A DNA stretch of 51,796 bases from Candidatus Thermoplasmatota archaeon (GTDB taxonomy: Archaea > Thermoplasmatota > E2 > DHVEG-1). The position numbers and the translations under genes were made by a program. Position 1 is the stretch's first letter. Each line of letters begins with the position of its first letter. Positions 1-51,796 of this stretch are shown here, piece by piece. The notes under the pieces were generated by a model, which worked only from the letters and a program-made list of their open reading frames with translations, was not told the origin of the DNA and made no database searches. The stretch is from contig JAWABU010000007.1 in NCBI GenBank assembly GCA_038884455.1, positions 1 through 51,796 on the forward strand, in the 5' to 3' direction.

Positions 1-58
1 ATTATTTTTAAAGAACACGATGGTTTTGTTGAAAAAATCTGTAAAAAAGCTTGTTGAA

Positions 59-523
59 TTATGATTTTTTCTGTTTGCTGTGCGTGATTCTCACAGCAAA
101 ATGAGACGTTATGCTGAATTTAGATTCATTTCGGGATGTAGCCGCAAGTTTAGACAAGTTTTTATATTCAGAGTAGAGTAGTTTTGTATCTTTTTGACAT
201 ATTTTTGTTATTGCTGAATCATTCCATGTTGATTGCATGGTTTGTAGATAGATAGTTATTGTTTGTTTTTCTAATGCGATTTGTTTGAACTTGTTGACAA
301 AATCAGGAAACGTTGAGAAATTACTATTTGCAGGAAGAATATATTGTAATAGGTTGTTTAAACGTTCTGCAGCAGTTAGAAAACTCATTGATGCTAGATA
401 TTTGTATAATCCAATGGTTTTTATCCTGTTTGTGATACTACCTGAAAGATCAGTATACATCTGTTGTATCCCAGGCATTCCTAATGTTGTATCAGTCCAT
501 TCTTCATACAATAGTGGGTCGTG
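59..523 (-). pseudogene. Coding remnant truncated by the IS200-type element
   Basis: An open frame runs from inside the insertion sequence to a stop at 59. Its first 45 or so residues are the translated element end and are not native protein. The rest, about 150 residues starting near HDPLLYEEW, looks like ordinary helical protein with a basic tail. I recognise no family. The first native methionine is at 478, so a shortened protein could still be made. No N-terminal half is visible on the other side of the element, where the promoter of the acetyltransferase gene lies instead. It may be a gene 5'-truncated by the insertion. Function unknown. Confidence 0.35.
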
Positions 524-529
524 AAATAG

Positions 530-595
530 AGGGGCTGCGCCCCCTATAACCCCCGTTCCGCCTTCGTTCCTCGGCAAGCCCTTCGGGCGTTGCCG
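530..595. repeat. Subterminal hairpins at the transposase 3' end
   Basis: Two hairpins: AGGGG/CCCCT at 530-545, and a longer one at 572-595 in which CGGCAAGCCC pairs with GGGCGTTGCCG around a TTC loop with one bulged G. Their position next to the tnpA stop matches the right-end recognition hairpins of IS200/IS605 elements. The second could also act as a terminator for tnpA. Confidence 0.55.
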
Positions 596-599
596 TATC

Positions 600-1073
600 T
601 CACTCGGCGGCGAACCCTGGTAACTTTTGCTGCCGATCATCAAAGATGTGTACCCCATGTCGCTGTTGTTGACTCCGACAATAGTTAATCGACTTTTCCA
701 AATCGATCAGTCCCGTGGAATCGTGGTGTTCGTAGCCGCTCCAGAAGCTGCCACGTGGGTAACGCTTACGGAATCCAGGGTACGCCTCAAACATCTTCCT
801 GCTGCTGTAGGATTTAAGCATAGTCTCGGCGGTTTGTAGGGAGTACTTTTTCGGTACGTTGACTGGGAAATGGACGTGACTTCCGCCAAAGCCGAAGTCA
901 CGGAATTCAAACCCGAGTCGTTCAAAATCTCGGAACGTTTGAGTACAGGTGTCGATGTGGGATTGCTTTCTGAAGCAATTGTACCGGTTTTTTGTGACGA
1001 ACATCATGGTCACCCAGTTGTTTCGTGTGTCATGCGCCAGCTTTTTATAGCATCCACTACTTACATTTTCCAT
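600..1073 (-). CDS. tnpA: IS200-family HUH transposase TnpA
   Basis: A 157-residue protein of the Y1 transposase (HUH endonuclease) family, which cuts and rejoins single-stranded DNA through a 5'-phosphotyrosine link. The HUH metal site is seen as SHVHF near residue 66. The candidate catalytic tyrosine is in INYCRSQQQ near residue 131, on the last helix as usual. RGSFWSGYEHHDSTG corresponds to the conserved strand before that helix. Length is normal for IS200 TnpA. The frame is intact, so the enzyme could be active. A strong hairpin (1088-1133) lies just upstream of its start and could limit translation, as is known for IS200 itself. Confidence 0.8.
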   Translation of the reverse strand: MENVSSGCYKKLAHDTRNNWVTMMFVTKNRYNCFRKQSHIDTCTQTFRDFERLGFEFRDFGFGGSHVHFPVNVPKKYSLQTAETMLKSYSSRKMFEAYPGFRKRYPRGSFWSGYEHHDSTGLIDLEKSINYCRSQQQRHGVHIFDDRQQKLPGFAAE

Positions 1074-1087
1074 ATTTTCTATGTCTC

Positions 1088-1225
1088 CTGTCGCACCTTT
1101 AGAGGGCAGGCGGATGCCTGCCGCGTGCGACAGAAGAAGAAAATGTGGATCTGCTAAAAAGAGATGCGGCTTTTCACCCGCGGGTCTTACACTTCGTTTC
1201 AGATCACGCGGTACTCCCAGCCGCA
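1088..1225. repeat. Nested GC-rich hairpins at the transposase 5' end
   Basis: At 1088-1133 a perfect 9-bp stem CTGTCGCAC/GTGCGACAG encloses a second perfect 7-bp stem GGCAGGC/GCCTGCC. At 1165-1225 TGCGGCT pairs with AGCCGCA across a region that includes the palindrome ACCCGCGGGT. These are unusual for this AT-rich sequence and are best read as the left end of the IS200-type element, upstream of tnpA. Confidence 0.55.
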
Positions 1226-1283
1226 GTTAATAGGTTTCGCTATTGTAAAAAAGAGGGAAAAAACAGTATTTTGTATACTAACG

Positions 1284-1297
1284 ACATATAAAAAACC
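1284..1297 (+). promoter_or_regulatory. TATA box of the acetyltransferase gene
   Basis: ACATATAAAAAACC is a good archaeal TATA element. Transcription would begin near 1317, giving a leader of about 60 nt before the ATG at 1378. The stretch between the IS left end (about 1230) and 1378 holds nothing else that I can see. Confidence 0.45.
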
Positions 1298-1377
1298 AAT
1301 ACACTATTATTGAGCTGAGAGATACGGATTTATCATCGGTGGTTATGGATAAGAAATACATTTTTCAAAGGACATCC

Positions 1378-2517
1378 ATGCAAAAAAATGATGCAGCAGT
1401 GTCTGATATGAAAGTAATACCGGTCGCTGGTTACAAACAATTTAAAAATTTTTATACTCTGGTTTTCAATATCTATAAGGATGATCAGTATTGGGTTGCA
1501 CCATTCTGGAGTGAACTTAAAAGTTTTTTTAAAACTAAAAATCCTTTTTGGACGCATGCAAAAACACAACTTTTTATTGCATATGAAAAGGGAGAACCAG
1601 TTGGTCGAATAGCAGCAATCATTGATGAACTATATCAAGAAGAAAACAAAAAAGTTGGTTATTTTGGTTTCTTTGAATGTATCAATGACTATAGAGTTGC
1701 TGAAAGTCTTTTTACAGCAGCTGAACACTGGTTGAAATCCCATGGGGTAACACATATGCGAGGGCCCATCAACGGGCGTATTGATGTAGGCTGTGGTTTT
1801 TTATATCAAGGATTTAATCAATCACCGTTTATTCTTGGATCGTATTCGCCACCGTATTACATCGATTTTGCCGATCGGTATGGTATGCAGAAATGTCGTG
1901 ATTTAGTCTCGTATTATTTGGACCTCACAAAACCAATACCACCCTCAGTTAAAGAAGTTGCGGAGCAGGTCGAAAAGAACAATGTAACAATTCGTGGATT
2001 TAATCGTCTGCATGCAGGTCGAGAGCTCAACTGGTGGATACCATTGATGATGGAACAATTTTCCCAACATTGGGGATATGTTAATGTACCAGAACAAGAA
2101 GTTCGAACCCGTTTTGGGGTGAAACAGGCACGATGGTTTGTTGATTCAAAATTGTTTCTCATCGCTGAAATTGATGGAAAACCAATTAGTTTTAAATGGT
2201 CAACACCGAACTATAATCAGATATTTAAAAAATTCAAAGGTAAACTTGGTCCAATCCAAATCGTTCAGTTTTTTTTAATGAAAAGAAAGATTACTGAAGG
2301 AAAATTTAATTTTGTTGGGATCAAAAAAGAATATCGAATTAAAGGCATTGGAACATTTATGAATTATTATACTATGCTTGAAATGCAACGACGAGGGTAT
2401 ACTGGTGCTGAATGTGGATGGATTGATGAAGAAAATATTGCATCAAGGAAAGCAATTGAGAAGATAGGGGCGCAATTGTATAAAATATTCAGAGTCTATG
2501 AAAAGAAGATTTGTTAA
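1378..2517 (+). CDS. YghO-like GNAT N-acetyltransferase
   Basis: About 379 residues resembling the YghO-type proteins of bacteria and archaea, which carry a C-terminal GNAT acetyltransferase fold; the substrate is unknown. Family-like stretches are MRGPINGRIDVGCGF and GSYSPPYYIDF in the middle, and the acetyl-CoA-binding region KKEYRIKGIGTFMNYY followed by GWIDEENIASRKAIEKIGA near the C terminus, typical of GNAT motif A and the helix after it. I chose the ATG at 1378 because AAAGGA lies 6 nt before it; upstream in-frame starts exist at 1339 (GTG) and 1345 (ATG). It is a single gene, convergent with the methyltransferase next door. Confidence 0.7.
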   Translation: MQKNDAAVSDMKVIPVAGYKQFKNFYTLVFNIYKDDQYWVAPFWSELKSFFKTKNPFWTHAKTQLFIAYEKGEPVGRIAAIIDELYQEENKKVGYFGFFECINDYRVAESLFTAAEHWLKSHGVTHMRGPINGRIDVGCGFLYQGFNQSPFILGSYSPPYYIDFADRYGMQKCRDLVSYYLDLTKPIPPSVKEVAEQVEKNNVTIRGFNRLHAGRELNWWIPLMMEQFSQHWGYVNVPEQEVRTRFGVKQARWFVDSKLFLIAEIDGKPISFKWSTPNYNQIFKKFKGKLGPIQIVQFFLMKRKITEGKFNFVGIKKEYRIKGIGTFMNYYTMLEMQRRGYTGAECGWIDEENIASRKAIEKIGAQLYKIFRVYEKKIC

Positions 2518-2527
2518 AGCAAAGTTT

Positions 2528-3406
2528 CTACTCTGGTTTAATCGCAGTTACTGCATAGTATCCCAAAAATCCTTTTAATACGACGACTGCCCCGTAGATG
2601 CTCGTGCTCCGAATTGCAGAAGTTGAAGGAATCTGAGATTGTTTGTTGTTTTGATGATGTATTTTCTTAAGTGAATCAATAATATAAAACGGAAAACCAA
2701 CAACTGCATGAGCAAAAAACGATGGTCGAACGTTTCTTGATATATTTTGAACTTCTATTGCTGAAAAACCTGTATTTTGTAGGTCCTGACAAAATTCATG
2801 AAGTAGTGAAAATTGGAGACCTCCCAACCCCTGTGAAAAATGCATATATGTTTTTTTTAAAAAATCAGTAGTTGGTATACAACGTAAAAATCCATCAATG
2901 ACTACAAGTCGACCACCTGGTTTTAAGATTCTGTACATCTCTAGTATAAAATCCATGAAATTAGTTGCATATGACGCAGATTCAACAGCAAAAATCGCAT
3001 CGAAATAACAGCCAGGAAATTCAGTTTCAAGGAAATTTTTTGTTTGAAAGTCAACGTTTGATAACCCTCGTTGACGTGAAAAAAATTGAGCTAATTTCAC
3101 ATGTTCATCAGCTAGTGTAATACCGATGAATGAGGATTGTGGAAAGTGTTCTGCGAAAAAAATTGATACTCCGCCAAGACCGCATCCTGCATCAAGAATC
3201 TTCATTGGTTTTTGTTCATTTAAACCAAGCAGACTGCCGACGAATCGATTCATATTGAGAACAGCATCTTTGAACGAATGAATTCCTGGTTCGAAAAAAC
3301 CATGGTGCAAACAGAGTGTCTCATCTACATCCCAAAATGGAAGAAGATGTGATGTCCAACGAGTATAAAATTCTCGGACGTTTTTTTCATGCGTTGTATC
3401 TATCAT
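2528..3406 (-). CDS. Class I SAM-dependent methyltransferase
   Basis: A 292-residue protein with a Rossmann methyltransferase core. Motif I is ILDAGCGLGG near residue 70, motif II-like IFAVESASYA follows, and ILKPGGRLVVIDGF near residue 160 is the motif III region. The pattern is closest to sterol, tocopherol or UbiE-type small-molecule C-methyltransferases, with a leading DVDETLCLHHGFF segment also seen in that group. The substrate cannot be told from sequence. The next genes on the same strand are a zinc-finger remnant and a flavin oxidoreductase, so a lipid or quinone role is possible but is only inference. Confidence 0.7.
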   Translation of the reverse strand: MIDTTHEKNVREFYTRWTSHLLPFWDVDETLCLHHGFFEPGIHSFKDAVLNMNRFVGSLLGLNEQKPMKILDAGCGLGGVSIFFAEHFPQSSFIGITLADEHVKLAQFFSRQRGLSNVDFQTKNFLETEFPGCYFDAIFAVESASYATNFMDFILEMYRILKPGGRLVVIDGFLRCIPTTDFLKKTYMHFSQGLGGLQFSLLHEFCQDLQNTGFSAIEVQNISRNVRPSFFAHAVVGFPFYIIDSLKKIHHQNNKQSQIPSTSAIRSTSIYGAVVVLKGFLGYYAVTAIKPE

Positions 3407-3507
3407 GAAGATTCAAACCTTTTGGTGTACGTTTGTGAAAAATGTATTCTTCATAATACCAACGATGGTTAAATACATACTGTATTGTATCTTTTGAATT
3501 GAAAAAA

Positions 3508-3732
3508 CTATGTTATTACTTTTTTGGTAGTTCTTGTTGGAATTTCGGAAAGTGTAAGGTTGAGTTGCTCTAAGAGATCATCAATGTGTTTTTGGTTGTA
3601 TTTCTCCAAAACAACAGGGTCAGCAAGAACACCAAAGTGGCGTTCATTTCGACAGTAACTACACAGTTTTTCACCGTCCATCATTGCGAGCGGATGAATT
3701 GATGGAAACATACAGTTCTTACACAGTTTCAT
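3508..3732 (-). CDS. Short Cys4 protein, like the N-terminus of PP-loop amidotransferases
   Basis: About 74 residues beginning MKLCKNCMFPS. The paired motifs CKNC and CSYCRNE, 20 residues apart, resemble the zinc finger at the start of N-acetyl sugar amidotransferases of the PP-loop ATPase family. The catalytic ATPase domain is absent: the frame stops at 3508 and no matching frame continues downstream before the methyltransferase gene. It is either a small stand-alone zinc protein or a truncated remnant. The frame is open up to 3789, but the ATG at 3732 places the finger at the N terminus as in the family. It lies right after the flavin oxidoreductase gene on the same strand. Confidence 0.45.
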   Translation of the reverse strand: MKLCKNCMFPSIHPLAMMDGEKLCSYCRNERHFGVLADPVVLEKYNQKHIDDLLEQLNLTLSEIPTRTTKKVIT

Positions 3733-3792
3733 GGTTGAAGGAGATATTCTTGCAGAATGTATAAATCTGTCTGAGGAACAGCCTATCAATTG

Positions 3793-5040
3793 TTACATGC
3801 GTGATATAAATTCTGATTTTTTTGGTGGTTCTCCATAATAACAGCGAAGCGGTCTGCCGCTTGGAAGCATTGACAGACAGAGATTACAATTCAGACATCC
3901 TGAAGGTTGTGTCGACCCCTGGAGAATCTCCTGGGAAAACCGTGGATTATGGATCAATGGTCGTGAAAAACAAATCATATCAGCCTGGTTGTTGTTGATA
4001 ACTTGTTTCATGACTGAGGGGTCGCGAAAACAGCTTCCTGCAAGAATTGGTATTGATACCTGTTGTTTAAAGATCGAGATATGTTTGAGATTATGATGTG
4101 GTTTAAACCATTGGGTATGATTCATGATGAGATCAACAGGGGTGAGAAGTGCTGCGGAAGCTTTCGCATGAAATGGTTTTTGTTGACGCATGTAGTATGC
4201 ATAGAAGGAAGTTTTGTAGGAGATTGCACCGCGGGTAGCAAAAAAGCCACAGGAAAGTTCAAGGGCATCACATCCTTGTCGTTCAAGTTGTTTTGCGGTG
4301 TCAAGCGCCTCAGAAAAAGATATTAATGGAATCAACGGGGGTATACTAGCATAGGAGGCTGCACGGGTGTCAAGTTTGACGATGATCGGTACTGATGCTG
4401 GAAGATGATGACGAACGCAACTGAACACTTCGAGGAGAAATCGTTGCCGATTGCGTAGTGAACCACCATACCCGTCACGTCTGTGGTTGATACGTTTTGA
4501 GAGGAATTGAGCAATGAGAAATGTATGCGCTGCATGGAGTTGGATGCCGTCAAAACCTGCAGAATATAATCGCCGTGCACTTTTTCCAAATGCCTCAACA
4601 ATTGAATCAATTTCAGCTGAAGTTAACGCATGGGCTTTATATGTTTTTGAAGGAGCGATAATACGTTTCTGAAAACCAATTTCTGGTGAAGCTTTCAGCC
4701 CTGCATGATTGAGTTGAGCGATGATACATTTTTTTTGTTGATGAACATATTCAGTGACCGAACGTAACGGTGGTATTTGTTGATCATCATCAGCTCCTGC
4801 CATTCCTTGGATTGTTCGACCATGTTTATCGACATAAAAATGCCCGGTGATGAGTAACCCGGTTCCTCCTTGACTGAGTTTTTCATATAGTTTCTGGTAT
4901 TCAGGAGTGACAATCCCCCCTGCATCTGCCATGTTTTCATGAGTTGCAGATCTTACGAGTCGATTCGGTATACATAGCGAACCAATGTAGATTGGTTGTT
5001 GGAGAGGATTATCAACATACTGTATTGATTTATTGGTCAT
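3793..5040 (-). CDS. Old Yellow Enzyme family FMN oxidoreductase
   Basis: About 415 residues with a TIM-barrel flavin domain of the NADH:flavin oxidoreductase / 2,4-dienoyl-CoA reductase family. Seen: NRLVRSATHE near the N terminus, QLNHAG near residue 112, the conserved HAAHTFLIAQFLS with NHRRDGYGGSLRNR, and the phosphate-binding region near PILAGSCFRD. The C terminus ends in CLNCNLC followed 11 residues later by a fourth Cys. That resembles the 4Fe-4S ligand set of dienoyl-CoA reductases, yet the usual C-terminal FAD/NAD(P)H domain is missing. The ATG at 5040 is preferred over the GTG at 5052; neither has a clear Shine-Dalgarno site. The substrate is probably an activated C=C bond. Confidence 0.8.
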   Translation of the reverse strand: MTNKSIQYVDNPLQQPIYIGSLCIPNRLVRSATHENMADAGGIVTPEYQKLYEKLSQGGTGLLITGHFYVDKHGRTIQGMAGADDDQQIPPLRSVTEYVHQQKKCIIAQLNHAGLKASPEIGFQKRIIAPSKTYKAHALTSAEIDSIVEAFGKSARRLYSAGFDGIQLHAAHTFLIAQFLSKRINHRRDGYGGSLRNRQRFLLEVFSCVRHHLPASVPIIVKLDTRAASYASIPPLIPLISFSEALDTAKQLERQGCDALELSCGFFATRGAISYKTSFYAYYMRQQKPFHAKASAALLTPVDLIMNHTQWFKPHHNLKHISIFKQQVSIPILAGSCFRDPSVMKQVINNNQADMICFSRPLIHNPRFSQEILQGSTQPSGCLNCNLCLSMLPSGRPLRCYYGEPPKKSEFISRM

Positions 5041-5128
5041 GACTCTTCCCACTTGAAGAAAGTAAATCGACGATAGTTTTTATAATCGTTAGTTGTTCGA
5101 TACTAGAAGTGTTATAAAAAATGTTTTT

Positions 5129-5539
5129 TTATATGTTGGGCTGTTGTTTGATTGGTTGTAGGATAAGTTTGTTTTCGTATTTCTTAAAAATAATTTCATG
5201 ATCTTCGAATATCGGTTTTCGTCCGAGAAGAACAGGGATGTCATTTCGATCTGAAACATGAATTTCGAGGTCGTCGTAGGTGAATTTATTTCGTTTTCCG
5301 TGGATCACCATTTTGACATATGACTTACAGAGAGTTGTTTCCCCACCTGCAGTATCAACACAGCTTGCTTGGAGCAGTTCAAGACCAAGATACCGTGCGA
5401 TTGCGTTTGGTATCACAATGAAATCACCACCAGAATCAAGTAATGCTTCAATAATTGGAGTTTCTCGTGTTTTTGAAAAAAATTTTATTGGTATAAGTGG
5501 GTAGTCGTGGTATTCGAAGATGTATTGTGTCTCAGGCAT
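5129..5539 (-). CDS. Retropepsin-like aspartic protease domain protein
   Basis: 136 residues forming a single retropepsin-like fold. The catalytic-type motif LLDSGGDFIVIPNAIA (D-S-G) is near residue 34, followed by the hydrophobic ILLG-like stretch IPVLLGRKPIF near residue 103, which corresponds to the second conserved strand. Such proteins work as homodimers, each giving one Asp. No signal peptide. The start lies 5 nt after the stop of the DUF5678-like gene, so the two are surely co-transcribed. The target is unknown; proteolysis itself is inferred from the motif only. Confidence 0.65.
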   Translation of the reverse strand: MPETQYIFEYHDYPLIPIKFFSKTRETPIIEALLDSGGDFIVIPNAIARYLGLELLQASCVDTAGGETTLCKSYVKMVIHGKRNKFTYDDLEIHVSDRNDIPVLLGRKPIFEDHEIIFKKYENKLILQPIKQQPNI

Positions 5540-5544
5540 AGGAT

Positions 5545-5736
5545 TTAACGTAAATGGATATTGCCAGATAATACTTTTGATATTTTTATGGTATCATCAG
5601 GGAATTTATCATGAGGGTATTTTTCTTCTGCAATTCTAAGAACCTCTTCAAGGTTGTAACTATGGTCAACGATTTCATCATTGAACAGAATAATCCATTC
5701 TCCTGAGTATTTTTTTAATATTTCTTCCTTATCCAT
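5545..5736 (-). CDS. DUF5678-like small protein
   Basis: About 63 residues. KKYSGEWIILFNDEIVDHS followed by a helix and a final beta segment DTIKISKVLSG fits the DUF5678 pattern (a short alpha/beta protein often placed directly before a retropepsin-like gene). The ATG at 5736 lies 28 nt downstream of a TATA box, so the mRNA is probably leaderless; the TTG one codon earlier is less likely. It may be the partner, regulator or substrate carrier of the protease-like gene that follows 5 nt later. Function unknown. Confidence 0.6.
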   Translation of the reverse strand: MDKEEILKKYSGEWIILFNDEIVDHSYNLEEVLRIAEEKYPHDKFPDDTIKISKVLSGNIHLR

Positions 5737-5760
5737 CAAAAAACCAAGTATGCTTTGTTC

Positions 5761-5768
5761 TATATAAA
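5761..5768 (-). promoter_or_regulatory. TATA box of the DUF5678/retropepsin pair
   Basis: On the minus strand TTTATATA is centred 28 nt before the ATG at 5736, the spacing expected for a leaderless archaeal transcript. Confidence 0.5.
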
Positions 5769-5809
5769 TCTTCTGGCATTTTTTGGTGAAAAAAGCGGAA
5801 AAAAGATGG

Positions 5810-6022
5810 TTATTCCTGTTTTGGTTCTCGTAAACTTAAAAAGATTCCGGCAAGACCACCGAGGACGAAGAGAACAACGACTGAATAGATGCCGATGTCA
5901 ACCCAGACTCCATAGGTGATCCCCCAAGATACCCAAAAGAGAAAGCCAGCAACAAGGAAAAGTAATGACAGAATTGTTTTCCAATTGAAATTCTTAAGTG
6001 GTATAAGTTCTTGGATGTTCAT
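5810..6022 (-). CDS. Small two-helix membrane protein
   Basis: About 70 residues starting MNIQELIPLKNFNWK. Two hydrophobic segments follow, ILSLLFLVAGFLFWVSWGI and IGIYSVVVLFVLGGLAGIFL, joined by a short loop; the tail REPKQE is charged. The ATG at 6022 is chosen because GAGAGG lies about 10 nt before it and because the residues upstream look non-native. I recognise no family. It lies between the protease pair and the decayed insertion sequence and is not obviously part of an operon. Confidence 0.5.
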   Translation of the reverse strand: MNIQELIPLKNFNWKTILSLLFLVAGFLFWVSWGITYGVWVDIGIYSVVVLFVLGGLAGIFLSLREPKQE

Positions 6023-6195
6023 AGATACATAACCTCTCAGATTGTAACCTTCTTCGATATTCCATTTTAAATCGTGGCGGGTTTGGAAATCCTCACATAG
6101 AGGAAAACCGGTCATACTACTCCGCGCGCTATAATTCGAGTTGGTAACTAGTTCTCATTCTTTAATCTTTTCTTTTACACTTCTTATAAAAAGTA

Positions 6196-6211
6196 GGCTG
6201 TTGAAAAATTC
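6196..6211 (+). repeat. Left terminal inverted repeat
   Basis: AGGCTGTTGAAAAATT, matching the reverse complement of 7369-7384 at 15 of 16 positions. Confidence 0.75.
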
Positions 6212-6390
6212 TTGTGTTAATACAATTTGAAGAGTGATTGGAAGAATGCAGTGTATTTTGAATGAAAATTAAATCAAAGTAATCTGCCTTTCGTTGGAGA
6301 AATAGTGATTTTTCTGTTCTTTTTCATGAGTGATGATCTGGGGTTTTCTAGGAGGAAGTAATTTCGGGATAAGAAATTACCCTTTGTTCC

Positions 6391-7343
6391 TTATGTGTAT
6401 AATCGTAGGAATGTTTTGATGCTTCTTGGTGAATGCCCTAATTGGTTGTTCATGTACCCACTAAGAAGCATTCCTACGAAGATGAGATAAGTGTAAAGTT
6501 GAAGTGTTTCCATCCCATAGATATGGAGTTTCTTAAGATTAAGGAAGTCTTTAAGTCTGGAGAAGAACCGTTCTACTGCGGTTCTTTTCTTGTAGGTTTT
6601 TTTAAATTCTGGTGGATATTGTGGTTTGATTTTCGTTCGTGCAGCCTTAATGATGGGTGTAACTTTGTCTTTGAGCAGGATCTGTCTAACGGAAGATGAA
6701 TCGAAGGCTTTATCTCCGAGAAAATATTGTGTTGGATGTTCAGTTTTGTATGATTTCACCTTGGTATAGACTGGTTTAAACGGGGTTGAATCATGGGTGT
6801 TGGCACCGGTGAAAGTGATAGCAACTGGAAGTTCTGTTTTTACATCTACAGCCACATGTATTTTGTATCCGAAGACGCTTTGTTCTTCGATATGGTCCCA
6901 TCCCCATTTTGCATTGGGATCATCCTGGGTTTGCTTGGAGAATAGATCCATCCTGTGCAATCATGTGGAGGTTGAGGAATCCTTGGTCTAGCAGTTGTTG
7001 GACAATATGGGTGAAGAGTTGTTTAAAGGTACTGATGCCGATTCGTTTGAGGAAGTTGGTGAAACTTCCAATATCTGGAGGTTGTTTGAAGTGTAGTTGT
7101 CGTCTCCAGAATTGGTCTTTTTCTAGAAAGGCTTGGTAGTCGCGGTATGATTCCATCCGTAGGAACATTAGGATAAATGAGAGGAACATTCCTGTTGGTG
7201 ATAGGGGTTGGTCGTCCTGGTTTTCCTGGTTGATATTTGTAGTTGGTTTTGAGTATGTTTTCTGCTTCTGAAAGATTAATATTGGCTATTATCTTTCTGA
7301 GATTAACCCTCCTATGATTTTTCATTTTGTGCAACCCAAACAA
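6391..7343 (-). pseudogene. Frameshifted DDE transposase
   Basis: Three consecutive pieces of one transposase lie in three frames. The N-terminal part (about 7343-7190) carries LSEAENILKTNYKYQPG. The middle part (about 7189-6930) has the helix SYRDYQAFLEKDQFWRR, FTNFLKRIG and the first catalytic Asp in MIAQDGS. The C-terminal part (about 6960-6391) has DPNAKWGWDHIE, the second Asp in LGDKAFDSSS, and the Glu in KKRTAVERFFSRLKDF. Joined, they give a complete DDE triad, so two frameshifts (near 7190 and near 6945) have killed an otherwise full-length gene. Programmed frameshifting is possible in some IS families, but two events in one gene favour decay. Confidence 0.75.
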
Positions 7344-7368
7344 AATGAAAGGTTAGGAGGGTTCAATT

Positions 7369-7384
7369 AATTTTTCAACAGGCT
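7369..7384 (-). repeat. Right terminal inverted repeat
   Basis: Reverse complement reads AGCCTGTTGAAAAATT, one mismatch from the left repeat at 6196-6211. Confidence 0.75.
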
Positions 7385-7473
7385 AAGAGGTTGAAATTTA
7401 TATTTTAGAAATGTATTTATGATGATTTTATATACAGATAGTAGAATTTCAACTATCTCAGGAGGGTTAAAGA

Positions 7474-7881
7474 ATGAAGAAAAAACTACTAAGTATCCTT
7501 ATTTTTGTCATCATCCTAAGTGTTTTTTTAGCAGGATGCCAAGAAGAACCAAGTGGCGTGAAGACGTTTAAAGGGGTAAGATTAGTGTCAAATGTCGTTG
7601 AGTTAAAAAACGCTTCTTTAGACACTGTTAAAAACAGATTTGATGAGATAATGCGAGTCGAGGTTCGTTATCTTTTCCATAATATTGCTGGGCGAGATAT
7701 CCGTGTGAAAGTCAACGCATCGTTTTATGATCGTGACAATACCTTAATTGCAACCGTTGGACCAAAGAACATTTATCTGTTAGAGAATTACACGGAACGA
7801 GCTGTTACCCCTGCAAATACAATCTCATATGAAGGACCTGGCGTTGAAAGAATAGACCATGTAGTACTAACAGTCAATTAA
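7474..7881 (+). CDS. Secreted lipoprotein, unknown function
   Basis: 135 residues with a lysine-rich start, a hydrophobic core and the lipobox VFLAGC, so Cys22 would be lipidated and the protein anchored outside the membrane. The mature part is a single small beta-rich domain (VEVRYLFHNIAGRDIRVKVNASF and similar), reminiscent of FxLYD or DUF-type immunoglobulin-like lipoprotein domains, though not assigned with confidence. A strong ribosome binding site AGGAGGG lies 7 nt before the ATG. It starts about 90 nt beyond the insertion sequence and faces the PGF-CTERM-like gene. Confidence 0.65.
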   Translation: MKKKLLSILIFVIILSVFLAGCQEEPSGVKTFKGVRLVSNVVELKNASLDTVKNRFDEIMRVEVRYLFHNIAGRDIRVKVNASFYDRDNTLIATVGPKNIYLLENYTERAVTPANTISYEGPGVERIDHVVLTVN

Positions 7882-7932
7882 CACAAAAAAACGATGGTTA
7901 AAGAAAAAAAATATTTACTTACTAACTTCTTA

Positions 7933-8460
7933 TTATTTATGTGTTTTATTTTTATACAGGTAGTATAAAAATATTGTTAGTAAAGATGATATGAAAAAAA
8001 TACCTTCAAATCCTGGTGTTGATGACTGATCTTTAGCTGGCAAAAGAATAAATTCATCTTGTCCAGAGTTATATGACGTTCTTTTTATTCGATCGATCGT
8101 TGGGTAGTAGGATATCTTCAATATATGTTGCTGCATACCAATCAATGGATATTCATTAAAATAATATATCTTTATTTCTCCTGGAGAAATTGTCCCATTT
8201 CGTTTAATGATGATTCCTGTCTCATCTTCAATTTGAACTGTGATATTATCTGATACCCTGCTTCCTGAGTTTTTAAGTGTGATACTAATATTGAAATACA
8301 CGACATCTCCCTTAGGATGTTCAGTTACTTTCATGATAGTATATTTTTTATCTACAATTGAAAGTGAGTAGGGCTGCTCTTCAGCACTACACAACGGCAT
8401 GTACAGTACTATCATCATCATTAGTAGCGCAAAAAGTGAAAGTCTATGCGTTGATTTCAT
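7933..8460 (-). CDS. Surface protein with PGF-CTERM-like C-terminus
   Basis: 175 residues. A signal peptide (LSLFALLMMMIVLYMPLCSA) is followed by a CARDB-like beta domain (VVYFNISITLKNSGS, VTVQIE-type strands) that probably binds another surface molecule. The C terminus reads TPGFEGIFFISSLLTIFLYY and ends in basic residues. PGF plus a transmembrane helix plus a basic tail is the archaeosortase A recognition pattern, in which the tail is removed and replaced by a lipid anchor. An extended AT-rich TATA region lies at about 8493-8506 on the minus strand, and GGTGA sits 3 nt before the ATG. No archaeosortase is in this window. Confidence 0.6.
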   Translation of the reverse strand: MKSTHRLSLFALLMMMIVLYMPLCSAEEQPYSLSIVDKKYTIMKVTEHPKGDVVYFNISITLKNSGSRVSDNITVQIEDETGIIIKRNGTISPGEIKIYYFNEYPLIGMQQHILKISYYPTIDRIKRTSYNSGQDEFILLPAKDQSSTPGFEGIFFISSLLTIFLYYLYKNKTHK

Positions 8461-8665
8461 GGTTCACCACGCCTCTTGGTTACCAGAATGTTATATTATC
8501 TATATAATTGCATTGGAATGAAACTAAAAAACAATAGCTTCAATGAACGAATGCGAATAAAAAATATTATTTTTTGAATAAACTAAGAATCAAACCAAAT
8601 AAATTTTTATATCATTTTGATTATTTCTTGTTGCTCGTTTGCATAAATTTGGAGATGATGATACG

Positions 8666-8878
8666 ATGCTCCAAGATCGCGGAATTAAACGTGGTATAGA
8701 AGTCTTTGTTAAAGATAGAGAGAATCCTGACTTCCCTGAACAAAAAGCACTTGTAATTAACACGTACCCGCATCCAAGTCGGTGGCTTGTAGTAAAATTT
8801 GAAAACGGAGACATCAAACAAGTTGAAGAGACACAAGTTACCACAATGTATGAAAAAAATAGGAACATTTTTATTTAA
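8666..8878 (+). CDS. Small conserved-looking protein, unknown
   Basis: About 70 residues beginning MLQDRGIKRGIEVFVKDR. It is mostly beta (ALVINTYPHPSRWLVVKFENG) and looks like a small SH3/Tudor-type barrel, but I cannot name a family. The frame is open from a TTG at 8639; the ATG at 8666 is preferred, with GGAG about 11 nt upstream. A TATA-like TTTTTATATCA lies near 8606. The gene ends just before the winged-helix gene on the other strand. Confidence 0.45.
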   Translation: MLQDRGIKRGIEVFVKDRENPDFPEQKALVINTYPHPSRWLVVKFENGDIKQVEETQVTTMYEKNRNIFI

Positions 8879-8895
8879 AAAAAATAATTGTATAT

Positions 8896-9246
8896 TTAGA
8901 ACCTTTTCCGAGTATCACGAATGTTTTCAATGATTTCTTTTCCAAAATCAGTAAGCCGATAGAGCTTAATATCGTTGTGTTTTCCACCTTGTATTTGCTC
9001 AACAATACGAAGACTGATCAACGATTCATCATCACGGTATCGTGAATTCATACCTCGAATAGCCCCGAGAACATTAGTTGGCGTAGTTTTTACATTATAG
9101 GCAATTTCTGAGGTATAACTTCCACTCGGGCTAATATCGAAGAGATATTCTGCTATTTTTTTTCGAACACTACTTCTTCTGAGCGCTCGAATAACAAGAG
9201 GCTTTAAAACATCAGAAGATACCGTGCTATCATCTCTATCCTGCAT
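8896..9246 (-). CDS. Archaeal winged-helix DNA-binding protein
   Basis: 116 residues. RALRRSSVRKKIAEYLFD, then SYTSEIAYNVKTTPTNVLGA (helix-turn-helix) and IVEQIQGGKHNDIKLYRLTD (wing) describe a winged-helix domain like those of small archaeal transcriptional regulators. There is no ligand domain. It likely binds DNA as a dimer. The target is unknown; the gene is transcribed alone, next to tRNA-Val. A TATA-like stretch lies near 9285-9295 on the minus strand. Confidence 0.65.
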   Translation of the reverse strand: MQDRDDSTVSSDVLKPLVIRALRRSSVRKKIAEYLFDISPSGSYTSEIAYNVKTTPTNVLGAIRGMNSRYRDDESLISLRIVEQIQGGKHNDIKLYRLTDFGKEIIENIRDTRKRF

Positions 9247-9329
9247 CCCATCAACTTAAATAAATGAATGCAATTTCATATTAATAAATTAATCGGTTCT
9301 TTTTTTCCAAAAATGGTGAACGTGACAAG

Positions 9330-9402
9330 TGGGCTTAGCCGGATTCGAACCGGCGACCTCCGCTGTGTGAGAGCGACGTCATAACCGCTAGACCATAAGC
9401 CC
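9330..9402 (-). tRNA. tRNA-Val(CAC)
   Basis: On the minus strand a full cloverleaf forms: acceptor GGGCTTA/TAAGCCC (7 perfect pairs), D arm GTC/GAC, anticodon loop CTCACAC giving anticodon CAC (Val), T arm GCCGG TTCGAAT CCGGC, and discriminator A. No intron, and CCA is not encoded. Confidence 0.93.
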
Positions 9403-9550
9403 TGAAAACCCTAAGCAAGGTAGAGTGGGAGAAATGAACATGGTGAGATAAATGTTTTTCGTTTAGCTAAAATCAAAAAATGAATTTTTAAGAAAAATTT
9501 ATCAACAAACAGTATGTTCACCTGCTCAGGTATTTTTAGGAGGACTCAAA

Positions 9551-9922
9551 GTGGCCAACTGGAATATATTTCACAGGAGTCGAATACGGGAAGATATTAA
9601 GAGAAAAGAGATCGAAAATTATATGCGTGAAACCGAACATGCATTACAGGACCATGAAGATTGTTGCGAAGAATCCGAAGAGAAACAGAATGAGAAACCT
9701 ATCAAGCAATATGAAGAAATTTTATATTCAAAAGATGAAAAGGAAAAAAAACAAATACTCCAAAATCCAGCTAAAACAATCCACCGAGATACGTGGGAAA
9801 ATACCTCAACAATTGAAAAAAAAATTGATACGATACAAACCCAGGATACAAAAACATCATCATATATTGCTGATATCGAAGAGAAAGTTGATCGAGTACT
9901 TGCAAAAAAAAGAAAAATATAA
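9551..9922 (+). CDS. Charged coiled-coil protein, unknown
   Basis: 123 residues, GTG start with AGGAGG 7 nt upstream. Very rich in Glu, Lys and Gln; helices such as RIREDIKRKEIENYMRE and IADIEEKVDRVLAKKRK suggest a coiled coil. CC at residues 38-39 is the only Cys pair. No family is recognised. It lies 48 nt before the Trm56 gene and may share its transcript. Confidence 0.5.
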   Translation: MANWNIFHRSRIREDIKRKEIENYMRETEHALQDHEDCCEESEEKQNEKPIKQYEEILYSKDEKEKKQILQNPAKTIHRDTWENTSTIEKKIDTIQTQDTKTSSYIADIEEKVDRVLAKKRKI

Positions 9923-9970
9923 CTGTGCATAGATGTTTGTTGACAATAGTTCAATACATGGAAAGGTGAT

Positions 9971-10498
9971 ATTATCTCGATTACTGTTTTACGAATTGGT
10001 CACAGATTAAATCGAGATAAACGGATAACAACGCATGTTGCATTAGCTGCCCGTGCATTTGGTGCAGATTCTATCCTTATTTCAACAAAGGATGAAAAAA
10101 TTAAAAAAACAATTGATTCAATAAGTCGTAGATTCGGAGGAAAATTTCTTATCCGAACCGGAGTCAATCCAACATCCCTAATCAAGAGTTGGAAAGGAAT
10201 CATTATCCACTTAACAATGTATGGGGAACGATTCGATACGGTTCTTGAAAAAATTGATAAAAAGAAAGATATTTTGATTATTGTCGGAGCTGAAAAAGTG
10301 GCACCATACTATTTTGAAGTAGCTGACTTTAATGTCTCAATTGGAAATCAACCACACTCTGAGGTAGCTGCCTTAGCAATTTTTCTTGATCGGCTGACCA
10401 ACCAAACGTGGATCGATAAAAAATTTAATGGTGTTCTTGAAGTTGTTCCCATGGCGAAAGGAAAAAAAGTCATTGATAAAAAGAAAAAAATTGAGTAG
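9971..10498 (+). CDS. trm56: tRNA (cytidine(56)-2'-O)-methyltransferase, non-canonical start
   Basis: Matches the archaeal Trm56 (SPOUT) family, which methylates the 2'-OH of C56 in the tRNA T loop. Family marks: VLRIGHRLNRDKRITTHVA at the N terminus, then ALAARAFGAD, HLTMYGE, LIIVGAEKVAPYYFEVAD (the knot) and NVSIGNQPHSEVAALAIFLDR. The conserved N terminus lies upstream of the first ATG (10217), and no ATG, GTG or TTG is in frame between the stop at 9947 and 10217. Translation must therefore begin at an ATT or ATC codon (9971, 9974 or 9980), just after the Shine-Dalgarno-like AAGGTGAT at 9963-9970, unless a base is wrong. About 175 residues. The HD-domain gene follows 9 nt later. Confidence 0.85.
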   Translation: MISITVLRIGHRLNRDKRITTHVALAARAFGADSILISTKDEKIKKTIDSISRRFGGKFLIRTGVNPTSLIKSWKGIIIHLTMYGERFDTVLEKIDKKKDILIIVGAEKVAPYYFEVADFNVSIGNQPHSEVAALAIFLDRLTNQTWIDKKFNGVLEVVPMAKGKKVIDKKKKIE

Positions 10499-10507
10499 GA
10501 TGCCTTC

Positions 10508-11029
10508 ATGAAAGAAACGCCAAATCAAGAAAAATGCATTCAACTGCTGAAAGAATGTGGATGCTCAGATGACATTATTATGCATTGCTGCGCAGTTCGG
10601 GATATTGCAAAACGCATAGCGATACGTGCTGGTGCTGATGTTGCTCTTGTCGAAGCAGGAGCTTTACTCCACGACATTGGAAGAGCAAAAACACAGGGTA
10701 TACAGCATGCTATTGAAGGAGCGAAAATCGCAAGAAAGAAAGGTTTACCGACAACGATCATCCGTATCATTGAACGTCATATAGGGGCAGGAATTCCAAA
10801 AGATGAGGCTCGATGTTTAGGCCTACCAAATAAAGATTTCCTCCCGATCTCGCTAGAAGAAAAAATCGTCGCTCATGCAGATAATCTAACCCATGGCGAC
10901 CATCAGCAATGTATCGAGGATGAAATCCAAAAAGCTCTCGATAAAGGGCAAAAAAAGCACGCCCAACGATTACGACAGTTACATGACGAATTAAGTGCTA
11001 TTTGCGGTATAGATCTGAACGAAATATGA
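10508..11029 (+). CDS. HD-domain phosphohydrolase (TIGR00295-like)
   Basis: 173 residues with HD-superfamily metal ligands in order: H26 in IIMHCCAV, HD in GALLHDIGRAKTQG, H in HAIEGAKIA, H in IERHIGAG and D in IVAHADNL. Such enzymes hydrolyse phosphate esters of nucleotides. The compact form resembles the archaeal TIGR00295 HDIG group, whose substrate is not firmly known. It starts 9 nt after trm56 and likely forms an operon with it, which hints at a tRNA or nucleotide task but does not prove it. Confidence 0.75.
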   Translation: MKETPNQEKCIQLLKECGCSDDIIMHCCAVRDIAKRIAIRAGADVALVEAGALLHDIGRAKTQGIQHAIEGAKIARKKGLPTTIIRIIERHIGAGIPKDEARCLGLPNKDFLPISLEEKIVAHADNLTHGDHQQCIEDEIQKALDKGQKKHAQRLRQLHDELSAICGIDLNEI

Positions 11030-11048
11030 CTATGGGCCTATTAGCACC

Positions 11049-11062
11049 CGAAAGGATAAATA
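11049..11062 (+). promoter_or_regulatory. BRE/TATA promoter of tRNA-Leu
   Basis: CGAAAGGATAAATA combines the purine-rich BRE and a TATA element in the form typical of archaeal stable-RNA promoters. Transcription would start near 11083, about 30 nt before the tRNA. Confidence 0.5.
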
Positions 11063-11114
11063 GGATGTCTTATTTACTGGAAAAAACAAGAACATGGTAA
11101 AATAGACAGCTCTT

Positions 11115-11198
11115 GCAGGGGTAGCCAAGCTTGGTCAACGGCGCAAGATTGAGGGTCTTGTCCTTAGTGGTTCTTGAGTTCAAATCTCAACCCCTGCA
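11115..11198 (+). tRNA. tRNA-Leu(GAG)
   Basis: Class II tRNA: acceptor GCAGGGG/CCCCTGC, anticodon stem CAAGA/TCTTG with loop TTGAGGG (anticodon GAG, Leu), a long variable arm of about 13 nt, and T arm TTGAG TTCAAAT CTCAA, discriminator A. No intron, CCA not encoded. A T run (CATATCTTTTTT) follows directly and probably ends transcription. Confidence 0.93.
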
Positions 11199-11255
11199 CT
11201 CATATCTTTTTTAAAAAATAAAGGAGAGAAAGGGGAGTTCTACTCTGAAAAATAA

Positions 11256-12530
11256 TTATTGTTCTTTTTCCAATTCTGAGATAAGTTCCTTGACTTTGTC
11301 TCGGAGTTCTATCATTCTTAGGTTCTGGCCGATTGCTACTTTTTTATATTTCTCGGTTTCTTTGTTTCCTTTTATTTGTTTAGTGATATCACGAGAGATA
11401 CCCATCGTTCCAATGATTTTGCCGTCCGGAGAATATCGTGGAATTTTAGTTACAGAAACCCATCGTTCAGACCCATCTTTTCCAACGATTTTTTCTGTCT
11501 CTGCAATAATCGGCTGACCAGTTTGTAAAATTTTTTGATCATCTTCAAAGGCTTTTCGTGCTTGATGTTCTGCTAAAAAATCAAAATCTGTTTTACCAAT
11601 CATTTCCTCAGGTTTAACTTGGGAATGTTCTGCTTTTGCCTTGTTGACCAGGATGAATCTGTTATTTTCATCTTTAAAGTAAATAGAGTCAGGTATGTTG
11701 TCAAGCAGTGATTGGAATAAACTGTGTTCGAGGATAAGTTTTTGTTCTGCTTGTTTCTGTGCGGTGATATCTCGTGAGATCCCCATAGTTCCGATGATTT
11801 GTCGTTGTTCGTTATAACGTGGTATTTTTGTTACTGATATCCAATGTTCTGATCCATCGCTTCGTTTGATATGTTCGATTTTATTGATGATAGGTTCTCC
11901 AGTTAACATCACCTGTGTGTCATCATACGATGCTTTTTCTGCTTCGAGCGGTTGTAAAAAGTGAAAATCTGTTTTTCCGATCATTTCTTCTGGCGTTACG
12001 TGAGAATGCGCCGCTTTTGCTTTGTTAACAAGAATAAATCGTTTGTGTTCATCTTTAAAATATATAGAATCAGGAATGTTATCCAGTAAAGATTGAAGTA
12101 GATGATGCTCAAAGGCCACTTTTGCTTCTGCTTTTTTTTGTTCTGAGATGTCTTTAATAATTCCGATAGAACCAATAATTGTTCCTTCTTTGTTTTTAAG
12201 AACACTTAAGGATAACGCAATATCGAGAGGTTCGTTATTTTTCCGTAGTATCTTTGTTTCCAGATGATGTTGCATGCCTTTTTGGCGGATGTTTTGTGAC
12301 CTGATTTTTTGCCATTCTTCTGGGGGGTATAACGTTTGAATAGGTTTTAGGTAAAGTTCTTCTTTTGTTAGTCCAAGGAGCTTTTCAGCATAGCGGTTCC
12401 AATGGATGAGTCGTTCTTGTGCATCAGTTACTGTGATTGCTACTGCTGAGTTTTCAAAAATAGTTTTGTACAATTCGTAGGAATCACCAACGAGCGTATC
12501 AACCATGGTTTCAATACATTCATGTGTCAT
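11256..12530 (-). CDS. Triple-PAS sensor protein without kinase
   Basis: 424 residues, soluble. Three PAS domains, at about 20-135, 145-265 and 270-390, each ending in the PAC signature (GSIGIIKDISEQ, GTMGISRDITAQ, GTMGISRDITKQ). The second and third are near copies (both SLLDNIPDSIYFKDE and VNKAKA). A C-terminal coiled coil (MIELRDKVKELISELEKEQ) replaces an output domain. The start lies about 50 nt after cheR on the same strand, so it is the last gene of the taxis operon. It may sense a redox cofactor or ligand and pass the signal on by binding; the partner is not visible. Confidence 0.75.
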   Translation of the reverse strand: MTHECIETMVDTLVGDSYELYKTIFENSAVAITVTDAQERLIHWNRYAEKLLGLTKEELYLKPIQTLYPPEEWQKIRSQNIRQKGMQHHLETKILRKNNEPLDIALSLSVLKNKEGTIIGSIGIIKDISEQKKAEAKVAFEHHLLQSLLDNIPDSIYFKDEHKRFILVNKAKAAHSHVTPEEMIGKTDFHFLQPLEAEKASYDDTQVMLTGEPIINKIEHIKRSDGSEHWISVTKIPRYNEQRQIIGTMGISRDITAQKQAEQKLILEHSLFQSLLDNIPDSIYFKDENNRFILVNKAKAEHSQVKPEEMIGKTDFDFLAEHQARKAFEDDQKILQTGQPIIAETEKIVGKDGSERWVSVTKIPRYSPDGKIIGTMGISRDITKQIKGNKETEKYKKVAIGQNLRMIELRDKVKELISELEKEQ

Positions 12531-12581
12531 TTTTTCAACCTTCTTTTTTCCATTTTTTACTATATTTCAAAGTGTGGTTAT

Positions 12582-13412
12582 TTATTTTCGGAAGATTCTT
12601 TCACGGAGATTGAAAGGTTTGAATTTATCCCTGCTGTTTCCAACTAGGGTCTCTGTTTTCCCCATGACAAAAAATCCTCCGGGATTTAAAGTATTATAGA
12701 AATCATCGTAGAGTACTTCTTGGAGTTCTCGAGTAAAATAAATGACGACATTTCTGCAGAAGATGATGTCGATGTTGTGTTTTTTTGGTCCTGATATGAG
12801 ATCATGGTATTCAAATCTAACAATACTTTTTAAACTTGGTTTGATTTCATAAACAGTATCGGTAATAGTAAAATATTTTTGATAGTTTTTGAGATATTGG
12901 ATTTGTTTTTCGATATCGGTTTGAATGATACCTGGACGTGAATGATAGACCCCTTGTGTTGCATGATTAAGGCAATCTCGATCAATGTCGGTTCCAAGGA
13001 TTTCAACGCGATTTCTCAGGTTTTGTTCTCCGAGAACCTCAGAAAAAAGCATTGCTATGCTATATGCTTCTTTTCCATCTGAACTTCCTGCACTCCAGAC
13101 GCGTATTGTTCCTTTTTTTTCTGCAAGTATTGTTGGTATCACATCTGTTTTAAAGGCATCGTAGACGGTGTTATCTCTGAAAAATTCTGTAACGTTAATG
13201 GTGAGTTCTTGGAGAAGTTTTTCTTGTTCTGCTTTATCTTTTTTTAAAAACTCCCAGTACGCATGGTAAGAATCAATGTGCAGTGCTCTGAGCCGTGAGT
13301 CAAACCGTCGGCCAAGATAGGTGTCCTTGTATTGGAAGGTGTTGAAGTCGAGAAGTTGTTTGACGTTTGCTTTAAGTTCTTGGAACTCCTGATCGAAGGG
13401 TTTGTCAAGCAT
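12582..13412 (-). CDS. cheR: Chemotaxis receptor methyltransferase CheR
   Basis: 276 residues. Methylates glutamates of MCP receptors using SAM. The N-terminal helical domain carries TYLGRRFDSRLRAL, followed by NVTEFFRD, the SAM-binding RVWSAGSSDGKEAYSIAM and DIIFCRNVVIYF, all classic CheR motifs, and ends in LNPGGFFVMGKTE. GAGAGGTGA lies 6 nt before the ATG. It sits 13 nt after cheD within the operon and opposes CheB. Confidence 0.93.
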   Translation of the reverse strand: MLDKPFDQEFQELKANVKQLLDFNTFQYKDTYLGRRFDSRLRALHIDSYHAYWEFLKKDKAEQEKLLQELTINVTEFFRDNTVYDAFKTDVIPTILAEKKGTIRVWSAGSSDGKEAYSIAMLFSEVLGEQNLRNRVEILGTDIDRDCLNHATQGVYHSRPGIIQTDIEKQIQYLKNYQKYFTITDTVYEIKPSLKSIVRFEYHDLISGPKKHNIDIIFCRNVVIYFTRELQEVLYDDFYNTLNPGGFFVMGKTETLVGNSRDKFKPFNLRERIFRK

Positions 13413-13425
13413 CGTTGTTCACCTC

Positions 13426-13914
13426 TCAGATGATTTTTTCTTCTGGTTCATTTGGTCCTTTTTTGACCATCTTTATTTTTAATTCACAGGTAACAGGATT
13501 GAAAATTATTGTTCTTCCTCGGTCACCACCAACATCTTTAGAAAGGATTGGTATTTTTTGTTGGGTTAAGATCCGTTCAACTGCCTCTGCGTTTCGTTCT
13601 CCGATTTTTAAATGATCTTCAGTGAAGGTAAACAGGCTTGCGCCTCCTGCTATTTTTGCTTTAAGTCGTGGTCGTTGTGCTCCTTTTGCAAGCATATCTT
13701 CAATCAGAGCTGGAAGTGCAGTATCTGCGTATTTTCCGATTTTGTCTTGTCTGTTTTCGATGGATGGAAGCATGATGTGGGACATCCCTGATATTTTTTT
13801 GAAATCGTCATAGATTACTGTGCCGATGCAGCTGCCGAGGCCAACCGTTGATATTTTTGTATCGCCTTCAACAACAACATATTCTCCAATGCCTATGACG
13901 ATGACATTATCCAT
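13426..13914 (-). CDS. cheD: Chemoreceptor deamidase CheD
   Basis: 162 residues. Deamidates receptor glutamines and binds CheC. Catalytic Cys in GLGSCIGTVIYD (near residue 29) and His in ISGMSHIMLPS (near residue 46) are present, with KIAGGASLF and IGERNAEAVERIL also typical. It starts 6 nt after the last cheC, so coupling is likely. In Bacillus and Thermotoga, CheC-CheD binding links CheY-P level to receptor activity; the tight cheC-cheD order suggests the same here. Confidence 0.93.
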   Translation of the reverse strand: MDNVIVIGIGEYVVVEGDTKISTVGLGSCIGTVIYDDFKKISGMSHIMLPSIENRQDKIGKYADTALPALIEDMLAKGAQRPRLKAKIAGGASLFTFTEDHLKIGERNAEAVERILTQQKIPILSKDVGGDRGRTIIFNPVTCELKIKMVKKGPNEPEEKII

Positions 13915-13920
13915 TGAGTG

Positions 13921-14607
13921 TTACCCCATATTCTTTGAGAGTGATTCAACATATTGTTTTGTTGGTTCATCATAGTGGTTTGAAACACAGGGTATTAATT
14001 TTGAGAGGAGCGCATCAAGTGATTGTGGTGAGGGAAGAAGAATAAATATCGATGTGAAAAGGTTGCTTTCATCAGTAAACTTAATGTCAAAAATCAAAGC
14101 ATGACTGGTCTCTGGACCAAGGTTTTTTGAAACTGTTTCGATGACTGCACCGGGCATATCATATTCGAATTTTGGTGGTGAAAGCCAAACAGTTGTGTTA
14201 AGAAGTTTACCAAGAGCATTCGTATATGCTGAGACAACGATATTTCCTACTTCAGTTATTGCTGATTTACCCATGTCATCAAGTTGTTGGGAGGTTCCTG
14301 GTTGCTGTCCTACGAGGAGATCAGCAAGATTTAACGCACTTTTCATAGGGAATAAAAAAAGGATGCTCCCGAGGAATTCTTTCGTAAGTTCAAGGTAGAC
14401 ACCGACGACTTTTTCATCTTTGATAAAAAGTTCATGCAGCGAATCTTTGAGTTCTGATACCTTCTTGATATGAAGGCTTGGTACGGAAATGTTCACACTT
14501 TTTCCGATCATTTGTGAGACCGCTGTGGCTGCATGTGAACAGCCAATATTTCCTGTTTCTTGTAAAGCGTCAAGTTGATTTGGGTTGAGTTGTTCTATAT
14601 TTGCCAT
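13921..14607 (-). CDS. cheC: CheY-P phosphatase CheC (copy 3)
   Basis: 228 residues, the longest of three tandem CheC paralogues. Both phosphatase half-sites are intact: DALQETGNIG near the N terminus and SAITEVGNI in the middle, each with the E and N that act on CheY-P. A strong GAGGAG lies 6 nt before the ATG. Compared with the other two it has a longer C terminus (FTSIFILLPSPQSLDALLSK then about 25 more residues) and a more diverged middle. It is next to cheD, its likely binding partner. Confidence 0.88.
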   Translation of the reverse strand: MANIEQLNPNQLDALQETGNIGCSHAATAVSQMIGKSVNISVPSLHIKKVSELKDSLHELFIKDEKVVGVYLELTKEFLGSILFLFPMKSALNLADLLVGQQPGTSQQLDDMGKSAITEVGNIVVSAYTNALGKLLNTTVWLSPPKFEYDMPGAVIETVSKNLGPETSHALIFDIKFTDESNLFTSIFILLPSPQSLDALLSKLIPCVSNHYDEPTKQYVESLSKNMG

Positions 14608-14626
14608 ATTTTTCTCCTCAGTTTAT

Positions 14627-15238
14627 TTAATTCATTCCAAGTTTTTGTAAGATGATTGATATTGATTTTGGTTCAGGAACTAGGAAAAGATTGATGTCGA
14701 AACTTTCTTTTCCTTCTTCTTTCACGTCGCAACTAAAGGTAACGACTTTATCTGCAACAGCTCCCATCTGTATAATGAGATAATCCATGATGGCGCAGGG
14801 CATATCATAGGCAAGTGCCGGCGGTCCTGGGATCATCGATATTCCAATTAATTCGGTAATGCTGTCGAAGAAAGCACACATCATTACGTTGCCAACTTCA
14901 CAGAGCGCTGATTTATCCATATCGGTGAGCGAGCCAACAGTTTCTGAATGTTCACCAAGGAGCATACGCGCAAGTGAAAACGCACTGTCTTTTGAAATAA
15001 GCAGAAGAATGTACGTCGGAATTTCATTTGATATTCTGAGATAGATTCCGACAACAACCTCTTGATCTTTTACGCAGTTGATAATCTGTTCAAGAGGTAC
15101 CACTTCAACTTTAGGAATCCCAATTTTAATATTTTTGTTAACCATGCGGGAGAGTGCTGTTGCAGCGTGAGAAGCGCCAATGTTTGCTACTTCTTGCAGA
15201 GCGTCTCGTTGGCCGTCGTTAATGGTAAGTTCTTGCAT
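14627..15238 (-). CDS. cheC: CheY-P phosphatase CheC (copy 2)
   Basis: 203 residues. Both active-site signatures are kept: RDALQEVANIGASHAATALS and DKSALCEVGNVMMCAFFDS, followed by a proline (GPPALAYD) as in active CheC. It is close to copy 1 (same length and same FFDSI.EL.GI..IPGPP core), so the two came from a recent duplication. AAAGGGA upstream serves as ribosome binding site. Spacing to neighbours is 15-19 nt. Confidence 0.88.
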   Translation of the reverse strand: MQELTINDGQRDALQEVANIGASHAATALSRMVNKNIKIGIPKVEVVPLEQIINCVKDQEVVVGIYLRISNEIPTYILLLISKDSAFSLARMLLGEHSETVGSLTDMDKSALCEVGNVMMCAFFDSITELIGISMIPGPPALAYDMPCAIMDYLIIQMGAVADKVVTFSCDVKEEGKESFDINLFLVPEPKSISIILQKLGMN

Positions 15239-15253
15239 GATTTTTCCCTTTTT

Positions 15254-15868
15254 TTATTTAACTCCTAGTTTTTCTAATAACGTATTGACTGCCTGTGGTT
15301 CAGGAAGGAGGAACATATGAATTTTAAGATGGTGTTGTTGTTCTTCCTGGAGTTCTACATTGAAGACAACAACTTGATTCGATATTGCTCCAATTTGGAT
15401 CAGAACATAATCGATCACTGCATCAGGTATATCGAACGCTAAATTGGGCGGACCTGGTATCACAGTAATACCTAAGAGTTCCGAAATGCTGTCGAAAAAT
15501 GCACAAATCATGATATTGCTGACCTCGCTTAATGCGGATTGGTCAATCTCAGAAAGGATTTCCTTGCTTTCTTCTGGTTTCTGTCCAAGAAGCATGTTTG
15601 CCAATGCGAACGCGCTTTGCCGAGGTATTAACAAAAGTACATAAGACGGTATTTCGTCGGATATTTTGAGAAAAACACCGACAACAATGCTTTCCTCTTT
15701 AACATATTCATTTACTTTTGACAAAGGAATGATTTCAACCTTTGGTATTCCCATATGAATTGATCGATTAATCATCTGCGATAAGACGGTTGATGCATGC
15801 CCTGCACCGATATTTGCAAGTTCTTGTAATGCATCTTTCTGGACCGGATTAAGGATAATTTCTTCCAT
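15254..15868 (-). CDS. cheC: CheY-P phosphatase CheC (copy 1)
   Basis: 204 residues. Active-site signatures KDALQELANIGAGHASTVLS and DQSALSEVSNIMICAFFDS are present. AGGAGA lies 7 nt before the ATG, 20 nt after the cheA stop. As in the other copies there is no extra domain, so differences in partner choice (CheD, CheY, second receiver) must lie in surface residues. Confidence 0.88.
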   Translation of the reverse strand: MEEIILNPVQKDALQELANIGAGHASTVLSQMINRSIHMGIPKVEIIPLSKVNEYVKEESIVVGVFLKISDEIPSYVLLLIPRQSAFALANMLLGQKPEESKEILSEIDQSALSEVSNIMICAFFDSISELLGITVIPGPPNLAFDIPDAVIDYVLIQIGAISNQVVVFNVELQEEQQHHLKIHMFLLPEPQAVNTLLEKLGVK

Positions 15869-15888
15869 AGTTGAATCTCCTTATATTG

Positions 15889-17949
15889 TTAATCAATTAA
15901 CGTGTTAACATCAATAACAAGGATTACACGCCCATCCCCAGTTATAGTAACACCTGCGATTCCTTTTGTTTTTTTCAGTGATGTGCTGATATTTTTTATG
16001 GTAATTTCTTGCTCACCAATCAGGCGGTCTACAATGAGACCGATTTTTTTATCTTCTTTTTGAACAACAACACCGTACATCGTCGTCTTAGTTTGTTGTT
16101 CTCGGGGAACGTTGAGTATGTTCGTCATAGAGACAAGCGGTAAAATATCATTCCGGAGAAGAATCGCTGGACGTCCGTTGAGATATTGTATATCTTGAGG
16201 ATTTAAATTGATGGTTTCAGAGACATTATTTATCGGTATAGCATATGTTTCTTGTCCTACGCCAACAAAGAGTGCTTTGAAAATCGCAAGTGTAAGCGGC
16301 AGTCTAAGTAAAAATGCACTTCCTTTCCCGAGTTCTGAGTAAATTTCAACAGATCCATTGAGTCGTTCAATAGTTGATTTAACAACATCCATACCAACGC
16401 CTCTTCCTGAGATATTGGTAATCTTTTCCGCAGTACTCAAACCAGGTAAGAACATAAGGTTAAGTGCTTCTTTGTCATCAAGCTGATCGACTTCTTCTTG
16501 TGTTTTTAATCCTTTTTTAACTGCGGCTTTTCTCATAGCATTCGGGTCAATTCCTTTTCCATCATCGCGAACCGTGATGACTACATGGTTTCGTGTACGT
16601 TCAGCAAGAAGTTCAACTGTTCCCTCTTCAGGTTTTCCGCTTTGTCGTCGTATCTCTGGTGGTTCAATACCATGATCAATGGAATTTCTCAGGAGATGAA
16701 CAAGTGGATCACCAATTTCATCAAGAATCGTCCGATCAAGTTCAATACCTTCCCCAGTAATGATCAGGTTTACTTTTTTTCCATTGTCTCGTGCGAGATC
16801 TCTGATCATTCGAGGGAAACGATCAAAGACATGCTTCATCGGTATCATCCGTATCTGCAGAATTTTATCTTGGAGTTCTGTTGTTAGTCGATCGATGGTG
16901 TCAATCGTTTCTGAGAGGTCTTCGAGTTTATGATCAGCGGCGATTTGAGCAAGTCGTCCTTTGCTGATGACAAGTTCTCCGATAAGATTCATAAATTTAT
17001 CTAGTTGATCCATCCCGATTCGAATCGTTTGAACGGTCGTTTGGGTCTGTGTTTTTGTTTTTTCTTCAGTTTTTTTGACAGTTTGATCTTGTCCTAATTG
17101 AAAAGTAGCTTGGTGCAGTGGTGCTGGTTGCTGTTCTATTTTTTCTTGACTTTTCTCAGGAGGAATCACTTGAAGGCTATCATTGGTGTAACTGAGCGGA
17201 GTAACTGTTTTTACTGCGAGTTCTGAGACTGAATTAACAATCCGTTGTACTGCGTCTGGATTTTCATTTGAAGTATAGTACACTTCAAAACTATCGTCAA
17301 ACAAGCCGTTTTCTATTTGTTGCCGGTCAGGTTTTGACGTTACAATTTTTCCTTCGTCAGATAATTTTTTCAGAAGGAGAAATGCACGGATGGATTTCAT
17401 CGAGCAGGTTTTGTCAACAGTGATTGATATTTTATAGGCGTATTTTCCGTTTTTAAGTTCTGTTATGATTTGTTGTTGGAACGTTTGATCTAGAGATATT
17501 GTTGTTTCAGATGGTTTTTGTGGTTGAGGTTTTTGTTGATGATCTGTGGTTTGAGGTACTGGATTGGTTTGAGTATGTTTTTCCAGTTCGGCGATAAGAC
17601 CTTGAATATCATACTCGGTCATATCTTGTGCTGCGATATCTTCGACCATTTTTTCGATACCATCAAAACATTTGAAGATAAGATCAATGATTTGTGGATT
17701 GACTTCAAGTTTGTTGTTTCTGATAAGATCGAGGGTATCTTCAGTTTTATGGGACAGTTTTTGTATTTTATCATAGTTGAGTGTTGCTGACATTCCCTTG
17801 ATGGTGTGCGCTGCTCTAAAAATTTTGTTGAGAGCATCTTTATTTTTTGGATCTTTTTCAAAATCGAGTAATGACTGGTTGAGTGTTTGGAGATGTTCGC
17901 GGGCTTCTTCCACAAACATTTCTTTATATTCCTGTGTGTTTCCGGCCAT
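15889..17949 (-). CDS. cheA: Chemotaxis histidine kinase CheA
   Basis: 686 residues with full domain order. P1 Hpt domain with phosphorylatable H48 in FRAAHTIKGMSATL. A P2-like CheY-binding domain at about 155-265 is set off by Gln/Pro-rich linkers. P3 dimerisation domain starts IGMDQLDKFMNLIGELVI. P4 ATPase has N box LLRNSIDHGIEPPE, VRDDGKGIDP and GRGVGMDVVK. P5 is CheW-like, ending GVTITGDGRVILVIDVN. GGAGG lies 9 nt before the ATG. It starts 1 nt after the cheB stop, so translation is coupled. It phosphorylates CheY and CheB. Confidence 0.95.
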   Translation of the reverse strand: MAGNTQEYKEMFVEEAREHLQTLNQSLLDFEKDPKNKDALNKIFRAAHTIKGMSATLNYDKIQKLSHKTEDTLDLIRNNKLEVNPQIIDLIFKCFDGIEKMVEDIAAQDMTEYDIQGLIAELEKHTQTNPVPQTTDHQQKPQPQKPSETTISLDQTFQQQIITELKNGKYAYKISITVDKTCSMKSIRAFLLLKKLSDEGKIVTSKPDRQQIENGLFDDSFEVYYTSNENPDAVQRIVNSVSELAVKTVTPLSYTNDSLQVIPPEKSQEKIEQQPAPLHQATFQLGQDQTVKKTEEKTKTQTQTTVQTIRIGMDQLDKFMNLIGELVISKGRLAQIAADHKLEDLSETIDTIDRLTTELQDKILQIRMIPMKHVFDRFPRMIRDLARDNGKKVNLIITGEGIELDRTILDEIGDPLVHLLRNSIDHGIEPPEIRRQSGKPEEGTVELLAERTRNHVVITVRDDGKGIDPNAMRKAAVKKGLKTQEEVDQLDDKEALNLMFLPGLSTAEKITNISGRGVGMDVVKSTIERLNGSVEIYSELGKGSAFLLRLPLTLAIFKALFVGVGQETYAIPINNVSETINLNPQDIQYLNGRPAILLRNDILPLVSMTNILNVPREQQTKTTMYGVVVQKEDKKIGLIVDRLIGEQEITIKNISTSLKKTKGIAGVTITGDGRVILVIDVNTLID

Positions 17950-17950
17950 A

Positions 17951-19465
17951 TTAGACGGCCTCCATAATTTTTGGTTTCGTCATTAATTTAAGGTAAGCGT
18001 TAATCTGAGCAGGTATTTGATCAAGCGGGAGTACTGAATCAACGACGCCCAGTTTAATTGCTGCATCAGGCATGCCAAAAATGATTGACGTTGATTCGTC
18101 TTGAGCGATTGTTTTTCCTCCTTTTGCTTTGATCAGGCCCATAGAATGAGCTCCATCTTGTCCCATGCCCGTGAGTATCACACCAATTGTGTTTGCTCCG
18201 AAGACATTCGCTGCTGAAGCAAACGTGATATCAACTGCAGGTCGCACGCCATGAATTCGTTCTTCCTTATTAAGAGAAACAAATCGTTTTTTGATACCAT
18301 TAACTGTTTTTTCGTAGACAGTCATGTGGAAATCTCCAGGAGCAAGTAGTGCTTTTCCTGGAAGAATCTCATCGCCTTCTGCTGCTTCTTTGACTCGAAT
18401 TTGAGATATTTTGTCAAGACGATCAGCTAATGATTTGGTGAAGACTGGAGGCATATGTTGAACGATCAGGATACCTGCAGGAATGTCCCCTGGTATCTGA
18501 GGTATCAGTGAAGCGAGTGTTTGGGGTCCTCCGGTTGATGTTCCAATAAGAAGTATTTTTTCGGTTGTTGTCGAAATGGTATTTGCTTCTGTTTTTTTGG
18601 GAGTTTGTCGAACTGCTTCTCGGATTCGTCTTATGAGGAGAGGAGCAACTGAATGCATCGACATATTTTCTGTTGGTTTTGGGATGAAATCGATTGCACC
18701 GAGTTCTAAAGCTAGTTTTACATCGTTCATTCCTTCTTTTGTGCGACTGCTGCAAATGATGATTGGTATTGGTTGTTGCTTAAGTATGTTAAACGTTGCA
18801 TCGACGCCGCTCATGACGGGCATGTCGATATCCATGATGATGACATCAGGATGACTTTTCTGGACTTTTTCTATTGCTTCCTGTCCGTTTTGCGCATAGT
18901 CTATGACATGTAAATCTGGTTCTCGATTGATGAGGTCAGTAAGTGTTTTTGCAAAAAAGTAGGAATCATCGACGAGGAGTACATTGATTTTTGGTTTTGT
19001 ATACGAAAGTGAAAGCAGCGGCTTTTTGAATTTGTGTTTTGTCGCTGCTGCTTGTTTTACCTTTGCGATGATGTCTGTTCCAATAGTTGCGATATCTGTA
19101 GATATCGAACCTGACGGTTTAGGGATGAAATCTACGGCTCCTGCATGGAGTGCATCAAGTGTTACTTCTGCTCCTTGGGTTGTTATAGCACTGAGCATGA
19201 CTATAGGTGTTGGTTGTTTTTCCATGATGTATTTGACTGCGTCAATGCCATTCATATTCGGCATTTCTACGTCCATGGTGATAACATCAGGTTGTAATCG
19301 GAGGGTTTTTTCGACTGCTTCTTGTCCATCTCGTGCGGTGTCAACGACCTGGATTGCTGGATCAGTTCGAAGAATATCGCTAATCAGTTTTCGCATTAAT
19401 GCTGAATCATCTACAACAAGTGCTCGTATCGACACAGAGTGCATCTCCTCTCTTAACGGATTCAT
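17951..19465 (-). CDS. cheB: CheB methylesterase with two receiver domains
   Basis: 504 residues, against about 350 for usual CheB. Receiver 1 spans about 12-130 with phospho-acceptor D65 (VITMDVEMP), receiver 2 about 158-275 with D212 (IIMDIDMP). Both keep the CheB-like GA.DFIPKP end. The methylesterase domain has catalytic S310 (LIGTSTGGPQ), H337 (VQHMPP) and D437 (TGMGQDG). It removes methyl groups from receptor glutamates. The ATG at 19465 overlaps the cheY stop (TAATG), which suggests coupling; a GTG at 19435 with GAGGAG 9 nt before it is an alternative start. The extra receiver is unusual and probably arose by duplication of the first. Confidence 0.92.
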   Translation of the reverse strand: MNPLREEMHSVSIRALVVDDSALMRKLISDILRTDPAIQVVDTARDGQEAVEKTLRLQPDVITMDVEMPNMNGIDAVKYIMEKQPTPIVMLSAITTQGAEVTLDALHAGAVDFIPKPSGSISTDIATIGTDIIAKVKQAAATKHKFKKPLLSLSYTKPKINVLLVDDSYFFAKTLTDLINREPDLHVIDYAQNGQEAIEKVQKSHPDVIIMDIDMPVMSGVDATFNILKQQPIPIIICSSRTKEGMNDVKLALELGAIDFIPKPTENMSMHSVAPLLIRRIREAVRQTPKKTEANTISTTTEKILLIGTSTGGPQTLASLIPQIPGDIPAGILIVQHMPPVFTKSLADRLDKISQIRVKEAAEGDEILPGKALLAPGDFHMTVYEKTVNGIKKRFVSLNKEERIHGVRPAVDITFASAANVFGANTIGVILTGMGQDGAHSMGLIKAKGGKTIAQDESTSIIFGMPDAAIKLGVVDSVLPLDQIPAQINAYLKLMTKPKIMEAV

Positions 19466-19830
19466 TAACCAAGGATTTTTTCTACTTCTTCAAGAACCTG
19501 AGGTGCTTGGAATGGTTTAACAATATATCCTTTTGCGCCGGCTTCGATTGCCTCTTTAACTTTCGTATCTTGCCCAACTGCAGTAACCATGATGATTTTT
19601 GCGTTGCTGTCTACGGTGGATATAATGTTTCGTACCGCCTCGATTCCCTCCATATGTGGCATGACGATATCCATGGTTACAAGATCTGGTTTAAATTGTT
19701 TATATTTTTCAATGGCGTCAAGACCGTCTTCTGCTTCTGCGACGATTTCATATCCCTTGGGTTTAAGGATATTTGCAAGCATCATTCTCATAAATTTTGT
19801 GTCGTCTACAAGCATGATTCTTTTTCCCAT
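19465..19830 (-). CDS. cheY: Chemotaxis response regulator CheY
   Basis: 121 residues, a single receiver. D9/D10 (LVDDTKFMR), phospho-acceptor D54 (LVTMDIVMPHMEG), Thr in MVTAVGQ and Lys in YIVKPFQ are all present. The start at 19830 is set by GAGGAGGG 4 nt upstream; the frame is open to 19887 but those residues look non-native. Phosphorylated by CheA, it acts in archaea through CheF on the archaellum base; its cheF gene is directly upstream. Confidence 0.93.
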   Translation of the reverse strand: MGKRIMLVDDTKFMRMMLANILKPKGYEIVAEAEDGLDAIEKYKQFKPDLVTMDIVMPHMEGIEAVRNIISTVDSNAKIIMVTAVGQDTKVKEAIEAGAKGYIVKPFQAPQVLEEVEKILG

Positions 19831-19911
19831 GTTTCCCTCCTCATCATTGAGTTTTTCTTTTCTTGTATTTGTTTTTCTATTTATCAAACTTTCTATCCTG
19901 AAGAGAGGTGT

Positions 19912-20847
19912 TTATTTTGCTAAGGCTTTTTTCATTTGTTCAACAATGTATTTTGTTCCAAGTTCTGTTATTTCAACTTCATTTTCATTAACGGTGCGTA
20001 AAATTTTCATTTGAACGAGTTGATGGACAACTTTTTCGAGTTCTTCCATGGAGACGCCAAGCATTTCCATAGCCATTGGTGCATCAATGTCACTAGTGTA
20101 CATCATCTGGAGGAGCATGAATTGTTTTTCATCGAGGCTAATTGCTTCTTCCTCTGTTTCGATAACGCCTTTGATAAGTTTGACGTATTTATCAAGACAG
20201 TGAATAATTCGATTGGGTGCAGTGATCAGTGTTGAAATTAAAGTTCCATCTTTGAGATAGGTTAAGGTGTGTGATGCTATACCTTTTCCTGAGCTGTTAT
20301 CGGGGCTTGTTTGAAAATCATTGATATGGATGAGGTCGATTTCTTCAATCTGTTTTTTTCCAAGCCATTCACTCACCAGAAGTACTTTTGATTCGTCAAT
20401 GTAGATTTTTCCGTTAACTGGTTTTTTATCAAGTTGTATTTTTCCTCCAAGTGCAAATGGGCATACGTAGTCGATATCAGAACCGTTGAGGATAAGGATA
20501 AAAAGAAGTTTTTTGATGAGGTCTGCAGTTTCTTTTGATGTTGAGATGAGTGATATAACTTCGATGTTATTGTTTTGATGATGGATTGGAAGTATTTTTG
20601 CAGTTCCAACGATCTTTTTCCAAAGATCTATTTTTTTGTCAACCTCAGTAATCATGGAAAGCGGAATGCTTATCGCTTTATCTTCAGCTGGTCTGTTGTC
20701 AATCTCAGGGATGAAAATCAACCGTATGCTGGTAAGCATGATATATCCGTTTTTCCAACTTTGATCATTTCTTTTATCATTTATATCTGATACTGGAGAA
20801 ATGTATTTTATGTATGTGTTTGGTAGAACAACTTGTTCTTCAGTCAT
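19912..20847 (-). CDS. cheF: Archaeal taxis adaptor CheF
   Basis: 311 residues resembling the archaea-only CheF family, which joins CheY and the CheC/CheD proteins to the archaellum switch complex. Typical are the N-terminal barrel segment SWKNGYIMLTSIRLIFIPEI with ISIPLSMITEVDKK, and a C-terminal helix-turn-helix-like part (QFMLLQMMYTSDIDAPMAME, MEELEKVVHQLVQMKILRTV). First gene of the taxis operon. A TATA-like AAGGTATATTTTC at 20864-20876 is about 22 nt from the ATG, so the mRNA may be leaderless. Archaellum genes themselves are outside the window. Confidence 0.82.
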   Translation of the reverse strand: MTEEQVVLPNTYIKYISPVSDINDKRNDQSWKNGYIMLTSIRLIFIPEIDNRPAEDKAISIPLSMITEVDKKIDLWKKIVGTAKILPIHHQNNNIEVISLISTSKETADLIKKLLFILILNGSDIDYVCPFALGGKIQLDKKPVNGKIYIDESKVLLVSEWLGKKQIEEIDLIHINDFQTSPDNSSGKGIASHTLTYLKDGTLISTLITAPNRIIHCLDKYVKLIKGVIETEEEAISLDEKQFMLLQMMYTSDIDAPMAMEMLGVSMEELEKVVHQLVQMKILRTVNENEVEITELGTKYIVEQMKKALAK

Positions 20848-20863
20848 ACTCCCTTGGTTTCGC

Positions 20864-20899
20864 GAAAATATACCTTTATGAGCTAAGGATACCTATCCT
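20864..20899 (-). promoter_or_regulatory. cheF promoter with inverted repeat
   Basis: A TATA-like AAGGTATATTTTC (minus strand, about 20876-20864) is preceded at 20886-20899 by the perfect inverted repeat AGGATA-CC-TATCCT. Its place just upstream of the TATA/BRE region suits a regulator site for the whole taxis operon. A second TATA (ACATATAAATAG near 20963-20975) could give a transcript with a leader of about 95 nt. Nothing coding is visible between 20848 and 21050. Confidence 0.35.
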
Positions 20900-21050
20900 C
20901 GTTTTGTTCCCATCTCACCTCTTCTTCGTATCGTGCTCAAATCATATCGTTAATGAAATACATCTATTTATATGTTGATATTCCAAGAGGAAAAAATAGT
21001 TTGGATAACTGTTTGCTAGAGAATAATTCGAAGTAACGAAGTACTATGGA

Positions 21051-21494
21051 TTACGGTTTAAAGAGAATGGTTTTTTGTTTGTTGGTCTCCTGAGTAAGCC
21101 ATAATCCGATTGGGCGGACGGTGTTCTTATTGAGCATTTTTGATTGTGCCCATTTTACCATATCGTTATGTGGCGTTTTGGTACAACACTCTTCACAAGC
21201 AAAAAAAGTGTTTTCGACAATTAACCCTGAGAGATTTTTTCCAAGTTGCATCTCCTTTTTACAGAGGTCACAGAAAACTATTGACTGTTCTGTCCAGCGT
21301 TGGTGATGGTTAAGTATCATAGTTGAGTGTTGATGCGGGTGCGATGGTTCAGGTATTTGAATGGGTGCTGCTGGTGATTGTGCAATCGATTGTGTTCTTG
21401 GTTCTGTGTGGTCTGATTGTTGAAGTTCCATGATTTTTTGCATTTCTTTGATTATTTTCTGCGCTTCAAGTATTTTTTGGGTGTTGTCGGCCAT
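21051..21494 (-). CDS. Cys4 zinc-binding-like protein, unknown
   Basis: 147 residues. An N-terminal helix (KILEAQKIIKEMQKIMELQQ) is followed by a Pro/His/Gln-rich linker and a domain with CDLCKKEM and CEECC, 23 residues apart, likely one zinc site. C terminus PIGLWLTQETNKQKTILFKP. I recognise no family. It is followed on the minus strand by nothing before cheF, and is preceded by another zinc-ribbon protein 39 nt away, with which it may be co-transcribed. Confidence 0.5.
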   Translation of the reverse strand: MADNTQKILEAQKIIKEMQKIMELQQSDHTEPRTQSIAQSPAAPIQIPEPSHPHQHSTMILNHHQRWTEQSIVFCDLCKKEMQLGKNLSGLIVENTFFACEECCTKTPHNDMVKWAQSKMLNKNTVRPIGLWLTQETNKQKTILFKP

Positions 21495-21533
21495 AAAAAG
21501 GATCCCTAAGCAGAGGAAAACGGTGTTTTGTAT

Positions 21534-21893
21534 TTAAGACTTGTTTTGGTGTAACCTCCATCGGAGGGTTTGTTTACCGCAGACGGGACAGGTATGATTT
21601 CGTATGGTATTCCAATATGAAGTAAGTTGTAGATATTGATCCTTGTTCAGGAATCCTTCCTCCAGCATTTTTTGGTAGTAAGCGATGTTTTCTTTTTTAT
21701 GCATATTGTAGATAACAAGTTTTTGGTTTCCACAGTTTGGGCATTTGAGTTCTGCTGTATTTTCGAGTGAGAAAAGATTTCTGCAAAACGAGCACGAGTA
21801 TATTTCATAAACAATGGTATCGGTTTTTCGGCCATAGGTAACCGTAAATGATGCATTGCATGCAATGCAGTATGCCCGGTAGGTATCAATCAT
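21534..21893 (-). CDS. Zinc-ribbon protein, unknown
   Basis: About 119 residues beginning MIDTYRAYCIACNASF. Four CxxC knuckles are seen: CIAC, CSFC, CPNC and CPVC, enough for two zinc ribbons. A helix with YYQKMLEEGFLNKDQYLQL lies between the third and fourth. No catalytic motif. The ATG at 21893 is chosen over 21935 because the family-like part begins there; no Shine-Dalgarno site is visible. It follows hypF's 3' end by 24 nt on the same strand, so it may be transcribed with hypF. Confidence 0.5.
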   Translation of the reverse strand: MIDTYRAYCIACNASFTVTYGRKTDTIVYEIYSCSFCRNLFSLENTAELKCPNCGNQKLVIYNMHKKENIAYYQKMLEEGFLNKDQYLQLTSYWNTIRNHTCPVCGKQTLRWRLHQNKS

Positions 21894-21959
21894 GAAATCA
21901 GAACAGCAGAACAAATAGGTAGTATTATAAGTCACTGGTTTGGAATCTGATGGTAGGTA

Positions 21960-24167
21960 TTAGTTTTGATTTTCGTGTTCATATATTCTGTTTGCTAAGT
22001 ATGCTTGTCCATAGCAGGTACCACCATCACCACAGGGTATATTTTTATTGATGAGTACACCATGGCAAATCATGTAGGATGCGATCATGCGGTTATATGC
22101 AACGCCACCAGAAAAAACAATCGGAAGGTTTTTTTTGTATGCTGTTTTGCTTGCTATTTTGTATATTCCTTCTGCAAGGTAGTGCTGTATGGTTGCAGCT
22201 TTTTTTCCTGTATCGTTGGTGGTATCGTTTAGGAGAAATTCGAATAAAGGTGTTGTTTTCAGAACCATTGTTTGATCGGTTTGTACGTACATTGGACGAA
22301 GAGGTACTGGTGTCGTTCCGGTGCTTTCAAGGAGCATTGCGGGTCTGCCATCATACGTTTTTATATCGCAAAGTCCAAGACATGCAGCTGCTGCATCTAG
22401 GATGCGTCCAGTACTTGTAGTGAATGGAATATTGTAGCTATTGTTAAGAAGTTGTATATAGAGGTTTGTTTCTTTTTGTGGAAAAAGATGAAGTTTTCTG
22501 AGTTCTTTTTCTGAGAGTATTTTTGAGAGTATTCCAAAGAGCATTTTTTTTGGATATATTGTTGCTGTATCCCCTCCGAGTTGTGGTTGTTCTTCAAGAT
22601 GGCCGATTCGAGTGAAGTTGATGTGGTTTTGTACGAGAAAAACTTCTCCACCCCAGAGTTTTCCATCATCTCCATAGCCAAGACCATCCATTGCGATTCC
22701 AACATAATCAGTAAGGTTATATTCAGCAGCAACACTTGCAATGTGTGCTTTATGATGTTGTATCTGAATCAGTGGTGTATGATATTTTTTTGCCAGATCT
22801 GTAGCATAGTGTGTCGTCGAGTAGGCAGGATGAAGATCGCAGGTTATTATTTTTGGATTTAATCGAGTGAGCCGTATCATTTTGTTAACAGCATTTTGGA
22901 GGAATTGATAGGTTTTATATTTTGATGTATCGCCGATATATTGTGAGAGGAAGGCGCGGTGTTTTTTTGCGGTACAGATGACATTGTTGAGTTCTGCTCC
23001 AAGTGCTACGGTATCATGACAAGACAAAGGAAGTGGAATGGGAAGTGGCGTGTATCCTCGAGATCGTCTAAGATAGAAAACATGGTTGTTAACTACTTTG
23101 AGGACTGAATCATCACAGCGGTTGATAATGGGGCGTTCATGAGTTAAAAAATAGGATCCAATGGTTTCTGTTGTTGTTATCGGTTCCCCAGGCATGTTGC
23201 ATGAAGTCATGACCAACGGTTCGTTGAGATGATCAAAGAGAAGGTAGTGGAGTGCAGTGTAGGGGAGCATAATGCCAATGGAGTCAAGTTCTGATATTTC
23301 TTGGTAGAGCGCTCTGTTTTTTTTAGCCACGACAACGATTGGTCGTTGGGGGCTTTGAAGGAGTTGTTGTTCAAGAGGTGATAGCTGGGCGATCTGGTGT
23401 GCCATATGAAGATCTTTGACCAGGATAGCATAGGGTTTGTGTGGTCGATGAAAAAGGGTGCGAATTTTGTATACTGCTTCTGGGATGCAAAGTGAACAGG
23501 TATGAAATCCGCCGATACCTTTGATTGCTAGTATTTCTCCTGATTTGAGAAGAGTGACTGCTTTGCGTATTGTTTTGATATCTGATGGTTCGCTTAAGTC
23601 ATTAGTGGCCGTGGTTCTCTTGTGGATGAGTTTGAGTTTCGGGCCGCAGTTTTTACAGGCGATGGTTTGTGCATGATATCTTCGATTGAGTGGATCTGTA
23701 TATTCTTGTCTGCATTCGTGGCACATGGGAAATGTATGCATGGCGGTATTTGGTCGGTCATACGGGTAGTCGTCGATCATGGAGAATCGTGGTCCGCAGT
23801 TGGTACAGGTTATGAAATAGTACTGGTATCGCCGGTTGTTCTTATCATGGAGTTCGTGTTTGCAGTCATCGCAGAGGTAGATATCTGGCGGGAGACTTGT
23901 TTCTCCTGATGACGCTGAGCTTTTCAGTATTGAAAAGGTGGTGTATCGTTTTTTTGATGAGATTTTTGTGATCGTATAGTTGGTGATGGTTGCAAGTGGC
24001 GGAAGATCAGTAAGTTTTTTCATGAAATGTTTATCATTGATGATGATTTCTACACCGTTTCCTGTATTTCTAACTGATCCAACAAGGTGATGATAATGTG
24101 CTTTTCGGTAGATGTATGGTCTGAATCCGACTCCTTGGACGACGCCTTCAATAAATATTTTGTACAT
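21960..24167 (-). CDS. hypF: Carbamoyltransferase HypF
   Basis: 735 residues. Makes the thiocarbamate on HypE that becomes the cyanide ligands of [NiFe] hydrogenase. Domains in order: acylphosphatase (GVVQGVGFRPYIYRKA, residues 1-90), two zinc fingers (CDDCKHEL/CTNCGPRFS and CHECRQEY/CKNCGPK, about 105-185), a YrdC-like domain (ILAIKGIGGFHTCSLC onward), and a Kae1-like domain with HHKAHIASVAAE, GIAMDGLGYGDDG and VFSGGVAYN. Full length. Divergent from hypD. Confidence 0.96.
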   Translation of the reverse strand: MYKIFIEGVVQGVGFRPYIYRKAHYHHLVGSVRNTGNGVEIIINDKHFMKKLTDLPPLATITNYTITKISSKKRYTTFSILKSSASSGETSLPPDIYLCDDCKHELHDKNNRRYQYYFITCTNCGPRFSMIDDYPYDRPNTAMHTFPMCHECRQEYTDPLNRRYHAQTIACKNCGPKLKLIHKRTTATNDLSEPSDIKTIRKAVTLLKSGEILAIKGIGGFHTCSLCIPEAVYKIRTLFHRPHKPYAILVKDLHMAHQIAQLSPLEQQLLQSPQRPIVVVAKKNRALYQEISELDSIGIMLPYTALHYLLFDHLNEPLVMTSCNMPGEPITTTETIGSYFLTHERPIINRCDDSVLKVVNNHVFYLRRSRGYTPLPIPLPLSCHDTVALGAELNNVICTAKKHRAFLSQYIGDTSKYKTYQFLQNAVNKMIRLTRLNPKIITCDLHPAYSTTHYATDLAKKYHTPLIQIQHHKAHIASVAAEYNLTDYVGIAMDGLGYGDDGKLWGGEVFLVQNHINFTRIGHLEEQPQLGGDTATIYPKKMLFGILSKILSEKELRKLHLFPQKETNLYIQLLNNSYNIPFTTSTGRILDAAAACLGLCDIKTYDGRPAMLLESTGTTPVPLRPMYVQTDQTMVLKTTPLFEFLLNDTTNDTGKKAATIQHYLAEGIYKIASKTAYKKNLPIVFSGGVAYNRMIASYMICHGVLINKNIPCGDGGTCYGQAYLANRIYEHENQN

Positions 24168-24271
24168 GGGGAGAGTAGGTTGATATTTGTAGGTGTTGAT
24201 TAATTTTTTCAGAACAGCAAGATTGATTCAAAAAATTAAAGAAACGGATGTTGTTCTCTCATTGCCTGACA

Positions 24272-24284
24272 TGATATTATATTG
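24272..24284 (+). promoter_or_regulatory. hypD TATA box
   Basis: TGATATTATATTG is centred about 25 nt before the ATG at 24304, consistent with a leaderless hypDEAB transcript. A weaker AATTAATC near 24200 could serve hypF on the other strand. Confidence 0.4.
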
Positions 24285-24303
24285 ATATAGGATTTGAATT
24301 TTA

Positions 24304-25332
24304 ATGAACGAAAAAGAGTTGTTGAAAAATCATATTACACATATTAATCGGTATGCCTCAGAGATTAAACGAGAGGTAACGTTGATGGAGATCTGCGGTG
24401 GTCATACCAATGTGATTATACGGTATGGTATCCGTGATATTCTTCCGGAGAACATTCGGTTAATCTCTGGCCCCGGATGCCCCGTGTGTGTAACGACACA
24501 GCATGATATCGATTGTATTGTAGAATGCGCACGTCATGGTATTCCGATTGCAACGTATGGAGATATGCTTCGAGTACCAGGAAATAAAATGAGTTTGGAT
24601 GAGATTCGTGGGAAAACTGGTATGGTTTTTGAAGTGTATTCAGCTTCTGAAGTTGTTGAATTGCAGAAAAAATATCCGGATATTGTTTTTTTCGGGATTG
24701 GTTTTGAAACAACAGCACCAATGACTGCTTTTCTCCTAGACAAAAAGATTTGCGTGTATTCTGCTCATAAATTGATTCCGCCAGCGTTGAAGATGCTTGC
24801 ATCAGGTGATCTGAAGGTGGATGGTTTTATTAATCCAGGTCATGTTTCAACGATTATCGGAATACAACCGTATACTAAGATTCGAATCCCTCAGGTTATC
24901 GCGGGTTTTTCGGCTGAGCAGATTCTTCGATCCATTCGTATTCTTCTGGAACTTATCCGTGATAAGAAACCGATCGTGGTGAACGGGTATCCTGAAGTCG
25001 TACGGCAACAGGGTAATAAAAATGCTCGATTGTTGTTAAAAAAATATTTTACTGTTGTTGATAGTGAATGGCGTGGACTTGGAGTTATAGCAAAATCTGG
25101 TTTGGAGGTTAAAAATGCTACGTTGAATGCAAAACATAAATATTATGATACAATAAAAAATGTACTTCCATCGAAAAAAACTCCATGTCGTTGTGGCGAC
25201 ATCTTGCGTGGTCTGATCGAGCCAACCGAATGCCCGTTGTATAAAAAACAGTGTACACCGAAGAATCCTCAAGGAGCATGTATGGTTTCGGCTGAAGGAA
25301 GTTGTGCGATTTATTATCGATATGGAAAGTAA
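24304..25332 (+). CDS. hypD: Hydrogenase maturation protein HypD
   Basis: 342 residues. Scaffold with HypC for building the Fe(CN)2CO unit. Seen: MEICGGHTNVIIRYG, LISGPGCPVCVT, GFETTAPMTAF and FINPGHVSTIIG, plus the C-terminal Cys set for the 4Fe-4S cluster (CRCGDILRG, CPLYKKQC, CMVSAEGSC). Its normal partner HypC is not encoded in this window. It ends 16 nt before the hypE ATG. Confidence 0.96.
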   Translation: MNEKELLKNHITHINRYASEIKREVTLMEICGGHTNVIIRYGIRDILPENIRLISGPGCPVCVTTQHDIDCIVECARHGIPIATYGDMLRVPGNKMSLDEIRGKTGMVFEVYSASEVVELQKKYPDIVFFGIGFETTAPMTAFLLDKKICVYSAHKLIPPALKMLASGDLKVDGFINPGHVSTIIGIQPYTKIRIPQVIAGFSAEQILRSIRILLELIRDKKPIVVNGYPEVVRQQGNKNARLLLKKYFTVVDSEWRGLGVIAKSGLEVKNATLNAKHKYYDTIKNVLPSKKTPCRCGDILRGLIEPTECPLYKKQCTPKNPQGACMVSAEGSCAIYYRYGK

Positions 25333-25348
25333 TCTAAAGGTGTTTTGT

Positions 25349-26326
25349 ATGAATGATGATGTAGTCACCTTAGCAGAAGGTTCTGGCGGCAGAGAGATGC
25401 ATGAGCTGATTCGAAGTTATGGTTTTTCCTATCGGGGAAAATGGAAAAATTATGATACTGATGCTGCAAGTTTTGATCTTGATATGTCACGAAGTCTCGT
25501 TTTTACAACCGATTCTTTTATTGTTGATCCGATTTTTTTCCCAGGAGGTGACATTGGACATCTTGCATTCTGTGGTACGATTAATGATCTTGCGGTGCTC
25601 GGTGCACAGCCGATTGGCGTTTCTCTTGGCATCGTTCTTGAAGAAGGATTTCCAAAAAAGGATTTAAAAAAGATCATCTCAACGATAAAAAGACTCTCTG
25701 GGAAAACAAAGATTCCTGTAGTTACTGGTGATACGAAGGTGATGCAGAAAGGAACTATTGATAAGATTGTAATTAATTCTGCTGGTGTTGGTCTTGTGAA
25801 AAAAAAAGAGATGCTGATAAAAAAAATAAACCCTGGCGATAAGATTATTATTTCTGGTGGTCTTGGTGAACATGCGGTTGCGTTACTTTCAAAGCGTTTT
25901 CAGTATAAAACGACGATTGTATCTGACTCGAAGCCGATTTTCGAAGAAATCCGCAGTGTTCTTCCGCTGATTAAAGTTGCAAAAGATCCTACCCGTGGTG
26001 GTCTTGCGTCGTCACTTCATGAGGTCGCTCAGAGATACAAGGTTGGCATGGTGCTTGATGAAGAACGCATTCCCGTGAAACCAGGAGTGAAAAAGGTATC
26101 GGAACTTTTAGGGGTAAACGTGTACGAACTTGCCTGTGAAGGTCGTTTTGTGTGCGTTGCTTCAGAAAAAAATGCCTCCAGGGTTGAAAAAAAGTTACAA
26201 GATTTTAATTCTGATGCTGCGATTTGCGGCAGGATTACAAAAGGAAGTCATATTATCATTCAAAGTATCCTAGGTACAAGAATTCTCCCGATGCCCAGTG
26301 GTAGAATTGTTCCAAGGATCTGTTAA
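25349..26326 (+). CDS. hypE: Hydrogenase maturation protein HypE
   Basis: 325 residues of the AIR-synthase-like (PurM) fold. Dehydrates the thiocarbamate on its C-terminal Cys to a thiocyanate. Seen: LAEGSGGREMHELI, FTTDSFIVDPIFFPGGDIG, CGTINDLAVLGAQP, ATP-site TGDTKVM, DPTRGGLASSLHEVA and the C terminus PSGRIVPRIC with the carrier Cys last. The ATG at 25349 is chosen since AAAGGTG lies 6 nt upstream; the frame is open to 25304 within hypD. Confidence 0.95.
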   Translation: MNDDVVTLAEGSGGREMHELIRSYGFSYRGKWKNYDTDAASFDLDMSRSLVFTTDSFIVDPIFFPGGDIGHLAFCGTINDLAVLGAQPIGVSLGIVLEEGFPKKDLKKIISTIKRLSGKTKIPVVTGDTKVMQKGTIDKIVINSAGVGLVKKKEMLIKKINPGDKIIISGGLGEHAVALLSKRFQYKTTIVSDSKPIFEEIRSVLPLIKVAKDPTRGGLASSLHEVAQRYKVGMVLDEERIPVKPGVKKVSELLGVNVYELACEGRFVCVASEKNASRVEKKLQDFNSDAAICGRITKGSHIIIQSILGTRILPMPSGRIVPRIC

Positions 26327-26337
26327 GGGATATACTT

Positions 26338-26682
26338 ATGCATGAGCTTCCATTGACGACAAATTTAATTCAAATGGTTGTTACCGAATGTAGAAAAAGA
26401 AACATTGCTCGCCCGAAAAAAATCGTTGTTGATCTTGGTATGTTTACGTCATATAGTAAAGACTCTTTGGTGTTTTATTTTGATCTGTTGAAGCAACAGG
26501 AGTTGATACTGAAAGAATCAACACTCTACATCCACGAAGTACCTGGAAAGATAGTTTGCAAGCAATGTAGGAAAAAAAGTATTATACATGATGTATGCAT
26601 GCTGGTGTGTCCGAAATGTTATTCAACTGATGTTACTATTGAACAGGGAAAAGAAGTAATCCTTCGAGAAATTGAATCCTAA
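26338..26682 (+). CDS. hypA: Nickel metallochaperone HypA
   Basis: 114 residues. Inserts nickel together with HypB. The nickel site MHELPLTTNL (H2, E3) is at the N terminus; the zinc site is CKQC near residue 74 and CPKC near residue 95. It lies 11 nt after hypE and 12 nt before hypB. Confidence 0.95.
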   Translation: MHELPLTTNLIQMVVTECRKRNIARPKKIVVDLGMFTSYSKDSLVFYFDLLKQQELILKESTLYIHEVPGKIVCKQCRKKSIIHDVCMLVCPKCYSTDVTIEQGKEVILREIES

Positions 26683-26694
26683 GGGGTTTTGTAT

Positions 26695-27414
26695 ATGTGC
26701 GAGGACTGTGGTTGTCAGATTCATAACGGTGAGCCTAAGAGGGTCACGATTAACCGATCGGTGACTGAAGTTAACGATATTCTTGCGGATCAGATTGCTC
26801 GGAGCTTACAGCAAAAACAGATTTTATGTGTGAATATTATGGGTGCTCCTGGTTCCGGGAAGACAACCGTGATTGAGGGGGTTTTGAATTTTCTTGAAGT
26901 GTCGAGTGTTGCAGTAATTCAAGGTGACCTCGAATCCGATATTGATAAGAAAAGACTTGAAAAAAGAAAGATTGAAACAGTTCAGATTAACACGCATAGC
27001 GGGTGTCATTTGAACTCGTCGATGGTTCATACAGCTCTGCTTGATTTGGATTTGAAGAATAAAAGATTTCTTTTTATTGAAAATGTTGGTAATCTGGTGT
27101 GTCCTGCTGGTGTTCGTATTGGTCAGCATATCAACATGGTTGTAAGTTCAACTCCAGAGGGAAGCGATAAACCAAAAAAATATCCGTATATTTTTCTGGA
27201 TGCGCATGTCGTGGTTATATCAAAATATGATTTAGCTGAGATTGTTGGTTTTGATGAGGAGCAGTATATCGATGATATTAAAAAAATAAATCGTAAAATT
27301 TGTTTCGTGAAAACGTCATGGAAAAATACAGAATCATTTCGAGAGGTTGTGCAGTTCTTAGAACATGAACGTGATCATTTACTTGGGCATCACCATGGTC
27401 ATACTGATATATGA
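26695..27414 (+). CDS. hypB: Nickel GTPase HypB
   Basis: About 239 residues. N-terminal Cys motif MCEDCGC, G1 P-loop MGAPGSGKTTVIEG near residue 48, and the switch region HTHSGCH-like (NTHSGCHLN) with the metal-site Cys and His; IENVGNLVCPA follows. The C terminus ends GHHHGHTD, a short His tail that may store nickel. The ATG at 26695 is preferred over a TTG at 26689. Last gene of hypDEAB. Confidence 0.95.
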   Translation: MCEDCGCQIHNGEPKRVTINRSVTEVNDILADQIARSLQQKQILCVNIMGAPGSGKTTVIEGVLNFLEVSSVAVIQGDLESDIDKKRLEKRKIETVQINTHSGCHLNSSMVHTALLDLDLKNKRFLFIENVGNLVCPAGVRIGQHINMVVSSTPEGSDKPKKYPYIFLDAHVVVISKYDLAEIVGFDEEQYIDDIKKINRKICFVKTSWKNTESFREVVQFLEHERDHLLGHHHGHTDI

Positions 27415-27455
27415 AAAAATTTTCATGTACAAAAATAAAAAAATAAGATAAAAAA

Positions 27456-27761
27456 TTACAGTTGATTGACCAGTTCCATCATCTGGCGAGCATGTTTTTG
27501 AATGATACTCATGTCTCGGCCGGCTGCTTTTGCTTTTTCTTGAAGTACGCCCATCACTTTCATGATGTCTTCTTTTGTTGGGTGGTCATAGTCAGCATTC
27601 ACACGGTTGAATGCTTGTTTAACTAATATTTTTGTATTTTTTCTGATTTCTTCTTCAGAGACTGGTTTTCCGGTTGCTTCAGCTCCTTTTTTCATAAATT
27701 CCTTATGTGCCTCAACAAAACAGTTGATGAGTGCTTCTCGGACTTCAATATTTGTTGGCAT
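27456..27761 (-). CDS. Small helical protein after hemerythrin, unknown
   Basis: 101 residues, all helical (EALINCFVEAHKEFMKKGA, EEEIRKNTKILVKQAFNRV, KEDIMKVMGVLQEKAKAAG, IIQKHARQMMELVNQL). No family recognised, no signal or membrane segment. It is the last gene of the run MCP-cheW-hemerythrin, 57 nt after the hemerythrin gene, so a role in the same signalling module is possible. It ends opposite the hypB 3' end. Confidence 0.55.
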   Translation of the reverse strand: MPTNIEVREALINCFVEAHKEFMKKGAEATGKPVSEEEIRKNTKILVKQAFNRVNADYDHPTKEDIMKVMGVLQEKAKAAGRDMSIIQKHARQMMELVNQL

Positions 27762-27818
27762 ACGTCCTCCTATTTTTCAATTTATATGTAGAGATATATG
27801 TTTCAAGCAGTGGATTAC

Positions 27819-28226
27819 TTAGTATAACCCATGTTCATTGAAACATTGTGAATATCGTTTATCGGTTCCTTTGATATGGTTTACCAACCAATCTCTGAGA
27901 AAATTCATTACATCCATAGTTAATACTGTTCTTCCTGTTTTGAAATCATTTTGGAACGCAAGGACTTTTTGGACGAATTGTTTATGTTCTGCTTTATGTC
28001 GTACTGCTTCTGAAAAACGGAATTGATCAAAGTATTTTTCTTCAGTGCTGAAATGTGTTCCAGCGTAGGTGATGAGCTCGTCAAGAATTGGTGCTATAGC
28101 TGTCTTTCCTTGACCGACTTTCATCAGTTCATGGAGTTGATTTAACATTTCTACGAGTCTTTGATGTTGGATGTCGATCTCCTTGACGTTAACACTAAAT
28201 GATGCATCCCAGTTCATTAAAGCCAT
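27819..28226 (-). CDS. Bacteriohemerythrin
   Basis: 135 residues, a single four-helix hemerythrin domain that binds O2 at a di-iron site. All seven ligands are visible: H21, H58, E62 (HFSTEEKYF), H77 and H81 (RHKAEHKQF), H117 and D122 (NHIKGTDKRY). It follows cheW by 15 nt and lies in the MCP operon, which suggests oxygen sensing or supply for taxis rather than bulk storage. This is inferred from position only. Confidence 0.92.
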   Translation of the reverse strand: MALMNWDASFSVNVKEIDIQHQRLVEMLNQLHELMKVGQGKTAIAPILDELITYAGTHFSTEEKYFDQFRFSEAVRHKAEHKQFVQKVLAFQNDFKTGRTVLTMDVMNFLRDWLVNHIKGTDKRYSQCFNEHGLY

Positions 28227-28241
28227 AGCGAACCCATCTTA

Positions 28242-28790
28242 TCAACTAGCAGATTTTTTTTCTTCGAGTGTTTTAAGGTTTTGCTCTGCAGTTTTCTGCG
28301 CTTGCCAAATCTGCTCATAATCCTTTGATTCAAGAACCTTGCTCAAATCAAGCAACGTCAACAAACGCTTCTCATCCAAAATACCAACACCCTCAATATA
28401 ATTATGGTCAATACTGCTCGTAATCATACTCGGCGCATCACGAATCTTCTCACCTTCAAGTCGTAGTACTTCAGTCGCACTATCCACGATCATACCTACC
28501 GTATTATTCCCTACCTCAACCACCAAAATCCTCGTATCATCATCCACCGGTTTCGACGGCAATCCTAGCTTCATCGCAAGATCATTGACCACAATAATAT
28601 TTCCACGGAGATTAATCACTCCTTTAATGAAAGGAAGTGTATTTGGAATACGGGTTACTTCTTCCCAGCGGATGATTTCTTTGACTTTATTGATATTCAC
28701 CCCGAACTCTTCGCCAGCGAGCTCAAACACCACCAACTGCTGCTCATTAAACGACTTTTTCGTTGTGTTGCTTTCAGTTCCAACAGGCAT
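28242..28790 (-). CDS. cheW: Chemotaxis coupling protein CheW
   Basis: 182 residues. Couples MCP to CheA. Typical marks: QLVVFELAGEEFGVNINKVKEI, IPNTLPFIKGVINLRGNII, and VGMIVDSATEVLRLEGEKI. The short C-terminal extension (QIWQAQKTAEQNLKTLEEKK) is helical. It lies 28 nt after the MCP gene. The other che genes lie 8 kb away, beyond the hyp cluster; CheA has its own CheW-like P5 domain. Confidence 0.94.
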   Translation of the reverse strand: MPVGTESNTTKKSFNEQQLVVFELAGEEFGVNINKVKEIIRWEEVTRIPNTLPFIKGVINLRGNIIVVNDLAMKLGLPSKPVDDDTRILVVEVGNNTVGMIVDSATEVLRLEGEKIRDAPSMITSSIDHNYIEGVGILDEKRLLTLLDLSKVLESKDYEQIWQAQKTAEQNLKTLEEKKSAS

Positions 28791-28818
28791 ATCTATTCCT
28801 CTCAGTCACCTTGCACCA

Positions 28819-31080
28819 TTAACTTTTAATCTCAGGATTCTTCGGAGTCTCGACCGCAGTTGATGCTTCAGCAGCAGGATTGCTTTTCCAATGTTTCTCC
28901 TGCTGCTGCCGATGATGCAGTAAAGTTTTTTTCACAGGTTGATGTACGACTGGCTGCGATGATGACACCGGTGATGATGTTGTGGTGGGAGACGTATTTT
29001 TATGCTCCCACGACGAAGTAGATGTTGTTGTTTTTTCTCCATCGAGCTTGAACTTTGAAACGATGTTTTTGAGATCACTGGCAATTGATGCCATCTGTTG
29101 TGCTGCGCTGGAAACCTGCTGCATTGACGAGGTGACTTCTTGAATTGATGCACTGACTTCTTCAGCGCCGCTTGCGTTTTCCTGTGCAACCGCTCCGACT
29201 TCCTGAGCTGATTTGTTCACTGCATTAATCACTGTTGGCAACAGTTCAAATGCGGCGACTGCTGCAGCGACACCTTTTCCGCCTTCTTCAACTTGTTTCG
29301 TATTTTCGCCCATACTGCGAACCGCGCTTTCGATTTCTGCTTGAATTCCTTGGATGAGGTTGGAGATTTGTTGAGTTGCCTGACTTGACTCCTCCGCAAG
29401 TTTTCTGACTTCATCAGCAACGACGGCAAAACCACGACCTGCTTCGCCAGCACGTGCTGCTTCAATTGCAGCATTCAATGCAAGCAGATTGGTTTGTTCA
29501 CTGATCTGATTAATGGTGTTGACGATTTGTCCGATTTCCTTGGATTTTTCACCAAGCGCTGCAATTTTCTGAGCACCTTCCAAAGTGGTTTTCTTAATTA
29601 GTTCCATTTTTTGACTAACGTCTTGTGCGGCTTGTTGACCTTTCGCCGAGGATTCTCCTGCTTGCTGAGCTTGTCGAAGCATGGTCTCTGAGTCTTTTGC
29701 TGTGTTCTGTGAACCTGTTGCGACTTGTTGAATGGTACTTGAAACTTCCTCCATACTTGCATTGACTTCCTCTGCACTTGAGGAGAGTTCTTCAGCGCTA
29801 CTTGCAACCTGCTCAGTACTATTTTTAACTGCAGTTATCGTTTCTCGAAGTCCATCGAGCATCGTCTTAAATCCATCAGCAAGTTTCTTTACATCGCCTT
29901 TGACACCCTCAACAGCGATATCCTGCGTGAGATCTCCTTGAGCGATATAACCTGCAGAAGTTGCTATCTGCGCGACAGGTTGAGCAACGTTATCAAGCAT
30001 CTCATTTAACGATGCTGCCATAAGACCGATTTCATTAGTACTTTTAATACTGCATCGTTTTGAGAGATCACCGGTTTCTGCAAGTTGTTTGAGTTCGCTG
30101 CCGATGGTTGCAAGTGGTTTGGTGATTGAACGGGTAATGGTCCATGCAAGAATCACACCTATTGCTATGGATAATCCAAGAAATACGATGATCATCATGT
30201 TTGCCTGGAGTTGTGCTGCTGCCTGTTGCTCATGGGCAATCGATACGATCAGATACGCACCGCCATAATAGGTATCTCCTTGCTGACTGCTTCCCATGAT
30301 TTTGCTGCCTGCTTCAACCATACCTTCGAGGGCGGCTGCTTTTGCGACTTCATTTTGATGATATATATTTGCTTGTGCTAAATATCGAGAAATATGATTT
30401 ACAACGTTATCTGCTTCTGTTTTAAGTTCTGTGTTTCCTGCAGCTGCAGCTAAAGTTAAAAGTTTCGCTGCTTCAGTTTGTGTTGCAGTCATTGCTGTAT
30501 CAAATGCGGTCCATTTCTCTTCAGTAGGTGTTCTAATATAGTCGAGAGCTGCTACCCGGTGTAAAATGAATTTAGCTTCAACCACATGTGATTGTTCGCT
30601 TACAGTACTTCCAGGTGTTGTTAAGGTTCTGATTTTTGCAATCTCAGCATTGAACGCTGCTCCTATAGCAGTCCATTCAGGTAAAACCTCATTGGCATTT
30701 GATTCTGTTTTAGCAATGTAGGTATCAAGATGAGTTTTATAATTTGCAAGCGGCGTTGCCATTCCATCAAGAATTCCTTGTATCTGCGAATCAATAATCA
30801 TTGTTTTCATTTCAGTTATTCGATCACTAATCGTTGTCAGCTGTTTATTTGCATTGGTAACATAGACGTCCTCACCATATAACATGTAATTGTTGACCTG
30901 CCTTCGAAGTTCAATAGTATCAGCAACAATCCACGCTGCATCATTCGTTGTTTCACTAGTTAACGCTGCCGTACCAAGCGCATTATATCCCACGATACCA
31001 ACTGCTGCAGTTAATACGATTAGGGTCACAAATCCGATCACCAGCTTCTTACTTATTTTCATATCATTCCATTTTCCCAT
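28819..31080 (-). CDS. Methyl-accepting chemotaxis protein
   Basis: 753 residues. TM1 at about 12-34, a long all-helical outside domain of about 255 residues (HBM-like bimodular helical bundle, such as [17 protein letters not shown] and [14 protein letters not shown]), TM2 at about 290-312 ([19 protein letters not shown]), HAMP ([22 protein letters not shown]), and a signalling hairpin with tip [19 protein letters not shown]. Glu/Gln-rich methylation helices with EEVSSSIQ-type repeats are on both sides. A disordered Ser/Thr/His-rich tail of about 75 residues follows. The ATG at 31080 is set by GAGGAG; 5 codons upstream look non-native. Confidence 0.93.
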
Positions 31081-31187
31081 AATTTCTCTCCTCATGTTCT
31101 ATTTGTTTTTTCTTTTTACGGAGAACGGCGAGAAAAAATTATTTTTTAAGTATATCTACGCTGTACTTCTTTCCCTAATTTACGTCT

Positions 31188-31245
31188 CTATCAAATCTAC
31201 AGACAACCATACATCCCATCTGTACTCTTGTTGTTTATTTGATAG
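31188..31245 (-). ncRNA. Nested stem-loop in the MCP leader
   Basis: On the minus strand, 9-bp CTATCAAAT/ATTTGATAG encloses ACAAC/GTTGT and then TACA/TGTA around GATGGGA. It lies between a strong TATA (31298-31312) and the MCP start, in a leader of about 200 nt that holds no ORF. It may control MCP expression, or be a small RNA. No known riboswitch motif is recognised. Confidence 0.3.
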
Positions 31246-31297
31246 CCCTCTCATCCTTCTCCAGAATGATTTACTATAGACATGATATGAAATGATG

Positions 31298-31312
31298 GTT
31301 ATATAAAGTTTA
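31298..31312 (-). promoter_or_regulatory. Promoter of the MCP operon
   Basis: AAACTTTATATAACC on the minus strand combines BRE-like purines and TATA. Predicted start near 31277, about 197 nt before the MCP ATG. The region 31081-31394 holds no gene; besides this promoter and the stem-loop I see nothing in it. Confidence 0.45.
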
Positions 31313-31394
31313 TTTATATAAGGATGTATCTAATAAAAAGAACAAAAATATCACAATAAAGGAAGAATATCTCGGTTCAAAGAGGTACGTCCTG

Positions 31395-31835
31395 CTAAGC
31401 ATCAGGGATGTGTTCTAAAACATCTTCGATGATTTTTAATTTTGTTTCTGAAAGTTCGTACGGCTTCTCAAGAAGTTTGTCAATACGTTGTTTTAAATCT
31501 TTGATCTCAAACGGTTTTTCAATATACGCATCTCCAAGAATCTTCCCAAAACCACGGCTGAAATTATCAGTTTTAGCAGTGAGAAACGCCACTGGGATTT
31601 TTTTCCAAGATTCATGTTTTCGAAGTTTTTTATACACTTCCCAACCGTTCATCTCAGGCATCATAATGTCGAGAAGGATCAGATCGGGTATTTTGTTTTT
31701 TTCAAGGAGTTCAAAACATTTTTTCCCGCTGTCAACTTCAATAACCGTATAGTTTGGATCAAGCGTTTCAAGTCCATCTTTCACAGTATACGTAATGAGA
31801 CGACTATCATCAACAATCATAATCTTTTTAGTCAC
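31395..31835 (-). CDS. Single-domain response regulator
   Basis: 146 residues: a receiver with D9/D10 (MIVDDSRLI), phospho-acceptor D56 (LILLDIMMPEMNGWEVYK), T in FLTAKTD and K in YIEKPFE, then a short helical tail of about 25 residues and no DNA-binding domain. GTG start with GGAGATGG about 5 nt upstream. It lies 41 nt after the five-PAS histidine kinase and is its likely phosphate acceptor, perhaps controlling other proteins by contact. Confidence 0.85.
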   Translation of the reverse strand: MTKKIMIVDDSRLITYTVKDGLETLDPNYTVIEVDSGKKCFELLEKNKIPDLILLDIMMPEMNGWEVYKKLRKHESWKKIPVAFLTAKTDNFSRGFGKILGDAYIEKPFEIKDLKQRIDKLLEKPYELSETKLKIIEDVLEHIPDA

Positions 31836-31876
31836 ACTACATCCATCTCCGTAAACGTTGATATCCGCTGTCTCCT

Positions 31877-34675
31877 TTATGTATCTTTCCTTTTATTCAT
31901 GGGCAACGTGAAAAACATCGTTGTCCCCTTTCCAATTCCTGGGCTTTCTGCCCATATCTTTCCACCATGTTTTTCGATAATGCGTTTTGTAATAGACAAT
32001 CCAAGACCGCTTGAATCAAGCTCATGACGAGATGAATCACCTTTGTAAAATTCTTGAAAGATGAGTTCGCGTTGATCTTCTCGTAACCCAACACCCGTGT
32101 CTGTAACCGAGATGGTGAGAGTGTCGTTAGTTATTGAAGATCGAAGTATGATTTTTCCAGGATGTTGAACAGTATATTTTCGTGCATTTGAAAGTAGATT
32201 ATCAAACACTTCTTCGATGCGTAATCTATCGACAGTAACCAACAATGGAGACGTGATATGATTTTCAATGGTAATTTGTTTTCCTTCAAAAAGATACTTA
32301 TCACGATTGATAATAGATTGAACTAGTGAACCGATATCAACCGTTTCGAATTCAAACTCAATCTTATCAGAATTAAGTTTTGCAAGTTCAATGGTTTTTA
32401 CTACGAGGTCCTTCATATAATTGACACATGAAATTGCAACTTGTAATCGTTCCCGTGATTTTGCATCCTGTTCCCGCTCAAGTACCATAGGGAGTAGGTT
32501 AACCAACGGGGATAACGGAGTTTTTAAATCATGGCCAAGCTGATTGATAAATTCGTCTTTCATTTTTAATAACTGTTCAATTTCAGTATATGCTTTTTTT
32601 AATTCAGTTAAATCAACAGCAACACCGCGTGTTCCAACTACGCTAGTGTCCTCATAGATTGGTACTGAATAGATCATCATTGGAATTTTTGTTCCATCTT
32701 TTTTAACAAAAATATATTCATTTCCGTGAGAACTTTTCCCCGAAAGAGTATTATAATAGTTTTCTTTAAATTTTTGTAGTTCTTTTGGATCAAGAAGCTG
32801 AGTAATATATAATCCTTTATCAAGATCAGATGGTTCATATCCAAAAAGTGTAAACGCTTTTTTATTACCATACGTTATTTTCCCTTGAAGATCTGACTCA
32901 AAGATTGACTCAGGGAGAAGTTCAGCAAGATCACGAAATCTTTTTTCACTTTTTTTCAATTCAGTTTCTGCTTTTTTTCTTTGAGTTATATCACGAAAGA
33001 TTCCTTGAGTACCAATAACTTTCCCACGACAATATCTTGGAATTGCGTTTCCTTCTACAAGAACAGCAGCACCATCTTTAGTAATAAACTTCGTTTCGAT
33101 ATGTTGAATTTTTTCTCCGCCGAGAACACGAGAGAACAACTCGACACATTTCGGAAGATCTTCCGCATGGATAATATCAGTTAAAACAAGTTTCGATAAC
33201 TCTTCTTTTGAATATCCTAGAATTGCCATCCACGCAGGGTTAACATACATAAAATGCCCCTGCAGATCAACACTTTGAATCATATCATAGGTTTGTTCGA
33301 AAAGAGAACGATATCTCTCTTCATTTTCAATGAGTGTAGCTTCAGCTTTTTTCCGTTGAGTAACATCCCGTAAAACCGCAAGTAATCCTTGCGTTCCATT
33401 CTCCAAAGTATATGGAACTGCATTGATTTCTACATCCCGAACATCTCCTTTTTTTGTAATAATTTTTACCTCGTAAGGATCAACAGACATACCAAGTTTT
33501 CTCTTAATATTATTCTGAATCATCGTAAAAAAAGTTCCTTTTTCAATGATATCTGATAATGACCGTATGTTTCTACCGACAAGTTCTTCACGAGAATATC
33601 CGCTAATCTCTAATGCCGTCTGATTGATATCGTAAATAGTATTCTTATTGTCAAGGATTATGATACCATCTGCTGCATGGTGAAAAATTGTCCGATATCG
33701 TTGTTCACTCTCACGTACTCTCTTTTCAGATTCTTTCTCTTGAGTTTTATCACGAATAATAACAAAATCAGCATTGCCACCTTCATATGGAATCAAACCA
33801 GCATTAATATCTGCATATACCTTTTTCCCATCTTTACGAATAAGAACTGTTTCATACGTTACAGGAACAGAACGTCCCTCGAGTCGTTGTTTATAGTACT
33901 GAAGAATTTTTTTTCGCTCTGTTGGATCAACATACTCAAGAAAAGAGGTTCCAATAATCTCTTCAACAGTACCACCCCACATCTCTGCAAGACGGGGATT
34001 GACGTATCGAACGATTGAATCTTTAATAATGAGGATCCCATCGTTCGCCCGTTCAACGAGATTTCGAAATTTCTCCAAATCCTCCCGCTGAGATGTAATG
34101 TCCTTTCCAACAACAAGAATAAACCGTAAGCGATTATTTTCCTTTATAGGATAGGTAGAAACATTTAGAAGATGTTTTCTCTGCTCTTTATCATAGAACT
34201 CAACGGGAACGTTTTTGAGATGCTGACCAAGAAGAACGTTTTTAAAAATTCTCAAAGCAAGTAACAGAAGGTTACCATGTAACAAACCAGGGATTCTCCA
34301 GAAAGGCTGACCAACCACTTCCCTATCAGAAAAACCAGAATACGTCCGTGCCGCTGGGTTCACCATGATCACACGGCCGCGTGCATCCAGATAAACCATT
34401 AAATCGCTTGTAATTTCATAGAGAAGTTTTTCGATATTGGTCAATCTGCTTGCGGGAGTATCAGAATCATGCTCATGCGCAATCTGATACTGACTTGTAT
34501 CATGAATAATGTGTTCGATTTCAGAAAAAAGATGATAAGTATCTTGTTCACCATTGTGTTCCTTGTGTTCCAAGAAGGAATTCGTCTGCATTGAATTATG
34601 AAGTGCCTGCATTTGTTCTTGCAGTCGAAGCTCTCGAACAATATCAGGTTCTTTGCTCACCTCACACCATCCCAT
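31877..34675 (-). CDS. Cytosolic five-PAS histidine kinase
   Basis: 932 residues, no membrane helix. Five PAS domains follow an N-terminal helical part: starts near LLYEITSDLMVYLD (about 80), FRNLVERANDGILI, YRTIFHHAADGIII, YRSLFEQTYDMIQS and FRDLAELLPESIFE, each with PAC tails such as IFRDITQRKKAE. Then HisKA with the phospho-His in LGHDLKTPLSP, and HATPase with N box DNLLSNARKYT, SVTDTGVGL and GLGLSITKRI. A TATA-like stretch 30 nt before the ATG suggests a leaderless start at 34675. It probably senses intracellular redox state or small ligands. Confidence 0.9.
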   Translation of the reverse strand: MGWCEVSKEPDIVRELRLQEQMQALHNSMQTNSFLEHKEHNGEQDTYHLFSEIEHIIHDTSQYQIAHEHDSDTPASRLTNIEKLLYEITSDLMVYLDARGRVIMVNPAARTYSGFSDREVVGQPFWRIPGLLHGNLLLLALRIFKNVLLGQHLKNVPVEFYDKEQRKHLLNVSTYPIKENNRLRFILVVGKDITSQREDLEKFRNLVERANDGILIIKDSIVRYVNPRLAEMWGGTVEEIIGTSFLEYVDPTERKKILQYYKQRLEGRSVPVTYETVLIRKDGKKVYADINAGLIPYEGGNADFVIIRDKTQEKESEKRVRESEQRYRTIFHHAADGIIILDNKNTIYDINQTALEISGYSREELVGRNIRSLSDIIEKGTFFTMIQNNIKRKLGMSVDPYEVKIITKKGDVRDVEINAVPYTLENGTQGLLAVLRDVTQRKKAEATLIENEERYRSLFEQTYDMIQSVDLQGHFMYVNPAWMAILGYSKEELSKLVLTDIIHAEDLPKCVELFSRVLGGEKIQHIETKFITKDGAAVLVEGNAIPRYCRGKVIGTQGIFRDITQRKKAETELKKSEKRFRDLAELLPESIFESDLQGKITYGNKKAFTLFGYEPSDLDKGLYITQLLDPKELQKFKENYYNTLSGKSSHGNEYIFVKKDGTKIPMMIYSVPIYEDTSVVGTRGVAVDLTELKKAYTEIEQLLKMKDEFINQLGHDLKTPLSPLVNLLPMVLEREQDAKSRERLQVAISCVNYMKDLVVKTIELAKLNSDKIEFEFETVDIGSLVQSIINRDKYLFEGKQITIENHITSPLLVTVDRLRIEEVFDNLLSNARKYTVQHPGKIILRSSITNDTLTISVTDTGVGLREDQRELIFQEFYKGDSSRHELDSSGLGLSITKRIIEKHGGKIWAESPGIGKGTTMFFTLPMNKRKDT

Positions 34676-34780
34676 CCATTGTTAACCGTTCATAGTGTCA
34701 TTCTATAAATACTTTGGTCCTATAAAATATTAACCGAGAAAAAATGGAGCAGAGGTATGAACAAAAGTCAAAATAGCTAT

Positions 34781-35125
34781 TTACCGCCAACGTCGAGCTT
34801 TCATACGAACAATAGGATCATCGGAAAGCTCACAAATCTTTCTCCCGAGTGCCTCGAAACCTTCGACAGTGTTAATGTTAAACGTACCAAGAGAGATGCC
34901 TCTACTATCAACAAGACTAATCTCACCAGGAGTCCGCTGGGCAAGTTCCCCTGCATGCATACTCGTTGGAATCTCAGGAGTTGCCTGCATCTTCGGCATG
35001 GTATCCTGCAACTGCCGCTGGATAAGCTCTGAGACAAAAAGCGACCTTGTTCCAAGATGATTTTGCTCATCAATTTTTTGAACAACATCAGCCGGAAGTT
35101 CTAAAAAGATGATCTTTTTTTCCAT
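34781..35125 (-). CDS. Ribbon-helix-helix protein with C-terminal domain
   Basis: 114 residues. The first 40 (IIFLELPADVVQKIDEQ then TRSLFVSELIQRQL) fit a ribbon-helix-helix DNA-binding domain. A short linker leads to a C-terminal part (SLVDSRGISLGTFNINTVEG, LSDDPIVRMKARRW) that I do not recognise. A TATA-like TTAATATATG about 27 nt before the ATG suggests a leaderless mRNA. It is probably a dimeric repressor. No antitoxin-toxin pair is visible beside it. Confidence 0.55.
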   Translation of the reverse strand: MEKKIIFLELPADVVQKIDEQNHLGTRSLFVSELIQRQLQDTMPKMQATPEIPTSMHAGELAQRTPGEISLVDSRGISLGTFNINTVEGFEALGRKICELSDDPIVRMKARRWR

Positions 35126-35202
35126 ACAAAGTTGATATCAAGAAGTACATATATTAAGTTTTAGTTTCTACAATGTCGATAAGACAAATTTCTGAGTATG
35201 TC

Positions 35203-35466
35203 CTATCCAACCATTGGATCAAACGTCACATCTTGATTCTGTTTCGAAGGAACCGATTGATTGTTATTCAATTTCTTAGCAACGTGATGTAAAAAATTTT
35301 GTTCAACAAGATGGACTTGTTCCCGTGTTAAATTGATTTTTCGGATGAGTAACTCTCCGTTATCATCAAAAACTTCAATGATTCCTTTCTCAGCATCGGA
35401 GATAACTTTGAAGATTCTTCCATTTACTTGCAGCCATGCCCAGATATTTTCGCGACCCATGTCCAT
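35203..35466 (-). CDS. Small protein, unknown
   Basis: About 87 residues. A beta meander (NIWAWLQVNGRIFKVISD, GIIEVFDDNGELLIRK) is followed by a helix (REQVHLVEQNFLHHVAKKL) and a polar tail. No family recognised. TATA-like ACTATAAAAG about 24 nt before the ATG at 35466 suggests leaderless transcription; a GTG at 35469 is the other choice. Confidence 0.45.
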   Translation of the reverse strand: MDMGRENIWAWLQVNGRIFKVISDAEKGIIEVFDDNGELLIRKINLTREQVHLVEQNFLHHVAKKLNNNQSVPSKQNQDVTFDPMVG

Positions 35467-35578
35467 CACTTTCGTTCAACATCTTTTATAGTATATGGTT
35501 AATTTTATAGCTTATAAATATTTCTACAAATGAATAAAAATAAATTTACAGAAGAAAAAACAAAAAAAGGAGTAAAAA

Positions 35579-36880
35579 TCAAGGTGTTATTCGTGTCCGA
35601 TCACGCGGAAACAAAATACATTCACGAATATTTTTAATATCAAGCAATTCCATGAGAAAACGCTCAATTCCAAAACCAAAACCACCGTGGGGAGGCATAC
35701 CAAATCGAAATGATTGAAGATATGCAGAAAAATCATCGGGATTGAGCCCTTTGGCGCAGATACGTTCTTCAAGAAGCTGTAACGTATGAATACGCTGACT
35801 ACCTGATGCAAGCTCAACACCCTTACACTCCAGATCAAAACCACGTGAATGTTTCTTTCCTTCAGGCATCGTATAAAACGGTTTACATTCAAGAGGATAC
35901 CGAGTAATAAAATAAAAATCAGTACCTTCTTTTTGCATGAGCTCACCAAGGAGTTTTTCATCCTCAGTGGTCAAATCATTACCCCAGACAATTGGTGAAT
36001 GATGCGTCTGAAGCTGATCAACTGCATCATCATACCGAATCCGACGAAACGGAATCTCAGGAACAGTCAGTTTTTTTCGAAGAACATCAAGCTCACGGGT
36101 ACACTCATGTGCACGCTGCCACATCGCCTGAACTAACCTTTCAAGAATACCCATAACCTCTTCTTCATTTTCAATATACGCCATTTCAATATCAACAGCA
36201 GTTGATTCATTCAAATGCCGACGGGTGTTATGCTCTTCAGCACGGAAATACCAAGCAATCTCATAGACACGATCAAAACCAGTGGCCATTAATGCTTGTT
36301 TATACAACTGAGGAGATTGAGCTAGAAATGCGTTTTTTTCAAAATATCGAACTGAAAACATATCAGTTCCCCCCTCAGAAGAACTCCCAATAATCTTTGG
36401 TGTATGAACTTCGAGAAAATCATGTTCATGCAAGAAGCTATGTGCCGCTGAGAGGATCTCTGAACGGATTGTAAAAATCGCCTGAATCTCTGGCTTTCGT
36501 AAATCTAAAACCCGATTATCAAGTCTGGTATCAAAATCAGCCTCAACCTTATCAACAACACCAAGTGGCAATGGTGTCTCAGCAACCGACAATATTTCAA
36601 GATGATCTGGTAAAATTTCGTATCCATTGCGTACTTTTTCATTTTCCTTACATAGACCTTGAACACGAATAACCGATTCACGAGACAAACCAACCAGTTG
36701 AGTAAAAAGCTCAGGAGTTTGTTTTTTAAGAACCGTCAGCTGCAGGGTTCCAAAACGATCACGGAGAATGACAAAAGCAATGGAACCAAGATTACGAACC
36801 TCTTCAACCCATCCAGCAACAGTAACCACTGTGTTATAGTCTTTTTTTGTAATTGCCTTTGAATAATGCGTTCGAATCAT
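35579..36880 (-). CDS. aspS: Aspartyl-tRNA synthetase (archaeal type)
   Basis: 433 residues, the compact archaeal/eukaryal form without the bacterial insertion. N-terminal OB fold (VTVAGWVEEVRNLGSIAFVI), then class II motifs: GSSSEGGTDMF, motif 2 FRAEEHNTRRHLNE, and motif 3 GFGFGIERFLMELL, ending in LFPRDRTRITP as usual. Whether it also charges tRNA-Asn is not clear from the sequence. It lies 9 nt after the phosphopantoate ligase gene, in an operon with PAC2. Confidence 0.96.
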   Translation of the reverse strand: MIRTHYSKAITKKDYNTVVTVAGWVEEVRNLGSIAFVILRDRFGTLQLTVLKKQTPELFTQLVGLSRESVIRVQGLCKENEKVRNGYEILPDHLEILSVAETPLPLGVVDKVEADFDTRLDNRVLDLRKPEIQAIFTIRSEILSAAHSFLHEHDFLEVHTPKIIGSSSEGGTDMFSVRYFEKNAFLAQSPQLYKQALMATGFDRVYEIAWYFRAEEHNTRRHLNESTAVDIEMAYIENEEEVMGILERLVQAMWQRAHECTRELDVLRKKLTVPEIPFRRIRYDDAVDQLQTHHSPIVWGNDLTTEDEKLLGELMQKEGTDFYFITRYPLECKPFYTMPEGKKHSRGFDLECKGVELASGSQRIHTLQLLEERICAKGLNPDDFSAYLQSFRFGMPPHGGFGFGIERFLMELLDIKNIRECILFPRDRTRITP

Positions 36881-36889
36881 ACTATCTCT

Positions 36890-37651
36890 CTACTCAGGGT
36901 ATTCACCAATTGTTTTTAGTCTTTGTGACAGAAAACACAAAGAATCCTGAAGATTTTTTTGATTATCCCAACAAGATACCATGACTTGAAGCTCTTCATG
37001 TGAAGTTGACTTCAATTCGTTAACGAAACGAATAAGGTTTGGTACAGCTCGAGTAACATTATCAACAATCGTAATATGGGCGGTTTTTGCCGTCCGCGAT
37101 AACGGATTCAAATCAATCGTTATCACAACCTTACCCAGAGCCCGCAATGCCTGACATCGATCACCATCCTCAAGAGGAACTAAAATCACATCAGCAGAAA
37201 AAATACCTTGTTTGTCACAGATAGCTCGATCATGATCAAGGTGCGGTATCCGCGCATCTTCTGCTAAACCATACACAAAAGAAGCACCCTGCGTGTGTAA
37301 AAGACGTATAATTTTTTTCACCCGTTTTCTCGTCCGGTGGAAAAGGTTTACTTCAAGACCCGCTGGAATGATCTTTGATAGACGAACAATATCGTTAGCA
37401 ACTAATGCTGCCACATTGCCATTCACTGAAATTATTGGATGATGGGCACAAAGAAGACATGCTGCTGCCGTCTTTGTTGCGTGTTCTGCAAACCATTGGG
37501 TTTGCTCCCCAAAAAGATAATCAAACGCTTCACCACGGCCATGGGCGATCAAACCGGTTTCATGAACAAAACCAGCACGCATACCTCGGGCGATTTTTTC
37601 TCGAGTCATCAAAGAATGATATCGTGGGTGATTTAATGGTATTTTATCCAT
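36890..37651 (-). CDS. 4-phosphopantoate--beta-alanine ligase
   Basis: 253 residues of the former DUF137, the archaeal phosphopantothenate synthetase, which joins 4-phosphopantoate and beta-alanine using ATP on the way to CoA. Family marks: IPLNHPRYHSLMTREKIARG at the start, LIAHGRGEAFDYLFGE, PIISVNGNVAAL, EVNLFHRTRKR and TIDLNPLSRTAKTA. It lies in one operon between PAC2 and aspS. Confidence 0.93.
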   Translation of the reverse strand: MDKIPLNHPRYHSLMTREKIARGMRAGFVHETGLIAHGRGEAFDYLFGEQTQWFAEHATKTAAACLLCAHHPIISVNGNVAALVANDIVRLSKIIPAGLEVNLFHRTRKRVKKIIRLLHTQGASFVYGLAEDARIPHLDHDRAICDKQGIFSADVILVPLEDGDRCQALRALGKVVITIDLNPLSRTAKTAHITIVDNVTRAVPNLIRFVNELKSTSHEELQVMVSCWDNQKNLQDSLCFLSQRLKTIGEYPE

Positions 37652-37723
37652 ACGCTCCTCAGAAGCATAGAACGTCGATTTTTAAATGTAGTGTAAAAAA
37701 AGGAAAAAATAGGGATAGTTGTA

Positions 37724-38482
37724 TTATCCATACATACTTGGCTGTGGTGCTGGACCAGCTGCAGAAACCACAGGTTTTGCCTGTTTATGGAACTTCTGAA
37801 GTTGCTTTTCAATCCGTTCTGCTTCCTCGTAAAGCGGACCAACATTGATCTCAACACCGATCAACGTTGCAATAACGTTAATCGCGGAAGCAGCTGCACG
37901 TGCATCAGGATAATTTGGATGTGCCTCAGAAAGAATCGAAATCACATCAAACTTTTCCTGCCGTCCGATATTCAGAAGAACTCCGGAAACACCAGCAATA
38001 ATACCATTTTTAAACTGAGCGATATTATGTGCCTGGAGCATTAACCGTGCTTTCTCTGTTGATCCTATCGCATATGCCTCAACTGTTACTTCCTCTTCAG
38101 CAGATTTTCCTTCAACAACCATACCCTCCGGTGAAATCAGAAGACGACAGTTCTTCTTCTTTACCCAATTCATAATTGAATTTGACAATGAATTAATGAG
38201 GTTTGGCTTTGGTTTAAACTCAGAGACAAAAACAGCGATTTTCTGACCATTTGATAGTCCTCCAGCATAGATACGAACTGGTGACAAGGGCTCCCCAGTA
38301 TGAACTACTGAAAGTGTCGGAAAATACGGAGAGTTCAACGCACCAACCTGTTTCAAACCCAACGCATCAATCAGGTAATTGGCAACAATCGTACTAACAA
38401 GACCAATCGACGGAAAACCAGCGATTACTGTTGCATTCGTAAGATCATATTGTTCAAAATCGACGATTTCAACATCTTCCAC
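37724..38482 (-). CDS. PAC2-family proteasome assembly chaperone
   Basis: 252 residues of the PAC2 family. Seen: TVIAGFPSIGLVSTIVANYL, VRIYAGGLSNGQKIAVFVSE, LLISPEGMVVE, GVSGVLLNIGRQEKFDVISI and AHPNYPDARAAA. The C terminus ends in a PSMYG-type tail, compatible with docking into the proteasome alpha ring as known for archaeal PbaA. First gene of the run PAC2-ligase-aspS. Confidence 0.85.
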   Translation of the reverse strand: MEDVEIVDFEQYDLTNATVIAGFPSIGLVSTIVANYLIDALGLKQVGALNSPYFPTLSVVHTGEPLSPVRIYAGGLSNGQKIAVFVSEFKPKPNLINSLSNSIMNWVKKKNCRLLISPEGMVVEGKSAEEEVTVEAYAIGSTEKARLMLQAHNIAQFKNGIIAGVSGVLLNIGRQEKFDVISILSEAHPNYPDARAAASAINVIATLIGVEINVGPLYEEAERIEKQLQKFHKQAKPVVSAAGPAPQPSMYG

Positions 38483-38557
38483 GAACTACACCACCTAACT
38501 CTATTTACCTTAATATGTTTCCTAGTTTTTAAATCTAATTGGTGTAACCACGGCTTG

Positions 38558-40024
38558 TTATCCTTTCACTACACCCAACGGGACGAGCCGTGCAACCTTA
38601 CATGCAATACCAGCACCATGCGCAACATTGACAACTTCACGTACATTTTTATATGAACCTGGTGCCTCTTCAGCCAATACTTTTAAACTCGCAGGATGTA
38701 CATAAATGCCTTTCTCCTGCAAATCTTTCAAGATATGTTCTCCACGCCAGCGTTTTAATGCTTCATGACGGGACAGCAGCCGTCCTGCACCATGACATGT
38801 TGAAGCAAACGTTTCAATGGTCCCTGTTCCCCGGAGAACATAACTTTCAGTCCCCATATCTCCTGGAATCAGAACCGGCTGACCAACCGCACGATACTTC
38901 TGAGGTATGTCACTACTCCCAGGACCAAATGATCGAGTAGCACCTTTTCGATGAACATACACCTTTTGTTTTTTTCCATCAACAGTATGTTCTTCAAGTT
39001 TTGCAATATTATGCGACACGTCGTACACAATATGCATATCTAAATCGTCAGCAGTTCGATGAAGAATCTTTTCAAAAGATTCTCGAATCCAATGAACAAT
39101 CATCTGACGGTTACACCAGGCAAAATTCGCAGCACACGCCATTGCTTTAAAATACTGTTCACCTTCTTTTGAATGAACTGGAGCGCAGGCGAGTTGTTTA
39201 TCAGGAAGAACAATATTGTACTTTTTTACTGCTCGTTCCAAAATTTGAAGATAATCAGTACATACCTGATGGCCAAAACCACGAGATCCTGTGTGAATCA
39301 TGATCATGATTTGACCTGGTGAGCTAATTCCATAGGCTTGTGCTGCTTTCACATCATAGATTTCAGCTACCTGTTGAATCTCAAGAAAATGATTCCCTGC
39401 ACCAAGCGAACCAAGCTGGGGAGCTCCTCGCTGTTTTGCTTCATGAGATACTGCTTGGATATCTGCATGTTGGAGGCAACCGTTCTCTTCAAGAAATTCT
39501 ATATCTTCATGCCAACCAAAACCCTGGTCAACAGCCCATTGTGCACCGAAACGAAGAACATCTTCAAGTTCTTTATGGGTCAAACGTACTTTTGCTGTTG
39601 ATCCAAGACCTGAAGGTATATTTACAAATAATGTATCAACGAGAGATCGAATGGTTTTATGATCGAGATCCTTATGATAAAGATTTGTTCTGACTAATCG
39701 ACAGCCGCAATTAATATCATATCCAACACCACCTGGTGAAATAACACCTTCGTCAGCATGGGTTGCTGCAACTCCACCAATTGGAAAACCATACCCCCAA
39801 TGAATATCAGGCATCGCTAATGACGACCCAACAATACCGGGTAACATAGCAACATTTGCTGCTTGTTCCAACGCGTTGTCACTCCGAATCGCTGGGATCA
39901 TGTCATCATGAGCATAAATAACCGCTTGTGTCCTCATCGAAAGCGTACCTTGCTCACCGCGATATGATTGAGGAATTCGAAAACGAAATTGATCGAGTTT
40001 TTCGAGAGGACCATTCCACGACAT
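38558..40024 (-). CDS. rtcB: tRNA-splicing ligase RtcB
   Basis: 488 residues. Joins tRNA halves after intron removal, using GTP and Mn2+. Seen: PDIHWGYGFPIGGVAA, GVGYDINCGCRLVR (metal Cys), GAGNHFLEIQ, IMIHTGSRGFGHQVC, VYDVSHNIAK and the guanylylation site CHGAGRLLSRHEALKRW. Full length, with no intein although this gene often carries one. The start is ATG after the HhH gene by 59 nt. Confidence 0.96.
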   Translation of the reverse strand: MSWNGPLEKLDQFRFRIPQSYRGEQGTLSMRTQAVIYAHDDMIPAIRSDNALEQAANVAMLPGIVGSSLAMPDIHWGYGFPIGGVAATHADEGVISPGGVGYDINCGCRLVRTNLYHKDLDHKTIRSLVDTLFVNIPSGLGSTAKVRLTHKELEDVLRFGAQWAVDQGFGWHEDIEFLEENGCLQHADIQAVSHEAKQRGAPQLGSLGAGNHFLEIQQVAEIYDVKAAQAYGISSPGQIMIMIHTGSRGFGHQVCTDYLQILERAVKKYNIVLPDKQLACAPVHSKEGEQYFKAMACAANFAWCNRQMIVHWIRESFEKILHRTADDLDMHIVYDVSHNIAKLEEHTVDGKKQKVYVHRKGATRSFGPGSSDIPQKYRAVGQPVLIPGDMGTESYVLRGTGTIETFASTCHGAGRLLSRHEALKRWRGEHILKDLQEKGIYVHPASLKVLAEEAPGSYKNVREVVNVAHGAGIACKVARLVPLGVVKG

Positions 40025-40083
40025 AGAACTACGGGAAAAGCATCATAAAATATGAATGTTTGCCTTTAAGAATCACAAAAAAA

Positions 40084-41514
40084 TTATTCCTCTTTCTGTT
40101 TTTTCAGATATGGCAGTCCTGTTTTTTTATTGAGTTCAACACTGTATCCCTTAGGAAGACTTGTTGGGATTCCCTGATCTGGTTGGTCCTTACTGAAGAA
40201 ATGGATCGTTGTCTTTTTACCATCTGCAGCCTCAATTTCTTTTTTATATAACGTGTATTGATCATAGACATACGGTTCTTCAGCAGTTTCTATTGTTTTT
40301 GAGGTGGGTATCTCATGAGATTCCCATTCGGTAAATTCGTCAGCGAATGGTTTTTTTACGTTGATCTTCTGTACTGTTTTTTTATTGGGCTGCTGGAGGT
40401 CAGGTTCTTTTTTTCCCGATGTTAACATGTCGACTTCATCTTTGATTGTCTTTGCAGTTTTTTTGTCAATTCCAGGAATAGCAACAAGATCCTGAATCGA
40501 TGCATCTTTGATATTATCAATTGAAAAAAATCCGTGTCGATAGAGAAGTTCTGCAGTGTGTTCATCAATACAACTAATTTCCTTAAAAATATCCTGAACA
40601 AAATTTTTCACACTCGGTGTTTGCTCTAACGTAAGTTGGGTTTCCGGGAGTTCTTTGAGTTTTTGCTGTTGCAATGCCTGCTGTTCTTTGGTATGTTTTT
40701 TTCGTTCCAAGGCTTGCTGCTTTTCTTGTTTTCTTACCAGTTTTTCTTGTTGTTTTGCTCGTTTCCGTGCTTCTTTTTCTTCGCGTTTCAGCCGTCGACG
40801 TTCCTTTCGGTTTTTTCTTTGGTGATCAGATTGTTCTATATCTGATTTTGACGGCTGAACTTCAGGGGATGATACTTCTCCATCTTGATTGAGTGACGCT
40901 GCTGTTTCTTGAACTAATTCAAAATCAATCACATCAGATTTCTCTGGAAGTGGTTTCTCTTGCTGAGCAGGTAGGGTCTGCACAGGCTCCCACTGAAGAA
41001 TCGGACGTATGCGCTCATCAACAACGTCTCGTTGCAAAGCGTCGCCTACGTTCAAGGATGATACAGGAGCTGTATCTTTTTTTTCAGGTTTTCCTTTTGG
41101 TTTAACCTCAACAAACTCATCGGTTACGACATCTACTTTTTCTACCTCATAGAGATCCTGCGGCTGAATTATGAGCTGGTGAATAAATGATTGAGATGCA
41201 CGTGGTGATTCTTGAGAAACTTGAGAAACTAACGATGATGCCGAAGTAGTATCATATTGATCCGGTTGCTGAAGAGAACGGATAACTGCACGTGGTTGAA
41301 GATACGAGGAGCCCCTAGTTTTAACGTGTTGAGTGCGAGCTTGTCCAGAATATGTTTTACCGATGAGTCGTTGCCGAATCGACTCAAGTGTAGGATCAAG
41401 GTGCTGGCCAATATCTTCAAGCTGTGGATTTCGAGGATTATCAAGAATCATATGGAGTTTATCTAATTCTGTTTGTCTACTCTTTTTCTCCTGAGGCATG
41501 TGCTTGGATACCAT
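40084..41514 (-). CDS. Helix-hairpin-helix protein with charged coiled coil
   Basis: About 476 residues. The first 230 are low in structure. A long Lys/Glu/Gln/Arg helix (KERRRLKREEKEARKRAKQQ onward) covers about 235-300. Then comes a helix-hairpin-helix domain (GFFSIDNIKDASIQDLVAIP-type, GIDKKTAKTIKDEV), as in NusA-, Pol lambda- and Hef-type DNA binders. The C terminus is unassigned and ends YLKKQKEE. TATA TTTATTAATATA lies about 27 nt before the ATG at 41514, so that start is preferred over 41535. Probably binds nucleic acid; role unknown. Confidence 0.6.
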   Translation of the reverse strand: MVSKHMPQEKKSRQTELDKLHMILDNPRNPQLEDIGQHLDPTLESIRQRLIGKTYSGQARTQHVKTRGSSYLQPRAVIRSLQQPDQYDTTSASSLVSQVSQESPRASQSFIHQLIIQPQDLYEVEKVDVVTDEFVEVKPKGKPEKKDTAPVSSLNVGDALQRDVVDERIRPILQWEPVQTLPAQQEKPLPEKSDVIDFELVQETAASLNQDGEVSSPEVQPSKSDIEQSDHQRKNRKERRRLKREEKEARKRAKQQEKLVRKQEKQQALERKKHTKEQQALQQQKLKELPETQLTLEQTPSVKNFVQDIFKEISCIDEHTAELLYRHGFFSIDNIKDASIQDLVAIPGIDKKTAKTIKDEVDMLTSGKKEPDLQQPNKKTVQKINVKKPFADEFTEWESHEIPTSKTIETAEEPYVYDQYTLYKKEIEAADGKKTTIHFFSKDQPDQGIPTSLPKGYSVELNKKTGLPYLKKQKEE

Positions 41515-41727
41515 TATGTGTATATGAATACCCATATATTAATAAATCTTCCTTAATTTTTAAGCATCTTCAATCCATCTGAAGAAGCATTTCCATTAGT
41601 ATATTAACTTTTTGATGTTTAGAAACATACAACTCTAATCACAAAAATAGTATGCTTTTTACGGTATCATCGAGAAAAAAAACTTCAATGAACATTCTGA
41701 ATTCTTCTAGTTCATCCAGTTCAAAAA

Positions 41728-41742
41728 CTTTATTAAATAAAA
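41728..41742 (+). promoter_or_regulatory. pyrBI promoter TATA
   Basis: CTTTATTAAATAAAA is centred about 35 nt before the pyrB ATG (41770), giving a leader of about 9 nt. The divergent intergenic region 41515-41769 shows no other feature. Confidence 0.45.
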
Positions 41743-41763
41743 ACCTTATTCGATATCCCTTGA

Positions 41764-43147
<1,384 letters not shown>

Positions 43148-43151
<4 letters not shown>

Positions 43152-44407
43152 AGTTCCTTAAGAAGCTCTTTCGCACGATCAAGTTTAATTTTCTTTTCTT
43201 GAATCATACGTTCTGCAATCTTTTCAATTTGATCACCTTGAGCTCCAGCCATGACTGCAATGTTTTTTGCATGAAGGCTCATATGACCTTTTTGAATACC
43301 TACTGTCGAAAGTGCGAATACCGCTGCAAAATTTTGTGCAAGGCCAAGACTACCAATGACCATTGCAAGTTCTTGTGCACTCGTCACACCAAGAATTCTC
43401 CGACAGAGCTGGGCTTTAGGATGCATGTTTGCCGCACCTCCAACAATACCAACAGCCATAGGAAGTTCAATTTCTCCAACCAGATTACCTGTATCATCCT
43501 TTGAATACGTTGTTAACGACGTATAGGTTCCATCTCGTGCAGCGTAGGCATGTGCTCCTGCTTCAACAGCACGTGTATCATTTCCAGTCGCAATCAAAAC
43601 AGCATCAATACCATTCATAATACCTTTATTATGAGTTGCTGCTCGATACGGGTCAAGGACCGCAAGTGTATACGATTCCAGAAATGCGTCCACAGCATGT
43701 GGTCCACCCATTGCTTGTTGATCAAAAACCGCTGTTGCCTTCACAAGCCGTCGATCAGCAAGATTTGAAAGTATTTTCAAACGTACTTTTCCACCAGTGA
43801 TATCTTCAAGAATTGGACCAAGAGCTTCACACATGGTATTAACCGCATTTGCGCCCATCGCATCTCGAACATCGACAATGAGATGAGCAACAATCATTTT
43901 TCCATACGGACTATCAAGAATTCTCAGTTCAAGATCGGTTGCTCCACCACCAAGACCCGTAAGTATCTTATCTTGATCATTTGCGATTTTTAAAAGTTCT
44001 TTTTTATGATGTGCTATCTTTTGTACCGCTGTTGGGATGTCGTTGACATGCAGTATTTGAAGTTGACCAATCATCAGAGGTTCTGTGCAGGTTGCCGTAA
44101 ATCCTCCTCGTATCCGAGCGATTTTTGCTGCATTGCTTGCTGCTGCAACAACACTTGATTCCTCGGTAACCATAGGTATAACATAATCTTTATTATTGAT
44201 TCTAAAATTTAATGCAATGCCCAGTGGCAGCTCAAAGGTCCCAAGAACATTTTCAATCATTCGATCCGCAGTAATAAGTTCAAGAGGTGTATCGAACATC
44301 TTGCGTTCTTGTTCAGTTAAACCAGCAAATTTTTGAATAATTTCCCGTCGTTGATTAATCGGTAATTTATAAAATCCAGAAATAGCTGATGTTTTTTCCT
44401 GATCCAT
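43148..44407 (-). CDS. hmgA: HMG-CoA reductase, class II
   Basis: 419 residues. Makes or uses mevalonate for isoprenoid lipids. Class II-like N terminus FYKLPINQRREIIQKFAGLT; conserved MIENVLGTFELPLG, TEESSVVAAASNAAK, DVRDAMGANAVNTMCEAL and NKGIMNGIDAVLIATGNDTR; catalytic His near LHAKNIAVMAG. The soluble single-domain form has no membrane anchor. The cofactor (NADH or NADPH) is not read from sequence. Class II is the less common type in archaea and is thought to have come from bacteria. Confidence 0.93.
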
Positions 44408-44501
44408 ATGCTATCGTACTCCAACTTGTTAGATTTTAATCACAGAAAACAACTCATCATTTTTATAATTGTTCCTTTGTTTTTCGATAATTGCCGAAAC
44501 T

Positions 44502-46451
44502 TTATCCTTGCGGTTGTGTTTCCCTGGTTTGAACTGCAATACCATACAAAAATGATTGCATTTCAGATCGGTTCAAAATACAACGACCAACGCCAAGATA
44601 GGTATCTTTAGCGTCAACAATCAGACATTCATCGTACGGGCGAAGCTTCGGATCACAATCGATAACAAATTTTGCAAAAACACTTTTTCCTTCATGAACG
44701 AAGGGAACTGCATCTTTTTTTACAATAACACGAAGACGTGGTTTTTTAAATGCACGATGCAATCTTTCCCCTCCGTGATATTTCAGCGTAAATAAACCAT
44801 CATGAGCACGTAACGAAACAACATGAGTATCATCGACAAGAATCATGCGAATTTTATTCGTATGCTTTGATTTTATAATACGGAGACGCCCAGCAAATAA
44901 TGCAGTACCCGCACCTCGGCCAAATTGCATATCTGCCATTGCACCGATTTTCAACTGTTCAAAAACCTCAGATGAAACTGGAGTTGCTGCTGCATATTTT
45001 TTTGTTTTAACAAGCGTAAGAAGCGATCTTCTCCTCTGCTTTTTTAGAAAAATCTCTGTTAGACGTTTAGCGAGCTCCTGTGTTTCACAATCGATGGTTC
45101 GTGGAAAAACACATTGTGCAGCAGGATACATTTCATCAAGTTCGAGGGGAATCGGCCCAAACGGAGATGCAACAACAAGATTTGCATCATATATTGATAA
45201 AATTTTATTAATGTGCGTAGTATAGGTCGTAGCATAGGGTCGCTTGGTGTCAGGAAATACTATGGTTGTATCATGTTTTTTTTGATAGTTATGCAAAAGA
45301 CGTTGATGATATCGGTATATAGTTGGCCGATGGATAGTATGATCTCCTGTGTAAAAAACTGCGTGGGTTTTACTGATTGGTTCGAATTGTTCAAGCCATA
45401 TTTTACTTTCTTTTTTTCGTAATTCTTTGAGCGCTTCGAGTAGATGAGGATTACTTGTTGCTCGTTGTTCAACAAGTTCCCAAAGACAACCCTGTTGAAT
45501 AGCATTTCTGATGTTTTTGAGCTCAGCATAGCTTACATAGAGATTATGTTGTGCAATGAGTTTAATTTGTTCGTTTTGCTCAATTGTTTTCAGTTCAGCT
45601 GCTGTTGTATGGGTGCATACCGGGCAGGTGCAAGGAAGCTCCGAAATGGTACTAAGTTGTTCTGTCCCCCATGGAAAGATAAGACGTTGATCTGCCGCGT
45701 ATTTTGCATATGCTGACGAGTCAAAAAAATCACAACCAAGCGCAACCGCAAGAGGAAAAATGAGAGGATGCCCAGCGCCAAAGAGATGCACTGGCTTTGC
45801 TGGGTTTAATCCTTGTTTTGATGCAAGAATAATTCTTGTCAGATCAGCGTACCGTTGGTTTTCCATCAGTGGAACAACGCCGCCAATCGGATAAAAATCA
45901 GCATCAAGTCTACTCATTTTTTGTGCACAGAGATATCGAAGATCTGGATATACCGATCCTTGGATGGTGCAGGCAAGAAGCATATCTTTTTTTTCAGGTA
46001 TACTTATCTGAGCTCGGCGGAGGGTTTCGTTGATCGTGGAGCGTGCTTGGTTTTTGGTTTGATTCGGTGTTCCAAAAAGGTCAAGAATGGTACCAATGTC
46101 ACTACCTATTTGTTGTTGAAATTTGACAATATGTATAGGATCAACATCAATATCTCCATACACGTAGGACTGAAATGTTCCAGAATCAGTCATTATTGGT
46201 CCATCAAAACCAACAAGAGAATGAATCCCCTGATCAAGTGCTTGATCTCGAAGATGAGGATGCTTGTTTATGATATATGAGTTTGTAATGATGATTTCAG
46301 TTCCAAAAAGTCGCTGCATCTCTTTTGGGGTGATGATCATTTTATTAAGATTGATAACTGGCATAAGCGTCGGGGTGGTAACCGCCCCATGTTTTGTAGT
46401 AAATCTACAAATTCTTCCTGCTGCATCTCGGTGTTTGATTTCAAAGGTCAT
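44502..46451 (-). CDS. tgtA: Archaeosine tRNA-guanine transglycosylase TgtA
   Basis: 649 residues, full archaeal length. Swaps G15 of tRNA for preQ0 on the way to archaeosine. Catalytic domain: MPVINLNK, nucleophile region TDSGTFQSYVYGDI, GGVVPLMENQ, VHLFGAGHP and zinc site CTCPVCTH. A middle domain (GDHTIHRPTIYRYHQ, ASPFGPIPLELDEMYP) precedes a C-terminal PUA domain (MADMQFGRGAGTALFAGR, KSVFAKFVIDCDP). Single gene in a 94-nt gap from hmgA. Confidence 0.95.
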   Translation of the reverse strand: MTFEIKHRDAAGRICRFTTKHGAVTTPTLMPVINLNKMIITPKEMQRLFGTEIIITNSYIINKHPHLRDQALDQGIHSLVGFDGPIMTDSGTFQSYVYGDIDVDPIHIVKFQQQIGSDIGTILDLFGTPNQTKNQARSTINETLRRAQISIPEKKDMLLACTIQGSVYPDLRYLCAQKMSRLDADFYPIGGVVPLMENQRYADLTRIILASKQGLNPAKPVHLFGAGHPLIFPLAVALGCDFFDSSAYAKYAADQRLIFPWGTEQLSTISELPCTCPVCTHTTAAELKTIEQNEQIKLIAQHNLYVSYAELKNIRNAIQQGCLWELVEQRATSNPHLLEALKELRKKESKIWLEQFEPISKTHAVFYTGDHTIHRPTIYRYHQRLLHNYQKKHDTTIVFPDTKRPYATTYTTHINKILSIYDANLVVASPFGPIPLELDEMYPAAQCVFPRTIDCETQELAKRLTEIFLKKQRRRSLLTLVKTKKYAAATPVSSEVFEQLKIGAMADMQFGRGAGTALFAGRLRIIKSKHTNKIRMILVDDTHVVSLRAHDGLFTLKYHGGERLHRAFKKPRLRVIVKKDAVPFVHEGKSVFAKFVIDCDPKLRPYDECLIVDAKDTYLGVGRCILNRSEMQSFLYGIAVQTRETQPQG

Positions 46452-46560
46452 ACATACACCACTACGTACCTGGAATAAAAAATGGTTTGTGTCAAAAACC
46501 TCTATATAAACCTATCTTTTATCTTTACACCTTTATTTAGTAACGATGAAACCTTAATAT

Positions 46561-47325
46561 TCATCCGATTTGAATTGGATCAAGGATTCGCCGAAGTATC
46601 GCAATAGCTGATAATGATGCCATATAACTTGATTGAGGGTTATTGGGATTTGGCATGTTTTCAATTTCAGCACGTAACCGCCCAAATCGACCATGCGCAA
46701 GTATTCTATGATTTATACGGGTTTCGACAGGATCGGCAACGATTTGAACCTTCGTACGGTCAAAACCAATACCTGCAAGTGAGAGACATGCAGCAACATT
46801 AATATTTTTTGGAAATTCTTTGACTGCATCACGTGCAGTACCTTGGAATACAACCGTCCGTCTATCAACGTCAGTACCAAGAGATTTCGGCGGTTTCGTA
46901 GTAACTAAGGTAACGCTATCAAGTTGTTCAAGACTTGCTGCATAAACACCATCAATACCGCAAACAGCTCCTGAAGGAAGATATATCTTACAGTTATTTT
47001 TCCGAGCAAGAGACCTTAACTTATCAAGAAATACATCATCAAAAAGACTACCAATACTCATAATCACAAGATGCTTTTTATGAGCAAGTATCTGCTCAGC
47101 GTATTGAACAACTGCTTCTTGAGATGCTGCCTCAAAAACAACATCAACATCATGAAGAAAATGGTCAACGGAGGTAATTCTTGCTTTTGATAGTTGTTTA
47201 CACAATTTCTGAGCAGCTGTTGGATTTTTGTCATGGAGATATATTGTTGTAATATCAGTCATATGATCAGCAGCACGTGCAACATCAGTTCCAATAGCGC
47301 CACATCCAATAATGCCGAGTTTCAT
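46561..47325 (-). CDS. nadX: L-aspartate dehydrogenase NadX
   Basis: About 254 residues. Oxidises aspartate to iminoaspartate with NAD(P)+ for NAD synthesis. NAD motif LGIIGCGAIGTDVARA at the start, then VVFEAASQEAVVQYA, IMSIGSLFDD, YLPSGAVCGIDG and NINVAACLSLAG, then HGRFGRLRAEIENMP-type ending. The ATG at 47325 puts the Rossmann fold at the N terminus; an open frame reaches 47388. It is divergent from nadC, with which it shares the pathway. nadA is not in the window. Confidence 0.93.
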   Translation of the reverse strand: MKLGIIGCGAIGTDVARAADHMTDITTIYLHDKNPTAAQKLCKQLSKARITSVDHFLHDVDVVFEAASQEAVVQYAEQILAHKKHLVIMSIGSLFDDVFLDKLRSLARKNNCKIYLPSGAVCGIDGVYAASLEQLDSVTLVTTKPPKSLGTDVDRRTVVFQGTARDAVKEFPKNINVAACLSLAGIGFDRTKVQIVADPVETRINHRILAHGRFGRLRAEIENMPNPNNPQSSYMASLSAIAILRRILDPIQIG

Positions 47326-47372
47326 AGTAAAAACCAAAACCTTAAAACATGATCCTGTTATAAAATGTATTG

Positions 47373-48200
47373 ATGACAAAAAACACAATCGCTTACTTTC
47401 TTGCTGAAGATCTTGGAAAAAAAGGTGACATTACCTCTAATGCTTTATTTCATACTGAACAAGGTACAGGCCAAATCTTTGCCAAACAAAACTGTATCGT
47501 AGCTGGTATACGAGAAATTGAAAAAGTATTTCGTTTCGTTCATTGCTCATTCCGTGCACAAGTTATAGATGGAACAGCAATCAATAAAGGTTGTATTGTC
47601 GCAACAGTGTCCGGATCTGCCCGATCTCTGTTAAAAGCTGAACGTCTTGCACTCAATATCCTTGGACGTATGAGTGGTATTGCGTCTGCCACCCATGAAG
47701 TGGTAGTCCGAGCTCATAAGATCAATCCTCATGTTCAAATTGCTGCCACACGAAAAACAACACCTGGTTTTCGCAGATATGAAAAAAATGCTGTTGAGAT
47801 CGGCGGTGGATTTTCTCATCGTTACGGTCTATTCGACGCCATTATCATAAAAGATAATCACTTGAACATTTCTGGATCTCTGGAAGAAACCGTACAAAAA
47901 ATTCGGAAAAAATATCCTAAGAGAAAAATCGAAATTGAGGTTGAAACACCTAAAGATGCACTCCGTGCTGCTCACTGTGGCGTCGAGATCATCATGCTTG
48001 ATAATTTCTCGGTACAAAAAGCCGCAGAAACAGCAAAAAAACTTCGTTCAATCAATCCACATATCTTCATTGAAATTTCTGGGAGAATCACCAAAAAAAA
48101 TATTGAAAAATATGCTCCTTTTGCTGATCGGATTTCGTTGGGTTGTTTAACTCACTCAATTCAGAACAAGGATTTCTCAATGAAGATATGGAAAAAATAA
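47373..48200 (+). CDS. nadC: Nicotinate-nucleotide pyrophosphorylase NadC
   Basis: 275 residues. Converts quinolinate and PRPP to NaMN. Seen: FLAEDLGKKGDITSNALF, LKAERLALNILGRMSGIAS, TRKTTPGFRRYEKNAVEIGG, IIKDNHLNISG, IEVETPKDALRAA and IMLDNFS. The ATG at 47373 follows a TATA-like CTTAAAAC about 28 nt upstream, so leaderless; the shared intergenic space with nadX is only 47 nt. Confidence 0.94.
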   Translation: MTKNTIAYFLAEDLGKKGDITSNALFHTEQGTGQIFAKQNCIVAGIREIEKVFRFVHCSFRAQVIDGTAINKGCIVATVSGSARSLLKAERLALNILGRMSGIASATHEVVVRAHKINPHVQIAATRKTTPGFRRYEKNAVEIGGGFSHRYGLFDAIIIKDNHLNISGSLEETVQKIRKKYPKRKIEIEVETPKDALRAAHCGVEIIMLDNFSVQKAAETAKKLRSINPHIFIEISGRITKKNIEKYAPFADRISLGCLTHSIQNKDFSMKIWKK

Positions 48201-48304
48201 GACGACTTTTAAAAAAAATCTCACATCACAAAAAATCCACTTTGATGTTTCCAGTTGTATAGGAAATGTTTAAAAATTAAATCTGCTTTACTATATTGAA
48301 AAGA

Positions 48305-48316
48305 ATATATTAAAAC
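48305..48316 (+). promoter_or_regulatory. ftsZ promoter TATA
   Basis: ATATATTAAAAC, predicted start near 48335, giving a leader of about 40 nt with ribosome binding site GGAGGG at 48361-48366. Confidence 0.4.
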
Positions 48317-48374
48317 AGTATTCTTTGAGGTGGGATTAAGTAATAATTATTAAGAAGGATGGAGGGCACTATTC

Positions 48375-49541
48375 ATGAAAAAGATTATTGAAGATGTTAT
48401 TGCTGCGAACGCTGCTGTTCAAGACATTGACAAAATATGTGAATCGGAAAAACCAACTGAAGACGAGAAAAAAACAGGAAAAACTGACAAAACAAAAAAC
48501 ACCATGAAAATTGCTGGCGTCAAAGATGATGAATTAGAAGAAGTTTTAGCAGGTTTAAAAACAACAATTAAGGTTGTCGGGTGCGGTGGAGCTGGAAGTA
48601 ATACTATAGCACGATGTTTTGAATCAAACATCGTTGGTGCTGAGTTAATATCAATTAACACCGATGCACAACATCTTCTCCTATCACCATCACCTCATAA
48701 AATTCTCATCGGACGTCATCTAACTCGTGGACTTGGTGCTGGTTCCCTCCCGCAAATTGGCGAAGAAGCTGCACGAGAAAGCGAACAAGATATCAGAAAC
48801 GCGATAACTCCTGCAGATATGGTGTTTGTCACGTGTGGTCTCGGCGGGGGAACAGGAACTGGCTCTGCCCCAGTGGTTGCTCAAATCGCAAAAGAATCAG
48901 GAGCACTCACTATTGGCGTTGTTACGACACCGTTTGGAGTAGAAGGATCAGTTCGAGCAGATAACGCAGAGTTAGGTCTGCGACGGCTCAGAGAAACCTG
49001 TGATACAGTTATTGTAATTCCCAACGATAAACTCCTCGAGATCGTCCCAAATCTTGCACTCAATGCTGCGTTTAAAGTTGCAGATGAAGTACTCATGCGA
49101 TCAATCAAAGGGATAACAGAAATGATCACCATGCCTGGATTGGTCAACCTTGACTTTGCAGATTTAAAAACAGTAATGAAACGTGGCGGTGTTGCTATGA
49201 TCGGTCTTGGCGAAGCGGAAGGTGAAAATAAAGCGGTCAACGCGGTATTAGAAGCGTTAAATTCACCACTTCTCGAAGTCGATATCTCCGGAGCCACAGG
49301 TGCACTGGTAAATGTTATCGGTGGAGACGATATGACGCTTGCAGAAGCCCAGCAGGTTGTCGAAGAAGTCTATGCAAAAATCGACAAAAACGCTCGTATT
49401 ATCTGGGGAACAACTGTTGATCCGAAGCTTCGTAAAACGATACGTACAATGCTTGTCATAACTGGTGTTAAATCAAAACAAATCCTTGGTCCAAGTCATC
49501 GAACTGAAGAATCAGGGATCGGAATCGACGTAATCACATAA
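48375..49541 (+). CDS. ftsZ: Cell division GTPase FtsZ
   Basis: 388 residues. Tubulin-like GTPase that forms the division ring. [14 protein letters not shown] near residue 65, the tubulin signature [10 protein letters not shown] near residue 160, and the T7 loop [12 protein letters not shown]. The first 60 residues form a charged extension before the fold. The C terminus ends GIGIDVIT shortly after the fold, without a long linker. GGAGGG lies 8 nt before the ATG. The following secE-spt5-rpl11 order is common in archaea. Confidence 0.96.
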
Positions 49542-49593
49542 TATATATTTTTACATGAACCACAGGAAAACGGTGCAGAAAAACAAGCATATT

Positions 49594-49607
49594 ATTTATA
49601 TATATCC
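49594..49607 (+). promoter_or_regulatory. Promoter of secE-spt5-rpl11
   Basis: ATTTATATATATCC, predicted start near 49625, about 22 nt before the secE start. Confidence 0.45.
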
Positions 49608-49646
49608 TACTCTTTGACGCTTTCGTACATAGTATAGGTGTTACCA

Positions 49647-49901
49647 GTGGAAGAAAAACCAGGAATTATCCAAAAAGCATGGCAATTGCAGCAAAAAATT
49701 GAAGCACGACAGCAACGGATCGGCAAAGGAAAATACGGACGAGTCTTGATGATGGCACGGAAACCAACCACTGAAGAATATGAAAAATCACTAAAAATCA
49801 CAGGATTAGGCATTATCATAGTTGGAGCACTCGGTTTTGTTATTTATATCATACGAGAAATTGTCGCCCCATGGATTCTCACGGCATTAGGTTATAAATA
49901 A
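49647..49901 (+). CDS. secE: Preprotein translocase subunit SecE (Sec61 gamma)
   Basis: About 84 residues. An amphipathic helix (RVLMMARKPTTEEYEKSLKI) leads to one membrane segment (IIIVGALGFVIYIIREIVAP), the usual archaeal SecE design. The GTG at 49647 is chosen because AGGTG is 6 nt upstream; a GTG at 49638 is the other choice. The next gene is spt5, 21 nt on. Confidence 0.9.
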   Translation: MEEKPGIIQKAWQLQQKIEARQQRIGKGKYGRVLMMARKPTTEEYEKSLKITGLGIIIVGALGFVIYIIREIVAPWILTALGYK

Positions 49902-49922
49902 TTGATAGGTTTGGGAACAATC

Positions 49923-50432
49923 ATGGAAAATACCAATTTTCAACCACCTCTTGAAGAAAAATCACGGTTGTTTACCGTTAAAACACAAGTTGGAAAGGAA
50001 CAAAACTGCGCCGACTTAATCAACAGCCGAGCGAAAAAATCAAAACTAAATATCCCAGCAATCCTAGTAACTCCTGAACTTAGAGGCTATATTTTTATCG
50101 AGGCTTTTGATGAGGAACTTATTAAAAATTTAATCAAAACGATTTCCTACGCTCGGAACATGCTTGAAGGTGAGATTCCCATTGAACAAATCGAACATTT
50201 TCTAACCCCCACGTCAGCTGTTGCAAAAATCACTGAAGGAGATATCGTCGAAATGGTTGCAGGACCATTCCGAGGTGAAAAAGCAAAAATTACCCACATT
50301 GATTATAGTAAAGAGGAAATTACGGTTGAACTGCTTGATTCACTCGTTCCAATTCCTATTACTGTTCGAGGAGAACAAGTGCGAATCATTAAACGTAAAG
50401 AGGAAGAAGGTAAAAAAGAAGAGGTAAAGTAA
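49923..50432 (+). CDS. spt5: Transcription elongation factor Spt5 (NusG-like)
   Basis: About 169 residues: NGN domain ([28 protein letters not shown]) and KOW domain ([19 protein letters not shown]) with a Lys/Glu-rich tail. Binds RNA polymerase as Spt4/5. The ATG at 49923 is preferred to a TTG at 49902. It ends 1 nt before the rpl11 ATG. Confidence 0.95.
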
Positions 50433-50433
50433 C

Positions 50434-50910
50434 ATGGCTGAAAAAGTAGAAGCACTCGTCGATGGTGGAAAAGCAACTGCTGCTCCTCCACTTGGCCCAG
50501 CTCTTGGCCCACTTGGTGTTAACATCATGCAAGTAATCAACAGCATCAACGATAAAACCAAGCAATTCCAAGGAATGAAAGTACCGGTAAAGATTATTGT
50601 TGATCCAAAAACAAAAAATTTTGAGATTGAAGTCGGTACCCCGCCTGCATCAGCATTGATACTAAAAGAGGTCAAAGCGGAAAAAGGTTCAGGAACTCCT
50701 TCAAAGACAAAAATTGGGAATATCACAATTGATCAGGCGATCAAGATTGCAAAAATGAAAGAAGCAAGTCTGCTTGGAAAAGATCTGAAAAATCGAACTA
50801 AAGAAATCATTGGAACCTGCACATCAATGGGTGTAACTGTTGAAGGAAAAAAACCAACAGAGGTTATCCAAGCGATCAACAAAGGGGAATACGATTCAAA
50901 ATTCAGGTAG
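50434..50910 (+). CDS. rpl11: Ribosomal protein uL11
   Basis: 158 residues. [20 protein letters not shown] with [13 protein letters not shown], the conserved uL11 start, then [10 protein letters not shown] and the C-terminal RNA-binding domain ending [18 protein letters not shown] lies 8 nt before the ATG. uL1, uL10 and P1 genes, which often follow in archaea, are not here: the next gene is on the other strand. Confidence 0.97.
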
Positions 50911-50987
50911 CCTCCACTTTATTATTCAAACACCTACACTTTTTCCATTCAAATAATCATTTTTTATGAGAAAAAAATGGATCAAGG

Positions 50988-51695
50988 TTAATGAAAGTTT
51001 GTCTGAAGCAACTCGATATTAATATTTTTCAGAGAGGGAAACACTTCTTGAAAGTTACCTGATAGTTTTATAATTGTTCCTGCGGCGGGTGCATAGTAAT
51101 AATGCGCAAGTCCCCCAAGGATCGAAACATTATAACAAGTATAGGTTCCTGCAGGAACAGTAACATTCTCTGTTGAAAAACAGGAAAAAGCATACGGTAT
51201 TTCAGGAATTGAAAAGCGATTCCCGATACCTAACGCATGTAATGTCTCATTGATATAAACAATGGGCAGCAGTGCAGCTATTTCAGGAGGTAATAACTCA
51301 TATCCAAATCGGTTTGCAAGTTTGTTGACCACGTCGAGAATTTTGAACCAGATGGATTGAAGATTTCCATTGATGGTAAAATTAGTCGCACTCAGATTCC
51401 AAGTACTACCTGTATTAAAAGGAAAAGATAGAAAACAAAAGGGCTTTTCAAAATGTGTCGAAAGTGACACTGTAAGCGGAACAGGAATCACCGGCAAAGA
51501 AAACGGCAGATGAACATACGGTTGATGATAAACGGTAACTCGAAGACGATCTTTAAAAAATAACCTGAAATCTTGCACACCAAGATTTGCTTTTTTAACG
51601 ATAATTGTACCTCCAAGGTATGCCGATGAAAACGTTACTGTCATATTAATTGGGCCATCACCAAAATCAACATTGATATCACTTACTCCACTCAC
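50988..51695 (-). CDS. Secreted-type beta protein, unclear 5' end
   Basis: 235 residues from a GTG at 51695, beta-rich with Asn-Xaa-Thr/Ser sites, which suggests an extracytoplasmic place. The C-terminal part (NVTVPAGTYTCYNVSI, HYYYAPAAGTIIKLSG) resembles the lipocalin-like domains of archaeal surface proteins with the pattern VPAGTF..Y and YYSP..G.I.K. There is no signal peptide in this frame after the GTG. An in-frame TGA lies 48 nt upstream, preceded by a hydrophobic stretch in the same frame. It may be truncated or misread. Confidence 0.5.
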   Translation of the reverse strand: MSGVSDINVDFGDGPINMTVTFSSAYLGGTIIVKKANLGVQDFRLFFKDRLRVTVYHQPYVHLPFSLPVIPVPLTVSLSTHFEKPFCFLSFPFNTGSTWNLSATNFTINGNLQSIWFKILDVVNKLANRFGYELLPPEIAALLPIVYINETLHALGIGNRFSIPEIPYAFSCFSTENVTVPAGTYTCYNVSILGGLAHYYYAPAAGTIIKLSGNFQEVFPSLKNINIELLQTNFH

Positions 51696-51740
51696 GGCTT
51701 CATCCCGAAATAGATAATTAAGGAAGAAACATTCATTTTT

Positions 51741-51796
51741 TCATTGGATGGGACGCGCAAAGAAAAGGATTAATCCAACAGTTGCGAACCATGTGA
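51741..51796 (-). other. Possible partial hydrophobic coding end
   Basis: In the same frame as the 235-residue gene, the minus strand reads TWFATVGLILFFARPIQ then stop. This could be the C terminus of a membrane protein from outside the window, or the signal peptide of the downstream protein split off by a stop codon. Too short to decide. Confidence 0.25.

Follow-up and report, generated by a model that had tools for sequence, protein, structure and literature searches.

The window, a stretch of 51,796 nucleotides, contains a chemotaxis operon in which cheF, cheY, cheB, cheA, three cheC genes, cheD, cheR and a PAS-only gene are arranged head to tail on the minus strand. The cheF gene (19912–20847; PF04283) encodes the archaeal adaptor from CheY to the archaellum. 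Together with archaellins and the phylum sampled, CheF marks the source organism as an archaeon, perhaps of the Thermoplasmatota. The cheY gene (19465–19830) starts with an ATG at 19830 behind GAGGAGG, and its stop codon overlaps the upstream ATG of cheB (TAATG). Directly after cheB is cheA (15889–17949), whose product contains Hpt, P2, dimerisation, HATPase and CheW-like domains. It is followed by three genes for CheC-type phosphatases (13921–15868) and by cheR and cheD (12582–13914), all assigned by Pfam. The three cheC-type genes were kept in two further genera, and one was seen in the related genome G205. The gene that closes the operon (11256–12530) encodes a polypeptide of 424 amino acid residues that has three PAS domains and neither an MCP nor a kinase domain. 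This three-PAS protein, a candidate sensor or adaptor, was also found at the operon end in the related genomes G088 and G063 with identities of 61–67%. Beyond hypothetical genes, cheW is found on the minus strand together with the only MCP gene of the genome, whose product is the presumed substrate of CheB (28242–31095; Pfam). The window thus encodes CheB alongside CheA, CheR and a methyl-accepting receptor, and the genome has a single CheB. Immediately downstream of cheW and the MCP gene is a gene for a hemerythrin-domain protein (27819–28226, minus strand), which may connect taxis to oxygen or redox state.

The cheB open reading frame (17951–19465, minus strand) encodes 504 amino acid residues when counted from its ATG. 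The true start is probably the GTG at 19435, which would yield a product of 494 amino acid residues (17951–19435). The GTG is preferred over the ATG at 19465 because it is located 9 nt past a GAGGAG ribosome-binding site and because this is also where the homologs of G088, G063 and G205 begin, with GTG, GTG and ATG, respectively. In the 494-residue numbering, D65 and D212 become D55 and D202; the 504-residue numbering is used elsewhere in the text.

Pfam identified two Response_reg stretches (family E-value 1.8e-48) and a CheB_methylest domain at residues 306–488 (E-value 4e-64; 216 bits, with a cut-off of 24 bits) in this reading frame, which places all three domains of the two-receiver, one-esterase CheB proposed by the first-pass annotation. 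The first receiver, REC1 (residues 12–139; 19049–19432), is a canonical CheB-type receiver with up to 70% identity to archaeal CheB receivers. The second, REC2 (residues 159–288; 18602–18991), is a diverged CheB-type receiver, as judged from Pfam, alignments and CheB signature positions. The catalytic domain of a CheB methylesterase/deamidase occupies residues 301–490 (17996–18565) according to Pfam and alignments. With two receivers in place of the single one of the usual REC-CheB layout, the protein is a variant CheB that still belongs to the enzyme family.

The residues required for phosphorylation are complete in both receivers, which are D19, D20, D65, S92 and K116 in REC1 and D166, D167, D212, S239 and K263 in REC2. 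Re-reading of the sequence confirmed the acceptors D65 and D212 that had been reported previously and the GA-DFIPKP motif at the end of each receiver. The esterase triad, also described before as intact, consists of S310, H337 and D437 and was invariant in both alignments made. With both quintets intact, neither receiver would, by its sequence, be unable to accept phosphate.

To survey the lineage, 390 genomes of the source phylum and 45 genomes of the source family were searched. Full-length REC-REC-CheB genes were found in four genomes of four different genera, which are the source genome, G088, G063 and G205, and this excludes chance or misassembly as its origin. The proteins of the latter three were 57–66% identical to that of the source over the alignment. 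The gene order cheF-cheY-cheB-cheA-cheC(x3)-cheD-cheR-PAS was kept in G088 and G063, and the order cheY-cheB-cheA-cheC-cheD-cheR was kept on the short contig of G205. All four CheB-bearing genomes among the 45 family genomes carried the REC-REC-CheB layout; none of the 45 with a CheB match at an E-value of 1e-30 or lower was found without the second receiver. Two family members without REC-CheB, L020 and L023, possess long proteins in which a CheB-like start runs into CheR-like sequence, apparently a separate CheB-CheR type. The ten quintet residues of REC1 and REC2 and the catalytic triad were unchanged across all four REC-REC-CheB proteins. As 48 of the 130 REC2 positions were invariant among them, the chance that all five functional residues of REC2 would be invariant is about 0.7%. 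Given that such a rare layout is common to four related genera, the second receiver is probably useful to its carriers.

Each of the four genomes contained exactly one MCP, and REC2 thus does not serve to choose among several receptors. No MCP was found in nine further family genomes checked, all nine of which contained archaellin-family genes. These nine archaellated relatives are apparently receptor-less. Thus, it is the che system, not motility, that marks off the four genomes.

The samples searched outside the family came from the phyla of Methanolobus (295 genomes), Geobacter (148 genomes), Methanothermococcus (36 genomes), Kiloniella (150 genomes) and a Bacillota MAG (300 genomes), and GTDB contigs contributed the best 80 of 575 relatives. 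For most of the listed CheBs whose frames could accommodate two receivers, the reading was repeated with our own REC and CheB profiles. Among 240 CheB open reading frames scoring at least 100 bits in all loci examined, 229 had one receiver, three had none and eight had two. All eight were the four family proteins, which recurred in overlapping loci. Outside the family, the matches listed in about 1,330 genomes of six phyla included one REC-REC-CheB, L228 (1707–3311, minus strand) from the Kiloniella-phylum sample, which is unrelated. In this single open reading frame, two barely recognisable receivers precede the CheB domain; their phosphorylatable Asp residues are replaced by Glu and Asn, and the second receiver is without the acid pair. 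Several other candidates did not have this layout. The 516-residue frame of G026 proved to be a single-receiver CheB of 356 amino acid residues with an adjoining cheY, and the full-length match of L161 was a protein ending in a receiver, followed by a stop codon and then cheB. Other long frames in other phyla were single-receiver CheBs with N-terminal extensions or long linkers, or frames crossing stop codons. REC-REC-CheB is therefore rare outside the family, not common, although the evidence is of rarity among the matches listed and is not a census. No paper describing REC-REC-CheB was found in the literature consulted.

The distance of REC1 from ordinary CheB receivers was only slightly greater than the distance of those receivers from each other, and its identity to the CheB receivers of Methanococcales reached 70%. 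Segment by segment, REC1 was close to the average of CheBs, with alpha2 alone somewhat below it. The mean identities among the four proteins were 62–67% for REC1 and 53–56% for REC2. The faster evolution that these sequence identities suggest for REC2 is compatible with a partly relaxed function. The REC2 sequences formed one clade (SH-aLRT 100), retained 6.5 of the 8 CheB-type signature positions that are missing from CheYs, and resembled the same CheB receivers as REC1 did (r 0.56). In 47 single-receiver CheBs, the receiver aligned to REC1 and left REC2 as an insert. A tree constrained to a clade of REC1 and REC2 had a lnL 11.2 above that of the free search, with a non-significant AU test, and a tree constrained to a clade of REC2 and CheY had a lnL 6.0 below that of the free tree (p-AU 0.395). 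REC2 is thus CheB-type in spite of its faster evolution, which favors duplication over capture of a CheY. The best account of these sequence comparisons would be one duplication of a CheB receiver before the split of the four genera. The domain duplication suggested by the first-pass annotation is accordingly the better-supported account by likelihoods and signature positions, both of which disfavor a captured CheY, but a CheY origin is not formally rejected by the AU test. A chimaeric protein was also considered, given that REC1 is near the CheB of Methanococcales and the catalytic domain near Methanophagales-like CheB. Unequal rates suffice to explain this pattern, because the two reference groups differ from each other in the same way (61.6% for the receiver and 48.5% for the catalytic domain).

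In CheB of the E. coli type, the receiver covers the active site as long as it is unphosphorylated, and upon phosphorylation the interface between the receiver and the catalytic domain opens (PMC8609364). A Thr in alpha4 that is found in 95% of CheBs is present in REC1 as T102 and is V or I in REC2. The divergence of REC2 concerns helix alpha1 and the alpha4 face. Its beta4-alpha4 segment is the least CheB-like (30%), yet is 58% conserved among the four proteins. Because the sequence typical of CheB receivers, with the Thr in alpha4, is kept by REC1 and REC2 is diverged, we infer that the esterase is gated by REC1 and that REC2 modulates this. The protein is the single true CheB of an archaeal chemotaxis system with one receptor, and both of its receivers are likely to obtain their phosphate from CheA, encoded by the adjacent gene. 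REC1 probably occludes the esterase when unphosphorylated and frees it when phosphorylated. REC2, located between REC1 and the enzyme, would accept phosphate as well, and its kinetic effect could be a need for two events for release, a tuning of the threshold or storage of phosphate. We give about even odds to this reading as a whole, in which CheA feeds both receivers of a duplicated-receiver CheB, REC1 gates and a further phospho-dependent step comes from REC2. Its stricter form, in which demethylation requires that one CheA phosphorylates both receivers and the adaptation feedback becomes two-step (threshold or ultrasensitive), is only tentatively put forward.

It is also conceivable, with a probability well below even, that REC2 is the actual gate and REC1 an extra N-terminal receiver for CheA docking or a phosphate sink. 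In the sequence, REC2 is the receiver that adjoins the catalytic domain, and the alignments of some single-receiver CheBs run uninterrupted over residues 160–493, which cover REC2 and the catalytic domain. Moreover, the Foldseek alignments to CheB structures extended over about 340 residues with no large gap, which is what REC2 together with the catalytic domain would give. However, REC2 is a diverged receiver that is weakest in alpha4 and is without the CheB-wide Thr, and it is REC1 that carries the canonical CheB sequence. In the AlphaFold model, the single domains were good (pLDDT 88), and domain placement was uncertain (pTM 0.60; 0.53 for REC1-REC2 alone). Comparison with closed CheB structures by Foldseek gave an rmsd of about 17 Å, so that gating by either receiver was not seen in the model.

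The divergence of REC2 on alpha1, the usual kinase-docking helix, and the presence of several further kinase-like genes in the genome are in line with a second kinase that phosphorylates REC2, so that CheB would integrate two inputs. The five-PAS histidine kinase (31877–34675), which had been suggested to feed CheB, is about 12 kb away beyond hypothetical genes and adjoins its own receiver gene (31395–31835). Its best relative elsewhere, which is 51% identical over residues 442–929, was found in G088 and is the sole clear one among the three related genomes; the che operon of G088 is on a different contig. In G063 and G205, only the kinase core was matched (45–48%). Besides cheA, no kinase gene was seen in the conserved operon. 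An input from this kinase was thus not borne out, and a second kinase for REC2 is in general improbable; CheA remains the preferred donor for both receivers.

In PleD, one of the two receivers is an adaptor. PleD was among the Foldseek matches, and both receivers are degenerate in L228, the REC-REC-CheB from outside the family. These two observations would suit a REC2 that is a structural or dimerisation adaptor and whose phosphorylation is of little consequence. Different from degenerate adaptors, however, REC2, which is about 54% identical among the four genera, keeps its five phosphorylation residues in all of them, and the PleD-like degeneracy of a second receiver is not found here. An adaptor role is thus unlikely, and REC2 is better viewed as a phospho-acceptor.

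Our results from this study identify a confirmed, conserved and lineage-restricted CheB variant, which is a domain duplication within a well-known enzyme. The adaptation feedback of chemotaxis consists in the activation of CheB by phosphorylation. This natural CheB combines two intact receivers with a single receptor and a single che operon, and it therefore offers a compact system in which to ask whether the strength or timing of this feedback changes with a second phosphorylation site.

Tandem receivers in one response regulator are found in PleD and FrzZ. The output of PleD is a diguanylate cyclase and FrzZ has none, whereas the output of the protein in this study is a methylesterase (for PleD, see PMC5907407). 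Similar to CheBs of E. coli/Salmonella (1A2O), Pectobacterium (6YMZ) and Haloarcula (7ESG), it possesses a catalytic domain with a Ser-His-Asp triad and an N-terminal CheB-type receiver, and its che operon context is likewise shared with REC-CheB methylesterases. Different from these CheBs, it has a second intact receiver inserted between REC1 and the esterase. L228 also has two receiver-like domains ahead of a CheB domain in one open reading frame, but it belongs to a separate lineage (28% identity) and, unlike the protein in this study, has Glu and Asn at the phosphorylatable Asp positions. Similar to archaeal CheB in a 2018 census of archaeal two-component systems, the protein is encoded by a single-copy gene beside cheY in a chemotaxis operon. 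The typical architectures in that census are only CheB and REC-CheB, to which REC-REC-CheB adds an architecture missing from the list (PMC5847659).
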